Program-made: the position numbers and the translations under genes
In this document: one piece after another, positions 1 through 64,000 of the stretch
Layout of the letters: each line of letters opens with the position of its first letter
How positions within the stretch are numbered: position 1 is the stretch's first letter
Origin: Salinicola avicenniae
Lineage (GTDB): Bacteria > Pseudomonadota > Gammaproteobacteria > Pseudomonadales > Halomonadaceae
Direction: 5' to 3'
NCBI RefSeq assembly: GCF_023736115.1
Contig: NZ_JAKQZC010000004.1
Coordinates: 186,001 to 250,000 of the forward strand
Length of the DNA stretch: 64,000 nucleotides
Notes under the pieces: generated by a model
The model's database searches: none
The model's input: the letters and a program-made list of their open reading frames with translations, nothing else
Told to the model about the DNA's origin: nothing

Positions 1-2
1 CC

Positions 3-3000
3 TATGCCGCCCTGGTCGCGTTGCTTCACGACCGCATGACCGAGAGCGTGCTCTACGACGCGAGCGATGCCGCCAAGCTCTTTTCGCATCACGCGCCGAC
101 GCCGCTAGCGACAGTGGATATTCTCGGAGGCGGCCGCCCGGCGCTGGCGGCGGCCAATGGCGAGCTGGGGCTGGCGCTGGCCGAGGATGAGATCGACTAC
201 CTGGTCGCCGCGTTCCAGGATCTTGGGCGAAACCCGACCGACGTCGAACTGATGATGTTCGCTCAGGCCAATTCCGAGCACTGCCGTCACAAGATCTTCA
301 ACGCCGACTGGGTGATCGACGGCGAGGCTTTCGAGCACTCGCTGTTCAAGATGATCAAGAACACCTTCGAGCAGTCGAGCGACAAGGTGCTCTCCGCCTA
401 CAGCGACAATGCCGCGATCATCGAAGGCTCGCGAGCCGGGCGTTTCTTCCCCGCCCCGGAGACGCAGGTCTACGGCGCGACCGACGAGCCGATCCACATC
501 CTGATGAAGGTGGAGACGCACAATCACCCGACCGCCATCGCTCCGCACCCGGGCGCGGCGACCGGTGCCGGTGGCGAGATCCGCGACGAAGGCGCCACTG
601 GCCGCGGTGGCAAGCCCAAGGCTGGCCTGACCGGTTTCACCGTCTCCAACCTGCGTATTCCCGAATTCGTCCAGCCGTGGGAAGCCTTCGACTACGGCAA
701 ACCCGAGCGCATCCAGTCGGCGCTCGACATCATGCTCGAGGGGCCGATCGGCGGTGCCGCCTTCAACAACGAGTTCGGCCGGCCCAATCTCAACGGCTTC
801 TTCCGGACGTTCGAACTCGACGCGGTGGGCGCCGGCGGTATCGAGCGTCGCGGCTACCACAAGCCAGTGATGCTGGCCGGCGGCTACGGCAACGTGCGTG
901 ACGGCCACGTGCTCAAGGGCGAGATCCCCGTCGGGGCCAAGCTGATCGTGATGGGCGGGCCGGCGATGCTGATCGGTCTCGGCGGCGGCGCGGCCTCGTC
1001 GATGGCCTCCGGGGCCTCGAGCGAAGATCTCGACTTCGCATCGGTGCAACGCGACAACCCGGAAATCGAGCGCCGCGCCCAAGAAGTGATCGATCGCTGC
1101 TGGGCGCTGGGCGAAGCCAATCCGATCGCCTTTATCCACGATGTCGGCGCCGGCGGTCTCTCCAATGCGCTGCCGGAACTGGTCAAGGACGGCGGCCGCG
1201 GCGGCCTCTTCGACCTGCGCGCCGTACCTAGCACCGAGCCTGGCATGAGCCCGCTCGAGATCTGGTGCAACGAAGCGCAGGAGCGCTATGTGCTGGCGGT
1301 GGCGCCGGCACAGCTCGACGCCTTCGATGCGCTCTGCCAGCGTGAACGCTGCCCCTACGCGGTGGTCGGCGAGGCGACCGAAGCGCATCACCTTGCGGTA
1401 CGCGATGGCCATTTCGAGGCCGACCCGGTCGATCTGCCGATGAGCGTGCTGTTCGGCAAGCCGCCCAAGATGCAGCGCAGCTTCGAGCGCCAGACGCTCA
1501 GCTTGCCCGGGCTCGGGCTCGACAACCTCGACCTGCGTGAAGCGCTGGATCGGGTGCTGAAGCTGCCGACCGTGGCCTCCAAGAGCTTCCTGATCACCAT
1601 CGGCGATCGTTCGATCACCGGCCAGGTCGCCCGCGACCAGATGGTGGGGCCGTGGCAGGTGCCGGTGGCCGACTGCGCGGTCACCACGGCAAGCTTCGAT
1701 ACCCACGCCGGCGAGGCGATGGCCATGGGCGAGCGTCCACCGGTGGCGCTGATCGACCCGGCAGCGAGTGCGCGCCTGGCGGTGGCCGAGACCATTACTA
1801 ACCTGGCCGCAGCACCGATCGCCGCGCTCTCCGATATCAAGCTCTCCGCCAACTGGATGAGCGCCGCCGACCACGTCGGCGAGAACCAGGCGCTCTTCGA
1901 TGCCGTGCACGCCGTCGGCATGGAGCTTTGCCCGGCGCTCGGCATTGCGGTGCCGGTGGGCAAGGACTCCATGTCCATGCGCACCGCCTGGCAGGCCGGC
2001 GAGGGTGAGACGCTCGAGGAGAAGAGCGTGACAGCGCCGTTGACGCTGGATATCACCGGTTTCGCGCCGGTGACCGACGCGATGAAGACGCTGACGCCGC
2101 AGCTGAGACTCGACCAGGACGAGAGCGATCTGATCCTGATCGACCTCGGCCGTGGCCAGAACCGCCTGGGCGGCTCCGCCCTGGCCCAGGTCTACGGTCA
2201 GGTGGGCAACGAGTGCCCGGACGTCGATGATGCCGAGGATCTCTTGGCCTTCTTCCGCGTGATCCAGGGGCTCAATGCCGACGGCAAACTGCTGGCCTAC
2301 CACGATCGCAGCGATGGCGGCCTGATCGTGACGCTGCTGGAGATGGCCTTCGCCGGTCGCGGCGGCCTCGAGATCAAGCTCGACTGGCTGATCGACGATG
2401 CCGTGGGGGCGGTCGAGGCGCTGTTCGCCGAAGAGCTGGGCGCGGTGATCCAGGTCAACCGCGAGGAGACCGAGTTCGTGCTGGCGCAGTTCGCCGCGGC
2501 CGGCATCGAGACCTGCGGTGTGATCGCTCGCCCGCGCTACGACGATCAGGTTCGCGTGACCCTGTTCGAGGAGCCGTTGCTGGAAACCACACGCGCCATG
2601 ACCCAGCGCGCCTGGTCGGAAACCAGTTATCGCCTCCAGGCGCTGCGCGACAATCCGGCTTCCGCCAAGAGCGAGTTCGACGGTCTGCTCAATCTGCGCG
2701 ATCCGGGGCTCTCCGCCACGCCGACCTTCGACGTCGACGAGGACATCGCGGCACCGTTCATCAACAGTGGCGTGCGCCCGCGCGTGGCGATCCTGCGCGA
2801 GCAGGGCGTCAATGGCCATGTGGAGATGGCCGCGGCCTTCGACCGGGCTGGCTTCGAGGCGGTCGACGTTCACATGAGCGACATCATCGAAGGGCGTATC
2901 GCGCTGGATGACATGAAAGGGCTGATCGGCTGTGGCGGCTTCTCCTACGGCGACGTGCTCGGCGCTGGCGGCGGCTGGGCCAAATCGGCGCTCTACAACG

Positions 3001-3548
3001 GTCGTGCCCGCGATCAGTTCGCCGCCTTCTTTGCTCGCGAGGACACGTTCGGTCTCGGCGTCTGCAACGGCTGCCAGATGTTCTCGCAGTTGAAGGAGCT
3101 GATTCCCGGCGCCGAGCGCTGGCCGCGCTTCGTGCGCAACGAATCTGAACAGTTCGAGGCGCGCGTCTCGATGGTCCAGGTTGAGGAGAGCCCCTCGATC
3201 CTGCTCGCCGGCATGGCCGGCTCGACCCTGCCGGTGGCCGTGGCCCACGGCGAAGGCCGGGCGTTGTTCGAGGACAGCGGCCATCTTCGTGGCATGCAGA
3301 ACAGCGGCCAGATTGCGATGCGCTACATCGATAACGACGGCCAGGTCACCACACGCTATCCGGCCAACCCCAACGGCTCGCCGGCCGGCGTGACCGGGCT
3401 GACCACGCCGGACGGTCGGGTGACGATCATGATGCCGCACCCGGAACGTGTCGCCCGCGCGGTGACCAATTCCTGGCGTCCGCCCGAGTGGACGCAAGAC
3501 GGCGCCTGGATGCGTCTGTTCCGTAACGCGCGCGTCTGGGTCGACTGA
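3..3548 (+). CDS. purL: Phosphoribosylformylglycinamidine synthase, 5'-truncated by the window edge
   Basis: Catalyses the ATP- and glutamine-dependent conversion of FGAR to FGAM in purine synthesis in the cytoplasm. The reading frame is open to the first base of the window, so about the first 110 residues of the roughly 1,295-residue large-type PurL are missing. The synthase half carries the [19 protein letters not shown] stretch. The C-terminal glutaminase domain has the nucleophile motif GVCNGCQMF and the His/Glu dyad in [10 protein letters not shown] just before the end. It stops at TGA 3546-3548, followed by a strong terminator. Identification is very secure; only the start is unseen. 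Confidence 0.98.
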
Positions 3549-3586
3549 TTCGCGACGCGCTCGCGCGTCAGCTGTCGCACCGCAAG

Positions 3587-3633
3587 CCGGCCTGCCCTTC
3601 GGTTATCGACGAACGGGCAGGCCGGTTTTTTTT
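3587..3633 (+). terminator. Rho-independent terminator after purL
   Basis: A near-perfect inverted repeat (CCGGCCTGCCC...GGGCAGGCCGG, extended by TTCG/CGAA on the loop side) is followed by eight T residues. It lies 40 bases after the purL stop, on the purL strand. Confidence 0.92.
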
Positions 3634-3740
3634 GATGGTGCCGTCGTTGGCCGCCGTGGCGGCGGCGTGCGAGGCAGCGTGACCGAGTCGAGGCAACGCC
3701 GAGCGTCGCCATGCCGGCGATCTCGTGATTCGCGGGTCGG

Positions 3741-3965
3741 TCAGGTGCCCAAACGTTCGATCGACAGGAAGCTCCCGCGATCATCGAAGTGCAGGCGGTA
3801 GCGGCCGTGAACGCCGTCGCGCTGAACGATGCGGTGCAGGGCGCGAGCCGGAAGCCGCACGCGGCGGCCGTCGACGGCGTGCGTATCGATAGCGTCGGCC
3901 TCGCCATGGTAATAGCGCCGACACTGGGCGGGGGTGAGATCGAGAAAGATATCGACGCTGGGCAT
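3741..3965 (-). CDS. DUF2835 family small protein
   Basis: Encodes 74 residues. The sequence (start MPSVDIFLDLTPAQCRRYYHG, then a basic central part and FDDRGSFLSIERL at the end) resembles DUF2835, a small gammaproteobacterial family of about 70 residues with no known function. The start at ATG 3963-3965 is set by the family's usual length and first residues; a longer in-frame extension to 4169 is arginine/proline-rich and looks like noise. The gene is entirely or largely overlapped on the same strand by the arginine-rich 3' end of the symporter reading frame. No ribosome site stands out. Confidence 0.75.
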   Translation of the reverse strand: MPSVDIFLDLTPAQCRRYYHGEADAIDTHAVDGRRVRLPARALHRIVQRDGVHGRYRLHFDDRGSFLSIERLGT

Positions 3966-5817
3966 GCGGGATCCGGTGGCCGGCAAACGCGCAGCTTGCC
4001 GCAGGCGGATGCCGGCGGCAAGACGATCGGGGGCACGCGACAGGCGCCGGCTTGCGCTGCCTGCCGCGTACCGGGGGGCAGGATGTTGCGGTGGCGGTCG
4101 CAGCATTGCCGGTGCGAGTGGCAACCAGGCGATAGCCCACGGCGCCAGCGAGGAACAGCATCGCACCACAGCCGGCGGCGAGCAGGTAGGCGCCGGTGAC
4201 CGCGCTGGACGCTACGCCGTAACGCGTGGCCATGGCGGCTAATGGATCGGCGTACTGCAGCCACAGAAAGGCGCCCACGGCGATGCCGGCGAGCATGGTG
4301 AAGCCGGCTACCCGACGCGTCACGGCGGCCCAGGCGCGATCGTCCTGCAGCGGCCGTCGATGCAGAAACTCGCGATAGTCCTGTTCCGCCTGGCTGACGC
4401 GGGTCAGGCTCGAGGCCAGTATGATTGCTGCCAGAGCCGCGACGGTGCTGATGGCCACCGGGTGGAGATAGACCGGCAGCGTCACCCATTCGGCCTGCAC
4501 CATCAGCGACAGGATCAGGTTGCCGACGAAGCCGACGCCCAGACCCCAGCCGGCACCGGCGGCGGTGATGCGCCGGCTCCAGATGCTCATCAGCGCGACC
4601 GGCCCCCAGGAGGAGGCAAACAGCGTGGCGGCAAACCAGACCACCGCCATCACGGCGGGTGGCTGGAACAGGGCCAGCAGCAGTGTCACCAGTCCGGCGC
4701 CAAGGACGCCAATACGGCTCGCTCTCATGGCGGCGGCCTCGCTGCGCGCGGCGGGCAGGATATCGTTGGCCAGGCTGAAGCCGATGATCGACAGGAATGT
4801 CGAGCAGGAGGAGAGGCCGGCGGCGAATACACCGGTGAGAATCAGGATGCCCAGCCAGGCGGGCAGCACGTTGAGCGCGGCCCACACCATCGAACGCTCG
4901 CCGTCGAGGGTCGGATCATAGAGGTTGATGGCAGCTCCGGTCATCATCATCAGGGCATAGAACACGGCCAGTGCGACGGCCGTGAGCATGGCCGAACGCA
5001 TCACCACGTGCTCGTTGCGCGCCATCAGGTAGCGGCTCGATTGCCACGGGCTGGCTGCCAGCACCGCGGCCCAGACCAGACCCAGCGTCAGCCCCCAGGT
5101 CAGGGCTTCCCCGGGCGAGCTGAAGGTCGCGCCTTCCCCCTGGACCACACCATGCCATAGCGCGATATCCGGCTTGTCGGACTGCGCCAGCAAGCCCTCG
5201 ATAACGCTCGACCAGCCGCCCAGATCGCCGATGATGTACAGCGAGCCGCCGATCGCCGCCACCGAAAAGATGAGGAACATGATGGTGTCGGTCAGGACCA
5301 CGCCCTGGGAGCCGGAGTAGAGGATGAAGCCGGTGTAGGTCAGCCACACCAGCACCAGCCCGACCCAGTAGGGCAGGCCGGTCAATTCCTCGAACATGAT
5401 GCCGGCCCCCTGCATGACGCCCAGCAGGTAGGCGCCGAGACCGACCACCGTGGTCAGTCCGGCAACGATCTGCACCCGACGCGAGGCAAATCGTTTGCCG
5501 AAAAATTCGGGGACCGTCAGCGCTTCGCTGCGGCGCAGATAGCGGCCGAATACCAGAGCGCCGAGCAGGCAGCCGGCGGTGCTGATCGCGGCGAAGATCA
5601 GCATCACGAAGGGGTAGCCGTCGTAGGCGAAACCGGTCTCGCCCAGGAAGGCGCTGGTGCTGAGATAGCTGGCGACCAGTGTGCCCAGAATCAGCAAGGT
5701 GGGGGCGTTGCGCCCGGCCACCAGGTAGTCGTCGAGATGCTTGACGCGACGACCGGCCAGGTTGCCGATGATGAAGTAGCCGACGAGGCTGATCAGGATG
5801 GCGATCGTATAGATCAT
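3781..5817 (-). CDS. Sodium:solute symporter (SSS family), anomalous C-terminus
   Basis: An inner-membrane Na+-coupled transporter of the SSS/PutP-like family; the substrate cannot be read from sequence. The protein starts MIYTIAILISLVGYFIIGN and has about thirteen hydrophobic segments, with SSS hallmarks such as the N-terminal DDYLVAGR and the GLSSCSTFLSIIGFSLANDI segment. The recognisable transporter ends near residue 570 (GYRLVATRTG). The last roughly 105 residues are Arg/Pro/Ser-rich, and the final 61 overlap the DUF2835 gene in another frame, so the native stop has probably been lost by a small frameshift near 4,100, or the true overlap is very long. It lies 176 bases downstream of the aromatic amino acid lyase on the same strand, which hints at uptake of that enzyme's substrate. 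Confidence 0.85.
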   Translation of the reverse strand: MIYTIAILISLVGYFIIGNLAGRRVKHLDDYLVAGRNAPTLLILGTLVASYLSTSAFLGETGFAYDGYPFVMLIFAAISTAGCLLGALVFGRYLRRSEALTVPEFFGKRFASRRVQIVAGLTTVVGLGAYLLGVMQGAGIMFEELTGLPYWVGLVLVWLTYTGFILYSGSQGVVLTDTIMFLIFSVAAIGGSLYIIGDLGGWSSVIEGLLAQSDKPDIALWHGVVQGEGATFSSPGEALTWGLTLGLVWAAVLAASPWQSSRYLMARNEHVVMRSAMLTAVALAVFYALMMMTGAAINLYDPTLDGERSMVWAALNVLPAWLGILILTGVFAAGLSSCSTFLSIIGFSLANDILPAARSEAAAMRASRIGVLGAGLVTLLLALFQPPAVMAVVWFAATLFASSWGPVALMSIWSRRITAAGAGWGLGVGFVGNLILSLMVQAEWVTLPVYLHPVAISTVAALAAIILASSLTRVSQAEQDYREFLHRRPLQDDRAWAAVTRRVAGFTMLAGIAVGAFLWLQYADPLAAMATRYGVASSAVTGAYLLAAGCGAMLFLAGAVGYRLVATRTGNAATATATSCPPVRGRQRKPAPVACPRSSCRRHPPAASCAFAGHRIPHAQRRYLSRSHPRPVSALLPWRGRRYRYARRRRPPRAASGSRPAPHRSARRRSRPLPPALR

Positions 5818-5993
5818 GGCGACTCCCGATGGATGATCCCCGGTGAATGGTTACCGGTGGATTGTTGGTGTTTGTCGCCATGATAGGGGGCGTGTCGACG
5901 GTGAACGTTCCGGGGTCGACGCGGGATGCCGCTATTGCGACATGCGACGGGGGGCGTGCCCGCGGAATGTCCTGCGCCGCTATCGATTTGGCG

Positions 5994-7517
5994 TCAGTCG
6001 GGATACAGATCCCATGACCGTGTCCGCATTCGCTCCAGGCAGAGCCTGAGCTCACCATCCAGCGCGCGGTCCTCGATCACCGGTGCGAACTCCTCGCGCA
6101 GTGTGGCGACCATCGCCGCGAGCGGGGCAGAGAGCGGATCGCCGCGCAGGTGGACGCCCTGCAGCGCGGCCAGCAGCGTCGCCGCGGCCACCTGCTCGGT
6201 CAGTTCGAGCACACGGATGGCGTCGCGCGCGGCGATGGTGCCCATGCTCACCTTGTCTTGGTTGTGGCACTCGGTGGAGCGCGAGAAAACGCTGGCCGGC
6301 AGGGTGCCCTTGAGCGCCTCGGCGCTCCATGCCGAGGCACCGATCTGTACTGCCTTGAACCCATGATTGATCATCGAGCGCTCTGCGGGTGCCCCCGAGA
6401 GGTTGGCAGGCAGGCCGTGGTTGTAGCGAGTATCGACGAGCAGCGCGAGCTGGCGGTCGAGCAGGTCGGCGACGTTGGCGACCAGCGTCTTGAGGCTGTC
6501 CATGGCGAAGGCGATATGCCCGCCGTAGAAGTGGCCGCCGTGCATCACCTCGCCGCTGTCCGGGTCGATCAGTGGATTGTCGTTGGCGCTATTGAGTTCG
6601 GTCTCGATGAAGCTGCGCAGCCAGCCCAGGCTGTCGGCCAGCACGCCGAGGACGTGGGGCGCGCAGCGCAGCGAATAACGATCCTGCAGGCGCTGCTGGC
6701 TCGCTGCCGCCGTTGCGAGGTCGGTGCGCAGCCAGGCGGCAACCTGCATCTGACCGGGATGCGGCTTGGCGGCAAATAGGCGGGCGTCGAAGTGGGCCGG
6801 GTTGCCGCGCAGGGCGCTGACGTTGAGCGCGGTGATGCGCGTGGCGAGCCTGAGCAGATAGTCGGCACGGACAAAGGCGCGACAGGCGAGGGCGGTCATC
6901 ACCGCCGTACCGTTCATCAGCGCCAGCGGCTCCTTGGGGCGCAGCGTCAGCGGCGTCCAGCCCAGCTCGGCCAGTGCCTCGGCGGCGGGGCGAACCGCGC
7001 CGCGCCAGATCACGTCGCGCTCTCCGCAGAGCATGGCGGCGACGTAGGAGAGCGGGGTGAGGTCGCCGCTGGCGCCGACCGAGCCCTCTTCCGGAATGCG
7101 CGGCAGCAGGTCTACCGCCAGACAGGCCTGCAGCCGCTCCAGTAGCGCCAGGCGGACACCGGAGTCGCCCTGGCAGAGCGACTGCAGGCGCGCGGCGAGA
7201 ACGGCGCGGGCGTCCTCGGCGTCGAGAAATCGACCCAGCCCACAGCCGTGAAAGGTATAGAGCTGACGCGGCAGCGCCTCGACCTGCGCCAGCGGCACGG
7301 CGGTGACGCAGGAGTCGCCGTAGCCGGTGGTGATGCCGTAGATCCGCCCCTCCTGGTCGAGTAGCCGCTCGACCGCGGTCGCGCCCCGGTCGATGCGCTG
7401 GCGCCAGTCGGCGTCGTCATCGAGCCGTGAGCCGGCGCGTCGCTCGGCCAGGGCAACGACGGATTCGATCGTGATCGGGGCAGGCCCGAAGGTGATGCGG
7501 GGGGTGGAATCGGGCAT
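5994..7517 (-). CDS. Aromatic amino acid ammonia-lyase, histidine ammonia-lyase-like (MIO enzyme)
   Basis: Predicted to eliminate ammonia from histidine or another aromatic amino acid through a self-made MIO group. The protein is 507 residues, as usual for the family. It has the MIO triad in GSVGASGDLTPLSY (Ala149-Ser150-Gly151), the catalytic-loop tyrosine in IYGITTGYG (Tyr60), and a conserved ELNSANDNPLI segment. At the selectivity loop it reads YTFHGCGLG. His90 aligns with the histidine typical of histidine lyases, where phenylalanine/tyrosine enzymes often have Leu, but the loop is unusual. No hutU, hutI or hutG lies nearby, only a symporter downstream, so a dedicated hut role is unproven and the gene symbol is left blank. 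Confidence 0.85.
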   Translation of the reverse strand: MPDSTPRITFGPAPITIESVVALAERRAGSRLDDDADWRQRIDRGATAVERLLDQEGRIYGITTGYGDSCVTAVPLAQVEALPRQLYTFHGCGLGRFLDAEDARAVLAARLQSLCQGDSGVRLALLERLQACLAVDLLPRIPEEGSVGASGDLTPLSYVAAMLCGERDVIWRGAVRPAAEALAELGWTPLTLRPKEPLALMNGTAVMTALACRAFVRADYLLRLATRITALNVSALRGNPAHFDARLFAAKPHPGQMQVAAWLRTDLATAAASQQRLQDRYSLRCAPHVLGVLADSLGWLRSFIETELNSANDNPLIDPDSGEVMHGGHFYGGHIAFAMDSLKTLVANVADLLDRQLALLVDTRYNHGLPANLSGAPAERSMINHGFKAVQIGASAWSAEALKGTLPASVFSRSTECHNQDKVSMGTIAARDAIRVLELTEQVAAATLLAALQGVHLRGDPLSAPLAAMVATLREEFAPVIEDRALDGELRLCLERMRTRSWDLYPD

Positions 7518-7629
7518 GCAACGGCATCCGGCGGCGGAAGGAAGCGCCGAGTCTAGCCGGATGGGCGGTCGGCGAGCCAGTGGATGCCGTTAGACGAAGG
7601 TCGAGCCGCAGGGCGGCTGTCGACGGGTA

Positions 7630-7944
7630 TCAGCTCGGGCGTGTCGCCGTGTAGAAGAAGCGGATAGTCGGCTCCGCGGCGACCAGCGGGGCGCTGCTCT
7701 CCTTGAACGGTGCGTAGTGTGGCATCGTCTTGTGGTGCTCGAAGGCGTCACGGTCGCGATAGACCTCGTGTAGCACGACCAGATCCTCGCTGCCCTCGGG
7801 CGTCAACACGTCGAAGCCGAGACAGCCGGCCTCGTTGGCCAGCGATTCGCTGGCGTCATTATGCGCTAGCGCCAGAAAGGCGGGCACCTGCCCCGGTTTG
7901 ATCTGAAACTCGGCGATCACCACGAACTGCGTGGAATCGGTCAT
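7630..7944 (-). CDS. Antibiotic biosynthesis monooxygenase-domain protein (quinol monooxygenase-like)
   Basis: A small 104-residue protein with the ferredoxin-like ABM fold: an N-terminal FVVIAEFQIKPGQVPAFLAL strand/helix, the LGFDVLTPEGSEDLVVLHEVYRDRDAF centre, and the family-typical HHKTMPHYAPF segment. Such proteins are often cofactor-free oxygenases of quinols or stress proteins; the substrate is unknown here. The start at ATG 7942-7944 follows a perfect GGAGG five bases upstream, which excludes the longer in-frame ATG. It lies between the amino acid lyase and a hypothetical gene, all on the minus strand but with gaps of about 100 bases. Confidence 0.85.
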   Translation of the reverse strand: MTDSTQFVVIAEFQIKPGQVPAFLALAHNDASESLANEAGCLGFDVLTPEGSEDLVVLHEVYRDRDAFEHHKTMPHYAPFKESSAPLVAAEPTIRFFYTATRPS

Positions 7945-8043
7945 CGGAACCTCCTTGTCGATGCGTATCGGTTGATTATCGATGATGCCTGTCACCAACG
8001 AGAGCCGAGCTTTGGGCGACCCGTGCGGCCGAAGCGGGCAACG

Positions 8044-8457
8044 TCAATGAACGCGCGGGGCTTCGCCCATGCCTAGGCGTTCCTGAAATTCGGCCACGGC
8101 GCTCTTCAACAGTTCCATCAGACCGGGGATCAGCGCCACGCCCTGGTCCGGTCCCTCGACGAACTGCTCGACGCTCACGTGCACGGCTTCGTTGTGCACT
8201 ACCAGTTTGGCAGCCTTGATCGTGTTCATCACGTCGTTCGCCGTTTCCAGCAACAGGCTACGGTCGGTCGCCGCCGCGGCCTGCCAGACGCCCGGCAGCA
8301 TCAGTTGGAAGAAAGCCGGCTCGTCGGCGGCCACTACCAGCACGAACTCCAACTCGTCCTGGCGAAGGCGCGCAGCCTGCTCGTCCATCGCCTCGATATC
8401 GATATCCTGCGCACGCAGCTGTTCGATATAGAGTTCCAGCGGGGTGTCGGTCTGCAT
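8044..8457 (-). CDS. Hypothetical protein, 137 residues
   Basis: I do not recognise the family with certainty. The acidic soluble protein begins MQTDTPLELYIEQLRAQDID and contains a ELEFVLVVAADEPAFFQLMLPGVW segment (split here between strands) and a helical C-terminal half. This layout recalls YbjN/secretion-chaperone-like folds, but that is a guess. The start at 8457 is supported by an AGGAG eight bases upstream; an upstream in-frame ATG at 8520 lacks such a site. It is divergent from radD, with 115 bases between the two starts. Confidence 0.7.
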   Translation of the reverse strand: MQTDTPLELYIEQLRAQDIDIEAMDEQAARLRQDELEFVLVVAADEPAFFQLMLPGVWQAAAATDRSLLLETANDVMNTIKAAKLVVHNEAVHVSVEQFVEGPDQGVALIPGLMELLKSAVAEFQERLGMGEAPRVH

Positions 8458-8572
8458 GAGGGGCGCTCCTTGCTGTAATCCGTGAGACGCAACCGCGTCA
8501 TGGATCGGGGTTTTCGGCATTGTACGGCAATCGGCGATGGCTGATCTCGGGAGCGCCGATTACCATGCGCGC

Positions 8573-10531
8573 ATGTCTTCCGTCGCCCCGCAACTTCGTC
8601 CCTATCAGACCCAGGCCGTCGACAACGTCATTACCCATTTTCGCGGTAGTGACGAGCCGGCGGTGGTGGTGCTGCCGACTGGTAGCGGCAAGTCGCTGGT
8701 GATCGCGGAGCTGGCGCGGCGCGCGCGTGGGCGGGTGCTGGTGCTGGCCCACGTGCGCGAGCTGGTCGAACAGAATCACGCCAAATATCTGGCCTATGGG
8801 CTCGAGGCGGATATCTTCAGCGCAGGCCTGGGGCGCAAGGAGAGTACGCGGCAGGTGGTGTTCGGCTCGGTGCAGTCGGTGGTCAACGGACTCGATGCTT
8901 TTGCCTCCGGCGACTTCACCCTGCTGGTGATCGACGAGTGCCACCGGGTGTCGCTCTCCCGAGAGACGCTTTCTATGTCGTCACAGGCGGCGTCGACACA
9001 GGGGGCGTCGAAACAGGGGGCGTCGAAACAGGGAGCGGCGGGCACGCGCGCGGCGTCGACCTATGAAATTGTGATCGCCCGGCTGCAGCAGGCGAGGCCC
9101 AATCTCAAGGTGCTGGGGTTGACGGCGACGCCCTACCGGTTGGGCGAAGGCTTTCTCTACCATCGCCACTACCACGGCATGGTTCGCGGTTCGCAAGACG
9201 CCTTTTTCCGCGACTGCGTGTTCGAGCAGCCGCTGCGGGTCATGGTGCGCCAGGGCTATCTGGCCGAGCCGAAGCGCATCGACGCCGCCATGGCCTTCTA
9301 TGACTTTTCGCGTCTCGTGGCGCAGCGCAACGGCCAGTTCGCCGAGCGCGACATGAATGCTGTGGTGCAGGGCAATCGCGCCACGCCGCAGATCGTCGCC
9401 GACGTGATCGAGCGTTCTCGCGACCGCGAGGGTGTGATGCTCTTCGCGGCGACGGTCGCCCATGCCGAAGAGGTGCTCGGCCTGCTGCCGGCGGACGACG
9501 GCGCGCTGGTCACCGGTGCAACGCCGGGCCAGGAGCGCGAGCGTCTTATCGAGGCCTTCAAGGCGCGCCGCTTCAAGTATCTGGTCAACGTCGCGGTGCT
9601 CACGACCGGTTTCGATGCGCCCCACGTCGATGTCATCGCGATCCTTCGGCCGACCGAGTCGGTCGGCCTCTATCAGCAGATCGTCGGGCGCGGCCTGCGG
9701 CTCTCGCCCGGCAAGCACGACTGTCTGGTGCTCGACTACGCCGGCAACCCCTGGGACCTCTTTGCGCCGGAGATCGCCCAGGCCCGGCCGGACAGCGATA
9801 GCGAGCCGGTCCAAGTCGAGTGCCCCGAATGCGGCTTCGCCAATACCTTCTGGGGCAAGCGTGACGGCGAGTTCGTGATCGAACATCACGGGCGGCGCTG
9901 TCAGGGGCTCGTGCTCTCCACACGCGCCCAGGACCGCGCGCTCTCTATGCGCGCCCAGGACCGCGCGCAAAACGGAAGGTCAAGCCCGGACGAGGAGATC
10001 GATATCGGCGCAGCATCGGGCGCCTTAGAGAGTCGACGTCAGTGCACGTTTCGCTTCCGCTTCAAGGTTTGCGAGCAGTGTGGCGGCGAAAACGACATCG
10101 CGGCGCGGGCCTGCGGCGACTGTGGCGAGCGGTTGGTCGACCCCGACGACAAGCTGCGCGACGCCTTGAAACTCAGGCATGCCAAGGTGCTTCGCGTCAG
10201 CGGCATGCAGCTTCAGGCGACCACCAATGGCCGCGGCCTGCCACGCCTCAAGGTGGTTTATCACGACGAGGATGGCGAGACGCTGGAAGAGTGGTTCGGC
10301 CTGGAGACGCCGGCACAGCAGCACGTCTTCGAGCGCGTCTTCCTGCGTGAACATCTGCGTGCGCCAGGCAGCGGCTGGCGGCCCGTCTCGGCCGAAGAGG
10401 TCGCGCGCGAAGCGCATCGCCTGCGTGCACCGGATTTCGCCATTGCCCGCAAGACCGGCCGCCACTGGCGGGTCGACGAGAAACTGTTCGACTACGTTGG
10501 GCGCTATCGCAAGGCCGAGGCGGCCGGGTAG
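8573..10531 (+). CDS. radD: RadD (YejH) superfamily 2 helicase with low-complexity insertions
   Basis: A DNA-repair ATPase of the RadD/YejH family that acts with RecA and SSB in E. coli. From the N-terminus: [12 protein letters not shown], Walker [13 protein letters not shown]-type [18 protein letters not shown], the helicase C domain with [10 protein letters not shown] and [12 protein letters not shown], and a C-terminal zinc-finger region ([16 protein letters not shown], then [18 protein letters not shown]). The protein matches E. coli RadD along its whole length as I remember it. Two segments have no counterpart there: one after the DECHR motif and one between the two zinc-finger pairs. 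Both are encoded by tandem DNA repeats. The start at 8573 aligns with the family; an upstream ATG at 8537 is possible, and neither has a clear ribosome site. Confidence 0.93.
8983..9042 (+). repeat. 15-bp tandem repeat, four copies, inside radD
   Basis: Units of ACAGGGGGCGTCGAA (two exact copies at 8998-9027) are flanked by one diverged copy on each side. The length is a multiple of three, so the frame is kept. The repeat encodes a Gln/Gly/Ala/Ser-rich linker directly after the DECHR helicase motif. Confidence 0.9.
9911..9964 (+). repeat. 27-bp tandem duplication inside radD
   Basis: Two adjacent 27-bp units (9911-9937 and 9938-9964) differ at only a few positions and encode VLSTRAQDR and ALSMRAQDR. 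They lie between the two cysteine pairs of the C-terminal zinc-finger region and preserve the frame. Confidence 0.88.
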
Positions 10532-10700
10532 ATCGCGTGACGGCGTCGATGCCGGGCAGAGGCCGGCGAGCGTGAGTGAGATTTCCTACGTCTCACGGTG
10601 GCATTGTCCTACGTCAACTGACGTGATGCGCCACGGACGGCGGTGGCGAGGGTTGCTAGTATCCCCGGCGCTCCACGAGACCCCTTCCAGGCAAGGAGAT

Positions 10701-11069
10701 ATGGTGGAATCCGTACCCTGTCCCTACTGCAGAGAAGCCATCAAGGCAGAGGCCACGCGGTGCAAGCACTGCAGTACCACGCTGGGTCGACCGGACGCGC
10801 AGGGTCGCCGTCGAGCGCCCAGTCCTGAAACCTGGTGGCTGCCAGTACCAGCCATCTTTCTTGGCTTGCTGTCGCTATTCTGTGCCTGGGCCCTGGCCGG
10901 GCTCCCGCTCTCGCCGGACCAGCGGCTCGGCATGCTGGTGATTCCGCAGCTGGGGCTGGCGACCGGCCTGGCCGGGGCATTGATCCAAAAGAAGGGGCGT
11001 AGAACCGCCATTGCCGGATGCGCGATCTCCGCCTTCGCGCTGATCATCGCTATCGGCATACTGATTTGA
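10701..11069 (+). CDS. Zinc-ribbon membrane protein
   Basis: A 122-residue protein with an N-terminal zinc ribbon (CPYC at residues 6-9 and CKHC about ten residues later), a short linker, and three hydrophobic segments: WWLPVPAIFLGLLSLFCAWA, then LGMLVIPQLGLATGLAGALI, and a C-terminal AIAGCAISAFALIIAIGILI. It is probably anchored in the inner membrane with the ribbon in the cytoplasm; its function is unknown. AAGGAG lies just before ATG 10701. The next gene starts with the same kind of zinc ribbon and lies 17 bases downstream, so the two are probably co-transcribed and may share a partner. Confidence 0.75.
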   Translation: MVESVPCPYCREAIKAEATRCKHCSTTLGRPDAQGRRRAPSPETWWLPVPAIFLGLLSLFCAWALAGLPLSPDQRLGMLVIPQLGLATGLAGALIQKKGRRTAIAGCAISAFALIIAIGILI

Positions 11070-11086
11070 CTGAAATGGGAATGACC

Positions 11087-11581
11087 ATGGATTGCCCTTA
11101 TTGCCGCGAAGAGATTCAGGACGGCGCCATCAAATGCAAGCATTGTGGCTCGATGCTGGGCGAGAACGCTGCCGCCAATGTCGAGGTGACATCCGCCTTC
11201 GGCTACTTCAAGAAATGCTTTCAGCTCTACTGTGTCTTCCAGGGGCGGGCGCGGCGGCGGGAGTACTGGTTCTTCGTCCTGTTCTCGATGATCTTCTCGC
11301 TGGCGACAGGCTGGTTGGACGCCATGCTCTTCGATTCGGCCGGCGGCTTCGGCGTGTTCAACCTGATCTACAACCTGGCCGTGATTCTTCCAAGTCTCGC
11401 GGTGACGGTACGGCGTCTCCACGACACGGGACGCTCCGGATGGTGGATGTGGATCTCGCTGGTGCCCGTCGTGGGGGCGATCGTTCTGCTGGTTTTCCTG
11501 GTCCAGGACAGCCAGCCAGACAATGGCTACGGCAGAAACCCTAAGTTTGCCGGCCCGGGCGACGCCGTCACCGTCGCTTGA
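11087..11581 (+). CDS. DUF805 family membrane protein with N-terminal zinc ribbon
   Basis: About 164 residues: a zinc ribbon (CPYCREEIQDGAIKCKHC) fused to a DUF805 domain. The latter is recognised from YFKKCFQLYCVFQGRARRRE followed by YWFFVLFSMIF, the VRRLHDTGRSGWWM motif and a final DNGYGRNPKF. DUF805 proteins (YhaH type) are small inner-membrane proteins of unknown function. Three in-frame ATGs occur at 11075, 11081 and 11087; the last is chosen because GGGA sits six bases upstream and the ribbon starts there. The ribbon is closely similar to that of the preceding gene. Confidence 0.82.
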   Translation: MDCPYCREEIQDGAIKCKHCGSMLGENAAANVEVTSAFGYFKKCFQLYCVFQGRARRREYWFFVLFSMIFSLATGWLDAMLFDSAGGFGVFNLIYNLAVILPSLAVTVRRLHDTGRSGWWMWISLVPVVGAIVLLVFLVQDSQPDNGYGRNPKFAGPGDAVTVA

Positions 11582-11724
11582 GGCCTGCATCATCGTGGCG
11601 CGGATCGGCACCGTCGTGTCCTCCGCAGGGGGAGCCACTGTGTCGCGCAGGAAGCCGAACCGTGAAAGTCATTTCCCGGCTAACAAAACGACTGGGGTCG
11701 TTGGCGCCGATTGGCTAGAATAGG

Positions 11725-11753
11725 AAGGTGCCCCGATCGTGGGCACCTTTTTT
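11725..11753 (+). terminator. Rho-independent terminator upstream of pqqA
   Basis: AAGGTGCCC and GGGCACCTT form a nine-pair stem with a seven-base loop, followed by a run of Ts. It is 143 bases after the DUF805 stop and 25 bases before pqqA. It probably insulates the PQQ operon from upstream transcription, but because it is so close to pqqA it could also act as an attenuator. Confidence 0.75.
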
Positions 11754-11777
11754 CATTCTGCAGCCAAGGAGCTCACC

Positions 11778-11855
11778 ATGAGCTGGACGACCCCGGAAGT
11801 GAAGGAAATCTGTGTCGGCATGGAAATCAACGACTACATGCCCGCTGAATTTTGA
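11778..11855 (+). CDS. pqqA: PQQ precursor peptide PqqA
   Basis: A 25-codon gene encoding the ribosomally made peptide from which PQQ is built: MSWTTPEVKEICVGMEINDY followed by MPAEF. It carries the family-defining Glu-x3-Tyr pair (Glu16 and Tyr20), the two residues that PqqE crosslinks. AAGGAG lies six bases before the ATG. It is directly followed by pqqB, which confirms the assignment. Confidence 0.95.
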   Translation: MSWTTPEVKEICVGMEINDYMPAEF

Positions 11856-11890
11856 GTCGTGAGACCGTGGCACGCGGGACTGCGTTGCAG

Positions 11891-12790
11891 ATGCACGTGC
11901 TCGGGGCAGCCGCCGGTGGCGGCTCGCCTCAGTGGAACTGCCGCTGTGAGGTCTGCCGGCTGGCATGGGCCGGCGACCCTCGCGTCACGCCGCGCACGCA
12001 ATCCTCCATCGCTGTCAGCATCGACGGCGAGCAGTGGGCGCTGATCAACTGCGCGCCCGATATCCTCAAGCAGCTTCAACAGACGCCGGCACTGCATCCG
12101 CGCGAGGGCCATCGGCATACGCCAATTGCCAGCGTGCTGCTGACCAATGCCGACGTCGATCATGTCGGCGGTTTGCTCAATCTCCGCGAGAGCTCTCCGT
12201 TTCGCTTGTTGGCGACGCCGATGATCCAGGATGTCCTGCAGCAGAACCCGATCTTCGAGGTGCTCAACCCGGCGTATGTGACACGCGAGTCGATCGCCCT
12301 CGAGACCGCCTTCACGCTGCTCGAGGGGCTCGAAGCACGGCTGTTCGCCGTCCCGGGCAAGACTGCGCTCTACCTTGAAGGCGAGAACGTCGAGCTCGGC
12401 ATCGAGGGTGAGAGCACCGTTGGCGTCGAGTTCATCCACGGCAGCCAGCGCGCCTATTACATCCCCGGCTGCGCGGCGGTGACGCCAGGCCTGGCCGAAC
12501 GTCTCGATGGCGCCGATCTGCTGCTGTTCGATGGCACGCTGTGGCGTGATGACGAAATGATCGAGGCCGGGGTCGGCGTCAAGACCGGCGCGCGCATGGG
12601 GCACATGTCGATGTCCGGTGACGACGGCAGCCTGGCCGCACTGGCGGATATCGACGTCGCACGACGCGTGTTCGTGCATATCAACAACACCAATCCGGTA
12701 CTCATCGCGGGCTCGTCGCAGCGCGGCGAGGTCGAGCGGTCGGGTTGGGAGATCGCCTTCGACGGCATGGAGCTCATGTGTCGAACCTGA
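11891..12790 (+). CDS. pqqB: PQQ biosynthesis protein PqqB (metallo-beta-lactamase fold)
   Basis: A metallo-beta-lactamase-fold oxygenase-like protein that acts on the PQQ precursor. It has the diagnostic N-terminus VLGAAAGGGSPQWNCRCEVC, the metal-site motif NADVDHVGG, VPGKTALYL, and the C-terminal HINNTNP. It is 299 residues from ATG 11891, the length of the Methylobacterium-type protein, which it resembles more than the Pseudomonas type in my recollection. The frame is open further upstream, and a TTG at 11852 that overlaps the pqqA stop is an alternative start. pqqC begins inside its 3' end. Confidence 0.94.
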   Translation: MHVLGAAAGGGSPQWNCRCEVCRLAWAGDPRVTPRTQSSIAVSIDGEQWALINCAPDILKQLQQTPALHPREGHRHTPIASVLLTNADVDHVGGLLNLRESSPFRLLATPMIQDVLQQNPIFEVLNPAYVTRESIALETAFTLLEGLEARLFAVPGKTALYLEGENVELGIEGESTVGVEFIHGSQRAYYIPGCAAVTPGLAERLDGADLLLFDGTLWRDDEMIEAGVGVKTGARMGHMSMSGDDGSLAALADIDVARRVFVHINNTNPVLIAGSSQRGEVERSGWEIAFDGMELMCRT

Positions 12791-13554
12791 ATGTCGAGAA
12801 TTACCCGGATCTCGTCGAGCCGCTGTCGATGGAGGCACTGGAAGCGCGCCTGCGCGAAGTCGGCGAGACTCGCTATCACCATCGCCATCCGTTTCAGCTG
12901 ATGCTGCAGCACGGCGAGCTGGACAAGCGTCAGGTCCAGGCCTGGGCGCTCAACCGCTACTACTATCAGGCGATGATCCCGATCAAGGACGCTTCCCTGA
13001 TCGCCCGACTGGACGATCCCGAGCTGCGTCGGATCTGGCGTTCGCGGCTCGTCGATCACGACGGCAACGCGCCGGGCGAGGGTGGCATCGCCCGCTGGCT
13101 AATCCTTACCGACAGCCTTGGGCTCGAGCGCGAGCTGGTGACATCGGCCCGCGCCATTCTGCCGGCGACCCGCTTCGCGGTGGAGGCCTATACTCACTTC
13201 GTCCGCGACCGCACGCTGCTCGAGGCGATTGCTTCGTCGCTCACCGAGCTGTTCTCGCCGATGGTGATCGGCCAGCGCGTGCGCGGCATGCTCGAGCACT
13301 ACGACTTCGTCTCCCGCGAGACGCTGGCCTACTTCGAGCCACGCCTGACCCAGGCGCCGCGGGATGCCGAAATGGCACTCGACTACGTCAAGCGTCACGC
13401 GCAGCGCGCCGACCAGCAGCAGGCGGTCATCGACGCGCTGCGTTTCAAGTGCAGCGTCTTGTGGGCAATGCTCGATGCGCTTTCGCACGCCTACGTTGCG
13501 CCAGGGCAGGTGCCGCCGGGAGCCTGGAATGGTGAGGCGGGGCCGACCTCATGA
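12778..13554 (+). CDS. pqqC: Pyrroloquinoline-quinone synthase PqqC
   Basis: A cofactor-less oxidase that performs the last ring closure and oxidation to PQQ. The 258-residue helical protein contains family segments such as ETRYHHRHPFQLMLQ, LNRYYYQAMIPIKDA, WRSRLVDHDG, and THFVRDRTLLEAIASSLTELF. The start chosen is GTG 12778, preceded by GGAG at five bases and overlapping the pqqB stop by 13 bases, which implies translational coupling. Confidence 0.95.
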   Translation: MSNLNVENYPDLVEPLSMEALEARLREVGETRYHHRHPFQLMLQHGELDKRQVQAWALNRYYYQAMIPIKDASLIARLDDPELRRIWRSRLVDHDGNAPGEGGIARWLILTDSLGLERELVTSARAILPATRFAVEAYTHFVRDRTLLEAIASSLTELFSPMVIGQRVRGMLEHYDFVSRETLAYFEPRLTQAPRDAEMALDYVKRHAQRADQQQAVIDALRFKCSVLWAMLDALSHAYVAPGQVPPGAWNGEAGPTS

Positions 13555-13841
13555 CAACGTCCCCCGAGCTTCAGCCGACCGACACCGTGCGCATCCCGCG
13601 GGGCGTACGCCTGCGCGAGGACAAAGCCCGTGGCGGCTGGGTGCTGTTGGCGCCGGAGCGGGTGTTCCAGCTCGACCCCATCGCGCGCGAAGTGCTGACG
13701 CGTGTCGATGGCGAGCGGACCATCGCCGATATCGTCGATGATCTGGCGGCGGCGTTCGACGCGCCGCGCGAACGTATCCTGACCGATGTGCGTGCGATGC
13801 TCCTCGATCTGATGACCAAGAACGTGCTGGAAGTGGTATGA
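13551..13841 (+). CDS. pqqD: PQQ biosynthesis chaperone PqqD
   Basis: A 96-residue RiPP recognition element that binds PqqA and presents it to the radical SAM enzyme PqqE. It shows the usual pattern [20 protein letters not shown], then [21 protein letters not shown] and a C-terminal helix pair. It overlaps pqqC (ATGA at 13551-13554) and pqqE (ATGA at 13838-13841). Confidence 0.95.
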
Positions 13842-14983
13842 CCGAAGCCATGGCTGAATACAGGCGTGACACTGTCTCGTCCACTGCGAAGCCGGTGCCG
13901 CAGCCGCCGATCGGCATGCTGGCGGAGCTGACCCATCGCTGCCCGCTGCAGTGCCCCTACTGCTCCAACCCGATCGAGCTGACGCGCAAGCGCGAAGAGC
14001 TCGATACCGACACCTGGCGGCGCGTGTTCCGGCAGGCGGCGGACATGGGCGTGCTGCAGGTGCATCTCTCGGGAGGCGAGCCGGCGGCACGGCCGGACCT
14101 AGAGGCGCTGATCGCAAGCTGCGTCGAGTCCGGTCTCTATTCCAACCTGATCACCGCTGGCGTCAATATCAGCCGCGCGCGGCTCGACGCGCTGGCGGAC
14201 GCGGGGCTCGATCATGTCCAGCTGTCGGTGCAGGGGGCGACGGCCGAGGTCAACGACCGCATCGCCAACCTGCCCGGCGCCTTCGACAAGAAGCTGGCCT
14301 TCGCGCGAAACGTGACCGACGTCGGGCTGCCGCTGACGCTCAACAGCGTGATTCATCGCCACAACCTGCATCAGATTCCCGATCTGGTCGAGCTGGCCGT
14401 CGAACTCGGTGCCCGGCGTCTCGAGATCGCCCACGCCCAGTACTATGGCTGGGCGCTCGAGAATCGGGCCGCGCTGATGCCGCCGCGCGAGCAGGTGATG
14501 GAAGCGCTCGAACTGGTCGAAGCCGCCCGCGAGCGGCTCAAAGGCAAGCTGGTGATCGACGCCGTGGTGCCGGACTACTATGCGCGCTTGCCCAAGCCGT
14601 GCATGAATGGTTGGGGGCGTCAGTCGCTCAACGTCACGCCCGCCGGCAAGGTATTGCCGTGCCACGCCGCCGAGACGATCCCCGGGCTCGAGTTCTGGAA
14701 CGTGCGCGACCACGGCCTGAACGAGATATGGCGCGACAATCCGGCGTTCAACGCCTATCGCGGCACCGACTGGATGCCGGATAGCTGTCAGAGCTGCGAC
14801 CGGCGCGAGATCGACTGGGGCGGCTGTCGCTGCCAGGCGCTGGCGTTGACCGGTGACGCCACGCAGATGGACCCGGTGTGTGAACTCTCGCCCTATCATG
14901 ACGAGGTACAGGTGCTGGCGATTCGCGACGCCGGTCGCGACGACGACTTTCGCTATCGCCGCTTTGCGGCGGCCCCTCGCTAG
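13838..14983 (+). CDS. pqqE: PqqA peptide cyclase PqqE (radical SAM, SPASM)
   Basis: The radical SAM enzyme that forms the carbon-carbon bond between Glu and Tyr of PqqA. The CX3CX2C cluster motif is Cys35, Cys39 and Cys42 ([15 protein letters not shown]), followed by the [15 protein letters not shown] motif. The C-terminal SPASM region supplies auxiliary-cluster cysteines ([35 protein letters not shown]). 381 residues, normal length. It is the last gene of the operon: there is no pqqF protease and no PQQ-dependent dehydrogenase in the window. Confidence 0.96.
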
Positions 14984-15110
14984 GGGCGGCGCGTCGGCCG
15001 CCGGCCCGTGGACAGAGGTCGGTCGCTGAAAGCCCTGATAAACTGCCGAAACTGTCGTCGTCGGCGATCCCGCCTCGACGACTCCACTCAGCGGACAGCA
15101 GGGAGGCGAC

Positions 15111-16094
15111 GTGAACGTCAGCGATTCCGAACACGACGCCGAGCGCCGGTCCGAAGCGGACGGGGCCGAGTCGAGCACGCCCGAACAGCTGCCGCTGGCA
15201 TTCGTCGCTCGGGTCAACGGCGAACCGCTGACGCAGCTTCCCGAAGATCTCTATATCCCGCCGGAAGCGCTCAAGGTCTTTCTCGAGACCTTCGAGGGGC
15301 CCCTCGACCTGCTGCTCTATCTGATCCGGCGTCAGAATCTCGACATTCTGGCCGTGAACGTGGCAGCGATCACCCATCAGTACGTCGAGTACGTCGAGCT
15401 GATGCAGGCGATGGAGATCGATCTGGCCGGCGAGTATCTGGTGATGGCCGCGATGCTGGCCGAGATCAAGTCGCGCACGCTGCTGCCGCGCCCGCCCAAG
15501 GGCGACGACGAGGATGACGAAGCCGATCCGCGCGCCGAGCTGATTCGCCGGCTGCAGGAGTATGAGCAGCTCAAGATCGCTGCAGAGGAGCTCGACGAGC
15601 TGCCGCGCATGGGGCGCGACTGGCATCCAGCGCGGGCAGCGCTGCCCGCGCTGGAGCCGCGCGTGGTGCCGCCGGACGTGGCGCTGCCGGATCTGCTGGG
15701 GGCACTGAGCCAGATGCTCAAGCGCGCCGATCTGCGTCAGTCCCACCGCATCAGTCGCGAGGTGCTCTCGACCCGGGACCGCATGCAAGCGATCATGATG
15801 CGCCTGCATGCCGAGCACTATACGCCGTTCGAGGCGCTGTTCGCGCCGGAGGAGGGGCGTGCGGGCGTGATCGTCACCTTCATGGCGATTCTGGAATTAG
15901 CGCGTGAGTCGATGATCGAAATCGTGCAGAATGCGCCGCTCTCGCCGATTCACGTCCGCGCTCGCCTGGCGACAGGTGATGATGACGACGACGAGACGGA
16001 TGACCTGCGCGACGGCGAGTCCGCCTTCGAGTCCAGCCTCGACGATGGGGCGCCACGTTATCCATCGGCCGATCAGGACGAGACGACATCATGA
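15111..16094 (+). CDS. scpA: Segregation and condensation protein A
   Basis: The kleisin subunit of the SMC-ScpAB condensin, which bridges SMC heads during chromosome segregation. The diagnostic FEGPLDLLLYLIRRQNLDIL is at about residues 61-80, followed by the conserved AGEYLVMAAMLAEIKSRTLLP. The start is GTG 15111 with a GGGAGG ribosome site. Compared with the bacterial average it has a long acidic N-terminal extension of about 40 residues and an acidic tail. It overlaps scpB by ATGA. Confidence 0.94.
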   Translation: MNVSDSEHDAERRSEADGAESSTPEQLPLAFVARVNGEPLTQLPEDLYIPPEALKVFLETFEGPLDLLLYLIRRQNLDILAVNVAAITHQYVEYVELMQAMEIDLAGEYLVMAAMLAEIKSRTLLPRPPKGDDEDDEADPRAELIRRLQEYEQLKIAAEELDELPRMGRDWHPARAALPALEPRVVPPDVALPDLLGALSQMLKRADLRQSHRISREVLSTRDRMQAIMMRLHAEHYTPFEALFAPEEGRAGVIVTFMAILELARESMIEIVQNAPLSPIHVRARLATGDDDDDETDDLRDGESAFESSLDDGAPRYPSADQDETTS

Positions 16095-17014
16095 ACCGTC
16101 TGACCGACCCCTACGTCACGCCACCGCTCGAGCAGATTCTCGAGGCGGTGCTGCTGGCAGCCGGCGAACCGCTGTCGCTGGAACGCCTGGCATCGCTGTT
16201 CGACACCAGCGGGCTTCATGACGGCAAGCCGCCATCGCGGGCGGCGCTGCGGGAATCGCTGGCTAGGCTGTCGGAGCGGTTGACGGCGAGCGGTGCGCTC
16301 GAGCTCCAGACGTCGGCCTCCGGCTATCAGGTACGCATCCGGCAACGGTTCTCGCCGTGGGTGTCGCGCCTCTGGGACGAGCGGCCGCAGCGCTACTCGC
16401 GTGCGCTGCTGGAAACGCTGGCGCTGATCGCCTACCGCCAGCCGGTGACGCGCGGCGACATCGAGGAGGTGCGCGGCGTAGCGGTCTCGAGTTCGATCAT
16501 GCGCACGCTGGTCGAACGCGGCTGGATCCGTGTCGTCGGCCATCGCGATGTACCGGGACGCCCGGCGGTCTATGCCACGACCCGGACGTTTCTCGATGAT
16601 CTGGGGCTGAAGACGCTCGACGCCCTGCCGCCGATGCATGAGCTCAAGCACTTCGACACATTCGAGACGGCCATGCATACGCCGTTCGCGGATGAGGGCG
16701 CTGGCGACACGGCGGCCGACGGCAAGATGCCAGACCCGTCGACACCCGATACGCCAGCGCCGGATACACCATCGGCAACGTCGGACAACGACGATGACGA
16801 GCACGCCGAGACGGCGTCCCCCGGCCAGTCGCTGAGTTTTGCCGAGCTCGAGGCGCGACTGGCTGAACGCGCTCGTCAGCGCGACGCCGAGGCGGCAGAG
16901 GATGCCGCCCCGAGTGACGTGCCGACGTACGCGGACACCCCGGAAGCGCGGCAGGAGGGCGACGACAACGCCGCCACGCTTCCCGCAGCCGATGAGGCAT
17001 CGAAAGAGTCATGA
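16091..17014 (+). CDS. scpB: Segregation and condensation protein B
   Basis: The winged-helix partner of ScpA. The core (about residues 1-190) includes [48 protein letters not shown] and the [20 protein letters not shown] wing. The remaining 110 residues are an acidic, Pro/Asp/Ala-rich, probably disordered tail, common in this group of bacteria. Both ends overlap neighbours by four bases, so scpA, scpB and rluB form one translationally coupled unit. Confidence 0.94.
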
Positions 17015-17877
17015 CAGACACCAACACCGAAAAACTGCAGAAGGTTCTGGCACGCGCGGGTTACGGCTCGCGACGTGAAATGGAAACGGCGATCAGCGCC
17101 GGTCGGATCAAGGTCAATGGCCAGGTCGCAACGCTGGGCGACCGGGTCGGCCAGCGCGACCGCGTACTGCTCGACGATCGCCCGATCAATCTGCGCGCCA
17201 ACGACGAAGTGCCGCGCCGGGTCATCATGTACAACAAGCCGGAAGGCGAGCTGTGCACCCGAAAGGACCCTGAGGGGCGGCGCACCGTGTTCGAACGCCT
17301 GCCGCGGCTCAAGGGCGAACGCTGGATCGCCATCGGTCGTCTCGACATCAATACCAGCGGTCTGCTGCTCTTCACCACCGACGGCGAACTGGCCAACCGC
17401 CTGATGCATCCCTCGCATCAGATCGAGCGCGAATACGCGGTCCGCGTGATGGGCAATGTGCAGCGTCAGCACATCCTCAACATGGTCGAGGGCGTGATGC
17501 TGGACGATGGCCCGGCGCGCTTCACCGATGTGCAGGAGTTCGGCGGCGAGGGCATCAACACCTGGTTCCACGTGGTGATCATGGAAGGCCGTAACCGCGA
17601 GGTGCGCCGGCTGTGGGAATCCCAGGGGCTGACGGTCAGCCGCCTGAAGCGCGTGCGCTATGGCAATATCTTCCTCGACAAGCGGGCCAAGGCCGGCGAA
17701 TGGACGGAGATGACCCAGGAGGAGATCGACGAGCTTTCCACCATGGCCGGGCTGGAACCGCGCAAGGTGCCGGAGCTGACGCCGGACGAGAAGAACCGCT
17801 GGAGCCGCGACAAGAACAAGCGGCGGCCGGTCACGGCCATGAAAAAGCCGCGTCGGTCAAGTCGCGAGGATTCCTGA
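17011..17877 (+). CDS. rluB: 23S rRNA pseudouridine(2605) synthase RluB
   Basis: Modifies U2605 of 23S rRNA. An N-terminal S4 domain ([21 protein letters not shown]) is followed by the catalytic domain with [27 protein letters not shown], where the Asp of GRLD is the catalytic residue. [13 protein letters not shown] is typical of RsuA/RluB enzymes. The 288-residue length and the position after scpB favour RluB over RsuA. The tail is basic. Confidence 0.94.
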
Positions 17878-17922
17878 GTCGTCCACGGGTTCGGCCTTGG
17901 GGCGCTGGCGATCAAAAAACGC

Positions 17923-17951
17923 TTGCCTGCTCCGAGGCTTACCATTAGTAT
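17923..17951 (+). promoter_or_regulatory. Probable sigma-70 promoter of the tRNA-Lys array
   Basis: TTGCCT and TAGTAT are separated by exactly 17 bases, with a GC-rich stretch (GTGCGCCC) right after the -10 box, as in stringently controlled stable-RNA promoters. The first tRNA begins 18 bases after the -10 box. Confidence 0.65.
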
Positions 17952-17968
17952 GTGCGCCCAGTCGGAAG

Positions 17969-18044
17969 GGGTCGTTAGCTCAGTTGGTAGAGCAGTTGGC
18001 TTTTAACCAATTGGTCGTAGGTTCGAATCCTACACGACCCACCA
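17969..18044 (+). tRNA. tRNA-Lys (UUU), copy 1
   Basis: A 76-nt gene with encoded CCA. The acceptor stem pairs GGGTCGT with ACGACCC, the D arm is GCTCAGTTGGTAGAGC, the anticodon loop is CTTTTAA (TTT at positions 34-36), and the T arm is GTAGGTTCGAATCCTAC. It closely resembles E. coli tRNA-Lys. Confidence 0.98.
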
Positions 18045-18104
18045 CTTTCCGACGGGTCGATGTGTGAGGTGTTGTCGCAAGCGTGGCAACGATTTCAAGC
18101 GTAT

Positions 18105-18180
18105 GGGTCGTTAGCTCAGTTGGTAGAGCAGTTGGCTTTTAACCAATTGGTCGTAGGTTCGAATCCTACACGACCCACCA
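18105..18180 (+). tRNA. tRNA-Lys (UUU), copy 2
   Basis: Identical over all 76 bases to copy 1, 60 bases downstream of it, with encoded CCA. Probably processed from the same transcript. Confidence 0.98.
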
Positions 18181-18240
18181 TCGATTGCTCCCTTGCCCTG
18201 TGTGGCATCGATCTGGCCTTCTCTTGGCCGATCGTCCTTC

Positions 18241-18316
18241 GGGTCGTTAGCTCAGTTGGTAGAGCAGTTGGCTTTTAACCAATTGGTCGTAGGTTCGAAT
18301 CCTACACGACCCACCA
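18241..18316 (+). tRNA. tRNA-Lys (UUU), copy 3
   Basis: Identical over all 76 bases to copies 1 and 2, again 60 bases after the previous copy. The spacer sequences themselves are not conserved. Confidence 0.98.
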
Positions 18317-18329
18317 TTTCGCATTCTGT

Positions 18330-18365
18330 TTCCGTTCTCTCGCTCGCTTCCGTTCTCTCGCTCGC
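18330..18365 (+). repeat. 18-bp direct repeat after the tRNA array
   Basis: TTCCGTTCTCTCGCTCGC occurs twice with no spacer (18330-18347, 18348-18365). I see no terminator hairpin in it. Confidence 0.85.
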
Positions 18366-18443
18366 GCCGCGATTTTTCGTCGGTTCGCTGCATGTCGCCC
18401 TGGGTCTGTGGTAATGATTGACGATTTCCTCAGGAGAGCGTCC

Positions 18444-19637
18444 ATGCCCGGCCCTGCTTCCTCGCGCCCCTGTCGCGAGGGTCCCTATCGCCATGCACAT
18501 GAGCCCATCGGCGAGGTCGACGATGCCTATTCCGGCCGCCTGACGCCGGATCTCGCGGTCAGCACCTATCGCAATATCGATCGGCTGTTTCCCTCCCGGA
18601 CCATCGCGGCCGGCGAGTGCGCGCGGCCGTTGCCGGCGGCGCCGGTGGATCTCGGCGATGTCACCGTTCCCCTCGCGGATCATGTCTACGATCTCTACGA
18701 CTATCTGGCGCTGAACAGCGTGACTGGCCTGCTGGTACTGCATCGCGGGCGAGTACTGCATGAGACCTACCAGCGCGGCAATGCGCCGGACACGCGCTGG
18801 ATGTCGATGTCGCTGGCCAAGTCCGTGACCTCGACGCTCGCCGGCATGGCTATTCATGACGGCCTGATCGCGGAAGGTCTCGCGGCGCGAGTGGGCGACT
18901 ATGTGCCGGCGCTGGGCGAGAGCGCCTACGCGGCAGTCTCGCTGCGCGACCTGCTGATGATGGCATCCGGCATCGGCTGGGATGAAACCTACACCGATCC
19001 GAACTCCGACCGGCGGGCGCTGTTGCAGGCGCAGCGCGCTCAGCGGGCGGGCGGCACCATGGCGGTGATGGCTGCGTTGCCGCGCGTGGCGATGCCCGGC
19101 GTGGAGCACAATTACAGCACCGGTGAGACCCAGATCCTCGCGGAAGTGGTGCGCCGGGCCGTGGGCCGTCCGCTGAGCGACTACCTCTCCGACAAGCTGT
19201 GGCGGCCCTATGGCATGGAGCACGATGCCACCTGGTGGCTCGAGTCGCCCGACGGTATCGAGATCGGCGGCAGTGGCATCGGCGCGACGCTGCGCGACTA
19301 CGCCCGGTTCGGGCAGTTCATGCTGGACGGTGGCCTGGTTCAGGGACAGCCGACGCTGCCCGACGGCTGGATAGCCGAGGCGACGCGTCCGACGCGGCTG
19401 GCCGGCGGCGAGACGCTCGAGTACGGCTACATGTGGTGGACCGGCTGGACTGCGGCGTCACGCCGCGAGGGCGCCTACGCGGCGAGAGGGATTCACGGTC
19501 AGTATGTCTACATCAATCCGGCGCGGCAGATCGTGATCGTGCAGCACGCCGCCGCGCCGAAGCCGAAATTCCGCATGGTGATCGAGCCGATGCACTTTTT
19601 TGACGCCGTCGCGGCGCAGGTCGGCGACGCCGTCTGA
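18444..19637 (+). CDS. Serine hydrolase of the beta-lactamase/EstB family
   Basis: A 397-residue penicillin-binding-protein-like hydrolase. The catalytic Ser-x-x-Lys is in MSMSLAKSV, the tyrosine motif is NYSTGET, and the third box is represented by GIHGQYVYINP, the pattern of 6-aminohexanoate-dimer hydrolase-like and EstB-like enzymes. No signal peptide is evident, so it is probably cytoplasmic; its substrate is unknown. The start at 18444 has AGGAG six bases upstream, unlike the longer in-frame ATG at 18408 that nearly abuts the tRNA array. It is convergent with the metalloprotease gene, 36 bases away. Confidence 0.85.
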   Translation: MPGPASSRPCREGPYRHAHEPIGEVDDAYSGRLTPDLAVSTYRNIDRLFPSRTIAAGECARPLPAAPVDLGDVTVPLADHVYDLYDYLALNSVTGLLVLHRGRVLHETYQRGNAPDTRWMSMSLAKSVTSTLAGMAIHDGLIAEGLAARVGDYVPALGESAYAAVSLRDLLMMASGIGWDETYTDPNSDRRALLQAQRAQRAGGTMAVMAALPRVAMPGVEHNYSTGETQILAEVVRRAVGRPLSDYLSDKLWRPYGMEHDATWWLESPDGIEIGGSGIGATLRDYARFGQFMLDGGLVQGQPTLPDGWIAEATRPTRLAGGETLEYGYMWWTGWTAASRREGAYAARGIHGQYVYINPARQIVIVQHAAAPKPKFRMVIEPMHFFDAVAAQVGDAV

Positions 19638-19673
19638 GTCCCGTCACGCGCCTCGACGCGGCTGACGCGAGTA

Positions 19674-21149
19674 TTAGAAGTTGCGCATCGTCTCGCGATA
19701 GCCGAGAAAGTCCTGGCGACGCTGCTCGATACGGCTGGCCATGGCGTAGTCGCCGCTGGTTTCGGCGGCTTCCTTGGCCGCGTCGAGCCGGCGGATGGCG
19801 GTGTCGATGCGTCCTTCCAGCTGCAGCTGCTCGGCGCGGGCCAGCTGTCCCCAGTCCTCGTGACCGCTGCGGCCCGCGGCTTCGGCCAGCAGGCCGAAGA
19901 CGTTGGGGTCCTCCGGATACTGGGAACTCATGTCGCGCAGCACGTCGAAGGCCTGAGCGGGTGCGGTCTGCAGCAGCGCCTCGGCCTCGATCCACTGAGC
20001 GGGAAAATAGTTCGGCGACAGCCTCAATACCCGTCGGGCTCGCGTCAGCGCGACCTCACGCCGGCCGGCATCGTAAGCGACCTGAGCCGCGGTGGTCGGA
20101 ATCATCGAGAGATCGGGATACTCGCTCGCCAGCTGATCGAGGCTCGCCAGCGCCGTATCCGGCCGGGTATCGGCCGCCATCAGCGCTTCCAGATAGCGCA
20201 GGGCGGCCGGCGGCGGATCGTTCTGCCGCAGCTGGGGCATCGCCTGTTCCGGCGTGTTCGGGTTGAGCATCAGCAGGGCGCGGGCGCGGATCATCGCGTA
20301 GGCCGGATCGTCGGCCGGTGCGGGCGGTGAGGTCAGCTGATCGGCGCGCGCCTGGGTGTCACTGATGCGCGACTGGGTCACCGGGTGCGTGAGCAGAAAT
20401 TCCGGCGGGTTGCCGCCCTGCAGCGCGGCCATCTTCTGCAGCGCGCGGAACATCTCCGGCATTGCCTGCGGGTCGTAGCCGGCCTTGGCCATCGCCTCGA
20501 GGCCGACGCGGTCGGCTTCCTGCTCGAAGCGTCGCGAGTAGGCCAGCTGGTCCTGCATGAAGGCTGCCTGGGAGCCCATCATGGCGGCGAAACCGGCATC
20601 GCCACCACCTCCGGCGGCAATGATCATGCCAGCCAGCATCGCAGCCATGGTTGGCAGCTGCGTCTCCTCGACCCGCTCCATGCGTCGGGCGTAATGACGT
20701 TGGGCAAGGTGACCGAGCTCGTGGGCGAGCACCGAGGCGAACTCGTCCTCCACCGGCGCGGAGGCGAACAGGCCGGCATTGACGCCGACCACGCCGCCCG
20801 GCACGGCGAAGGCGTTGAGCAGGCGGCTGTCGACCAGCGTCACGATCAGGTGTTCGTGGACACCGCTGTAAGGCACCAGGCGAGCCAGCATGGAGCGGAT
20901 ATAGGTCTGGGCGATCGGGTCCTGCCACTGATCGGTACGGGCGCGGAACTGGCGTAGCCAGGCGCGGCCGAGACGGTACTCGTCGCCGCTGGTGACGGCG
21001 GAGCTGGTGCTGCCCAGGTCCGGCAGCTGATAGCCTTGGGTGGACGAGGTCTGCGCCTGGACCGTCGGCATGCCCCCGCCAAGGCCGGCGGCGAGCAGCG
21101 AGACGGCGAGCAGGCGACGCGTTTGCGATCCCAACGTGTTGTTCGTCAT
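19674..21149 (-). CDS. bepA: Periplasmic M48 metalloprotease, BepA-like
   Basis: A 491-residue zinc protease and chaperone for outer-membrane assembly, homologous to E. coli BepA (YfgC). It has an N-terminal signal peptide (RRLLAVSLLAAGLGGG then VQAQ), the zinc motif HELGHLAQRH, the third-ligand region FEQEADRVGLEAM, and a C-terminal tetratricopeptide-like region. The start at 21149 follows AGGAA; the frame stays open upstream, but that part is not signal-like. perM lies nearby, as in E. coli, which supports the BepA assignment over other M48 enzymes. Confidence 0.88.
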   Translation of the reverse strand: MTNNTLGSQTRRLLAVSLLAAGLGGGMPTVQAQTSSTQGYQLPDLGSTSSAVTSGDEYRLGRAWLRQFRARTDQWQDPIAQTYIRSMLARLVPYSGVHEHLIVTLVDSRLLNAFAVPGGVVGVNAGLFASAPVEDEFASVLAHELGHLAQRHYARRMERVEETQLPTMAAMLAGMIIAAGGGGDAGFAAMMGSQAAFMQDQLAYSRRFEQEADRVGLEAMAKAGYDPQAMPEMFRALQKMAALQGGNPPEFLLTHPVTQSRISDTQARADQLTSPPAPADDPAYAMIRARALLMLNPNTPEQAMPQLRQNDPPPAALRYLEALMAADTRPDTALASLDQLASEYPDLSMIPTTAAQVAYDAGRREVALTRARRVLRLSPNYFPAQWIEAEALLQTAPAQAFDVLRDMSSQYPEDPNVFGLLAEAAGRSGHEDWGQLARAEQLQLEGRIDTAIRRLDAAKEAAETSGDYAMASRIEQRRQDFLGYRETMRNF

Positions 21150-21371
21150 GCTGACGTTCCTGGATGTCTGACAAAAACCGCCCTGTGCGATGATGCCGAC
21201 CCGGGGCCGCGATGGCGGCGTGAGAACGACCGACGAAAGCGACTGGGTCGGGCGCGGTTCTGCGCTATCATGCCCTTCGACCGCAACCTGTCGCAGACGT
21301 TGCCTAGAAATGCCCCGCGATGCAACTGCGTCGCGACGGGACGAACGACTCCACTCGATCCGGGATACGTT

Positions 21372-21623
21372 ATGTCGCATCAGCCCGACCGGAGACTGGA
21401 CGCCACTGGCCTGTCCTGTCCACTACCCCTGCTCAAGGCCAAGCAGGCGCTGGCCGCCATGGACGCGGGGCAGCTGCTGGAGGTGATCGCCACGGATGCC
21501 GGGTCGTGGCGCGATTTCGAGAGTTTTGCCACGCAGAGTCGTCATCGACTGGTCGACCGTGAAGACAATGCGGGGACCTATCGTTACTGGTTGCGCAAGG
21601 CGGGTGGAGACATATCGGTATGA
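21372..21623 (+). CDS. TusA/SirA-family sulfur carrier protein
   Basis: An 83-residue protein with the family motif LDATGLSCPLPLLKAKQAL, in which the Cys of the CPxP box carries the persulfide. It is divergent from bepA and overlaps perM by ATGA. The position next to bepA and perM is common in gammaproteobacteria. Whether it serves tRNA thiolation as TusA does is not certain, so no symbol is given. Confidence 0.88.
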   Translation: MSHQPDRRLDATGLSCPLPLLKAKQALAAMDAGQLLEVIATDAGSWRDFESFATQSRHRLVDREDNAGTYRYWLRKAGGDISV

Positions 21624-22702
21624 GTTTGAAAGGCATTCTGCGTAGCTGGTTCGAGCGTTACCTCTCCGACGAAGAAGCGATTGTGCTGCTGGCGCTGCTG
21701 GTCGGTGGCTTTGCCATCGTGATCTGGTTGGGCGAGGCGCTGGCCCCCTTTTTCACCGCCCTGGTCGTGGCCTTTCTGCTGCAGGGCGTGGTCGCCTGGC
21801 TAGAGCGTCGGGGGTTGCCGCGACTGCTGGCGGTGGGGCTGGTCTTTCTGCTGTTCGTCGGTGCCCTGCTGGCGCTGGCGCTGATCGTGATGCCGCTTGT
21901 GTGGAATCAGCTGGTCGAACTGGTGCAGGAAGCGCCGAGCATGTTCGCCAGCAGCCAGGCCTGGCTCGACGATCTGCAGGCGCAGTACCCCACGGTAGTG
22001 ACCCCCGATCAGGTGCAGGACTGGATTGCCACCGCCGGCCGGCAGGCGTCGCAGCTGGGCCAGCGCGCCTTGACCTTTTCGCTGGCCTCGCTGGGCAACC
22101 TCATGGCGGTCATCATCTATCTGGTGCTGGTGCCGATTCTGGTCTTCTTCATGCTCAAGGATCGCGAACGGCTGGTCGACTTCCTGCTGTCGCTGCTGCC
22201 GCGCAACCGTCGCCTGATGACACGCATCTGGCAGGAGATGGACGACCAGATCGCCAATTACGTACGCGGCAAGACAATCGAGATCAGCATCGTCGGCAGC
22301 GTGGCATTCATCACCTTCTGGGCCTTTGGCCTGCCCTACGCCGCGCTGCTGGGGCTGATGGTTGGCCTTTCGGTGCTGGTGCCTTATATCGGCGCCGCGG
22401 TGGCGACGCTGCCGGTGGCGGCGGTGGCCGGTTTCCATTTCGGCATGGGCGAGCAGTTTCTCTACGTGCTGGTGGCCTACGCCATCCTGCAGGCGCTCGA
22501 CGGCAACGTGCTGGTGCCGATTCTGTTTTCGGAAGCGGTCAATCTGCATCCGGTATCGATCATCCTGGCAGTGTTGTTTTTTGGCGGGTTGTGGGGCTTT
22601 TGGGGCGTGTTCTTCGCGATTCCGCTGGCCACGCTGATCAAGGCACTGGTCCAGGCTTGGCCGCGAGGGGTGTCGAGCCAGGCCGAACAGGCTTCGCCGT
22701 GA
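21620..22702 (+). CDS. perM: PerM/AI-2E family transporter
   Basis: A 360-residue inner-membrane protein of the AI-2 exporter-like superfamily. Hydrophobic segments lie at both ends around a soluble stretch, with the typical GxxLPYAALLGLMVGLSVLVPYIGAAVATLP pattern (from about residue 235) and a C-terminal WGFWGVFFAIPLATLIKAL. The transported substrate is not known for PerM. Translationally coupled to the tusA-like gene. Confidence 0.9.
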   Translation: MSLKGILRSWFERYLSDEEAIVLLALLVGGFAIVIWLGEALAPFFTALVVAFLLQGVVAWLERRGLPRLLAVGLVFLLFVGALLALALIVMPLVWNQLVELVQEAPSMFASSQAWLDDLQAQYPTVVTPDQVQDWIATAGRQASQLGQRALTFSLASLGNLMAVIIYLVLVPILVFFMLKDRERLVDFLLSLLPRNRRLMTRIWQEMDDQIANYVRGKTIEISIVGSVAFITFWAFGLPYAALLGLMVGLSVLVPYIGAAVATLPVAAVAGFHFGMGEQFLYVLVAYAILQALDGNVLVPILFSEAVNLHPVSIILAVLFFGGLWGFWGVFFAIPLATLIKALVQAWPRGVSSQAEQASP

Positions 22703-22764
22703 CGGCGCATCTCGACGTCGGTTCCTGTAGGGGGCGGCGATGGCCTGGGGCCGCGGAGCGGGGC

Positions 22765-23397
22765 CTATCGCATGGCCAAGGCCGGCCCTGCGAGACTGTC
22801 GAACCCTAGCCGCAACGCGAGCAGTACGAAGGTGATGGCGAAGCTCGCGCGAATCAGGGCCATCACCCGCGGTCTGCCGATGACATGATCGCGCACCCAG
22901 GCCGCCATGAGGCCGTAGCCAATGAATATCGTCAGTGTCATGGCCACGAAGATCATCCCGAGAAGGAAGAATGCAGTGCGTGTTTCGGCCTGATCGACGG
23001 GCACGAACTGCGGCAGAAAGGCGAGGAAGAACAGGCCTAGCTTGGGATTGAGCAGGTTCAGCCAGATCCCCGTACCGATCAGTGCCAGACTGCGCCGAGG
23101 CGAGCGCTGATCTAGGTTCAACACCCCCCGCGCCCGTGCGACCTGCCATGCCATGAACAGCAGATAGAGCGTCCCCGCGATACGCAATGCCTGGAATAGC
23201 CCGTCGCTCGTATGGAGCAAGGCGTTCAAGCCTAGCGTCGCCAGCAGCAATTGAGGCGCGATGCCCAGCGTACATCCCAGTGCGGCCAATATCGCGGCGC
23301 GGGCACCGCCGCCAAGTCCGGCGGCCAGTGTGTAGAGGACGCCGGCGCCTGGCAGGAGCACGACGATCAGGGCGGTCAACAGAAATTCGCTGGTCAT
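22765..23397 (-). CDS. LysE/RhtB family amino acid exporter
   Basis: A 210-residue inner-membrane exporter with about six hydrophobic segments. The family N-terminus is LLTALIVVLLPGAGVLYTLAAG and the typical NLLNPKLGLFFLAFLPQFV segment lies in the middle. The start is ATG 23397; the nearest purine-rich site (GAGGAA) is a little far upstream. It follows the AraC-type gene by 31 bases on the same strand, so the pair is probably one operon with the regulator first. Confidence 0.88.
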   Translation of the reverse strand: MTSEFLLTALIVVLLPGAGVLYTLAAGLGGGARAAILAALGCTLGIAPQLLLATLGLNALLHTSDGLFQALRIAGTLYLLFMAWQVARARGVLNLDQRSPRRSLALIGTGIWLNLLNPKLGLFFLAFLPQFVPVDQAETRTAFFLLGMIFVAMTLTIFIGYGLMAAWVRDHVIGRPRVMALIRASFAITFVLLALRLGFDSLAGPALAMR

Positions 23398-23428
23398 GAC
23401 GGCATGGGTTCCTCTGCAGAGCGTTCGG

Positions 23429-24199
23429 TCAGCCGCGCCACTGCCCCGGCGTGATGCCAAGCTGGCGCACGAACGCGCGCGTCATATGGCTCTGGTCGGC
23501 GAAACCGGAGATCGCCGCGGCTTCCGTCAGGGCGGCGCCGCGACCGATGGCGGCGCATGCCAGCCGCACACGGTATTGCTTCAGGTAGGCGTGAGGAGTG
23601 ATGCCCATTTCGCGTCGAAACCGGCGAAATGCCGTATAGGCGGGGAGTCCCGCGATGCTCGCGAGCATCGACAGAGAGGGCGCTTTGAGCGGATCGTCAT
23701 GAATTCGCTCCAGCATGTGTTGAACGCCAAGCGAAGGGGCGTTGGCCTTGGGTGTCGAGAGCGGCTTGTCGAGTAGCGTGCCGAACAGGTCGCCGACGAT
23801 GGTCAGGATGTCGCCGGGATCGCTATCGGGGATATCCGCCATGCATTGAAGGAGCCGGCGTGCCATGGCGGGATCGCGCATCGCCGGGTGGTGAAATTCC
23901 CGCGATGCAAGGTCGGCCGAGGTAGCGCTCGCGAGCAAGCGAGGTGAGACGAACAGCATCCGCCAGCGGCGCGGTCGGCCGTCGACAGGAATGCCATCGT
24001 GGAGTTCGTTGGGGTTGACGGTGATCACGTGACGCGGTCCGGCTTCGACCTGCCCGCGCCCGCTCCACGAGACATGTCCGCCATCGAGCATCACGCCGAC
24101 CCCGTATTCATCGTGCGAATGGCGGGGGAAATGGCGATCCGACAGGACCTCAATGATATGAGCGTCGGCCCCCGACTGGGCGCGGATGACGTGATGCAT
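23429..24199 (-). CDS. AraC family transcriptional regulator
   Basis: 256 residues: an N-terminal cupin-like sensing domain (HSHDEYGVGVMLDGG, ITVNPNELHDG) and a C-terminal double helix-turn-helix (SLSMLASIAGLPAYTAFRRF and AAAISGFADQSHMTRAFVRQLGITPGQWR). AraC proteins of this architecture commonly control an adjacent LysE exporter. No inducer can be deduced. Confidence 0.9.
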   Translation of the reverse strand: MHHVIRAQSGADAHIIEVLSDRHFPRHSHDEYGVGVMLDGGHVSWSGRGQVEAGPRHVITVNPNELHDGIPVDGRPRRWRMLFVSPRLLASATSADLASREFHHPAMRDPAMARRLLQCMADIPDSDPGDILTIVGDLFGTLLDKPLSTPKANAPSLGVQHMLERIHDDPLKAPSLSMLASIAGLPAYTAFRRFRREMGITPHAYLKQYRVRLACAAIGRGAALTEAAAISGFADQSHMTRAFVRQLGITPGQWRG

Positions 24200-24335
24200 G
24201 GGTGGCTGATCTCTGCGTTAGGGTATGCCGGATTCTCCACCCTGTTCGGTCATGCGTCTTGAACGAAATTGACGTTTGCCTGTCCTGTCCCGCGGGACGG
24301 CGGCTCGGTAGCGAGGCGCCGCCGAGCGATCTCGC

Positions 24336-24806
24336 TCAGCCGTTGAGTTCGCGTGCGGCTGCCAGGACGTCGTCGACATGGCCCGGCACCTTGACGCCGC
24401 GCCATTCGCGGGCAAGCCGGCCCTCGCTGTCGATCAGGAAGGTGCTGCGCTCGACGCCGAGATGCTCCTTGCCGTACATCTTCTTCAGCTTGATTACGTC
24501 GAACTGCTGGCATACCGCCTCGTCCCGGTCGGAGATCAGCTCGAAGGGGAAGCCCTGCTTGGCCTTGAAGTTCTCGTGGGACTTGATGCCGTCGCGCGAG
24601 ACGCCGACGATCACCGTGTTGGCGGCCGCGAAGGCTTCGATGTTGTCGCGGAAGTCGCCGCCCTCGGTGGTGCAGCCGGGCGTGCTGTCCTTGGGGTAGA
24701 AGTAGATGACGACCTGCTTGCCGCGCTGGTCGCTCAGGCGAAAGGGCGTATCGCCCGTGGCTTCGGCGGTGAAATCGTCGATGGGTTGTCCGACGCTGAC
24801 GCTCAT
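24336..24806 (-). CDS. bcp: Thioredoxin-dependent thiol peroxidase Bcp/PrxQ
   Basis: A 156-residue peroxiredoxin that reduces hydroperoxides. The peroxidatic Cys45 is in KDSTPGCTTEGGDFRDN. The resolving cysteine five residues downstream found in E. coli Bcp (Cys50) is a glycine here, while Cys99 in DEAVCQQF is kept, so the disulfide is probably Cys45-Cys99, as in the alpha-3 type of PrxQ. The start at 24806 is preceded by GGGAGA. Next to dapA and divergent from it, similar to the E. coli neighbourhood. Confidence 0.93.
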   Translation of the reverse strand: MSVSVGQPIDDFTAEATGDTPFRLSDQRGKQVVIYFYPKDSTPGCTTEGGDFRDNIEAFAAANTVIVGVSRDGIKSHENFKAKQGFPFELISDRDEAVCQQFDVIKLKKMYGKEHLGVERSTFLIDSEGRLAREWRGVKVPGHVDDVLAAARELNG

Positions 24807-25143
24807 GGCGCTCTCCCGGTGACTCTGAATGGATGGCACGGTCCGTGCCGCGCTGCTCGAACGATAGTCGATCGCGGCGGTCGATGCCCGGTTGCCAGAG
24901 CCTACAGGGAAACGCCGCGGCGTGGGAGGTCGCGAGCGCCCGCGACTGTACAGGTGGAGGCTGCCTGAGTACCATCTGGTGTCTGCAAAATCGTGCCGGC
25001 TTGGAACGGCCTCGCAAGCGGGGCATCCGGGTACGGCTCCGGACTTCAGCCGTTGGCGGGGATCGACGAGTCCGCCATCGCGGCGTACCGACGAATCCAC
25101 CGCGGGCCGCGTGCCCATCCGGTTACAGGGAGAAAACTGCAAG
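24807..25143. other. Intergenic region between divergent bcp and dapA
   Basis: 337 bases without a gene. Next to bcp there is a perfect interrupted palindrome GGCACGG-T-CCGTGCC (24835-24849) that could be an operator or a small hairpin. I see no clear promoter boxes and no riboswitch pattern upstream of dapA. The dapA ribosome site is GGGAG near 25130. Confidence 0.5.
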
Positions 25144-26028
25144 ATGATCACAGGCAGCATCGTCGCCTTGGCGACGCCGATGAAAGCCGGAGGCGAGATC
25201 GACTGGGAGGCGCTGCGGCGTCTGGTGAACTTCCACCTCGATCACGGTACCGATGCGATCGTCGCCGCCGGGACGACGGGAGAGCCGACGACCATGTCGT
25301 TCGCGGAGCACTTCGATGTCATCCGCACCGTGGTCGAGGAAGTCGGCGGCCGGATTCCGGTGATCGCCGGTACCGGCGCCAACAACACGGCCGAAGCGGT
25401 GGAGCTGGCGCGTTATGCCAGCGAGGTCGGTGCCGACTGCTGCCTGTCGGTCGCGCCCTACTACAACAAGCCGACCCAGGAAGGGCTCTACCAGCACTTC
25501 AAGGCGGTTGCCGAAGCCAGTGAGTTGCCGATCATTCTCTACAATGTGCCGGGACGCACCTGTTCCGACATCTACAACGAGACCGTCTTCCGCCTCGCCG
25601 AGCTCGAACGCATCGTGGGGCTGAAGGATGCCACCGGCAACCTCGAACGCGCCGAAGAGCTGATCCAGCGCCTCAAGGGCAGCGATTTCGCGCTCTACTC
25701 CGGCGACGACCCCACGGCCTGCGAGTTCATGCTGATGGGTGGCCACGGCGATATCTCCGTTACCGCCAACGTGGCCCCCAAGCAGATGCACGAGCTGTGT
25801 GTCGCGGCAACCAGCGGCGAGCGCGAGAAGGCACATCAGATCAACACACGGCTGGCCCCGCTGCACGGCGCGCTGGGGATCGAGTCCAATCCGATTCCCG
25901 TCAAATGGGCGCTCAACCGCATGGGTTACGCCGACAACGGCATTCGCCTGCCGCTGACCTGGCTTTCCGAGCGCTATCACGGCAATGTCAGCGAAGCGCT
26001 GCAGCTGGCCGGTATCGCGCTGGCGTGA
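25144..26028 (+). CDS. dapA: 4-hydroxy-tetrahydrodipicolinate synthase
   Basis: Condenses pyruvate with aspartate semialdehyde in lysine and diaminopimelate synthesis. 294 residues, normal length. It has the substrate loop [10 protein letters not shown], Tyr133 in LYNVPGRT, the Schiff-base Lys161 in GLKDATG, and the C-terminal NPIPVKWAL. First gene of a dapA-bamC-hydrolase-purC series resembling enterobacterial order. Confidence 0.97.
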
Positions 26029-26116
26029 GCCTGTTCCGCTGAACAAGGTTATTTAAGGTTATTTTCGGCACAGTCCTATGGCCCCAAGCCCCATTGCCCC
26101 AGACAAAGGTGGATGC

Positions 26117-27073
26117 ATGAAGCCCATCCTCAAATGGATGCCCCTGATGTTGTGCTCGTCGCTGGTGCTCTCCGGCTGCGGCCTGTTTCAGGACGGCTAT
26201 TACTACGATCGCAACGACGAGTATCGCAACGCCGAGATGGCAGCGCCGCTGGAACTGCCGGATTCTCGCAACCGGATTCGCTACCAGGATTCAATGCCGG
26301 TACCGCAGGCCAACAGCGATTTCGCCGCCAGCGATGCGGTCGAGGATGCGCCACGGCCGCAGGCGCTGGGCGCCAGCCAGGGCGACGAGCGTCCCTATGT
26401 CGAGATGCGTCGCGCCGACAGCGAACAGTGGCTGGTCGTCAATGCCGCCCCGGCCAGCGTCTGGCCGCGACTGCAGGGTTTCACCGCCGAACATGGCGTC
26501 AGCCCGACCGCGATCAATGCGGCCGATGGGCGTATCGACACCGCTCAGGGTCGTCTCAGCCTGCGTCAGGGGCTGCGTTCGGGCACCAGTGAAGTGCGCT
26601 GCGATATCGGCGCCGAAGGCCAGTGTCTGAGTGCCGTGCGCGCGTATCTCGAGGCCAGTGGCAGCGCCGACAGCGGTGTATCCCTGGCAGCGCAACCGCT
26701 CGACCAGAGCGAGCGCGTGCGACTGCGCAACCGCGATGGTGGCTGGGAACTGGACCTGGCCCTCGACGCCGAGCGTGCCTGGAACGAGCTGCTGTACCAA
26801 CTGCAGAGCGGTATCGATGACGACCGTCTGACGCTGACCGATCAGAACCGCAGTGCCGGACAGTTCTATGTCGACTATCGCCCCGCGGATGAAGAGGACG
26901 GCGGCTGGTTCGACTGGTTCGGCGATGACGCCCCGACGCAGCAGTCCTATCGTCTGCAGCTTGCCTCGACCGGCGCGGCGACCGTGGTGACGGTCGCCGA
27001 TCCCGACGGGCAGCCGGTGGCCCAGCCGGCCGCGCGCGAGCTGCTCGACACGATCGCCTCCACGCTGCGCTGA
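26117..27073 (+). CDS. bamC: Outer membrane assembly lipoprotein BamC
   Basis: A 318-residue lipoprotein of the BAM complex. The signal peptide ends in the lipobox LSGC (residues about 17-20, from MLCSSLVLSGCGLFQDG). A flexible BamD-binding-like N-terminal part (YYDRNDEYRNAE, LELPD) and two helix-grip domains follow. The position between dapA and purC is the classical one for BamC (NlpB). The start at 26117 follows GGTGG. Confidence 0.9.
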   Translation: MKPILKWMPLMLCSSLVLSGCGLFQDGYYYDRNDEYRNAEMAAPLELPDSRNRIRYQDSMPVPQANSDFAASDAVEDAPRPQALGASQGDERPYVEMRRADSEQWLVVNAAPASVWPRLQGFTAEHGVSPTAINAADGRIDTAQGRLSLRQGLRSGTSEVRCDIGAEGQCLSAVRAYLEASGSADSGVSLAAQPLDQSERVRLRNRDGGWELDLALDAERAWNELLYQLQSGIDDDRLTLTDQNRSAGQFYVDYRPADEEDGGWFDWFGDDAPTQQSYRLQLASTGAATVVTVADPDGQPVAQPAARELLDTIASTLR

Positions 27074-27858
27074 TGACGCTGCCGTCCCGGCCCGGCTTGC
27101 ATTTCGCTTCGCTGGGCAGCGGCAGCAAGGGCAACGCGACCCTGGTCAGCGACGGCGAGACGCTGCTGCTGGTGGATTGCGGATTCGGCATGCGCGAGGC
27201 GGAACGGCGCCTGGCGCAGCTGGGCGTCCACCCGCGCCAGCTGACGGCGATTCTGGTGACCCACGAGCACAGCGATCACGTCACCGGCGTCGGTGCGCTG
27301 GCGCGGCGTCACCACCTTCCCGTCTATCTGAGCGCGGGGAGCTGGCTGTCGGGCAAGCTTGGTGTGCTGCCGCGTCACGAGCTGCTGGTACCGCAGGCGC
27401 GCTTCGCCATCGGCGGGCTGGAGATCGACCCGATCACCGTGCCTCACGATGCCCGCGAGCCGATCCAGTTCTGTTTCGCGGCGCAGGGACATCGCCTGGG
27501 AGTACTGACCGACCTGGGGCATCCCACGGCCCACGTGGTCGACACCTTTCGGGGCTGCGATGCGCTTTTTCTGGAGTGCAACCACGATCCCCGGATGCTG
27601 GCCGAGGGGCCTTATCCCCCGCACCTCAAGCGGCGCGTGGCCGGGCGCTGGGGACATCTCGCCAACGCCCAGGCGGCCGAATTGCTGCGCTCGCTGGGGC
27701 TCGACCGGCTACAGCGGATTGTGTGCTCGCACCTGTCGGAGCAAAATAATCACCCCGAGCGGGTGATGGAGGCACTGGTGCCTCTGCTCGACGGCGATGA
27801 ATCGCGGCTGATGGTGTCGGCGCAGGACCGGGGAACCGGCTGGCAGTGCGTGGCGTAA
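27073..27858 (+). CDS. MBL-fold metallohydrolase (YycJ/WalJ-like)
   Basis: 261 residues with a metallo-beta-lactamase fold: FASLGSGSKGNATLV at the start, the metal motif THEHSDHVTGV, LTDLGHPTAHV and the terminal His in CSHLSEQNNHPE. It resembles the YycJ/WalJ group (putative exonuclease or phosphodiesterase); the exact substrate is unknown. Its ATG overlaps the bamC TGA by one base, so it is co-translated with bamC. Confidence 0.88.
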   Translation: MTLPSRPGLHFASLGSGSKGNATLVSDGETLLLVDCGFGMREAERRLAQLGVHPRQLTAILVTHEHSDHVTGVGALARRHHLPVYLSAGSWLSGKLGVLPRHELLVPQARFAIGGLEIDPITVPHDAREPIQFCFAAQGHRLGVLTDLGHPTAHVVDTFRGCDALFLECNHDPRMLAEGPYPPHLKRRVAGRWGHLANAQAAELLRSLGLDRLQRIVCSHLSEQNNHPERVMEALVPLLDGDESRLMVSAQDRGTGWQCVA

Positions 27859-27996
27859 GACGGCGCACGCGCGTGGCCTGCCGAGAAGCGCGCGGCGCTC
27901 GCCACCTCTCGATACGGTTTGTTCACGCTTCACTTTCACGACTCATTTTTCAAGAATCAGCCGCCCCCCTTGGGGCCGCGACGCGGAGACAGCTCC

Positions 27997-28710
27997 ATGC
28001 AAAAACGCGATCTTCTCTATGCCGGCAAGGCCAAGTCGGTCTATCTGAGCGACGACCCGCAGCGGCTGGTGCTGCATTTTCGTGACGATACCAGCGCCTT
28101 CGATGGCAAGAAGAAGGAGGCACTGGAACGCAAGGGCATGGTCAACAATCGGTTCAACGCCTTCATCATGGACAAGCTGCGGGCGGCGGGTATTCCCACG
28201 CACTTCGAGCAGCTGCTCTCCGACGAGGAGTGCGTAGTCAAGAAACTGGAGATGATCCCGGTCGAGTGCGTGGTGCGCAATCTGGCGGCCGGCGGTCTGG
28301 TTCGTCGCCTCGGCGTCGAAGAGGGCATCACGCTCACGCCGCCGACCTTCGAGCTGTTCCTCAAGAACGATGAGAAGGGCGATCCGATGATCAACGAGTC
28401 GCTCGCCGAGACCTTCGGCTGGGCGACGCCCGAGCAGCTCGCGACCATGAAGTCGCTGACCTTCCGCGTCAACGAGGTGCTCAAGCAGCTCTTCCTCGAC
28501 GGCGGCATGCTGCTGGTCGACTACAAGCTCGAGTTCGGCGTCTTCGACGGTGAAATCGTGCTCGGCGACGAGTTCTCGCCCGACGGTTGCCGCCTGTGGG
28601 ATGCCAAGACGCGCGAGAAAATGGACAAGGATCGTTTCCGTCAGGGCCTCGGTGGTGTTATCGAGGCCTACGAGGAAGTGGGGCGGCGTATCGGCATGTC
28701 ATTCGACTGA
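27997..28710 (+). CDS. purC: Phosphoribosylaminoimidazole-succinocarboxamide synthase
   Basis: The SAICAR synthetase of purine biosynthesis, 237 residues as usual. Motifs: [38 protein letters not shown], and [22 protein letters not shown]. The start ATG 27997 is preceded by GGAGA. The frame is open a little upstream but without homology. Confidence 0.97.
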
Positions 28711-28747
28711 GCCCCTTGCCGTCGCTGCCAAGGCAGCGCAGGTTCCA

Positions 28748-28777
28748 CGCCCCGGCCGCGAAGCGGTCGGGGCGTTT
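28748..28777 (+). terminator. Probable terminator of purC
   Basis: CGCCCCGGCCGC pairs with GCGGTCGGGGCG across a three-base GAA loop (one G-T pair), followed by only three Ts. It lies between purC and the convergent cyclophilin gene. Confidence 0.6.
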
Positions 28778-28806
28778 GCGTTCCGGGGCGCTTGCGTTCC
28801 GGGTGC

Positions 28807-29379
28807 TTAGTCGAGACGTTCGACCGCCAGAATCGTGATCGGCTCGCGCGGCACATCGGCGTGCGGCCCCTGTCGGCCGGTAGGCGTCGCGGCGATTGTC
28901 TCGACAACGTCCATGCCCGATACGACGTGACCAAAGACCGTATAGCCGGGGTTGTAGAGGTCGCGGTAGTTCAGCGCGTCGTTGTCGACCAGGTTGATGA
29001 AGAACTGGCTGGTCGCGGAATCCGGATTCGCAGTGCGCGCCATGGCGACGGTGCCGCGGCGGTTCTCGAGTCCGCTCTTTTCGAGCGCGATCGGCGCATG
29101 GGTGTCGCGGGGCGACAGCTCGGCATCCATGCCGCCGCCCTGAATCATGAAGTCGGGAATCACGCGGTGAAACACCGTGCCCGCGTAGAAATCTTCCTCG
29201 ACGTAGCGCAGGAAGTTTTCCACCGTCTGCGGCGCGGCCTCGGCGTCGAGGGCGAGTTCGATATTGCCCTCGCTGGTTTCGAGACGTACATGCGGCGCGT
29301 CGTCGTCGGCGCAGGCGAGCGCGGGTGCCGCGACCAGCGGTACGGTCAGCAGGCAGGCGGAGAGCAAGCGTTTCAGCAT
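28807..29379 (-). CDS. Periplasmic peptidyl-prolyl cis-trans isomerase (cyclophilin, PpiA-like)
   Basis: 190 residues. A cleavable signal peptide (MLKRLLSACLLTVPLVAAPA then LA) is followed by a cyclophilin domain with NFLRYVEEDFYAGTVFHRVIPDFMIQGGG (continuing over about 29 residues) and ATSQFFINL. It has the catalytic Arg in FHRV and the Gln/Phe residues of the active site. AGGAG lies upstream of the start. Probably catalyses proline isomerisation of exported proteins. Confidence 0.92.
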   Translation of the reverse strand: MLKRLLSACLLTVPLVAAPALACADDDAPHVRLETSEGNIELALDAEAAPQTVENFLRYVEEDFYAGTVFHRVIPDFMIQGGGMDAELSPRDTHAPIALEKSGLENRRGTVAMARTANPDSATSQFFINLVDNDALNYRDLYNPGYTVFGHVVSGMDVVETIAATPTGRQGPHADVPREPITILAVERLD

Positions 29380-29485
29380 CGATCAAAACTCCTGAAGGAC
29401 AGCAGAGGCCGCGACACGATTCGGCGGCAGGGGCGCCAGCCTAGCCGGCGGCGTCTCCCTTGACCAGTCTCCTTGGGCCACCGCG

Positions 29486-30283
29486 CTAACGCGGTTCGAT
29501 CGCCTCGACCCGAATCACGCCATTCCCCGACACCGACGACGCGCGGAAACGCACGTTCACGTCGCGCAGGAAGACGCCGTAGCCACGCTCGTCTTCGGTC
29601 TCGCCGCGATAGGCTGGCCGGGGGTCCTGTGCCAGCACTTCCTCGATCAGCCGCGAGAGGGATTGGCCATCGGGATGCGCGGCGAGAGCGGCCCGTGCCG
29701 CTGGCGTGAAGACCACCGAACGCTGAACGGGTGGCTCGGGAGCGAAGCCGGCGCGGGCCTGTGGCTGTGCCTCGACCCACGGCAGATACGGCCGAATATC
29801 GACAATTGGCGTGGCGTCGGTCAGGTCATGACCGCGCAGATGCAGCTTGACCCGGCTCTTGCGGTCGGCCAACGCCGAGCCGACGACCGGCATTCGCGAA
29901 GGTGTCGGCGTGGTGGTGCATTCGATCTCGCACAGCTCGACCAGCGACAGCCCGAGACGATTGGGGCGATGGGTGCTGCGGCTGGCGAAGACACCGACGC
30001 GGCGATTGCCGCCGAGCCGTGGCGGCCTGACCCGAGCCGACCAGCGTGTCGGGCTGCGGTCGAAGATGAAATGCAGCCAGAGGTGACTAAAGGCCTCGAG
30101 GCCCTCGACACTGTGCGGGTCGTCGCATGCACCCTCGAGATAGAGAATCGCGCGAGCGCTCGGTGCCAGCCCTGGCTGGCGCGGGATGCCGAACTTGTCC
30201 GGGTAGTCGCTGGCCAGGCGCCCGATCGGTGTCAGCGAGAATTCACCGGCGCTGTCGAGCGGGGCGTCGTGAGGAGCGTTCAT
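29486..30283 (-). CDS. trmO: tRNA (adenine(37)-N6)-methyltransferase TrmO
   Basis: A 265-residue protein of the TsaA/YaeB family, which N6-methylates threonylcarbamoyladenosine in tRNA-Thr in E. coli. Recognisable parts are LTPIGRLASDYPDKFGIPRQ, LEGLEAFSHLWLHFIFD-like SVEGLEAFSHLWL, GVFASRSTHRPNRLGLSLVEL, and HLRGHDLTDATPIVDIRPYLP. The start ATG 30283 is chosen by alignment; no strong ribosome site is visible. Divergent from the cupin gene. Confidence 0.92.
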   Translation of the reverse strand: MNAPHDAPLDSAGEFSLTPIGRLASDYPDKFGIPRQPGLAPSARAILYLEGACDDPHSVEGLEAFSHLWLHFIFDRSPTRWSARVRPPRLGGNRRVGVFASRSTHRPNRLGLSLVELCEIECTTTPTPSRMPVVGSALADRKSRVKLHLRGHDLTDATPIVDIRPYLPWVEAQPQARAGFAPEPPVQRSVVFTPAARAALAAHPDGQSLSRLIEEVLAQDPRPAYRGETEDERGYGVFLRDVNVRFRASSVSGNGVIRVEAIEPR

Positions 30284-30454
30284 CGGCAGGAGAAATTCCG
30301 TATTGGTGCCATACTGCAAGAATCGGCGGCGGCGCATGCCGCTGCCTCGACGTCGGCAGCATACCAAGGGACGGGTAGCGGCTCACGCCGATGTCAAAGG
30401 GTTCGACAGGCGATGCCGAGCATCGGCGCCGCGATGACCAGGGAGAGGTTGGCC

Positions 30455-31015
30455 ATGAGTTTCTTGAATGTCTATCACGAGGCCGACGGCGAGCAGCCGT
30501 TGCTCACGACGCGTGATCCCGAGCGAATCGGACTGGAACTGGCCGCGGAAGGGATCCATTTCCAGCGTTATGATCTGGCGCCGCTGCTGCCGAGTGCCGC
30601 GGCCGATCAGGTGCTCGATCGCCATGCCGGACTGATCGACGAGGTCAGTCGTCTTAGCGGCTGTCAGCGGGTCGAGTTGCGGGGCATGAGTCCTGTCTTT
30701 CCGGATGGAGAGCTGCGGCGAGAGCTTCTGTTCAGCGAGTCGCGCGGTGCCGACGACGTCTGGCATCTGTTTCTGCACGGTCAGGCGATCTTCTATCTGC
30801 ATCTCGGCGGGCGGGTCTATGTGATCGGCTGCGAGCGCGGCGATCTGATTTCGGTGCCGGCAAAGATGCCGCACTGGTTCGACATGGGCCCGCAGCCGGA
30901 CTTCGTGACCCTGAGTCTGAGCCGTGGCGTGGTATCGCCGCCGCTTGAGACGGCCAGCGACATCGCCTCGCGCTTTCCGCGTTTCGAGCGTCTGGTCGAC
31001 GGCGCGGCCGCCTGA
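30455..31015 (+). CDS. Acireductone dioxygenase-like cupin with degenerate metal site
   Basis: 186 residues; the overall sequence follows acireductone dioxygenase (MtnD) of the methionine salvage pathway, with FYLHLGGRVYVIGCERGDLISVPAKMPHWFDMG being near-canonical (quoted from about residue 113 in two stretches). The usual metal ligands His-x-His-x3-Glu read Glu95-Ser-Arg97-x3-Asp101; only His140 is conserved. Catalysis of the normal reaction is therefore doubtful. GAGAGG lies six bases before ATG 30455. No other methionine-salvage genes are in the window. A long upstream extension of this frame lies antisense to trmO and is rejected. Confidence 0.8.
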   Translation: MSFLNVYHEADGEQPLLTTRDPERIGLELAAEGIHFQRYDLAPLLPSAAADQVLDRHAGLIDEVSRLSGCQRVELRGMSPVFPDGELRRELLFSESRGADDVWHLFLHGQAIFYLHLGGRVYVIGCERGDLISVPAKMPHWFDMGPQPDFVTLSLSRGVVSPPLETASDIASRFPRFERLVDGAAA

Positions 31016-31113
31016 TGCGACGCGTTTCAGGCGGGCCAGGCTAGAGGTATCCCGAGTTTCCACGCGCGCCCGGGTATGCTTGGATGGCGCGACTGCCCGA
31101 CAGAGAGACTGCC

Positions 31114-31629
31114 ATGCTAGAACGCACCCGGTTTCGTGAAGCGCTGCCGAAAGATGCTGCCGACCAGGCGGAGGTGTTCCATCATGCCGTCATGGACGGG
31201 GCGGCCGGCCAGTACACGCTCGCGGAGCGCGAGGCCTGGGCCGCCGCGTTGCCGCGTACGGCAGAGGCTTGGATGGCGCGTCAGGCGCTCTATCCCACCT
31301 TGGTCGCCGAGTGCGACGGACACTGTGTCGGCTTCTGTGAGCGAGATGCGGCACGCGGCGATATCGAAACGCTCTATGTCTGGCCATCGGTCATGCGCCA
31401 GGGGGTCGGGTCGCGACTCTTGACGCTGGCGCTCGCGGCGTTGGGAGAAGCCGGCCACCGGCGTGTGTCGATCGATGCCAGTCTGGTGCTGGCGCCCGGG
31501 CTGCGGGCGCGGGGCTGGCAGACGGTGTCCGAGACCTGGGTCGAACGCCAGGGGCAGCGCCTGGCGCGGGTGGGCATGATCTTCGATTTCGCCGATGGCG
31601 CGACCAACGACTGCACGACCAACGATTAG
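31114..31629 (+). CDS. GNAT family N-acetyltransferase
   Basis: 171 residues. The acetyl-CoA-binding motif A is in IETLYVWPSVMRQGVGSRLL (Q-x-x-G-x-G/S pattern) preceded by the VAECDGHCVGFCERD strand pair. The substrate is unknown. ATG 31114 is 98 bases after the cupin gene on the same strand, and the HxlR regulator follows after 52 bases. Confidence 0.85.
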   Translation: MLERTRFREALPKDAADQAEVFHHAVMDGAAGQYTLAEREAWAAALPRTAEAWMARQALYPTLVAECDGHCVGFCERDAARGDIETLYVWPSVMRQGVGSRLLTLALAALGEAGHRRVSIDASLVLAPGLRARGWQTVSETWVERQGQRLARVGMIFDFADGATNDCTTND

Positions 31630-31681
31630 GTCCGCTTGACGCTTCTTTTCCGTATCCAGATCGTCTACAGTCGCTCTCATT

Positions 31682-32269
31682 ATGAAAGTGACCCCGGACG
31701 AGACTGCCCTTTGCCCGATCAGCCGCGCGCTGGCCTGCGTCGGTGACAGCTGGACGCTGCTGATCCTGCGGGAGGCGCTGCAGGGCGCTACCCGTTTCGA
31801 TCAGTTTCAGCGCGATCTCGGTATCGCCTCCAGCATGTTGACGCGCCGGCTCGAGCGCATGACGGCCAATGGCCTGCTGCAGCGACAGCGCTATCAGGCG
31901 CGTCCACCGCGCTTCGAATATCGCTTGACCGAGAAGGGGCGGGATCTCGGTCCGGTGCTCATCACGCTCTACCAATGGGGCGAGGATCATCTGCCGATCG
32001 CGGCCTGCGGCCTGCGTCTGGTGGATCGTGACTCCCGTCAGCCCATCGCGCCGGTACTCTTTGACCGTGGCCGGCAGGCCCCGCTGGCGCTGGAACGGAT
32101 CGAACTCGAACCGGGCCCTGACGCGACGCCGGCCATTCATGCCCGCGCCGAGCGCTTGCGCGCGGCGCGGACGCTCGCGTCGACCTCACCCGATAGCCCG
32201 ACGGTCGACACCGCCGAGGAGGCCTCTTGCGAGGTCGCCAGCGGTGACCGCGAGGGCGAAGACTGCTAG
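31682..32269 (+). CDS. HxlR family transcriptional regulator
   Basis: 195 residues. The HxlR winged helix is clear: CPISRALACVGDSWTLLILREAL, then LGIASSMLTRRLERMTANGLL and FEYRLTEKGRDLGPVL, with the conserved Cys at the start of the domain. The C-terminal 90 residues form an extra region. It is followed by the ketoacyl synthase gene after 25 bases, so it may be co-transcribed with it. Confidence 0.88.
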   Translation: MKVTPDETALCPISRALACVGDSWTLLILREALQGATRFDQFQRDLGIASSMLTRRLERMTANGLLQRQRYQARPPRFEYRLTEKGRDLGPVLITLYQWGEDHLPIAACGLRLVDRDSRQPIAPVLFDRGRQAPLALERIELEPGPDATPAIHARAERLRAARTLASTSPDSPTVDTAEEASCEVASGDREGEDC

Positions 32270-32294
32270 ATCAATCACCGATAAGGACAACGTC

Positions 32295-33560
32295 ATGCGA
32301 CGTATCGTGGTAACCGGAATGGGTATTCTCTCGCCGCTGGGGTGTGGCGTCGATGCGGTCTGGCAGCGTCTGCTGTCAGGGGCTTCCGGACTGCGCCGGC
32401 TGCCACCGGAAACCGTCGAGGGTCTGGCCGCCGGCGTCGGCGGCCCGGTACCGGGTATCGACGAGGACACCACGGCCGGCTTCGATCCCGATGCCACCAT
32501 GGACCCGAAGGAGCGGCGCAAGATGGACCGCTTCATCCAGTTGGCGGTCGCCGCGGCGGAAGAGGCGTTGGCTCAGGCCAACTGGTACCCGACCAGCGAC
32601 GCCGAGAAAGAGCGCACCGCGACGCTGATCGGCTCGGGGATCGGCGGATTTCCGGCGATCGCCGACGCCGTGCGTACGGTCGACAGTCGTGGGCCGCGAC
32701 GCCTGTCGCCGTTCACCATTCCGTCGTTCCTCGCCAACCTGGCCTGCGGCCACGTCTCGATACGCCACGGATTCAAGGGGCCCCTGGGGGCACCGGTCAC
32801 GGCCTGTGCCGCGGGGTTGCAGGCGATCGGCGATGCCGCGCGGTTGATCCACAGCGGTGAAGCCGATATCGCCCTGTGCGGTGGCAGCGAGGCCTGCATC
32901 GATCGCGTCAGCCTGGGCGGATTTGCGGCCGCCAAGGCACTCTCCAGCCACTTCAACGACACGCCGGAGCAGGCGTCGCGGCCGTTCGATCAGGCGCGAG
33001 ATGGCTTCGTCATGGGCGAGGGCGCCGGCCTGCTGGTGATTGAGACGCTCGAGCACGCTCAGGCGCGGGGCGCGACACCGATCGCCGAGCTGGTTGGCTA
33101 CGGCACCACGTCGGATGCATATCACGTGACCGCCGGGCCGGAAGACGGCGACGGCGCGGCGCGGGCGATGCGACTGGCTCTGCGCCAGGCCGGGCTCGAG
33201 GCGAGCGAGATCCAGCATCTGAACGCTCACGCGACCTCGACGCCGGTCGGCGACCGCGGCGAGCTGGCGGCGATGCATCAGCTGTTCGGCAGCCGTTCGC
33301 CGGCGATCAGCGCGACCAAGGCGACCACCGGCCACCTGCTCGGGGCCGCCGGCGGCGTCGAAGCGATCTTTACGCTGCTGGCGCTGCGCGACCAAGTGGC
33401 GCCGTTGACGCGCAACTACCTCGATCCCGACCCGTTGGCGGCCGACCTCGACGTGGTTCACGGCGAGTCCCGCCCGATGGCGATCGAACATGCGATCTGC
33501 AACGGCTTTGGCTTCGGCGGGGTCAACGCGAGCGTGATCTTCAAGCGTTACGAAGGCTGA
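32295..33560 (+). CDS. Beta-ketoacyl-ACP synthase II (FabF-type)
   Basis: 421 residues. A condensing enzyme of fatty acid synthesis: the active-site Cys171 in TACAAGLQA and the catalytic histidines in LNAHATSTP and KATTGHLLGAAGG, with the C-terminal GFGFGGVNAS. It stands alone rather than in a fab cluster, so it may be a second FabF paralogue; for this reason no symbol is given. Ends at a shared bidirectional terminator. Confidence 0.92.
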   Translation: MRRIVVTGMGILSPLGCGVDAVWQRLLSGASGLRRLPPETVEGLAAGVGGPVPGIDEDTTAGFDPDATMDPKERRKMDRFIQLAVAAAEEALAQANWYPTSDAEKERTATLIGSGIGGFPAIADAVRTVDSRGPRRLSPFTIPSFLANLACGHVSIRHGFKGPLGAPVTACAAGLQAIGDAARLIHSGEADIALCGGSEACIDRVSLGGFAAAKALSSHFNDTPEQASRPFDQARDGFVMGEGAGLLVIETLEHAQARGATPIAELVGYGTTSDAYHVTAGPEDGDGAARAMRLALRQAGLEASEIQHLNAHATSTPVGDRGELAAMHQLFGSRSPAISATKATTGHLLGAAGGVEAIFTLLALRDQVAPLTRNYLDPDPLAADLDVVHGESRPMAIEHAICNGFGFGGVNASVIFKRYEG

Positions 33561-33613
33561 AAACGGGCTGCGCTCGCCATCGTTTCAGAGTGGCGTAGAC
33601 GACGATCGAAATA

Positions 33614-33665
33614 CAAAAAGCCAAACCGAGATCCCCAAAATTCAATGGGGTTCGGTTTGGCTTTT
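33614..33665. terminator. Bidirectional terminator between the FabF-type and SDR genes
   Basis: AAAAGCCAAACCGA and TTCGGTTTGGCTTTT pair across an inner part where CCCCA and TGGGG also pair. A-rich on the left and T-rich on the right, it can terminate both convergent genes. Confidence 0.9.
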
Positions 33666-33707
33666 CCTTCTAACTTACCGCTTTAGACTTCCAGCGCCCC
33701 TGGCAGA

Positions 33708-34502
33708 TCAAGCCATCGTATCGACGATGCCGCCCTCGACCCGCATCGCTGCACCGGTCGTGGCGCTGGCCTGTTCGGAGGCGAGATAGACGCTCAGGTT
33801 GGCCACCTCGTCGACTTCGGCCACGCGCTGAATGATCGAAGAGGGGCGATTCTCCTTGACGAAGTTGGCCTCCGCCTCGGCTTCGCTGATGCCTTGTTCG
33901 CGGGCGATACCGGCAATCATGTTGCCCACACCTTCAGATTTGGTCGGCCCCGGCAGCACGGCGTTGACGGTCACGCGGGTGCCGGCGAGCACCTTGGCCA
34001 GGCCTCGCGAGATTGACTGCACCGCGCTCTTGGTCATGCCGTAGTGAACCATTTCCGAGGGGATGTTGAGCGCCGACTCGCTCGACAGGAACTGAATCCG
34101 CCCCCAGTCACGCGCTTTCATACCCTGGGCGTAGTGGCGAGAGAGCCGCACGGCGCTCATCACGTTGACATCGAAGAACTGTTGCCACTCCTCGTCCGGG
34201 ATCTCAAAGAAGTCCTTCGGCCCGAAGATGCCGACGTTGTTGATCAGGATGTCGCAGTCGGGTTTTGCCGCGATCAGGCTTTGGCAGCCCTCGGCGGTGC
34301 CAAGGTCAGCGGCGACTCCATCGATCGTCGCCTCGGGGGCGTCCTGCCGCAGGGCGGCGATCGCGTCGTCGACGCGCGGCTGGGTGCGTCCGGTCACGGT
34401 CACCGCGGCGCCCGCGTTGGCCAGTCCCTTGGCGATGGCGAGCCCGATGCCAGCGGTGGAACCGGTGACAATGGCCGTCTTGCCTGACAGATCGATCTTC
34501 AT
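33708..34502 (-). CDS. SDR family oxidoreductase
   Basis: 264 residues of a classical short-chain dehydrogenase: cofactor motif TGSTAGIGLAIA near the start, NNVG, catalytic Ser in FLSSESALN and the YGMTK (Tyr-x3-Lys) motif. Arg in the TGRTQPRVD segment after the second strand suggests NADP(H) preference, an inference. AGGAG lies upstream of ATG 34502. Divergent from the arginine operon. Confidence 0.92.
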   Translation of the reverse strand: MKIDLSGKTAIVTGSTAGIGLAIAKGLANAGAAVTVTGRTQPRVDDAIAALRQDAPEATIDGVAADLGTAEGCQSLIAAKPDCDILINNVGIFGPKDFFEIPDEEWQQFFDVNVMSAVRLSRHYAQGMKARDWGRIQFLSSESALNIPSEMVHYGMTKSAVQSISRGLAKVLAGTRVTVNAVLPGPTKSEGVGNMIAGIAREQGISEAEAEANFVKENRPSSIIQRVAEVDEVANLSVYLASEQASATTGAAMRVEGGIVDTMA

Positions 34503-34705
34503 GATTCTCGCTCCTGGGTGCGGATGACAGAGGATGTTTCATGGCCTCGACGAAAGTCGCAGGGGTACACTTTCACATCGGGGCAGCGATCCGCGACAAC
34601 AACCCCCTGGCGATGGTCGGGCGGGACGCTTTTCGCAATTCGCCGTCCCATCGCTGAAAGCCGAGGCGTTAACGCCTCCCTATACTCGATTCATCAGATG
34701 CCTGA

Positions 34706-37073
<2,368 letters not shown>

Positions 37074-37074
<1 letters not shown>

Positions 37075-38093
37075 TGCGCTTGAGACCTATCGCCCATGGC
37101 GATATCGAGGAGCTTCAGGCGCTGGCGCGCGAGACCGGCGTCGGCTTCACCTCACTCCCGGACAACCGTGACTTCCTGGTCAGCAAGATCGACAAGGCCG
37201 TGGCGGCGTTCGAAGGGCGACTGCCGCCGGAAGAACGGCTCTATTTCTTCGTGCTCGAGGACGAGGAGAGCGGCGAGCTGGCCGGCTGCTGCGCCATCGA
37301 GGCGGAAGTCGGGCGCGAGGCGCCGTTCTATCACTATCGCGTCGGCAAGCTTGCCCACTCGTCGGTGCAGCTCGATCTGCACCGCACCGTCGATACGTTA
37401 TTCCTGAGCTCCGACCATACCGGTGATGCCGAGGTGGCTTCGCTGTTTCTGCGGCCCGCCTATCGTCGCGACCGCAACGGCACGCTGCTCTCCAAGGCGC
37501 GCTGGCTGTTCATGGCCGAGTTCCGTGAGAATTTCCCGGCCAAGGTGCTGGCGGAGATGCGCGGTTCGTTCACGAAAGACGGCGTCAGCCCGTTCTGGGA
37601 GAGTCTCGGTAGCCATTTCTTCCCCATGGAGTTTCGTCAGGCCGATCAGCTCACCGGTCTCGGTCAGAAAAGCTTCATTGGCGAGTTGATGCCCAAGTAT
37701 CCGATCTACACGCCGTTTCTGCCCGAAGCCGCGCGCGCCTGCATCGGTCAGGTCCATGAACACACCCGGCCGGCGCTGGAGATGCTCAAGAAAGAGGGCC
37801 TGCGCTGGGAAGGTTACATCGACATCTTCGATGGTGGGCCGACGGTAGAGGCCTATATCGACGACGTGCGCGCGATTCGTCATTCGCGCTGTGTCAGGGT
37901 CGAAATCGGCGAGGCCGACCTGGCGCACGCCGAACGGCACGGCTGGCTGGCAGCGACCACCGGTATGGCCGATTTTCGCTGCAGCTGGATTGGCCGTGGC
38001 CCCGATGAGGCCGATGTGATCGCGCTGACACCGCTCGAGGCCGAACGTCTCGAGGTTGTCAGCGGCGATACGCTACGCGTGCTCGAGACCTGA
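37074..38093 (+). CDS. aruG: Arginine N-succinyltransferase, beta subunit
   Basis: 339 residues, homologous to the preceding gene and the better match to canonical Ast[54 protein letters not shown]. The start overlaps the aruF TAA by one base. Two tandem subunits, as in Pseudomonas aruF-aruG, contrast with the single AstA of enterobacteria. Confidence 0.93.
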
Positions 38094-38127
38094 ACCGGCT
38101 CGGCGCGGAAGACAACAGGAGAGACGC

Positions 38128-39597
38128 ATGCACGCCACGCAACAACTGCTGATCGACGGCCACTGGCTCGACGGCGCCGCCGAGACGTTCGACAAGCTAG
38201 ATCCGGTCACCGGCCAACGACTGTGGCAGGCGCGAGCGGCTTCCGCCGAGCAGGTCGGCGAAGCGGTCGCGGCGGCACGGCGGGCTTTTCCTGGCTGGGC
38301 GAAACGGCCCTTCGCCGAGCGCCAGGCGCTGGTGGAGCGCTTTCGCGATGAGTTGGAAGCCAATCGCGAGCCGCTGGCCGAGAGCATCGCGCGCGAGACG
38401 GGCAAGCCGATCTGGGAGGCACGCACCGAAGTGGGGGCGATGATCGGCAAGGTCGCGATTTCCCTGACCGCCTATCATGAGCGCACCGGCGAGCGCGCGC
38501 GTGACGCCAGCGGTACGCGGGCAGTGCTGCGCCATCGCCCTCACGGCGTGCTGGCCGTGTTCGGACCGTACAATTTCCCCGGTCATCTGCCTAACGGACA
38601 CATGGTGCCGGCACTGTTGGCTGGCAACTGCGTGGTCTTCAAGCCCAGCGAGCAGACACCGATGACGGCAGACCTGACACTGCAGTGTTGGCGTCAGGCG
38701 GGCCTGCCCGATGGCGTGATCAATCTCGTTCAGGGGGCGGCGGCGGTCGGACAGGCGCTCTCCAGCGATGCCGATATCGATGGCCTGCTCTTCACCGGCA
38801 GCGCGCGGGTCGGCGGTCTGCTGCATCGCCAGTTCGGCGGCCAGCTGGACAAGATCCTCGCGCTGGAACTGGGCGGCAACAACCCGTTGGTGGTGAAGGA
38901 CGTGCGCGATGCCGATGCGGCCGTGCTGACCATTCTGCAGTCGGCCTTTCTCTCCGGCGGGCAGCGCTGTACTTGTGCGCGTCGCTTGATCGTCCCCGAG
39001 GGCGAATCCGGCGACCGCCTGCTCCAACAGCTGGCGACGGCCATGGATAGACTGCACGTGGCCGAACCGTTCGCTGAGCCGGCGCCGTTCTACGCGGGGC
39101 TCGTCAGCCCGCAGGCCGCGGAAGGGCTGCTCGAGGCGCAGCGCGATCTGGAAACGCGTGGCGGTCGCGTGCTGGTGAGAATGCGCTCGCTGGAACCCGG
39201 CACCAGCCTCCTCTCGCCGGGACTGATCGATGTCACCGGCTGCGAGATTCCAGACGAGGAACACTTCGGGCCGCTGCTCAAGGTGTACCGCTATGCGAAC
39301 TGGGATGATGCCATCGCGCTGGCCAACGACACCCGCTATGGCCTGTCCGCCGGGCTGATCGGCGGCGATCAGTCCGACTGGGACGATTTCCTGCTGCGCA
39401 TCCGCGCCGGCATCGTCAACTGGAACCGCCAGACTACCGGGGCCTCGGGCGATGCGCCCTTTGGTGGCATCGGCGACAGCGGCAACCACCGTCCGAGCGC
39501 CTACTACGCTGCTGATTACTGCGCCTATCCGGTCGCGTCAATGGAGGCCGATACGCTGGCGATGCCGGCCGAGCTGCCACCGGGGGTGACGTTATGA
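38128..39597 (+). CDS. astD: N-succinylglutamate 5-semialdehyde dehydrogenase
   Basis: 489 residues of the aldehyde dehydrogenase superfamily. Cofactor motif [10 protein letters not shown], catalytic Glu in [11 protein letters not shown], catalytic Cys in [11 protein letters not shown], and family tail [30 protein letters not shown] lies before ATG 38128. Its last 80 bases are duplicated downstream, just before astB. Confidence 0.95.
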
Positions 39598-39742
39598 GTT
39601 CGCATATGACGGCAGCGTGGGCGCTGCCAGCGCCTACTGTCTATCAGACCGCCGCCGACAACTGCGCCTATCCGGTCGCGTCGATGGAGGCCGATACGCT
39701 GGCGATGCCGGCCGAGCTGCCGCCGGGGGTGAACTTATGAGT
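39518..39742 (+). repeat. 82-bp tandem duplication of the astD 3' end
   Basis: Bases 39518-39599 and 39661-39742 match at 78 of 82 positions by my count (offset 143). Each copy runs from the codons for the astD tail through its ATGA stop/start overlap. Between them is 61 bp of less similar sequence. The second copy places the ATGA used by astB. Confidence 0.92.
39594..39740 (+). CDS. 48-codon ORF created by the astD tail duplication
   Basis: Starts at ATGA (39594-39597) on the astD stop and ends at TGA 39738-39740 on the astB start, so it exactly bridges the two genes by coupled overlaps. Its last 25 residues ([20 protein letters not shown] then PGVNL) repeat the AstD C-terminus in the same frame; the first 23 residues have no recognised match. 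It may be a translated relic that transmits coupling to astB rather than a functional protein. Confidence 0.5.
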
Positions 39743-41104
39743 GGCGACGTCACGAGCAACGATGTGTCAGACGATGTGCTCGAGGTCAATTTCGACGGGC
39801 TGGTTGGCCCGACGCACAACTACGCCGGGCTAGCGCATGGCAACGTGGCGTCGATGCGCCACGGCGGGCTGGCATCCAACCCGCGCGAGGCCGCGTTGCA
39901 GGGTCTGGCCAAGATGAAGTCGCTGATGGATGCCGGCTATGCGCAAGGGGTATTGCCGCCGCAGCAGCGCCCGGATCTCGGCGCGCTGCGCGCACTCGGC
40001 TTCAGCGGCAGCAACGGCGAGGTACTGACGAAGGCCGCCACAGAGGCGCCGCAGATCCTGCGCGCCGTCTGCTCGGCCTCGAGCATGTGGACCGCGAATG
40101 CCGCCACGGTGACACCGAGCGTCGATGCACCGGACGGTCGCGTGCATATCACGCCGGCCAATCTGCAATCGAGCTTCCATCGCTACCTGGAACCCGACAC
40201 CACCGGCCGCGTGCTGCAGGCGATCTTCCGTGATGAACGCCACTTTGCGCATCATCCGGTGTTGCCGGCGACGCCGGCCTTCTCCGACGAGGGCGCGGCC
40301 AACCATACCCGGCTTGCGGCCGAGCACGGTGATAGCGGCGTGCATCTTTACGTGTACGGTCGCCAGGCCTTCGGCGGCGAGCGCGCGCCTCGGCGCTATC
40401 CGGCGCGTCAGACGCGGGAAGCGAGTCAGGCGGTGGCGCGTCAGCACGGCCTGAGTGAGTCACAGACCGTCTTCGCTCAGCAGCACCCTGACGCCATCGA
40501 TGCCGGCGTCTTCCACAACGACGTGATCGCGGTGGGCAACGGTCCGGTGCTGCTCTATCACGAGATGGCGTTTCTGGACGAGCAGGCGACGCTCGACGAG
40601 CTGCGCCGAAAAATGGCGACGCCGCTGATTCCGGTACGGGTGCCGGTCGAGGCGATTCCGCTCGAAGATGTCGTTTCGACCTATCTCTTCAACTCGCAGC
40701 TGCTGACCAATCCCGATGGCAGCATGACGTTGGTGGTACCGGGCGAGTGTCAGGAGCACGAGCGTGTCTGGCGGGTGATACAGGATCTGCTGCTGGCAGG
40801 CTACAACCCGATCAGCGACGTGGTGGTCAAGGACGTCAAGCAGAGCATGCGCAACGGGGGCGGCCCCGCCTGTCTGCGTTTGCGGGTGGCGCTGAACGCG
40901 ACAGAGCGTCGCTCGCTCGGCGCTCGTGTGCTGCTCGACGAAGCCCTGCACGCTGATCTGACCCAATGGGTCGAGCGTCACTACCGCGACCGGCTCACGC
41001 CAGAGGATCTGGCCGATCCGCAGCTCGTCGACGAGACGCTGGCGGCGCTCGATGATCTGACGCGCCGCCTCGGTATCGGCAATGTCTATCCCTTTCAGCG
41101 CTAG
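39737..41104 (+). CDS. astB: N-succinylarginine dihydrolase
   Basis: 455 residues; hydrolyses succinylarginine to succinylornithine, CO2 and ammonia. Family marks: [21 protein letters not shown] at the start (split at 20 residues), [24 protein letters not shown] and [21 protein letters not shown] with the catalytic Cys/His residues. The start ATG 39737 lies in the second copy of the duplicated ATGA. astE is not in the window. Confidence 0.95.
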
Positions 41105-41217
41105 CGCGGGAAAGTTCGATGCCCTGAGGCCCTGGCGCTAGGACTTTTGGATGTCGTCGCTCGCCGGGCGCGCGAGCGGCCGACTGGCGGCTGGCGATCG
41201 TTGGAGTACCGGCCGAC

Positions 41218-42414
41218 TCACGCGGCTTCCAGCCTGACCATTTTCGGCCGGCCGATCAGGACACCGGCCACGCTCTGGGCTGCCAGCAGTACCAGCAGAA
41301 AGATCAGCGATGGCTGCCAGCTCCCGCTCAGTCCATGCAGGGCGCCGAACAGCAGCGGGCCGCACGCCGCCAGCAGGTAGCCCAGGCTCTGAGACATGCC
41401 CGACAGCATCGCGGCATGCTGCGGCGCCCGCGTGCGCATCACGATCATCGTCAGCGCGAAGCTGAAACTGCCGCCCTGGCCGGCGCCGAGCAGCACCGCC
41501 CACAGAATCGGCGCCGCCGTTGACGCCAGCAAGAGACCCAGCAGGGCGATACCGATCAGCACGCAGAGTGCCAGCACCAGCAGGCTGTGGTGCGTCAGGC
41601 GTGAGGCAAGTCGCGCAATGAAATAGCTCGCCGGAATGCTGGTCAGGTTGGTCATCGACAGCATCAGGCCGGCCGTGGAGGGCGCCACGCCGGCATCCGT
41701 CGCCACCGCCGGTATCCAGGTCTGCAGCGTGTAGAAGCTCAGCGACTGCGCCCCCATGAACAGCGTCAGCGTCCACGCCACCGGGCTCCTGAACAGCTGG
41801 CGCATCGGCGGTCGACGGCCGGTCTCGGCCTCGCCGCCGGTCAGCCGCAGGGCCACTTTCCACCACAGCAGTGCCGACGCGACTCCCACCCCCGCCCAGA
41901 GCCAGATTGGCGTCGACCAGCTACCCGAAAGCTTCATCAGCGGAATGGCCGTGCCGGCGCTGACCGTCGCGCCGACCCCCATCATCACCGTATAGAGCCC
42001 CATCGTGCGACCGAGCCGATCACCGCGATCGCGCTTGACCAGACTCGGCATGAAAACGTTGCCGAAAGCGATGCCGAGCCCGGCGCAGAACGTACCGGCG
42101 AGCATCACCGCCACGCTTTCTACCCCGCGCAGCAGCCCACCCAGGGCGATCAGGGTGATGGCGCAGGCGATGGCGCGGTCGAGCCCGACGCGATCGGCGA
42201 AGCCCGGTGCCAGCGGCGAGAGCAGGCCGAAGCAGAGAATCATGCCGGTGGTGAAGAGACTCGCCGTGCCTGCGCCGATGGCGAGCGTCGACATGATCGG
42301 CTCGAGCACCGGTCCAAGCACGACGATCGGCGCGCGCAGGTTTATGGCGGCGAGGCCGAAGGCCACGAGCCACAGCCAGGCAGGGAGCGGTGCACGGTTG
42401 GGCGATGTCGACAT
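41218..42414 (-). CDS. MFS transporter, CynX/NimT (cyanate permease-like) family
   Basis: 398 residues with about twelve hydrophobic segments. The N-terminus WLWLVAFGLAAINLRAPIVVLGP and GLYTVMMGVGA are typical of the CynX/NimT subfamily. Substrate unknown. Start at ATG 42414; a longer open frame upstream has no transporter-like sequence. Decayed pieces of a close paralogue lie at 59,012-59,290. Confidence 0.88.
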   Translation of the reverse strand: MSTSPNRAPLPAWLWLVAFGLAAINLRAPIVVLGPVLEPIMSTLAIGAGTASLFTTGMILCFGLLSPLAPGFADRVGLDRAIACAITLIALGGLLRGVESVAVMLAGTFCAGLGIAFGNVFMPSLVKRDRGDRLGRTMGLYTVMMGVGATVSAGTAIPLMKLSGSWSTPIWLWAGVGVASALLWWKVALRLTGGEAETGRRPPMRQLFRSPVAWTLTLFMGAQSLSFYTLQTWIPAVATDAGVAPSTAGLMLSMTNLTSIPASYFIARLASRLTHHSLLVLALCVLIGIALLGLLLASTAAPILWAVLLGAGQGGSFSFALTMIVMRTRAPQHAAMLSGMSQSLGYLLAACGPLLFGALHGLSGSWQPSLIFLLVLLAAQSVAGVLIGRPKMVRLEAA

Positions 42415-42709
42415 GGCAAAAGTCCCCGAAAATCGAGGGGCTAGCTTAACACCGATGGCCGGTGAGCCGGCGTTGCATCGCGCGATTGGTGCCGGGGTGT
42501 CGCGTCGAGTTCGGAGTGTGTCGATCGCATCCAGGCGCAGGGAGGGCGGGCCGTTACCCGTAGCCGGGGTAAGGAAGAAAGGGGCCGGTGGGCACCGGGG
42601 CGGGTTCAACATCTTCTGGGCAAGCAAGGTACGATTCAGACATTGCTTAATCATAAGCTCGCCTGCGCTACGCTGAGAGACGAGGCGCGAACGACATGAG
42701 GAGCCCGCC
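42415..42709. other. Intergenic region between the MFS gene and the hybrid kinase gene
   Basis: 295 bases between divergent genes. Near the MFS start is an imperfect repeat CCCC-GAAAAT-CGAGGGG. Near 42645-42658 GCTTA-ATCA-TAAGC forms a small palindrome about 50 bases before the kinase. No clear promoter boxes could be assigned. Confidence 0.45.
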
Positions 42710-44842
42710 GTGGCGACACCCCCTGATAGCGCATCCGCCAAGGCGCGGATCGAGCGTCTGACACGCCGGCTGCAGCGCTCAGAAGCCGCACGAGAAGAGG
42801 CGGAGGCGATTCTCGAGCGGCGTAGCCGGGAGCTGCTGCAGGCCAACGAGCAGCTGATGGAGCGCGAGTCCGATCTGCGTGCCAGGCTGGAGCGCGAGAC
42901 GCAGCATCTGATTCGCGCGCAACGCACGGCGAGAATGGCCACCTTTCACCGCTATCGCGGCAGCCGGCTGGCGGCATCACCCGCCTTCAACAGCCTCCTG
43001 GGGATCAGCACCGAGGCCAAGCCCAGTGAGCAAACGCTATGGGAGGCCATCCACCCCTTCGATCGCGACAAGATACATCGCGCGGAAGCCGAGTTCTATC
43101 AATCCGCGGCAGCGGGAATAGACCATGAGTACGACTGTCGCATTCTGCGTGATGGCGAGGTTCGCTGGATACGCTGGATCATTCGCAAGGAAGTCGACGA
43201 CCAGGGTCGTTTCGTGTCGTTCATCGGGGCGGTGCAGGACATCACCGAGCAGCGCACCTCGGAGCGCCGGGCGCGAGCCCTGGCGCTGGTCGCCGAGCGG
43301 CGGGTCAGGCAGTTGACCCGGCTCAGCGACGCCCTGCGCGAGAGTCGCCGTGCCGCCGAAGCGGCGCTGCGGGTCAAGGCCGACTTTCTCGCCGCCATCA
43401 GCCACGACATCCGTACGCCGCTGAACGGCATCCTGGGCATGCTGGATCTGCTCTCGCTGGACGCCTTGCGTGTCGATCAGCGCGAGCGGCTCGGCATCGC
43501 CCAGGATGCCGCCAACCAGCTGCATCGCTATATCGAAGATATCGTCGACATGGCGCAGGCCGAAGAGGGCGCGCTGGAGTACTGGCCGCGGCGGGTGGAT
43601 ATCCACCGGCAGCTCGAGGATGTCATCCGTTTCTGGCAGGGCGGCGGACGCTCCGGGCCGACGCCGGCACTCGAGCTGGAGACAGCGTCGGCGACGGAGC
43701 TCACGCTGGTTACCGACCCGGTGCGCTTGCGCCAGATCCTCAATGTCTATATCGAGCGGCTGGCGGAACGGGGCATGCCGATTCGGATTGGCACCCAGCG
43801 GCGATCGGGGCGGTTGGATATCCGGCTCTCCTGCCCGGGGGACGAACAGGACCCTCTGGCGGCCGACCCGCGTCGGTGGGCGCTGCTGCAGCGTCTGGCA
43901 ACCACGATCGGGGCCCAGATACGGCCGCTGAACGTCCGGGCACGCGCCGGCGTCGTGCTGTCGCTGCCGCTGGCGGCTGACGAGGCGTCGCCCGGCGTGG
44001 CGTATGACGTCTCCGGCGTGCAAGAGACTGCTGGCCCCCGGCTCGATCGCGACGAGCCTCGGGTACTCGTCGTCGATGACATCGAGACCAACCGTGTCGT
44101 GCTGACCCAGCTGCTGCAGGTCATGGGTTACGTCAGCGACATCGCCTGTGATGGCGACGAGGCCGTGGAAAAGGTGCTGGACGGGGACGTTGCGTACGAC
44201 GCCGTGCTGATGGACCTGCGCATGCCGCGCATGTCCGGGGAGGAAGCGGTGGCGTGCATTCGCTCGACGGCGGATCCGCGATGGCAGCGTCTACCCATCG
44301 TCGCGGTCACTGCGCATGCCAACCGGGAAGAACTCGCCGGGTTACGGGCACGCGGGTTCACCGAGGCGATGACCAAGCCGGTCGATCGTCAGCGGCTCTC
44401 TGCGGTGCTGCGGCGCGTGCTCGATACCGCGTCGCTCGACGGGGCAAGCGACGTCGAGGCGCTGCCCGACGCGACGGCACGGGCGCAGGATGAAGCGCTA
44501 CCGGCCCCGATCGAGCCCGACTATTTTCGTACCCTGTTCAAACCGCTGCCCGCATCGCGGCGTGATCTGCTGCTGAAGGTGGCGATCGATGATTTCGAAA
44601 GGTTGATACAGGAGCTGGAGGCCGGTCACGCGCACGACAGCGCGGATGAGATCGAACGGGCCGCGCATAGTCTCAAGGGGGTGTCGGGTAACTTCGGCGC
44701 CTTCTCGCTGATGGCGGCAGTCGAGGCCTATCGGGCGCTGCCGCCTGAGGCCGCGGCGGCCCGCCTGCCGGCCCTGCGCGAACAGGTCGCGGGCGTGATC
44801 GACCACGCCCGCGACCTGTTCGCCAGTCTGGATTCGGATTGA
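42710..44842 (+). CDS. Hybrid histidine kinase-like protein with receiver and HPt domains, degenerate ATPase domain
   Basis: 710 residues. Order: coiled coil (about 5-70), a PAS domain (about 75-185), HisKA with the phosphoacceptor in AAISHDIRTPLNGILGMLDLL (His232), a C-terminal ATPase-like region, a receiver (VLVVDDIETNR...LMDLRMPRMSG, Asp502) and an HPt domain (AAHSLKGVSGNFGA, His653). No transmembrane segment is seen. In the ATPase region the N box reads LNVYIERLAERG and the G1 and G2 boxes cannot be found, so ATP binding is unlikely. GTG start with GGAG upstream. It borders the exopolysaccharide genes and could pass phosphate, via its HPt, to the LuxO-like regulator at 55.9 kb; that link is inferred. 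Confidence 0.88.
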   Translation: MATPPDSASAKARIERLTRRLQRSEAAREEAEAILERRSRELLQANEQLMERESDLRARLERETQHLIRAQRTARMATFHRYRGSRLAASPAFNSLLGISTEAKPSEQTLWEAIHPFDRDKIHRAEAEFYQSAAAGIDHEYDCRILRDGEVRWIRWIIRKEVDDQGRFVSFIGAVQDITEQRTSERRARALALVAERRVRQLTRLSDALRESRRAAEAALRVKADFLAAISHDIRTPLNGILGMLDLLSLDALRVDQRERLGIAQDAANQLHRYIEDIVDMAQAEEGALEYWPRRVDIHRQLEDVIRFWQGGGRSGPTPALELETASATELTLVTDPVRLRQILNVYIERLAERGMPIRIGTQRRSGRLDIRLSCPGDEQDPLAADPRRWALLQRLATTIGAQIRPLNVRARAGVVLSLPLAADEASPGVAYDVSGVQETAGPRLDRDEPRVLVVDDIETNRVVLTQLLQVMGYVSDIACDGDEAVEKVLDGDVAYDAVLMDLRMPRMSGEEAVACIRSTADPRWQRLPIVAVTAHANREELAGLRARGFTEAMTKPVDRQRLSAVLRRVLDTASLDGASDVEALPDATARAQDEALPAPIEPDYFRTLFKPLPASRRDLLLKVAIDDFERLIQELEAGHAHDSADEIERAAHSLKGVSGNFGAFSLMAAVEAYRALPPEAAAARLPALREQVAGVIDHARDLFASLDSD

Positions 44843-44866
44843 GCGGCTGCGCTCCCGGTCAGCGTC

Positions 44867-46282
44867 TCAGTAGGCGCCGCGACGGCTGAGAACGGCGGGG
44901 ACCGTGCGCAGCATCAGCCCGAAGTCGCGAAGGATGCTGCGGCTTTGCAGGTAGTCGATGTCCATGACGACCTGCTGCTCGAACGGAATGTCGGCGCGGC
45001 CCGAGACCTGCCAGGTGCAGGTGATGCCGGGTTTGCCGCCCAGGCGCTGCCAGCTGGCGTCGCGGTAGGTGACGACTTCGTCCGGCAGCGCGGGGCGCGG
45101 GCCGACGATCGACATCTCGCCGCGCAGCACATTGATCAGTTGCGGCAGCTCGTCGAGTGAGGTCTTGCGCAGCCAGGCGCCCACGCGGGTGATGCGCGGA
45201 TCGCGTTTCATCTTGAAGCAGACGCCGTCACGTTCGCTGCGGGCGAGCAGCTCGGCGCGACGCGCCTCGGCATCCCGCACCATGGAGCGGAACTTCAGCA
45301 TCATGAAGGGCTTGCCGTTGGCGCCGATACGGCGCTGGCGGAACAGCGCCGGGCCGCGATCCTCGGTGCGGATGGCCAGCGAGATGAGCGCGAACAGCGG
45401 GGCGAGTACCAGCAGCGCGGAACCGGCGATCGTCACGTCCACCAGACGCTTGAGCGCGGCATGGAAGCGGGTGCGGGCGAGGCGTGCCTGCAGTCCGGCC
45501 AGGGTGGCGTGCGCGAGGAAGGTCACGTTGCCGACGAGGTAACGCTGGGCCAGGCGGCGGGGCTCCTGGGCCAGGCGCCATACCCACTCGCAGCCGCAGC
45601 GGCGTACCCAGGCCGGGGCGCGAGTGACATTGTCGGCGTAGTAGTCGAACAGGCCGCCGACACCCAGCACGACGGGGACCCGCAGATGGTGGCGGTTCTC
45701 GGCGATCCAATTCTCCTGAACCGGCACGCCGAAGCCCACGAACAGCAGGTCCGGTTTTGCCCGATTGATGCGCGAGATCAGAAGCTCCGTCTCCTCGGCC
45801 GCGAAGAAGCCGTGCTGGGTGCCCGCGACGTTCAGCCCCGGATAGCGCTGCTGCATGGCGTCGGCGGCTCGGGCCGCGGTGCCCGGGCTGCCACCCAGCA
45901 GGTAGATAGAGAGTCCCTGAGTGGCGGCGCTTTCGCACAGGGCCGGGAACAGGTCAGTGCCGTTGAGATTGTCGCCCAGCGGCGCGCCGGCCAGCTTGGA
46001 GGCGATGCGAATGCCCGAGCCATCCGGCAGCAGCAGGTCGGTATGGGCCAGGCTCTCGCGATACTGCGCATCGCGGCGGGCCACGTTGACACAGTGCGCG
46101 TTGATGAAGTTGATCGTCGTCGGCGTGCCCTGAGCGGCACGCTCGATGATGGCGGTAACGGCTGCCTGCCGCGAGGCCGCCACCAGCGGCATGCCGAACA
46201 GGGGCGTGGTCTCCAGCGTCTGCTGCGGGGCCGGTGAGGCGGAGGCGTTGGCGGTACGGATGTCGAGGTTGGCAGTGTTCAT
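44867..46282 (-). CDS. Fusion of WecG/TagA/CpsF glycosyltransferase and initiating polyprenyl-phosphate sugar-phosphate transferase
   Basis: 471 residues. Residues about 25-250 are a GT26 WecG/TagA/CpsF domain (INFINAHCVNVARRD, TDLLLPDGSGI, LNGTDLFPAL, FVGFGVPVQENWIAEN). Residues about 275-471 are a bacterial sugar transferase with one membrane helix (VDVTIAGSALLVLAPLFALI), FMMLKFRSMV, KTSLDELPQLINVLRGEMS, and VGPRPALPDE. The second half starts a repeat unit on undecaprenyl phosphate and the first would add another sugar. These are normally separate proteins. GAGA site before ATG 46282. Transcribed away from the flippase gene. Confidence 0.92.
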   Translation of the reverse strand: MNTANLDIRTANASASPAPQQTLETTPLFGMPLVAASRQAAVTAIIERAAQGTPTTINFINAHCVNVARRDAQYRESLAHTDLLLPDGSGIRIASKLAGAPLGDNLNGTDLFPALCESAATQGLSIYLLGGSPGTAARAADAMQQRYPGLNVAGTQHGFFAAEETELLISRINRAKPDLLFVGFGVPVQENWIAENRHHLRVPVVLGVGGLFDYYADNVTRAPAWVRRCGCEWVWRLAQEPRRLAQRYLVGNVTFLAHATLAGLQARLARTRFHAALKRLVDVTIAGSALLVLAPLFALISLAIRTEDRGPALFRQRRIGANGKPFMMLKFRSMVRDAEARRAELLARSERDGVCFKMKRDPRITRVGAWLRKTSLDELPQLINVLRGEMSIVGPRPALPDEVVTYRDASWQRLGGKPGITCTWQVSGRADIPFEQQVVMDIDYLQSRSILRDFGLMLRTVPAVLSRRGAY

Positions 46283-46327
46283 GGTGACTCTCCAGTGGCA
46301 AGCGAGTGAGCTATCTGGAGAAGACGT

Positions 46328-46354
46328 GTCATAAACCGTGCCAGATTTTATTTT
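46328..46354 (-). promoter_or_regulatory. Sigma-54-like promoter element for the TagA-fusion gene
   Basis: On the minus strand AAAATAAAA-N2-TGGCACGGTTT-A-TGA. TGGCACG with a GG at the right distance (ten bases) from GA gives a good -24 box and an imperfect -12 box (ATGAC instead of TTGCA). The same 23 bases recur at 49,120. About 46 bases upstream of the start codon. Confidence 0.45.
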
Positions 46355-46434
46355 GATTTATAATAAACAATTACTTGTTTTGTTTTTTTGGGGTGTCGGG
46401 CCAAGTCTTTTACAGTGCCTGGAGGCCCCGTGGG

Positions 46435-46447
46435 TTGCAGCTTGCAT
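46435..46447. promoter_or_regulatory. LuxO-type operator candidate
   Basis: TTGCA-GCT-TGCAT matches the LuxO consensus TTGCA-N3-TGCAA at 9 of 10 positions. It is followed at once by a longer inverted repeat TTGCA-N8-TGCAA (46442-46459). It lies roughly 120-140 bases from the predicted start sites of both divergent transcripts, a usual distance for a sigma-54 activator. Confidence 0.45.
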
Positions 46448-46553
46448 CGTCGAATGCAAATGGCATGTCAATTTGCGATGTCGGCGCCGAAAAACGCCAA
46501 TTCAGCCTCGGGAAAAATGGCTAATGGCTTGCCATGAAAAAGCTTTTTGGAAT

Positions 46554-46569
46554 TGGCCCGATTATTGAA
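46554..46569 (+). promoter_or_regulatory. Weak sigma-54-like promoter element for the flippase gene
   Basis: TGGCCCG-ATTA-TTGAA: the -24 GG and the -12 GA are ten bases apart. The -12 box has GA in place of GC, so this is only a candidate. It lies 47 bases before ATG 46616. Confidence 0.3.
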
Positions 46570-46615
46570 TGGGGTGGGCGAAGACTTCGAACCACAGCAC
46601 ATCACGGGGCCAGAC

Positions 46616-47899
46616 ATGAACCCATTCGCATTTCGCTCTCACCTTGCTCGTCGGGAGAACAGCCCGCTACTACGTGGCCTGGTCGCCTTCGGTAGCGCCG
46701 AGATGATCAACCGCGTCGTGCGTATCCTGGCGATCGTGGTGATCGCCCGGCAGGTGTCGCCTACCATCATGGGTGTGGCGGCACTGGCCCTGAGTCTGTT
46801 CGAAGTGGTCAGAGCGCTGGCCAACGCAGGGGTCGGCCAGCGCATTATCGCTGCCAGCGAGGATGCCCTGGCGGCCACCTGCAACACGGCCTTCAGACTG
46901 TTCTGGTGCTGGTGTGTCGGGGTCGCGGCGATTCAACTCGCCCTGGCCGGCGCTCTGCACCTCTTCGGCATGCGCGAGATTCCGCTGATGCTGGCGCTGC
47001 TTTCCGGCGTCTATCTGTTCATGCCGGCGGGCCTGGTGCAGGTGTTTCTGCTCATGCGTGAAGAGCGTTTCGGCACGATCGCGCGGATCGCCACCGTGCA
47101 GAACGTCAGCGATCACCTGCTGACGCTGCTCTTCGTTCTGATATGGCCGAGTGCCTGGGCCATCGTGCTGCCCAAGCTGGTCACCGCCCCGGTGTGGCTG
47201 GTGCTGGTGCGTCGTGCCAAACGCTGGATGCCGCAACCCGAGGCGGGGCATGTGCCCTGGCGCGCCTTCATGGGGTTCGCCGTCGGTGTCCTGATCACCG
47301 AGATGGTCAATGTCGCCCGCATCCAGCTCGACAAACTGATCGTGGGCGCCGTCTTCGGGGTCAAGGCCCTGGGTATCTACTACTTTGCGTTCAATGCCGG
47401 TCTCGGTATCACCACCTCCTTCGTGATGGCGCTGGGGCAGATCCTGTTCCCCTACATTTGCCGCGCGGATGATCTGGCGGAGCGCCGGCGCCGCTGCCAC
47501 AAGGGGCTGATGCTGGCGCTGGTGGTGTTCCTGCCGTTACTGCTGCTACAGGTGTGCCTGGCGCCCTGGTATGTACCGCTGATCTTCGGGGTGCAGTGGA
47601 CGCCGTCGGCGCCCTTGGTGTCGATACTGGGGCTCGGGGCGATGCCGATGATCTTCGCGGCGGTGGCCAGCGCCTGGTTGCGAGCGCTCGACCAGCCGGG
47701 GGTCGAGGCGATGATGAGCAGCATGGCGACGGCAGCGGCGCTGGGTGGCCTGGCGGCCTTTGCCGGCTGGGGATTGATGGCTGCCGCGGGCGCCTATGTG
47801 GCGGGGCTGGCACTGATCCTGATTCCGGGCTCGATTTGGTGTCTGAGGCAAGATGGTGGCATCGTTTCACGGATGCCGTTCAAGAGGGCTTGCGCATGA
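46616..47899 (+). CDS. Polysaccharide flippase (Wzx-like, PST family)
   Basis: 427 residues with about twelve hydrophobic segments. The N-terminus LVAFGSAEMINRVVRILAIVVIARQVSPTIMG and QLDKLIVGAVFGVKALGIYYFAF are typical of oligosaccharide flippases that move lipid-linked repeat units across the inner membrane. The start at ATG 46616 is supported by homology rather than by its weak ribosome site. Overlaps the next gene by ATGA. Confidence 0.9.
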   Translation: MNPFAFRSHLARRENSPLLRGLVAFGSAEMINRVVRILAIVVIARQVSPTIMGVAALALSLFEVVRALANAGVGQRIIAASEDALAATCNTAFRLFWCWCVGVAAIQLALAGALHLFGMREIPLMLALLSGVYLFMPAGLVQVFLLMREERFGTIARIATVQNVSDHLLTLLFVLIWPSAWAIVLPKLVTAPVWLVLVRRAKRWMPQPEAGHVPWRAFMGFAVGVLITEMVNVARIQLDKLIVGAVFGVKALGIYYFAFNAGLGITTSFVMALGQILFPYICRADDLAERRRRCHKGLMLALVVFLPLLLLQVCLAPWYVPLIFGVQWTPSAPLVSILGLGAMPMIFAAVASAWLRALDQPGVEAMMSSMATAAALGGLAAFAGWGLMAAAGAYVAGLALILIPGSIWCLRQDGGIVSRMPFKRACA

Positions 47900-48825
47900 C
47901 TCGGCCGAGGTTTTCCGTCGTGATTCCGGTCTACAACGCCGCCGACAGTATCGAGGAGACGGTCGCGAGCGTGCTGTGCCAGACGGAGCCTCACTTCGAA
48001 CTCTGGCTCATCGACGATGGCTCCACCGATGACTCTCTGGCGCGGCTGCAGGCTCTTAAGGCGCGCGACGCGCGTATTCGCGTGCTCGCCCTGGCGAATG
48101 GCGGTGTCGCCGCGGCGCGCAATGCCGGCGCGGATCGCGCTGAAGGGGAGTGGATCGCGTTTCTCGATGCCGATGACGTGTGGCATCCCACCAAGCTCGA
48201 ACGCCACTGGCAGCACCATCGCCAGGCGCCGCAGCTCGATATGAGTTTTGCCAAGATCGCTTTTCTACTCGGCGAGGGCACCGATCTGGCACGGGCGCAG
48301 ACGGTCTCAACGGTACCGCGGGAGGCCCTGACGCTCGAGGATGTCCTGGGGGAGAACCCGGTCTGCACCAGTTCCAATCTGGTCGTCAGCCGCGAGTGCT
48401 GGCGTGCCAGTGGTGGCTTTCGCCGAGGCATGCAGTACGCCGAGGATCAGGAGTGGCTGGCGCGTGTCGTCAAGCAGGGGCGCCACATTCGCGGCATGGA
48501 CGTTCTGCTGGTGGGGTATCGACTCTCGGCCGGCGGGCTGTCGGCCAATCTGCGCGCCATGTACGACGGCTGGCAGCAGCTGACGCGGGACTACGCGGCG
48601 GATTTCGATGCCGCCGCCGCGCGTGCGCTCTACTGTCGCTATCTGGCACGCCGGGCGCTGCGCGCGGGGAGCTCGCCCTGGCTGGCACCGCGTTTCGCGC
48701 TGGTCGGGGTGGCCAACTCGCCGCAGGCCTTCTTTCGCGATCGACGCCGGGGCCTGATGACCCTGGTGGGATCTCTGGTCAGTCCGCTGCTGCCTCGTAC
48801 CCTGCGCATGCGGCTATTCGCTTAA
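47896..48825 (+). CDS. Family 2 glycosyltransferase
   Basis: 309 residues. A GT-A fold: SVVIPVYNAADSIEETVASVL, IDDGSTDDSL, NGGVAAARNAGADRAEGEWIAFLDADDVWHP (over two stretches) with the DxD-type DADD motif, and ED-Q/EDQEWLARV as catalytic base region. Sugar and acceptor unknown. Translationally coupled to the flippase. Confidence 0.92.
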   Translation: MTRPRFSVVIPVYNAADSIEETVASVLCQTEPHFELWLIDDGSTDDSLARLQALKARDARIRVLALANGGVAAARNAGADRAEGEWIAFLDADDVWHPTKLERHWQHHRQAPQLDMSFAKIAFLLGEGTDLARAQTVSTVPREALTLEDVLGENPVCTSSNLVVSRECWRASGGFRRGMQYAEDQEWLARVVKQGRHIRGMDVLLVGYRLSAGGLSANLRAMYDGWQQLTRDYAADFDAAAARALYCRYLARRALRAGSSPWLAPRFALVGVANSPQAFFRDRRRGLMTLVGSLVSPLLPRTLRMRLFA

Positions 48826-49043
48826 TCCTGTCATCAGAGTCACGCGTCACACTTCTTTCACCATATTTCTTTCACCCCGCCTAATTTCACCACACGCCTG
48901 CCACGCTCGCGCTTTCTCGCCAGTGGCTCCTCGAGGGTCGCGTCGTCTGGCCGCGGCACGCGGTCGCGACAAGACTGGCGCGCCCCCCCCCAGGCGATTT
49001 CTTCTCGGACGCGGGCAAATTGCGAAATCGGAGAAGGCGGGCG

Positions 49044-49056
49044 TCGCAATCTGCAG
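49044..49056. promoter_or_regulatory. Weak LuxO-type operator candidate
   Basis: TCGCA-ATC-TGCAG matches TTGCA-N3-TGCAA at 8 of 10 positions. Its centre is about 107 bases upstream of the start site predicted from the element at 49131. Confidence 0.3.
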
Positions 49057-49119
49057 TGATGAGCGCAGGCAGTCGGTGTGATCAAGGCGGCACGTTTTTC
49101 AAGTCTTTGATTTATATTA

Positions 49120-49145
49120 AAAATAAAAGTTGGCACGGTTTTTGA
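49120..49145 (+). promoter_or_regulatory. Sigma-54-like promoter element shared with the TagA-fusion gene
   Basis: AAAATAAAA-N2-TGGCACGGTTT-T-TGA. Perfect -24 heptamer TGGCACG; the -12 box is TTGAT with GA instead of GC at the correct ten-base distance. It is 60 bases before the glycosyltransferase ATG. Confidence 0.5.
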
Positions 49146-49205
49146 TAATCAAAGAGTAAAGACACTTGCTTCACCCAATTTCTTTATTCACTTGGAGTAT
49201 CCGCC

Positions 49206-50198
49206 ATGACCCTGCCCACCATCTCCGTCATCATGCCCGTCTACAATGTGGAAGCGTTTGTCGGCGAGGCGATCCAATCGGTGCTCGATCAGACGTTCCA
49301 GGATTTCGAGCTCATCATCGTCGACGACGGCTCCCTCGATAACAGCATGCAGGTGTGCCGAGGGTTTGCGGATGAGCGCATCCGTATCGTGACCCAGCGC
49401 AACCGGGGCCTCGCAGGCGCCCGCAACAGTGGCATCGCGGTGGCCCGCGGGCGTTACATCGCGCTGCTGGACTCCGATGACCGCTGGGACCCGACCAAAC
49501 TCGCACTGCACTTCATCCATCTCAATGCCGATGACGCGGTCGACGTCAGTTATTCCGGCTCGCGCCTGATCGACGCCGAAGGCCGCCCGCTCGGTGTCAG
49601 CCAGCAGCCCCGGCTGACCGGCGTCGAGGCCCGCCACGTCCTCACGCGCAACCCGGTGGGCAATGGGTCGGCGCCGGTGATTCGGCGTCGCGCCCTGGAT
49701 CGTGTCGCCTTCGTGCATCCGCAAGAGCCCGGGCGCCTGTGCTGGTTCGACGAGAGCTTCCGCCAGTCGGAGGACATCGAGCTGTGGCTGCGCATGATCG
49801 CGGGGTACGGCTGCCGCTTCGAGGGCATCGACGGCCTGCTTACCGACTATCGCATCGTGATCGGCGGGCTCTCCTCCAACGTGATTCGTCAGTACGAAAG
49901 CTGGGAGCGGGCGATCTCCAAGGCGCAGGCATACGCGCCTGAGCTGCTGGCGCGTCACGGCGCGCGTGCCCGGGCTTATCAGCTACGCTATCTGGCAAGG
50001 CGAGCGGTGCAGCTGGGGGATGGCTCCTTCGCCGTGGCCCTGATGCGTCAGGCGCTCGCAGCCAGTCCTTGGATCGCGCTGCAGGAGCCTTACAAGACGC
50101 TCGAAACGGGGCTCGGTGCGATGGCGGCACGCTGGCTGTCGCGTGAACGTTTCGCCCTGCTGCTGAGTCGTCGCTTGGGTACCGAGGTGGCCGCATGA
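49206..50198 (+). CDS. Family 2 glycosyltransferase
   Basis: 330 residues, GT-A fold: ISVIMPVYNVEAFVGEAIQSVL, IVDDGSLDNSM, NRGLAGARNSGIAVARGRYI with ALLDSDDRWDP (DxD motif) and QSEDIELWLRM. A GGAG site is eight bases or so before ATG 49206. Overlaps the next gene by ATGA. Similar in layout to the glycosyltransferase at 47.9 kb, including the helical C-terminal tail. Confidence 0.92.
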   Translation: MTLPTISVIMPVYNVEAFVGEAIQSVLDQTFQDFELIIVDDGSLDNSMQVCRGFADERIRIVTQRNRGLAGARNSGIAVARGRYIALLDSDDRWDPTKLALHFIHLNADDAVDVSYSGSRLIDAEGRPLGVSQQPRLTGVEARHVLTRNPVGNGSAPVIRRRALDRVAFVHPQEPGRLCWFDESFRQSEDIELWLRMIAGYGCRFEGIDGLLTDYRIVIGGLSSNVIRQYESWERAISKAQAYAPELLARHGARARAYQLRYLARRAVQLGDGSFAVALMRQALAASPWIALQEPYKTLETGLGAMAARWLSRERFALLLSRRLGTEVAA

Positions 50199-51184
50199 AA
50201 ACGCTCGAGATCGTACATTTGCTGGACGATGTCTCCCCCGGCGGGGTCATGCAGGCGCTGGCGATCTTTGAGCACCCTGCCTGGGTCGGCCGTCTGCGCA
50301 GCCGGGTGGTGACGGTGAAGCCGGATCAGACGTTGGCGCCGAGTCTGAAAGCGGATGTGATCATGACGCACTTTCCGCCGCGCTGGCGGGCGCTGCCCTT
50401 CCTCGTGTCGCTGCGGCTGCGCAATCGTCACGCTCGGCTGATTCATATCGAGCACAGCTATACCCGTGCCTGGGCGGCACATCATGTGCCGCGCTTCGGC
50501 CGCTTTCGGATGATGCTGAACATCGCCAGCCGTCTGTTCGACCGTATCGTCGCGGTGTCGCAGGGGCAGTCGCAATGGTTGACCGAGGCCGTGGGAATAG
50601 AGCCGCGACGCCTGCAGGTTGTCTCTCCCTGGAGCGATGTTCCCGCGCTGCAGGCGGTGCCGCCCTCGGACTGGCAGGGGCAGCGCACGCTGGTGGTGGG
50701 GGCCTATGGCCGTTTCGATCGACAGAAAGGGTTCGAGCGGCTGATCGCGCGTTTCCTCGCGCTGGACCCGGCGCACTATCAGCTGCGGCTGGGCGGCAGC
50801 GGGGCGGAAGAGCCGGCGCTGCGGGCGCTGGCTGGAGAGGCGCCGCACATCCACTTCGTCGGGCAAGTCGATGATCGTGCCGGCTTCCTGGCCGCCTGTG
50901 ACATCATCGCCGTACCCTCGCGCTGGGAATCCTTCGGCCTGGTGGCGGCCGAGGCGCGGCAGGCGGCCCGGCCGCTACTGGTCGCCGGCGTGGATGGGCT
51001 GCCCGAGCAAGCGGCCGAAGCGGGGTGGGAAGTGGATTTCGATAGCGAACACGGCCTGAGTAGCTGCCTTCAGCATCTGACGCCGCCGCGGCTGGGGGCC
51101 ATGGCCGCATCGGCGCGGTTATCAACGCAGTGCCTGGTCGATGATCGACTCCTGCGCTGGCGGCAGTTACTGCCGCTCGACTGA
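50195..51184 (+). CDS. Family 4-like glycosyltransferase (GT-B fold)
   Basis: 329 residues. The N-terminal half has VHLLDDVSPGGVMQAL; the C-terminal half has the GT4 features GAYGRFDRQKGFERLI, IHFVGQVDDRAGFLAACDIIAVPSRWESFGLVAAEA, with the E-x7-E type motif in ESFGLVAAEA. Probably adds a sugar to the repeat unit. The 3' end overlaps the convergent polymerase gene by 18 bases. Confidence 0.9.
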   Translation: MKTLEIVHLLDDVSPGGVMQALAIFEHPAWVGRLRSRVVTVKPDQTLAPSLKADVIMTHFPPRWRALPFLVSLRLRNRHARLIHIEHSYTRAWAAHHVPRFGRFRMMLNIASRLFDRIVAVSQGQSQWLTEAVGIEPRRLQVVSPWSDVPALQAVPPSDWQGQRTLVVGAYGRFDRQKGFERLIARFLALDPAHYQLRLGGSGAEEPALRALAGEAPHIHFVGQVDDRAGFLAACDIIAVPSRWESFGLVAAEARQAARPLLVAGVDGLPEQAAEAGWEVDFDSEHGLSSCLQHLTPPRLGAMAASARLSTQCLVDDRLLRWRQLLPLD

Positions 51185-52534
51185 GTCTTCCGCCGCCGCT
51201 GGCAGCTCGCCTTGCCGATGCGGTGCTGGCGCCCCCGGCTCAGCCCTCCCTCCGGTGGTTTCCACACGCCGCCAGGCGGCCTGTCTGGCCGCGATGCCGA
51301 CGATGACCAGCGCCGGCCAGTAGAGATAGCTCAGAATCTCCAGGTTCTCCCCGAAGCTGTAGAGGGTGAGCAGCAGCAGCATGGCCAGGGCGACGCGACC
51401 GACCGGTTGGTAGAGCGCCAGCCTGCCCGCCATCCAGAAGCTCGCCGCCAGCGGCACGGCCAGGGCGATCGCCCCCAGCAAGCCTTTGACGAAGAGCAGG
51501 CCGTACCAGCTATGGTGGCTGCCGATCGGCATGTACTCGACCAGATGCGGGCCGTTTTCCACGATGCCGTGGCCGAACCAGGGCGCCTCGTTCTGCCAGC
51601 GTTCGATGGCGATACGGCCCAGGGCGGCGCGCACTCGGCTGGAGTCGGCGCGGGCGCTGGTGAAACGCTGTATGGCCTGGTCCATCAAGCCCTGTATCTG
51701 GGGAGACAGCAGCCCCAGCAGCAAGATGGCGGGGGCCGCGGTGAACCAGGTCCAGGGCTGGCGCAGGCGGCTGACAGCGAACGACACCGGCCAGACGATC
51801 GCCAGCGCTACCAGTGCCAGGCGTGACTGGCAGAGCAGCGCGATCAGCAGGCCCGCCGACACGCCGATGATTTTCCAGCCCAACTGCTTCTCCTCCAGCG
51901 CGCAGAGGATGTGCACTACCGCGATCATGCCGGCCGCCGGTGACCAGGGGGCGAAGAACTGCCAGCGTGGCACGCCGGTCCCCGGCTCCAGCGTATACAG
52001 AATCACTGCAAAGTACTCCGGTCCCGACCCGCCGACGATCTTGAGTGGCGATACATACAGCTGGCCCGGCAGCCCCACGAACGGCGCGACCAGAAACAGA
52101 GGGATCAGGATCAGCGTCTGCAGTCCCAGGCGGCAGACGGCCCGATAGATCACCTCGGGGCGCACGGGCAGCAGCGCGCCGGCCAGCGGGAACAGCGCCA
52201 GAAGTGCCCAGCCCTTGGCCCAGCCGATCGAGGACTTGATGGTCTTGGCGGTACCCAGCTCATTGAGCAGATGCCCGACGATCAGGATCACCAGCATCGC
52301 CAGCATCGCCAACAGCCAGATGAAGATCACCGGATGGGGCGGCGGCGGGCGCCATGACGTGGCGTCCTCCGGGGCCAGGTATAGCGTGACCGCCGCCATC
52401 GCCACCAGGATCCAGGCCATGGCCGGCCCGGCGATGTACAGACCGCCGAGCAGCCAGAGCAGCCAGGTGCACTGAATGGCGACCGAAATCAGCCTTTCGG
52501 CAGCAGTAGTTTGATGATCGGCTGGCGTAGCCAT
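51167..52534 (-). CDS. O-antigen ligase/polymerase family membrane protein (Wzy-like)
   Basis: 455 residues with about eleven hydrophobic segments and a large loop containing RVRAALGRIAIERWQNEAPWFGHGIVENG and the GSHHSWYGLLFVKGL motif typical of the Wzy_C/O-antigen polymerase family. Probably polymerises repeat units on the periplasmic side. Its start overlaps the chain-length gene by 46 bases, so it is the third gene of the minus-strand export operon. The C-terminal tail is hydrophilic. Confidence 0.85.
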   Translation of the reverse strand: MATPADHQTTAAERLISVAIQCTWLLWLLGGLYIAGPAMAWILVAMAAVTLYLAPEDATSWRPPPPHPVIFIWLLAMLAMLVILIVGHLLNELGTAKTIKSSIGWAKGWALLALFPLAGALLPVRPEVIYRAVCRLGLQTLILIPLFLVAPFVGLPGQLYVSPLKIVGGSGPEYFAVILYTLEPGTGVPRWQFFAPWSPAAGMIAVVHILCALEEKQLGWKIIGVSAGLLIALLCQSRLALVALAIVWPVSFAVSRLRQPWTWFTAAPAILLLGLLSPQIQGLMDQAIQRFTSARADSSRVRAALGRIAIERWQNEAPWFGHGIVENGPHLVEYMPIGSHHSWYGLLFVKGLLGAIALAVPLAASFWMAGRLALYQPVGRVALAMLLLLTLYSFGENLEILSYLYWPALVIVGIAARQAAWRRVETTGGRAEPGAPAPHRQGELPAAAEDSVERQ

Positions 52535-53901
52535 AGCAGCAGGAAGCCCATGATGACGAAGAGACTGGCGACCACGCCGCCAGCCACCGCAAGCACCGCC
52601 GACGGCGACGAGGGAGCGCTGGGCAGCGAAGGCGACTCGAAGGTCTGGACGAGCGGGTAGGACGCGAAGGGGTCCGACTTGTTGGTGTCCAGCCGGGCCA
52701 GTGCCGAGGAGAAGACCGCCTCGGAGATCCGCAGCTCCCTGAGCAGATCCGACAGGCCGGCGGCCATGGTCACCAGATCGCCATGATCCTGGTTCTCGCG
52801 TCGAATCTGCTGCTGAATCTCCACCAGCTCCGCGTTGATGCCGGCCACCCGGCCTTCTGCGCTCAAGAGCTCATCGAACAGTCTGGCGCGGCCTTCGCTC
52901 ACCGAGAGGTCGACGAAGCGCTGCAGGGTTTGGGTCGGCAACCCCGTGAGCGTCGCACCGCGCGCCAGCATCGCCTGCAGCAGGGTATCTTTCTGGGCCT
53001 GGCGTTCGCTCAAGCGCAGATGGCGATCGCCCAGCGTGGCGCGATCCTGATTCCAGTCGGTCAGCGCGATGGCGTAGCGCGACAGCAGCGACTGAAAGAT
53101 CGGGTCTGCCTTCAGCAGCAGCGCGCTACGCGCCTCCGCCAGGGACACCTGCAACAGCTGGCTCAGGCGCTCGGCCGTGGCCCGGTAGCGCTCCAGCTCG
53201 AGCCGCGCGCTGCGTTGCTGCGCCTCCAGGTCATCGACGACCCCCAGGCGCTGATTGAACTGCTCGAGCGTTGCCAGCCCCGCCTCTCCCTGGAACTCGA
53301 GCACGCGGCGCTGCGCTTGCTGTAACTTCTGCTGTAGCTCCTGAAGCCTGTCGCGGTCCGCCGTTTCGCGCTTCTCCGCCTCGTCTTGGCGCAGGCGCTT
53401 CAGGCTGGACAGGAAGCTCTGACGCAACGCTTCGAGACGCGCCTGCGCCTGCTCAGGCGTCGGGCCTGCCATGGCCACCATGATCAGGTTGGTCTGATCG
53501 ACCAGGCGCACGCTCGGACTGGGCAGCATGCCACCGCCATCGTCCAGGCGCTGCGCGCCACGCTGGAGCACCAGGTCCGAACTCAGCAGCCGCTTGTAAT
53601 TCTCCGTCGGGCTCAGCGAGGGCGTCGCGAAAGCGGAGCTCGTCTGCGACGAGGCCTGACCGATGGACTCCAGATTGATCGAGCCACCGACACCCGATCC
53701 GGGCAGTATCAGGGTCATCGAGCTCTTGTAGCTGACCGGTGCCAGCAGCAGATAAGCGGCCAGCAGTCCCCAGATCATCAGCAGGAAGGGGGCGATGGCG
53801 ATGATATAGCGGCGATAACGACCCGCCGAGGGTAGCCCATCTCGAATGAACCACCAGAGACGCAGCAGCCGGCGCGGTGAAGGTGAGCGGTTATCGGTCA
53901 T
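52489..53901 (-). CDS. Polysaccharide chain-length/co-polymerase protein (Wzz/GumC-like)
   Basis: 470 residues. Two membrane helices (about 32-54, IIAIAPFLLMIWGLLAAYLLL, and about 438-460) flank a long periplasmic region rich in coiled coil (about 165-260). It lacks the C-terminal tyrosine kinase domain of Wzc. Controls chain length and links to the export pore. Overlaps the upstream export lipoprotein gene by ATGA. Confidence 0.88.
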   Translation of the reverse strand: MTDNRSPSPRRLLRLWWFIRDGLPSAGRYRRYIIAIAPFLLMIWGLLAAYLLLAPVSYKSSMTLILPGSGVGGSINLESIGQASSQTSSAFATPSLSPTENYKRLLSSDLVLQRGAQRLDDGGGMLPSPSVRLVDQTNLIMVAMAGPTPEQAQARLEALRQSFLSSLKRLRQDEAEKRETADRDRLQELQQKLQQAQRRVLEFQGEAGLATLEQFNQRLGVVDDLEAQQRSARLELERYRATAERLSQLLQVSLAEARSALLLKADPIFQSLLSRYAIALTDWNQDRATLGDRHLRLSERQAQKDTLLQAMLARGATLTGLPTQTLQRFVDLSVSEGRARLFDELLSAEGRVAGINAELVEIQQQIRRENQDHGDLVTMAAGLSDLLRELRISEAVFSSALARLDTNKSDPFASYPLVQTFESPSLPSAPSSPSAVLAVAGGVVASLFVIMGFLLLWLRQPIIKLLLPKG

Positions 53902-55109
53902 GGTGAGGCATCGTGGATGAGAATGACGGTGGCGGCCGGCCCCAGGGCTTCGCCCACCATCGACACGGCGTCCCTGACGTTCATCCAGCGGCTGTCGTAA
54001 CAGGCGAGCGCGTCGCGGGGCATCAGATAGGGGTTGATACGATCCCGGTCCGGGCGCTCCAGCATGTCCTCGACATCGCGGTCGATGACCACGGTGGTGT
54101 CATCGAACGGGTTGGTGGAGATGAGAACGGCATGGCGGTGAGCGTTCATGGCCGAGCCGCCAACACAGTTGGCGCTGACCAGCCCCTGCAGTAGCCGCGT
54201 GCCGTAGGGCAGGCTGGTCGACTCCTTGCCGATCGCCGAGGAGGCGTTGCTGGCGGCGGGTCGTGACAGGTTGGACATGAACACGCGTACCCCGGGTGGC
54301 GTGACCGGTGTCGGGCGCACGAGCGCCGCGTCGAAGCAGTGCGTGCTGGGCACCTCGATACGATCTCCGGGGGCCAGTCGCAGGTCATCGGCGCCGCTGC
54401 CTTCGACCAGCCCGGCGAGGTCGACTGTCGTCCACTGGTCACCTCGAATGACACGCACGTCGCCCAGGTTGGCATCCGGACGGGCACCGGCGGCAGCCAT
54501 GATCGCCATTGATAGATTGCGACCGAGATTGGCATCCCCCGCCACCGGGCCGTCGCGCTGGCCGATGCGACTCTCGACCGGGCGTTCACCGATGCGCACG
54601 GTGCCCGCATTGAAAACCGCGCCGCTGACCGAAATCGAGATACCCGCACGCTCCACCAGCGAGACGGCAGCGACACGCGGTAGACGCCGGACCAGCTGCG
54701 CCTCGACGAGCCTGTCGCTCAAGCGGGCTTCCACCTCGGCGACGGAGCGTCCGGTGGTGTCGATCACGGGCAGGCCGGGTAGTGCCAGGTGGCCGAGTTC
54801 ATCGATGACGTACAGCTTCGAGAGGTCCCCCGGGTCGCCGAGCACGTCGACACGCAGGCGGTCGCCGGGGGCGAGACTGGCAGGCTCGGCGCGCATCTGT
54901 GCCGCCGGGACATACGTTTTTCCGGCCGGCGGGGGCGGCGACATAGCGGGCGTGCATTGGCGTTGGTAGGCGTCGGCCTCCCACTGTTGCGGCATCCATA
55001 AGGCGCCATCCCGGTTTTCGGGCGTGGGGGCCGACTGGCAGCCGCTCAGTGTCATTGCGGCGGTGACGATCCACGCCATGGTGCGTGTACGGTGATGGGC
55101 TTTATGCAT
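53898..55109 (-). CDS. Polysaccharide export lipoprotein (Wza-like)
   Basis: 403 residues. Signal peptide with lipobox in TAAMTLSGCQSAP (Cys at about residue 24). The polysaccharide-export domain starts at LAPGDRLRVDVLGDPGDLSKL, followed by SLBB-like segments with ISISVSGAVFNAGTVRIGERP and LRLAPGDRIEVPS. Forms the outer-membrane exit. ATG 55109 with AGAGGT just upstream is preferred to the GTG six bases earlier. First gene of the export operon. Confidence 0.9.
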   Translation of the reverse strand: MHKAHHRTRTMAWIVTAAMTLSGCQSAPTPENRDGALWMPQQWEADAYQRQCTPAMSPPPPAGKTYVPAAQMRAEPASLAPGDRLRVDVLGDPGDLSKLYVIDELGHLALPGLPVIDTTGRSVAEVEARLSDRLVEAQLVRRLPRVAAVSLVERAGISISVSGAVFNAGTVRIGERPVESRIGQRDGPVAGDANLGRNLSMAIMAAAGARPDANLGDVRVIRGDQWTTVDLAGLVEGSGADDLRLAPGDRIEVPSTHCFDAALVRPTPVTPPGVRVFMSNLSRPAASNASSAIGKESTSLPYGTRLLQGLVSANCVGGSAMNAHRHAVLISTNPFDDTTVVIDRDVEDMLERPDRDRINPYLMPRDALACYDSRWMNVRDAVSMVGEALGPAATVILIHDASP

Positions 55110-55202
55110 GCGCACCTCTCTACATAATCCATCATTGTAGAGAAGTCGATGCGGAAAGGAATCGAGGTATTATTAGATTTCACTCTATCTCTCGATGGAA
55201 TG

Positions 55203-55236
55203 TCGCAAGTTGCAAAGACATTGATGCTGTTTGCAA
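55203..55236. promoter_or_regulatory. Pair of LuxO-type operator candidates
   Basis: TCGCA-AGT-TGCAA (55203-55215, 9 of 10 to TTGCA-N3-TGCAA) and ATGCT-GTT-TGCAA (55224-55236, 8 of 10) have centres 21 bases apart, two helical turns. A further TGCAA half-site lies at 55254-55258, 22 bases on. They lie about 90-120 bases upstream of the predicted H-NOX start site. Confidence 0.55.
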
Positions 55237-55274
55237 CGTGCCGCCTCCCGAATTGCAAAAGAGAGCGCTTTTAT

Positions 55275-55293
55275 GCTGCTATTTTCGTGCCTA
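55275..55293 (-). promoter_or_regulatory. Sigma-54 promoter candidate facing the export operon
   Basis: On the minus strand AGGCACG-AAAA-TAGCA: GG (55291-55290) and GC (55279-55278) are separated by exactly ten bases. The predicted leader to the export lipoprotein ATG is about 155 bases. Confidence 0.5.
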
Positions 55294-55298
55294 GATAT

Positions 55299-55314
55299 TG
55301 GCATCGATATTGCA
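55299..55314 (+). promoter_or_regulatory. Sigma-54 promoter of the H-NOX/LuxO-like operon
   Basis: TGGCATC-GATA-TTGCA fits the consensus TGGCAYR-N4-TTGCW almost fully; GG at 55300-55301 and GC at 55312-55313 are ten bases apart. The predicted start site is near 55325, 45 bases before the H-NOX ATG. It is back to back with the minus-strand candidate, five bases away. Confidence 0.75.
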
Positions 55315-55369
55315 GAGCCTCCTCCAGTGACTTCGATTCTTCGTCTACTCCGCGACGGAAGGGGCATGT

Positions 55370-55921
55370 ATGAAAGGGTTGATCTTTGTCGAGCTGATGA
55401 ACTTCCTCGATGAGCAGCTGGGTGACGCCATTACCGAGAAGGTGGTGGAGGCGGCCTCGCTGCCCAACGACGCCGCGTTCACCTCGGTTGGCAACTATCC
55501 CAGCCACTACGCGGCAGACCTGGTAACGGCCGCGGCCAGGATGACCGGTGCCGATGCCGCTTTGATGTGCGAAGATTTCGGCCGTTTTATCTTCCAGCGT
55601 TTCCAGACACGTTTTCCACATCTATTGTCGCGCTACACCAGTGCCCGGGAGCTTCTCGAGCATGTCCAGGGGCATATCCATGAGGAGGTCAAGGTCATTT
55701 ATCCCGATGCTTCGCCACCGCAGGTGGAAACGCACAGTGATATAGAGGGCTATACCGTCACTTATCGTTCGGGGCGGGGGTTCGCCCATATCGCGTACGG
55801 TCTAGTAGCGCAGTGCATCTCATTCTATAGTGAACAGAGCGACGTCACTTGGAAACCCGGCAGCACCGCCACGCAGGCGTGCTTCATTATTCGGCCCAGA
55901 AAAGGTATCTATCCTCTATGA
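55370..55921 (+). CDS. H-NOX (heme-NO-binding) domain protein
   Basis: 183 residues, a stand-alone H-NOX sensor that binds NO (possibly O2 in some members) on heme in the cytoplasm. Evidence: start MKGLIFVELMNFLDEQLGD, SLPNDAAFTSVGNY, the proximal His104 in QGHIHEEVKVIYPDASPP, and the heme-propionate motif Tyr-x-Ser-x-Arg (YRSGR, residues 132-136). Length is normal. It overlaps the LuxO-like gene by ATGA, so the two proteins are made together. Stand-alone H-NOX proteins usually regulate an adjacent kinase or diguanylate cyclase; pairing with a sigma-54 activator gene is less usual. Confidence 0.93.
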   Translation: MKGLIFVELMNFLDEQLGDAITEKVVEAASLPNDAAFTSVGNYPSHYAADLVTAAARMTGADAALMCEDFGRFIFQRFQTRFPHLLSRYTSARELLEHVQGHIHEEVKVIYPDASPPQVETHSDIEGYTVTYRSGRGFAHIAYGLVAQCISFYSEQSDVTWKPGSTATQACFIIRPRKGIYPL

Positions 55922-57360
55922 CGGAAAGCTCTCGGGTGTTGATCGTCGAAGACATCATGTCTCTGGCGCTCACCTATGCCAGTCAGCTGGAGGCCGCCGG
56001 GTGCCAGGTCGAAATCGCCGATAGTGGAGAGAAAGCCCGCTATTACATCGAGGCCGGCCGACGCGATGGAGAGGCATTCGATGTCATCCTGCTCGACCTG
56101 AAACTGCCGGATGTCGATGGTCTTGATTTTCTGGCGGATGCCCCCGAGCTGACCAAGCATGCCAGCGTTGTCGTCATTACTGCGGACGGCTCCATCAATC
56201 GGGCCATCCAGGCCATGCGTCTGGGAGCCTACGACTTCCTGGTCAAGCCGGTCTCGGTCGAGCGCTTGACGACCACCGTGAAACGCGCCGGCGAGCGGCT
56301 GCGTCTCGAGCAGGAAGTGCAGGTGGCGCGCAGTCTCCAACGGCGTGAACAGTTTCAGGGCTTCATTGGCGGCTCCGACGTCATGCAGGTCGTCTATCGC
56401 GCGATCGAGAACGTCGCCAACTCCAAAGCCACCGTATTCATCACCGGCGAAAGCGGGACCGGCAAGGAGGTGGCGGCCGAGGCCATCCACGAGCTCAGTC
56501 AGCGGCGGTCGGGGCGTTTCGTCGCAATCAACTGTGGCGCCATACCCGAAAACCTTCTCGAGTCCGAGCTCTTTGGCCATGTCAAAGGCGCCTTTACCGG
56601 CGCGCTGGAAAATCGCACCGGGGCTGCCAGAGAGGCCAGTGGCGGTACGCTGTTTCTGGACGAAATCTGCGAGATGGAGCTGAAACTGCAGGTCAAGCTA
56701 TTGCGCTTTCTGCAGACTGGCATGGTGCAGCCCGTCGGTAGCAACCGAACCGTGCCGGTGGATGTGCGCGTGATCTGTGCCACCAACCGCGACCCCTTGG
56801 TCGAGATGAGCGAGGGGCGTTTCCGCGAGGATCTCTTCTATCGTCTCTCTGTGCTGCCTATCGATCTGCCTCCGTTGCGGCAACGGGGGGATGATGTGGT
56901 GCTGCTGGCTCAGGCGTTCATGACGCGTTTTTCCAACGAAGAGGGCAAGACGTTCGAGGCGCTCGACGATGAGACGCAGCAAACGCTGCATCGATACCAC
57001 TGGCCGGGCAATGTCCGCGAGCTGCAAAACGAGATTCGCCGCGCCGTGGTGATGAGCGCCGGTAACCAGCTCTCTCTGGCACATCTGGGGACGACCGCGG
57101 CGTCACCGGCCATGCGTGCCGAGTCCGGAGGCAGTGAGCCGACACAGCCGCAACACGCCCCCGATGCTGGCGCTGATGCAGCTCCGTCCGTACTCGCCTT
57201 TCAGGGTCTGACGCTCGAGCAGATCGAAAAGATGGTGATCGAAAAGGCCATCGCCAACAATGGCGGCAGTGTGCCCGGTGCGGCGCGCGATCTCGCCGTC
57301 AGCCCCTCCACGATCTACCGCAAGCTGGAAAAATGGTCTTTGACCGGAACCTCGTCTTAG
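55918..57360 (+). CDS. LuxO-type sigma-54-dependent response regulator
   Basis: 480 residues. Receiver (VLIVEDIMSL, phospho-acceptor Asp60 in VILLDLKLPDVDG, Lys110), AAA+ domain with Walker A GESGTGKE (177-184), the sigma-54 contact loop GAFTGA (224-229), GTLFLDEICEM and FREDLFYRLSVLPIDLPPLRQRG, and a Fis-type helix-turn-helix at the end (GAARDLAVSPSTIYRKLEKW). Motif by motif it follows Vibrio LuxO (QGFIG..., SKATVFITGESGTGKEV, LLRFLQTGMVQ), not merely NtrC. Probably activates sigma-54 promoters near the EPS genes. The TAG stop abuts a MITE. Confidence 0.93.
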   Translation: MTESSRVLIVEDIMSLALTYASQLEAAGCQVEIADSGEKARYYIEAGRRDGEAFDVILLDLKLPDVDGLDFLADAPELTKHASVVVITADGSINRAIQAMRLGAYDFLVKPVSVERLTTTVKRAGERLRLEQEVQVARSLQRREQFQGFIGGSDVMQVVYRAIENVANSKATVFITGESGTGKEVAAEAIHELSQRRSGRFVAINCGAIPENLLESELFGHVKGAFTGALENRTGAAREASGGTLFLDEICEMELKLQVKLLRFLQTGMVQPVGSNRTVPVDVRVICATNRDPLVEMSEGRFREDLFYRLSVLPIDLPPLRQRGDDVVLLAQAFMTRFSNEEGKTFEALDDETQQTLHRYHWPGNVRELQNEIRRAVVMSAGNQLSLAHLGTTAASPAMRAESGGSEPTQPQHAPDAGADAAPSVLAFQGLTLEQIEKMVIEKAIANNGGSVPGAARDLAVSPSTIYRKLEKWSLTGTSS

Positions 57361-57498
57361 GTGCTGTCTGAAAAGTCGACGAGTGAAGGTCAGGCAAGGC
57401 AAAAATCGTCGAAAACGCGGAGTTTACGGGTTGTAAATGAGCATTTTGAGCCGATTTTTAACGCCGCATGGGCGAGCACAGTACTTTTCAGACAGTGC
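57361..57498. mobile_element. MITE of about 138 bp with terminal inverted repeats
   Basis: The left end GTGCTGTCTGAAAAGT and the right end ACTTTTCAGACAGTGC are inverted repeats with two mismatches. The flanks are TTAG (containing the stop codon of the luxO-like gene) and CTAG, as expected for a four-base YTAR-type target duplication known from IS5-like elements. Inside, AAAAATCG and CGATTTTT can pair. It has no coding capacity. The IS family is inferred. Confidence 0.75.
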
Positions 57499-57595
57499 CT
57501 AGTTTGCTTCGTGTTGTTGGTCGGGGTTGGAGTGCAGCGCATCGACAGACGCTGACATAAAGACGTTGCTGGTTTTATCGAGGCTTGGGGTGTCA

Positions 57596-58579
57596 ATGTC
57601 CAAAGGTGAGATTCTGGTCGTGGGCGGCGCCGGTTATATCGGTTCGCACATGGTCGAGCATCTGTATCGATCGGGATATCGGGTGACCGTTCTGGATAAT
57701 CTATCCACAGGACATGCCGATGCCGTCGTCAATGCCGAGCTGGTCGTCGCTGACCTCGGAGATAGAGAGGCGCTAGGGCGTCTCTTTCGGTCCAAGGTCT
57801 TCGATGCCGTGATGCATTTCGCGGCCTTGAGCGAAGTCGGTGCCTCCGTCACGCAGCCCGAGGCCTACTATCAGAACAATGTGGCCAAGACCCTTGCGTT
57901 GCTGGCAGAGATGCGCTGCCACGGCGTGGATACGTTCGTGTTCTCGTCGACGGCGGCGGTCTACGGGGACGCCCACAAAAGTGCCATCGGCGAGTCGAGC
58001 GGTACCTCGCCGATCAATCCTTATGGGTGGTCGAAGCGCTTCATCGAGCAGATCCTTCGCGACTATGCCCACAGCTATGCGCTGAGGCCGATGATCTTTC
58101 GCTATTTCAATGCGGCGGGTGCCGATCCCGAGGGGCGATTGGGCGAACGCCACGATCCTGAGACGCACCTCATTCCGCTGCTGCTCCAGGCCGCTTCCGG
58201 CCGCCGCGCTGACTTCACGCTGTTCGGCAGCGACTACCTGACGCAGGATGGTTCCTGCGTCAGGGACTTCATCCATGTCGACGACCTGTGTCGCGCGCAT
58301 CGCCTGGGTCTGGAGGCGCTGTTGCGAGGAGAGCCGGGCGATGTCTTCAATCTGGGAAGTGGCGTTGGTTACAGTGTCCTGCAGGTCATCGAATCGGTCA
58401 GACGCGTAACCGGGTGTGATGTCGTCGTCAAGACTGCCGACCGTCGCCCTGGCGATCCGGCGTATCTCGTCGCCGACGTGACAAAGGTCGAGTGTGCGCT
58501 GGGATGGCGGCCTCACTACTCGCTGGATGGGATAGTGGCCCATGCCTGGCGCTTTGAAACCGATAGGGCGCAGGGATAA
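57596..58579 (+). CDS. galE: UDP-glucose 4-epimerase
   Basis: 327 residues of an extended SDR epimerase: nucleotide motif VVGGAGYIGSHMVEHL, LDNLSTGHADAV, catalytic SSTAAVYG serine and the Tyr-x3-Lys motif in NPYGWSKRFIEQ, plus FRYFNAAGADPEGRLGE. Provides UDP-galactose, probably for the polysaccharide made by the neighbouring genes. The start at ATG 57596 matches the family N-terminus. The MITE separates it from the LuxO-like gene, so co-transcription is uncertain. Confidence 0.93.
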   Translation: MSKGEILVVGGAGYIGSHMVEHLYRSGYRVTVLDNLSTGHADAVVNAELVVADLGDREALGRLFRSKVFDAVMHFAALSEVGASVTQPEAYYQNNVAKTLALLAEMRCHGVDTFVFSSTAAVYGDAHKSAIGESSGTSPINPYGWSKRFIEQILRDYAHSYALRPMIFRYFNAAGADPEGRLGERHDPETHLIPLLLQAASGRRADFTLFGSDYLTQDGSCVRDFIHVDDLCRAHRLGLEALLRGEPGDVFNLGSGVGYSVLQVIESVRRVTGCDVVVKTADRRPGDPAYLVADVTKVECALGWRPHYSLDGIVAHAWRFETDRAQG

Positions 58580-58636
58580 CGGTGGCTGGCGTCGACCAAC
58601 GATACTGATAGGTCAGGACAGCGCATCCCATCCGTA

Positions 58637-58661
58637 CGGCGGGGCTCATTGAGCCCCGCCG
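58637..58661. terminator. Strong GC-rich hairpin after galE, without a T run
   Basis: CGGCGGGGCTC and GAGCCCCGCCG form a perfect eleven-pair stem with a three-base loop 58 bases after the galE stop. No T tract follows, so it may not be an intrinsic terminator. Confidence 0.55.
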
Positions 58662-58824
58662 TCGTGCATCTGGAGCAGCGCCCGCCATGCCGCCGCTCGA
58701 GGGAATTCACTGGCTTTGCTGGCACCTGTACAAGAGGCGCCGGGAAGTGCAACGGGTCCATGAGGGAAATATAGGGAGGATTCTGACCGCGAGAGCAGGT
58801 CACGCTGGTCGAGCCACCTTCGCG

Positions 58825-59003
58825 CTATCTCCCCAACATCGTCTTCACCACGCCGGCATGCTGCAACAGCACGGCATCGTCGCCCTGGGGGCGCGATAGC
58901 ATCAGCCCGATGGGCAGTGCGGCGCCGGTGGCGACGTAGGGCAGCGAGATCGAGGCCGCGTCGAGATAGTTGAAGACGCTGGTATTGCGCAGCGCCTGCA
59001 GGA
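58825..59003 (-). pseudogene. 3' remnant of an amidase gene
   Basis: About 59 codons on the minus strand, ending in TAG (58825-58827), match the C-terminal end of the amidase at 61.5 kb: LRNTSVFNYLDAASISLPY, PIGLMLSRPQGDD and LLQHAGVVKTMLG. The upstream part of the gene is missing and the sequence runs straight into an MFS fragment. Confidence 0.85.
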
Positions 59004-59011
59004 GAGCTGCT

Positions 59012-59290
59012 AGCTGCTGCTCAGGCCGTGCAGGGCGCCGAACAGCAGCTTACTGCGGTTGGTGTGTGCGCAACACGATCATCGCCAGGACGGAGCTGAA
59101 GCAGCCGCCATGATCATCGCCTCCACGCCCATCATCACTGTGTAAAGGCCCAAGCGGCCGTCCCGGTCGCGCTTGAGCGAGGACGTTGCCGAAGGCGATG
59201 CCCAGCCTCGCACAGATGGGTCGCCGCCAGGCCGAAGGCCACGAGCCATAGCCAGACGGGCAGCGATAGAGCAGCAGGGGGAACGGATCG
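59012..59290 (-). pseudogene. Internally deleted remnant of a CynX-type MFS gene
   Basis: Scattered pieces in order on the minus strand match the MFS gene at 41.2-42.4 kb: an N-terminal piece (VWLWLVAFGLAATHL), a middle piece (GLYTVMMGV) and C-terminal DNA near 59020 (GTGCAGGGCGCCGAACAGCAG). A gene of about 1.2 kb is reduced to about 0.28 kb with several deletions and frameshifts. Confidence 0.8.
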
Positions 59291-59425
59291 GAACACGGTT
59301 GGCGGCCTTCGGTAAATGGGACGGCATCTTAGCATTTCCCGACAGCGTCGCAGACCCAACCTTGATCGAAGGGGCAGTGACCCGGAACCGGCGTGGGCAG
59401 TATCGCCAAGGATCCGACTTGCAGG

Positions 59426-59445
59426 TGTAAACCAATCGTTTTACA
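59426..59445. promoter_or_regulatory. TetR operator candidate upstream of its own gene
   Basis: TGTAAA-N8-TTTACA inverted repeat (TGTAAACCAATCGTTTTACA), 33 bases before the TetR ATG. Its complement shares AAAACGA-N4-TTTACA with the site in front of the MFS gene. Confidence 0.6.
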
Positions 59446-59477
59446 TTGAAGGAGTGCGAGGCTACGGAGAACGATGT

Positions 59478-60035
59478 ATGGATTCGAGTACCGACCGACG
59501 CGAACACTTGATCTCGACTGCCGAGGCGCTCTTCGACCGCCATGGTTTTACCGCTACCGGGATGGACCGACTGACCGGCGCGGCGGGCATGTCCAGCCGC
59601 ACGCTGTACAAGCATATCGGCAGCAAGAATCGACTGCTGGCGGCGGTGCTGGAGGCGCGAGATTGTCGTTTCCTGCGCTCGCTGAAGGTCGATAGCGTCG
59701 ATGGGCTTTTCGAGTCGCTGGACAACTGGTTCGCTGGCGAAGGGGCACGAGGCTGTCTGTTCCTGCGCAGCTGGGGCGAGACCGGCGGTGATCTGCCCGA
59801 AGTCGTGGAGGCTTTGGCGCGGCACAAACAGCGTGTACTGCGCCGTATCGGCGAGGTCGTTTGCAGGGAGCTCGGTCGCGAGGACGAGGCGCTGACCGAG
59901 GAGCTGATGCTGCTCTACGAGGGCGCGACGCAGGCGATCATCTATCGGCGGGATCTGGCAATTCCCGCTGCCAGGCGGGCCGCGCAGCACCTGGTGGCAG
60001 CTGCTCGTGCGAGGTGCCCGGACTCTGAAAACTGA
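59478..60035 (+). CDS. TetR family transcriptional regulator
   Basis: 185 residues. The N-terminal helix-turn-helix is REHLISTAEALFDRHGFTAT followed by MDRLTGAAGMSSRTLYKHIGSKNRLL. The ligand domain is of the type seen in regulators of MFS efflux genes. GGAG lies before ATG 59478. The MFS gene follows in the same direction 109 bases downstream with a matching operator, so it is probably the target. Confidence 0.9.
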   Translation: MDSSTDRREHLISTAEALFDRHGFTATGMDRLTGAAGMSSRTLYKHIGSKNRLLAAVLEARDCRFLRSLKVDSVDGLFESLDNWFAGEGARGCLFLRSWGETGGDLPEVVEALARHKQRVLRRIGEVVCRELGREDEALTEELMLLYEGATQAIIYRRDLAIPAARRAAQHLVAAARARCPDSEN

Positions 60036-60094
60036 GTCTCTTCCCGACGGATGACCGGTATCTGATGTCGTCGGGATTTTTATTGTCCATAAGG

Positions 60095-60111
60095 AAAACG
60101 ACCATTTTACA
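60095..60111. promoter_or_regulatory. TetR operator candidate upstream of the MFS gene
   Basis: AAAACGACCATTTTACA agrees with the complement of the site at 59426-59445 at 13 of 17 positions, including both outer arms. It lies 34 bases before the MFS ATG. Confidence 0.55.
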
Positions 60112-60144
60112 TGCAGGCGGTGAATATCCGCCAAGGAGAAGGTC

Positions 60145-61467
60145 ATGATTCGTCAACAGACACGACTCATCATTGCCGGGACCCTGTTGATCGGGGTGAG
60201 CTATGGCCTGGCGAGATTCGCCTATGGACTGTTCCTGCCCAGCATGCGAGAAGACGTTGGATTGAGCTCGGCGATGGCTGGTGCCATTGGCAGCGGCGCC
60301 TACGTCGGTTACTGCCTGGCCATCCTGTTGAGCGCCTTTCTGGTAGAGCGCCTGGGTCCGAAGATCATGGCCGTCTCCGCGGCGGTGATCGCCGCTGCCG
60401 GCATGGCCGTGATCTCGGTGAGCACGAGTCCGCTGCTGCTGGCCGGCGCCATCCTGCTGGCGGGTACCAGCACCGGGCTGGCATCACCGCCGATGGCGCA
60501 GGCCGTTTCCCGTGTGGTGAGCCAGCCTCGGCAGGGGCGGGCGAACACCCTCATCAACGCTGGTACCAGCCTTGGCGTTGCGATCTCCGGACCGGTGGCC
60601 TTCATCGCCACCGGTCAGTGGCGGCTGGCCTACGCAGCCTTTGCGCTGGCGGCCCTGTGTAACGCTGCGCTGTTATTGATCAGCGTACCCGGAGGGCGGC
60701 ATACCGCTACCTCGCGGGCGACGGAAGGCGTGGATGACGGGCACGAAGACGCGCCCCTCTGGCGACCGCGTGCCTTGCGTGTCGTCGTCGCGGCGGCGGG
60801 CATGGGCATGGCCAGCGCCGCCTACTGGACCTTCTCCAGCGAAACGCTGGTCAATCTGGGCCATTTCGACCAGGCCATGGCCAATATCGTCTGGATTCTG
60901 ATCGGCGTGGCCGGATTGGCGGGAGGGCTGGCGGGGGACCTGGTCAAGCGTTTCGGTCTCAATCTGGTCAATCGTGCCACGCTTGCCGCGCTGTCACTCT
61001 CGCTTGCGCTGCTCGCGGTGATGCCGGCCAATCTGCTGGCGGTGCTGTTGTCGGCGGTGCTCTTCGGTGCGGCCTACATCATGCTGACAGGCGTCTACCT
61101 GGTCTGGGGGATTCGACTCTATGCCGACCGCCCGGCGATCGGACTGGGGCTGCCATTTCTGATGATCGCCGTCGGTCAGATCGTCGGCTCGCCGCTGGCG
61201 GGCTATCTGATCGGTGCGCAGGGTTACGTCTTCTGCTTTCTGGCCTTTGCCCTGATCGCCATCGTCACTGGCCTGGTCGGCTATCGCGATGCCAAGGCGC
61301 CACCCCGAGTGGCCAGCCAGGCTGACCGGCGTGGCCAGGTAACTCGCCAGCGTGAGAGCGTCGCGATGGGGCGCCTCTACATGCCGGCGATGCCGCCACT
61401 GACGCTGATGGCCTGGGCGGGCGATGGTGTCAAACGCCTTCAGCGCACGCTGCGTGGAAGGTGTTGA
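60145..61467 (+). CDS. MFS transporter (YbfB-like)
   Basis: 440 residues with about twelve hydrophobic segments. ISYGLARFAYGLFLP-like GVSYGLARFAYGLFLPSMRED at the N-terminus is characteristic of the YbfB/YjiJ group. AAGGAG precedes ATG 60145. The last 50 residues after GYRDAKAPP are hydrophilic and unusual, so the native stop may have been changed. Probably efflux under control of the TetR gene upstream. Substrate unknown. Confidence 0.88.
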   Translation: MIRQQTRLIIAGTLLIGVSYGLARFAYGLFLPSMREDVGLSSAMAGAIGSGAYVGYCLAILLSAFLVERLGPKIMAVSAAVIAAAGMAVISVSTSPLLLAGAILLAGTSTGLASPPMAQAVSRVVSQPRQGRANTLINAGTSLGVAISGPVAFIATGQWRLAYAAFALAALCNAALLLISVPGGRHTATSRATEGVDDGHEDAPLWRPRALRVVVAAAGMGMASAAYWTFSSETLVNLGHFDQAMANIVWILIGVAGLAGGLAGDLVKRFGLNLVNRATLAALSLSLALLAVMPANLLAVLLSAVLFGAAYIMLTGVYLVWGIRLYADRPAIGLGLPFLMIAVGQIVGSPLAGYLIGAQGYVFCFLAFALIAIVTGLVGYRDAKAPPRVASQADRRGQVTRQRESVAMGRLYMPAMPPLTLMAWAGDGVKRLQRTLRGRC

Positions 61468-61510
61468 GGACAGCCATCGCCCCGAGTGGTTTGCCTCGCG
61501 GCATTTGGCC

Positions 61511-62887
61511 TCAACCTGCCAGCATCGCCTCGACCACGCAGGCGTGCTGCAGCAGCGCGGTGTCCTCGCCCTGCGGACGCGAGAGCATCACGCCGATCGG
61601 CAGCGCAGCGTCTTCGTCGGTGAAGGGCAGCGAGATCGAGGTCGCATCGAGATAGTTGAAGACGCTGGTATTGCGTAGTGCCAGTCGGTTGGCTCGCTGG
61701 AAAGCACTGGCGTCGTGCTCGAGTTCGGCGCGCTTTGGCGGCAGCGTGGCGACGGTTGGCAGCAGCACGGCGTCGAAGCCGATCAGCTCGGCCTGGAAGC
61801 GGTGTTGCCAGTCGCTGCGCGGCCAGCGCCGCTGCAGGTAGTCGGCTACGTTGATGTCGCGTCCGCCATTGAGTCGGTCGGCGATCATCGGGTCGTAGTC
61901 GGCCTCGGCACGCGCGAGCTGCTCGCGATGCAGCGCCGCCGCCTCGGGTACCACAAGGCCGCCCTGCTGGTTGATGGCCAGGGCACCATCGACGGCCGTG
62001 AGCGTCAGGCACTCGACGTGACAGCCGGCGGCTTCGAGCCGGGCAATCGCTGCCTCGAAGCCATCGCGTACGGCATCATCCAGCTCCTCGAGCAGGCCGC
62101 CGACGGGCACCGCCAGGCGCAGCGGGCGTGGCGTGGGATCGAGGGTCGGCATCGGCCGGGCTGCCAGGACCGACCAGAGTTCGGCACAGCAGCCGACGCT
62201 CGGGGCGATCGGACCGACGCAGTCCAGGCTCGGCGACAGCGGGTAGGCCCCGTCGCCGGGGACGCTGGCCTGACTCGGCTTGAAACCGGTCAAACCGCAG
62301 AAGGCGGCAGGAATGCGCAGGCTGCCGCCGGTATCGCTGCCGAGCGTCGCCGCGGCCAGGCCGAAGGCGACAGAGGCAGCGCCGCCCGAGGTCGAACCGC
62401 CGGTGATGCGTTCGGGGTCGAGGGGGTTGGGCGGCGTGCCGTAGTGGCGGTTGAGACCGAGCCCCGAGAAGGCGAACTCGCTCATGTTGGTACGCCCGAC
62501 GAGCACGGCGCCGGCGCGGCGCAGGCGGGCCACGGCGGGGGCGTCCCGCGTGGCCGGGGGCGCGTCCGCGAGCACTTTCGACGCCGCGCGGGTGACTTCG
62601 CCGCGCACGTCGAAAAGATCCTTGATGCTGATCGGCAGGCCGGCCAGCGGGGCATCGATATCGGTTCCCGGCAGCTGCGTTCGCAGCCTTTCGGGCGAGA
62701 ATTCGATGAAGCTGGTTTCGACCGTGCCGGCGTCGATATCTCCCGTCTCACTTGCTGCGCGGGCAATCAGGCTCTCGGTCAGATCGGCGGCGGTAAACCG
62801 GGCTGCCGTCAGCGCTTCACGCCAGTCCTGCAGGCGGCGTTCGCGGGGCGGTCGCGCCCAGAACGTGGCGGCCTCGACGGCGCTCAC
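61511..62887 (-). CDS. Amidase signature family hydrolase
   Basis: 458 residues with the Ser-cisSer-Lys triad: Lys in PISIKDLFDVRG, GGSTSGGAAS and the nucleophile region GSDTGGSLRIPAAFCG. Substrate unknown; glutamyl-tRNA amidotransferase is unlikely because there are no gatB/C genes. The GTG start at 62887 overlaps the DUF2848 stop (GTGA), so the genes are coupled. A decayed copy of its 3' end lies at 58.8 kb. Confidence 0.9.
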   Translation of the reverse strand: MSAVEAATFWARPPRERRLQDWREALTAARFTAADLTESLIARAASETGDIDAGTVETSFIEFSPERLRTQLPGTDIDAPLAGLPISIKDLFDVRGEVTRAASKVLADAPPATRDAPAVARLRRAGAVLVGRTNMSEFAFSGLGLNRHYGTPPNPLDPERITGGSTSGGAASVAFGLAAATLGSDTGGSLRIPAAFCGLTGFKPSQASVPGDGAYPLSPSLDCVGPIAPSVGCCAELWSVLAARPMPTLDPTPRPLRLAVPVGGLLEELDDAVRDGFEAAIARLEAAGCHVECLTLTAVDGALAINQQGGLVVPEAAALHREQLARAEADYDPMIADRLNGGRDINVADYLQRRWPRSDWQHRFQAELIGFDAVLLPTVATLPPKRAELEHDASAFQRANRLALRNTSVFNYLDATSISLPFTDEDAALPIGVMLSRPQGEDTALLQHACVVEAMLAG

Positions 62888-63567
62888 TGTGCCACCTCGA
62901 GTTCGACGATCTGGTACTGATGATCGATCTGGCGATTCAGCACCGGGTCGGCCAGCGTCATGGCGAAGCGCGGGCTGGGACGAATGCCGCCGATCGCGGG
63001 CACGGTACCGCACAGCAGCAGCGTATTGGGCTTGAGCGTCTCGCCCTGCTTGAGCGCCGCCGGCAGCTTGGCGATCAGGGTGTCGACATCCAGCAGCTCG
63101 GCCAGCGTGCCCTGTTGGTAGACGACGACTTCACCCTGCTCTTCGATCCGGCTGCGCAGTTCCAGCGAATCCCAGTGATCGCGAACCTCCTCCAGCGGCC
63201 AGGCGTGCGTCGCGATCGGCTTGGCGCAGAGCTGTTTGGACTCGGCAACGCCGACCGCCTCCAGCTTGCGGTCGGTATGATCGGAGGCGATAGTCACCCA
63301 AGGACGGCCTTCGGCATCGCTGACGAGGCACACCTCGACTTCGCCCGAGCCCTCGCCGCCGAGCATCTCGACATCGACGGCCTGGGTCAGCAGCAGGCTG
63401 CTGGCGCGGTAGAACAGCGGCACGCTGGAGGGAGGCTTGACGCCCAACTCGGCGAGTTCCTCGATGTGATGCTGGACGCCTGCCTGGTCGCGACCGGCCC
63501 AGCCAGCGATGGCCAGGCGCTCTGGCGTGACAGTGAGCGTGCCTTGCGGGGTGTCGAAAGTCAGCAT
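62884..63567 (-). CDS. DUF2848 domain protein
   Basis: 227 residues. FYRASSLLLTQAVDVEMLG-like VPLFYRASSLLLTQ, GSGEVEVCLV, ASDHTDRKLEAVGVAESKQLC and LLCGTVPAIGGIRPSPRF are typical of DUF2848, a fumarylacetoacetate hydrolase-like family frequently next to TRAP transporter and amidase genes. Likely a catabolic enzyme of a compound imported by the TRAP system; function unproven. Confidence 0.85.
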   Translation of the reverse strand: MLTFDTPQGTLTVTPERLAIAGWAGRDQAGVQHHIEELAELGVKPPSSVPLFYRASSLLLTQAVDVEMLGGEGSGEVEVCLVSDAEGRPWVTIASDHTDRKLEAVGVAESKQLCAKPIATHAWPLEEVRDHWDSLELRSRIEEQGEVVVYQQGTLAELLDVDTLIAKLPAALKQGETLKPNTLLLCGTVPAIGGIRPSPRFAMTLADPVLNRQIDHQYQIVELEVAQ

Positions 63568-63607
63568 GATCCTGTTCCTTAGCGAAAGTTGAGCGGGACC
63601 CTGGCGG

Positions 63608-64000
63608 TCACAGCGAGTTGGGTAGCCATAGCGCGAGGCCGGGGAAGACGATCAGCAGAATCGCCATGACCAACATGGCGGCGATGAATGGCAGCGTGCC
63701 GATGACTACGTCGGAGAACGGCTTGCCGCGGCGTGCGGACTGTACGATGTAGAGATTCAGCCCCACCGGCGGCGTGATCAGTGCCATTTCGACGAACAGG
63801 ATCATCACCACGCCGAACCACACGGGGTCGAAGCCGGCGGCGAACAGCAGCGGCGCGATGATCGGCAGTGTGATTACCATCATCGACAACGTCTCGATGA
63901 AGAAGCCGAGAATCACCAGCAGCGCCAGCACGCAGAGCAGCAGCGCCATCGGCGACAGGTCCAGCTGGGTCAGCAACTGGGTCAACTGGTTGGAGAGCCC
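63608..64000 (-). CDS. TRAP transporter large permease (DctM-like), cut by the window end
   Basis: Only the last 130 or so residues are present; the frame is open to the window edge. GFFIETLSMMVITLPIIAPL, ALITPPVGLNLYIVQSA, and FSDVVIGTLPFIAAMLVMAIL are characteristic of the C-terminal part of DctM/TRAP large permeases. With the DUF2848 and amidase genes 40 bases downstream it forms a likely catabolic operon for an organic acid or amide. Confidence 0.92.
   Translation of the reverse strand, partial: GLSNQLTQLLTQLDLSPMALLLCVLALLVILGFFIETLSMMVITLPIIAPLLFAAGFDPVWFGVVMILFVEMALITPPVGLNLYIVQSARRGKPFSDVVIGTLPFIAAMLVMAILLIVFPGLALWLPNSL

Follow-up and report, generated by a model that had tools for sequence, protein, structure and literature searches.

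An H-NOX gene overlapping a LuxO-like activator gene in an exopolysaccharide cluster of Salinicola avicenniae: a likely nitric oxide pathway with an ATPase-less relay protein

The analyzed stretch of DNA, hereafter the window, comprises 64 kb of the Salinicola avicenniae genome (G000:C6:186001-250000) and harbors a gene for an H-NOX heme-domain sensor of 183 amino acids (55370..55921, + strand). The protein was recognized by the Pfam model HNOB with 106.1 bits versus a cut-off of 25.5, and its translation directly displays the proximal histidine His104 as well as the heme-propionate motif YxSxR in the form Y132-R-S-G-R136. His104, Tyr132, Ser134 and Arg136 are unchanged in 10/10 aligned relatives, which substantiates the H-NOX gene with His104 and a YRSGR motif reported in a preliminary description of this DNA. 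The AlphaFold model of the sensor (pTM 0.75) places helices first and strands after them. Judged from its family, the protein is predicted to bind NO at a ferrous heme on His104. It is the single H-NOX match in its own genome; versions 86-96% identical to it occur in two other Salinicola genomes (G176 and G177), and a search of plasmids gave 18 records with a best identity of 34.5%.

The stop codon of the H-NOX gene overlaps as ATGA with the start codon (ATG at 55918) of a gene encoding a response regulator, hereafter RR, of 480 amino acids with the phospho-acceptor Asp60 (55918..57360, +). Pfam recognized a receiver, a sigma-54 AAA+ and a Fis-type HTH domain. With the GAFTGA motif and the phosphorylatable Asp, RR has the build of LuxO/SypG-type activators, and its receiver residues D12, D60, T88 and K110 are unchanged in 10/10 sequences. 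The best NCBIfam model is LuxO and the closest PDB sequence is LuxO 5ep0, as expected from the preliminary description, which had RR follow LuxO. Orthology implied by the name LuxO-type was rejected, because the score of 537.9 bits misses the curated cut-off of 800; hence, the protein is called LuxO-like here, and 15 other genomes among the 369 of the class hold a regulator scoring similarly or higher with the LuxO model.

Divergently to the sensor gene lie genes for a Wza-type polysaccharide export protein (53898..55115, -; Poly_export 39.5 bits), a Wzc-like chain-length determinant (52489..53901, -) and a Wzy-like polymerase/ligase (51167..52534, -; Wzy_C 30.1 bits, slightly below the cut-off of 31.7), so that the claimed neighborhood of exopolysaccharide (EPS) export genes was found as described. 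The Wzc-like protein, which gave no Pfam match, was assigned from weak NCBIfam matches and its position. The cluster further contains a WecG-type glycosyltransferase fused to a polyprenyl sugar-phosphate transferase (44867..46282, -; Pfam), a Wzx-type flippase (46547..47899, +; NCBIfam and alignment), whose conserved start is probably near 46616, and two glycosyltransferases, one of family 2 encoded by the second GT2 gene (49206..50198, +), named from sequence reading and kept in 10/10 loci, and one of family 4 (50195..51184, +; Pfam). On the other side, RR is followed by galE for UDP-glucose 4-epimerase (57527..58579, +; NCBIfam), which stands directly after RR also in 6/9 Halomonadaceae relatives. 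A repeat element of about 143 bp (57361-57503) with the ends GGTGCTGTCTGAAAAGT and GGCACTGTCTGAAAAGT separates the RR stop codon from galE. The genome holds one complete copy of it and three incomplete ones (74-85%), and the insert is lacking at this place in L038, the closest relative.

The pairing of sensor and activator genes is widely conserved. Among 275 genomes of the family, 24 carry H-NOX with 26 matches in total. For the 25 matches that lie elsewhere than in the window, the neighboring genes were read. Counting the window, ten of the 26 have the same RR (66-98% identical to that of the window in BLASTP) encoded after them. The two genes overlap in all ten of these Halomonadaceae loci, as ATGA in nine and by 8 bases in L040. 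Each of the ten has the same Wza-Wzc-Wzy operon opposite it, and the flank on the other side varies by genus. The 16 other H-NOX genes of the family have different partners: two adjoin a full hybrid kinase (L027, L028) and four adjoin GGDEF-EAL proteins (L029-L032; Pfam on L029 only). The remaining ten (L042-L051) form a second, divergent Salinicola class with PAS-GGDEF(weak)-EAL partners (Pfam on L042, L043 and L045; partners examined except in L044), and several of these loci have an ion-channel-like gene, named from sequence reading, nearby.

Outside the family, a peptide-pattern scan with the window H-NOX was run on a genome collection with one genome per species (84,980 species). It gave 36 loci, of which seven belong to Halomonadaceae, eight from seven genomes to Sphingomonadales (42-49% identity) and 21 are distant (30-36%); L125 among the latter is also a Sphingomonadales metagenome-assembled genome (MAG). 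RR follows H-NOX in 8/8 of the Sphingomonadales loci with 57-64% identity in seven, and the RR of L116 is 67% identical over the 219 residues up to the contig end. Five of the junctions were inspected, two of which have ATGA and three do not. Divergent Wza-Wzc-Wzy genes are also present in L121 and L123. One Sphingomonadales MAG (L118, L116) holds either two copies of the relay-sensor-RR arrangement given below or two strains binned together. The RR-linked H-NOX proteins form one clade of 17 rows with a support of 100/99, in a tree that omits L038, whose H-NOX is 96% identical, and some of the loci linked to kinases or EAL proteins. Chance adjacency was rejected, given the occurrence of the pair in 18/18 loci. 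In none of them was a full kinase recognized directly beside H-NOX by BLAST to reference proteins, the ORF preceding H-NOX being unassigned in L117, L119 and L120. The direct encoding of the sensor with its LuxO-like output, as noted before, holds for 10/10 Halomonadaceae and 8/8 Sphingomonadales loci.

The Wzc-like protein occurs at an identity of at least 64% in 10/275 genomes, and a Wzc with 33-35% identity, marking a distant form of the EPS cluster, was found in seven more genomes of the family. All seven lack an H-NOX match, and the four distant clusters that were read contain no relative of H-NOX, of the LuxO-like regulator or of the relay protein described below. Hence, the three signaling genes seem to be gained and lost jointly with the present version of the EPS cluster. 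In L091-L098, distant clusters from two other Halomonadaceae genera, the first gene encodes a small protein, STAS-like by sequence reading, and replaces the H-NOX, RR and relay genes.

At 42710..44842 (+) lies the gene for a hybrid protein of 710 amino acids, hereafter hyb1, with the order coiled coil-PAS-HisKA-(degenerate ATPase)-REC-Hpt, which is the proposed H-NOX partner. The preliminary description had correctly pointed to a hybrid protein at 42.7 kb but missed that it has no recognizable ATPase domain. Pfam (E 0.01) found no HATPase_c in the hyb1 proteins tested, namely 8 of 10 from Halomonadaceae and 3 of the 8 strong Sphingomonadales matches, and in two of the proteins (L058:16147-17892 and L060:2403-4097) the ATPase region is cleanly missing between HisKA and REC. 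The putative phosphorelay residues His232, Asp502 and His653 (window numbering) are unchanged in six aligned sequences. The hyb1 gene of L056 is apparently frameshifted and was kept outside the Pfam scans and the alignments A5 and A6, and that of L053 contains one unknown base and was used as is. The structural model of hyb1 (pLDDT 72.7, pTM 0.36) displays a long N-terminal helix from residue 6 to 87, whose end has low confidence, and in place of the ATPase a reduced alpha/beta region. A fold search with this model of pTM 0.36 returned many kinases at low TM-scores, RetS and DivL structures among the listed matches, which supports a kinase-like core for hyb1 and nothing further.

The distribution of hyb1 closely follows that of the sensor. 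In 10/10 Halomonadaceae loci, its gene lies at the end of the EPS cluster remote from H-NOX, and its N-terminal 200 residues score at least 262 bits in exactly the 10/275 family genomes with this H-NOX, the next best match having 63 bits. The same search found it in 7/7 Sphingomonadales genomes, where the gene order is hyb2-hyb1-H-NOX-RR in L118 and L122 and hyb1-H-NOX-RR in L116, hyb2 being the kinase described below; in G641 and G643 it lies about 12 kb from H-NOX. Hence, hyb1 is present in all 17 genomes carrying the H-NOX/RR pair, an exact co-occurrence on the strength of which an unrelated neighbor was rejected. Furthermore, a hidden Markov model of N-terminal sequences, taken from 18 kinases whose genes adjoin other H-NOX genes, was run on the 1109 ORFs of the loci. 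It ranked same-kind kinases first, then 14 hyb1 proteins (10 from Halomonadaceae and 4 from Sphingomonadales) and then four GGDEF-EAL partners; hyb2 did not appear among the matches from these 1109 ORFs. The score of the window hyb1 is a modest 36.8 bits, and coiled coils score partly through composition. Following this ranking, the shared N-terminal helix is the likely H-NOX contact on hyb1, and it is the main reason for preferring an action of H-NOX on hyb1 over an action on RR.

In many relatives, hyb1 is accompanied by a full kinase, hyb2, with a HisKA-HATPase-REC architecture and PAS domains. It precedes hyb1 in 6/10 Halomonadaceae loci (Pfam on 5/6), a hyb2-like sequence stands immediately before hyb1 in G641 and G643, and hyb2 of L118 gave a sub-threshold Cache match. 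A profile search revealed no hyb2 ortholog in the S. avicenniae genome, where the best match reached 163 bits, nor in the Salinicola genomes G174, G176 and G177, where matches of at most 298 bits covered part of the protein only; reference scores were 1280 bits for G085, a near relative of the profile rows, and 602 bits for G642. This lack of an ortholog in 4/4 Salinicola genomes checked was counted against the explanation favored below.

Regulatory sites were analyzed in the ten Halomonadaceae loci. The LuxO enhancer TTGCAWWWTGCAA has also been described in SypG-responsive regions of V. fischeri qrr1 (PMC10162802). Enhancers were scanned for with at most one mismatch and the three center bases free, one-mismatch sites being counted within loci only. 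In the 64-kb window such sites occur only at 46435 and 55203, one in each of the cluster's two divergent intergenic regions: TTGCAGCTTGCAT (46435..46447) between the divergent WecG-type and Wzx genes, and TCGCAAGTTGCAA (55203..55215), one mismatch away from TTGCANNNTGCAA, between H-NOX and Wza. The only perfect TTGCANNNTGCAA site of the genome, read on both strands, lies outside the window (G000:C9:99466-99478). Throughout the ten loci, 43/50 cluster and H-NOX genes have an enhancer upstream versus 1/282 other ORFs on the same stretches (H-NOX, Wza, Wzx and WecG-type 9/10 each, GT2 7/10). Because divergent genes share sites, the independent count is 25/30 intergenic regions. At this threshold, enhancers are missing from the H-NOX-Wza region of L038, from the WecG-Wzx region of L040, and before GT2 in the window, L038 and L036; the closest enhancer-like site to the window GT2 is at 49044 with two mismatches. 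The single background case is probably L041:462-770, a doubtful ORF pointing away from the WecG-Wzx region. RR is the putative binding protein at these enhancers.

A sigma-54 site of the -24/-12 type, TGGCATCGATATTGCA, precedes H-NOX (55299..55314, +), and a strict site is found there in 10/10 loci. Of shuffled regions, 7.5% contain a strict sigma-54 site and 2.5% contain an enhancer. In the Sphingomonadales, the sigma-54 site is found before H-NOX in 8/8 loci, matching at 10 to 12 of 12 positions, and the enhancer in 7/8, with L123 as the exception. The sites before the EPS genes rest on alignment and constant position, because sigma-54 scans also match background: the relaxed scan hit 108/282 background regions and does not discriminate, and the strict one hit 31/317 upstream regions. 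In the WecG-Wzx region, back-to-back -24/-12 elements, whose -12 part is often GA, flank the enhancer; in the window these are the sigma-54-like sites TGGCACGGTTTATGAC for the WecG/sugar-transferase gene (46328..46343, -), where TGGCACG is visible in 10/10 aligned loci, and TGGCCCGATTATTGAA for Wzx (46554..46569, +; alignment). Another such site, TGGCACGGTTTTTGAT (49131..49146, +; alignment), stands before the second GT2 gene, which is preceded by a sigma-54-like site at near constant distance in 10/10 loci. The candidate site of the Wza operon (55277..55292, -) is weak; elsewhere among the loci it is missing or another site stands instead.

Collectively, these sequence data favor, with a probability of about 0.75, a single pathway in which H-NOX, hyb1 and RR control their own EPS cluster. 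NO would be bound by H-NOX at the ferrous heme on His104, as expected from the family. The sensor would then touch the N-terminal coiled coil of hyb1 and shift the state of its HisKA-REC-Hpt relay, a step suggested by co-occurrence, contiguity and the shared N-terminal motif. Since hyb1 lacks a recognizable ATPase domain, its phosphate would come from a second kinase, probably the adjacent hyb2 in many relatives; Salinicola might use another kinase or a small phosphodonor instead. Subsequently, hyb1 might pass phosphate to Asp60 of RR or drain it from there. Finally, phosphorylated RR on TTGCA-N3-TGCAA sites would open the sigma-54 promoters of the H-NOX/RR operon and the EPS units. The sign of the NO effect is a guess made from Vibrio, by analogy with which RR phosphorylation and EPS production would most likely fall. 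Because the same gene set recurs in distant bacteria, NO may switch the whole EPS cluster. Hence, the earlier view of the pair as an NO switch for matrix production gains from its conservation in the EPS cluster and from the matching enhancers in the intergenic regions, but its part on a missing relay did not stand: phosphorelay components had been regarded as absent for want of LuxU, yet the Hpt domain of hyb1 can do the job of LuxU. A wider generalization is more tentative and, in our estimate, falls somewhat short of even odds. It would define an H-NOX class across Gamma- and Alphaproteobacteria in which an ATPase-less DHp-REC-Hpt relay partners the sensor directly and translational coupling links sensor and RR. 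In Salinicola, where such a system would work without a dedicated kinase, NO would gate a phosphate drain or shuttle instead of a kinase.

The preliminary description had offered two routes for the H-NOX signal, via the regulator itself or via the 42.7-kb hybrid. Direct binding to the receiver or AAA+ domain of RR, with no phosphorelay and hyb1 as a mere neighbor, would fit the gene overlap in 10/10 Halomonadaceae loci and the lack of a kinase gene between the two genes, but we regard it as improbable: the receiver residues D12, D60, T88 and K110 remain invariant, and hyb1 tracks the pair exactly through all 17 genomes and adjoins it in L116, L118 and L122. The same contiguity and co-occurrence, together with the N-terminal motif, make the route via the hybrid the favored one. 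A decaying, non-functional relay in Salinicola after the loss of hyb2, with H-NOX as a relic, appears similarly unlikely. The missing hyb2 in 4/4 genomes, the degenerate ATPase region of hyb1 and the small repeat element between RR and galE in the window would agree with decay; against it speak the kept phospho-acceptors, the 86-96% identity of H-NOX in G176 and G177, the largely kept promoter and enhancers, and the fact that ATPase-free hyb1 is also found alongside intact hyb2.

It is considerably easier to imagine that two inputs converge on RR, although we hold this to be a little less probable than its opposite. Here, hyb2/hyb1 would sense another signal and phosphorylate RR, and H-NOX would only tune hyb1 or its phosphatase activity. 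The PAS domains of hyb2 and the sub-threshold Cache match in L118 point in this direction, as does the retention of H-NOX and hyb1 without hyb2 in Salinicola. However, such a scheme is a finer version of the single pathway of H-NOX, hyb1 and RR and is compatible with it.

If the single pathway holds true, a kinase-dead relay would connect H-NOX to transcription, and one cluster would contain a near-complete candidate circuit from NO to matrix: the sensor, the relay protein, the activator with its enhancers, and candidate promoters as targets. Halophiles such as Halomonas smyrnensis (L112), and Sphingomonadales as well, would likely join the bacteria whose EPS is under NO control. Among the matches listed from the open-licence literature, no title or abstract beginning describes this system.

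Kinase-dead proteins working with a full kinase are known from the pairs RetS-GacS and DivL-CckA, to which hyb1 can be likened; to our knowledge, neither has been tied to H-NOX. An H-NOX input into a phosphorelay is also found in the H-NOX-HqsK-LuxU circuit of V. harveyi and V. parahaemolyticus, where the kinase is reported to feed quorum sensing via LuxU. This circuit targets LuxO, and its output is quorum sensing via Qrr RNAs. The Qrr model (RF00378) had no match in the S. avicenniae genome, nor in the control genomes, RF00195 (RsmY) matched below its cut-off, and Rfam gave no match at 40-64 kb of the window. The Vibrio quorum circuit has a dedicated full kinase beside H-NOX, whereas none was recognized in the 18 loci here. 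According to a review, H-NOX genes usually adjoin kinase or cyclase/phosphodiesterase genes (PMC8738867). A sigma-54 RR residing inside an EPS locus and controlling it is likewise described for ScvE of the V. parahaemolyticus scv locus (PMC8941931); the text of that paper has zero mentions of H-NOX, nitric oxide, Halomonas, Salinicola or Sphingo. The closest parallel is V. fischeri, where HnoX is reported to restrain the kinase HahK, which signals through the Hpt domain of SypF or through LuxU to SypG and thereby to the EPS locus syp (PMC12369376). The system proposed here would share with it an H-NOX input, an Hpt hybrid phosphorelay, a sigma-54 RR and EPS as output (PMC12369376, PMC8941931). 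In V. fischeri, hnoX is operonic with HahK, whereas the Salinicola H-NOX gene overlaps the RR gene, its likely partner hyb1 is without a recognizable ATPase domain, and an enhancer is situated before the sensor/RR operon. Our best reading is, therefore, that the Salinicola circuit follows a V. fischeri-like logic with a different wiring.
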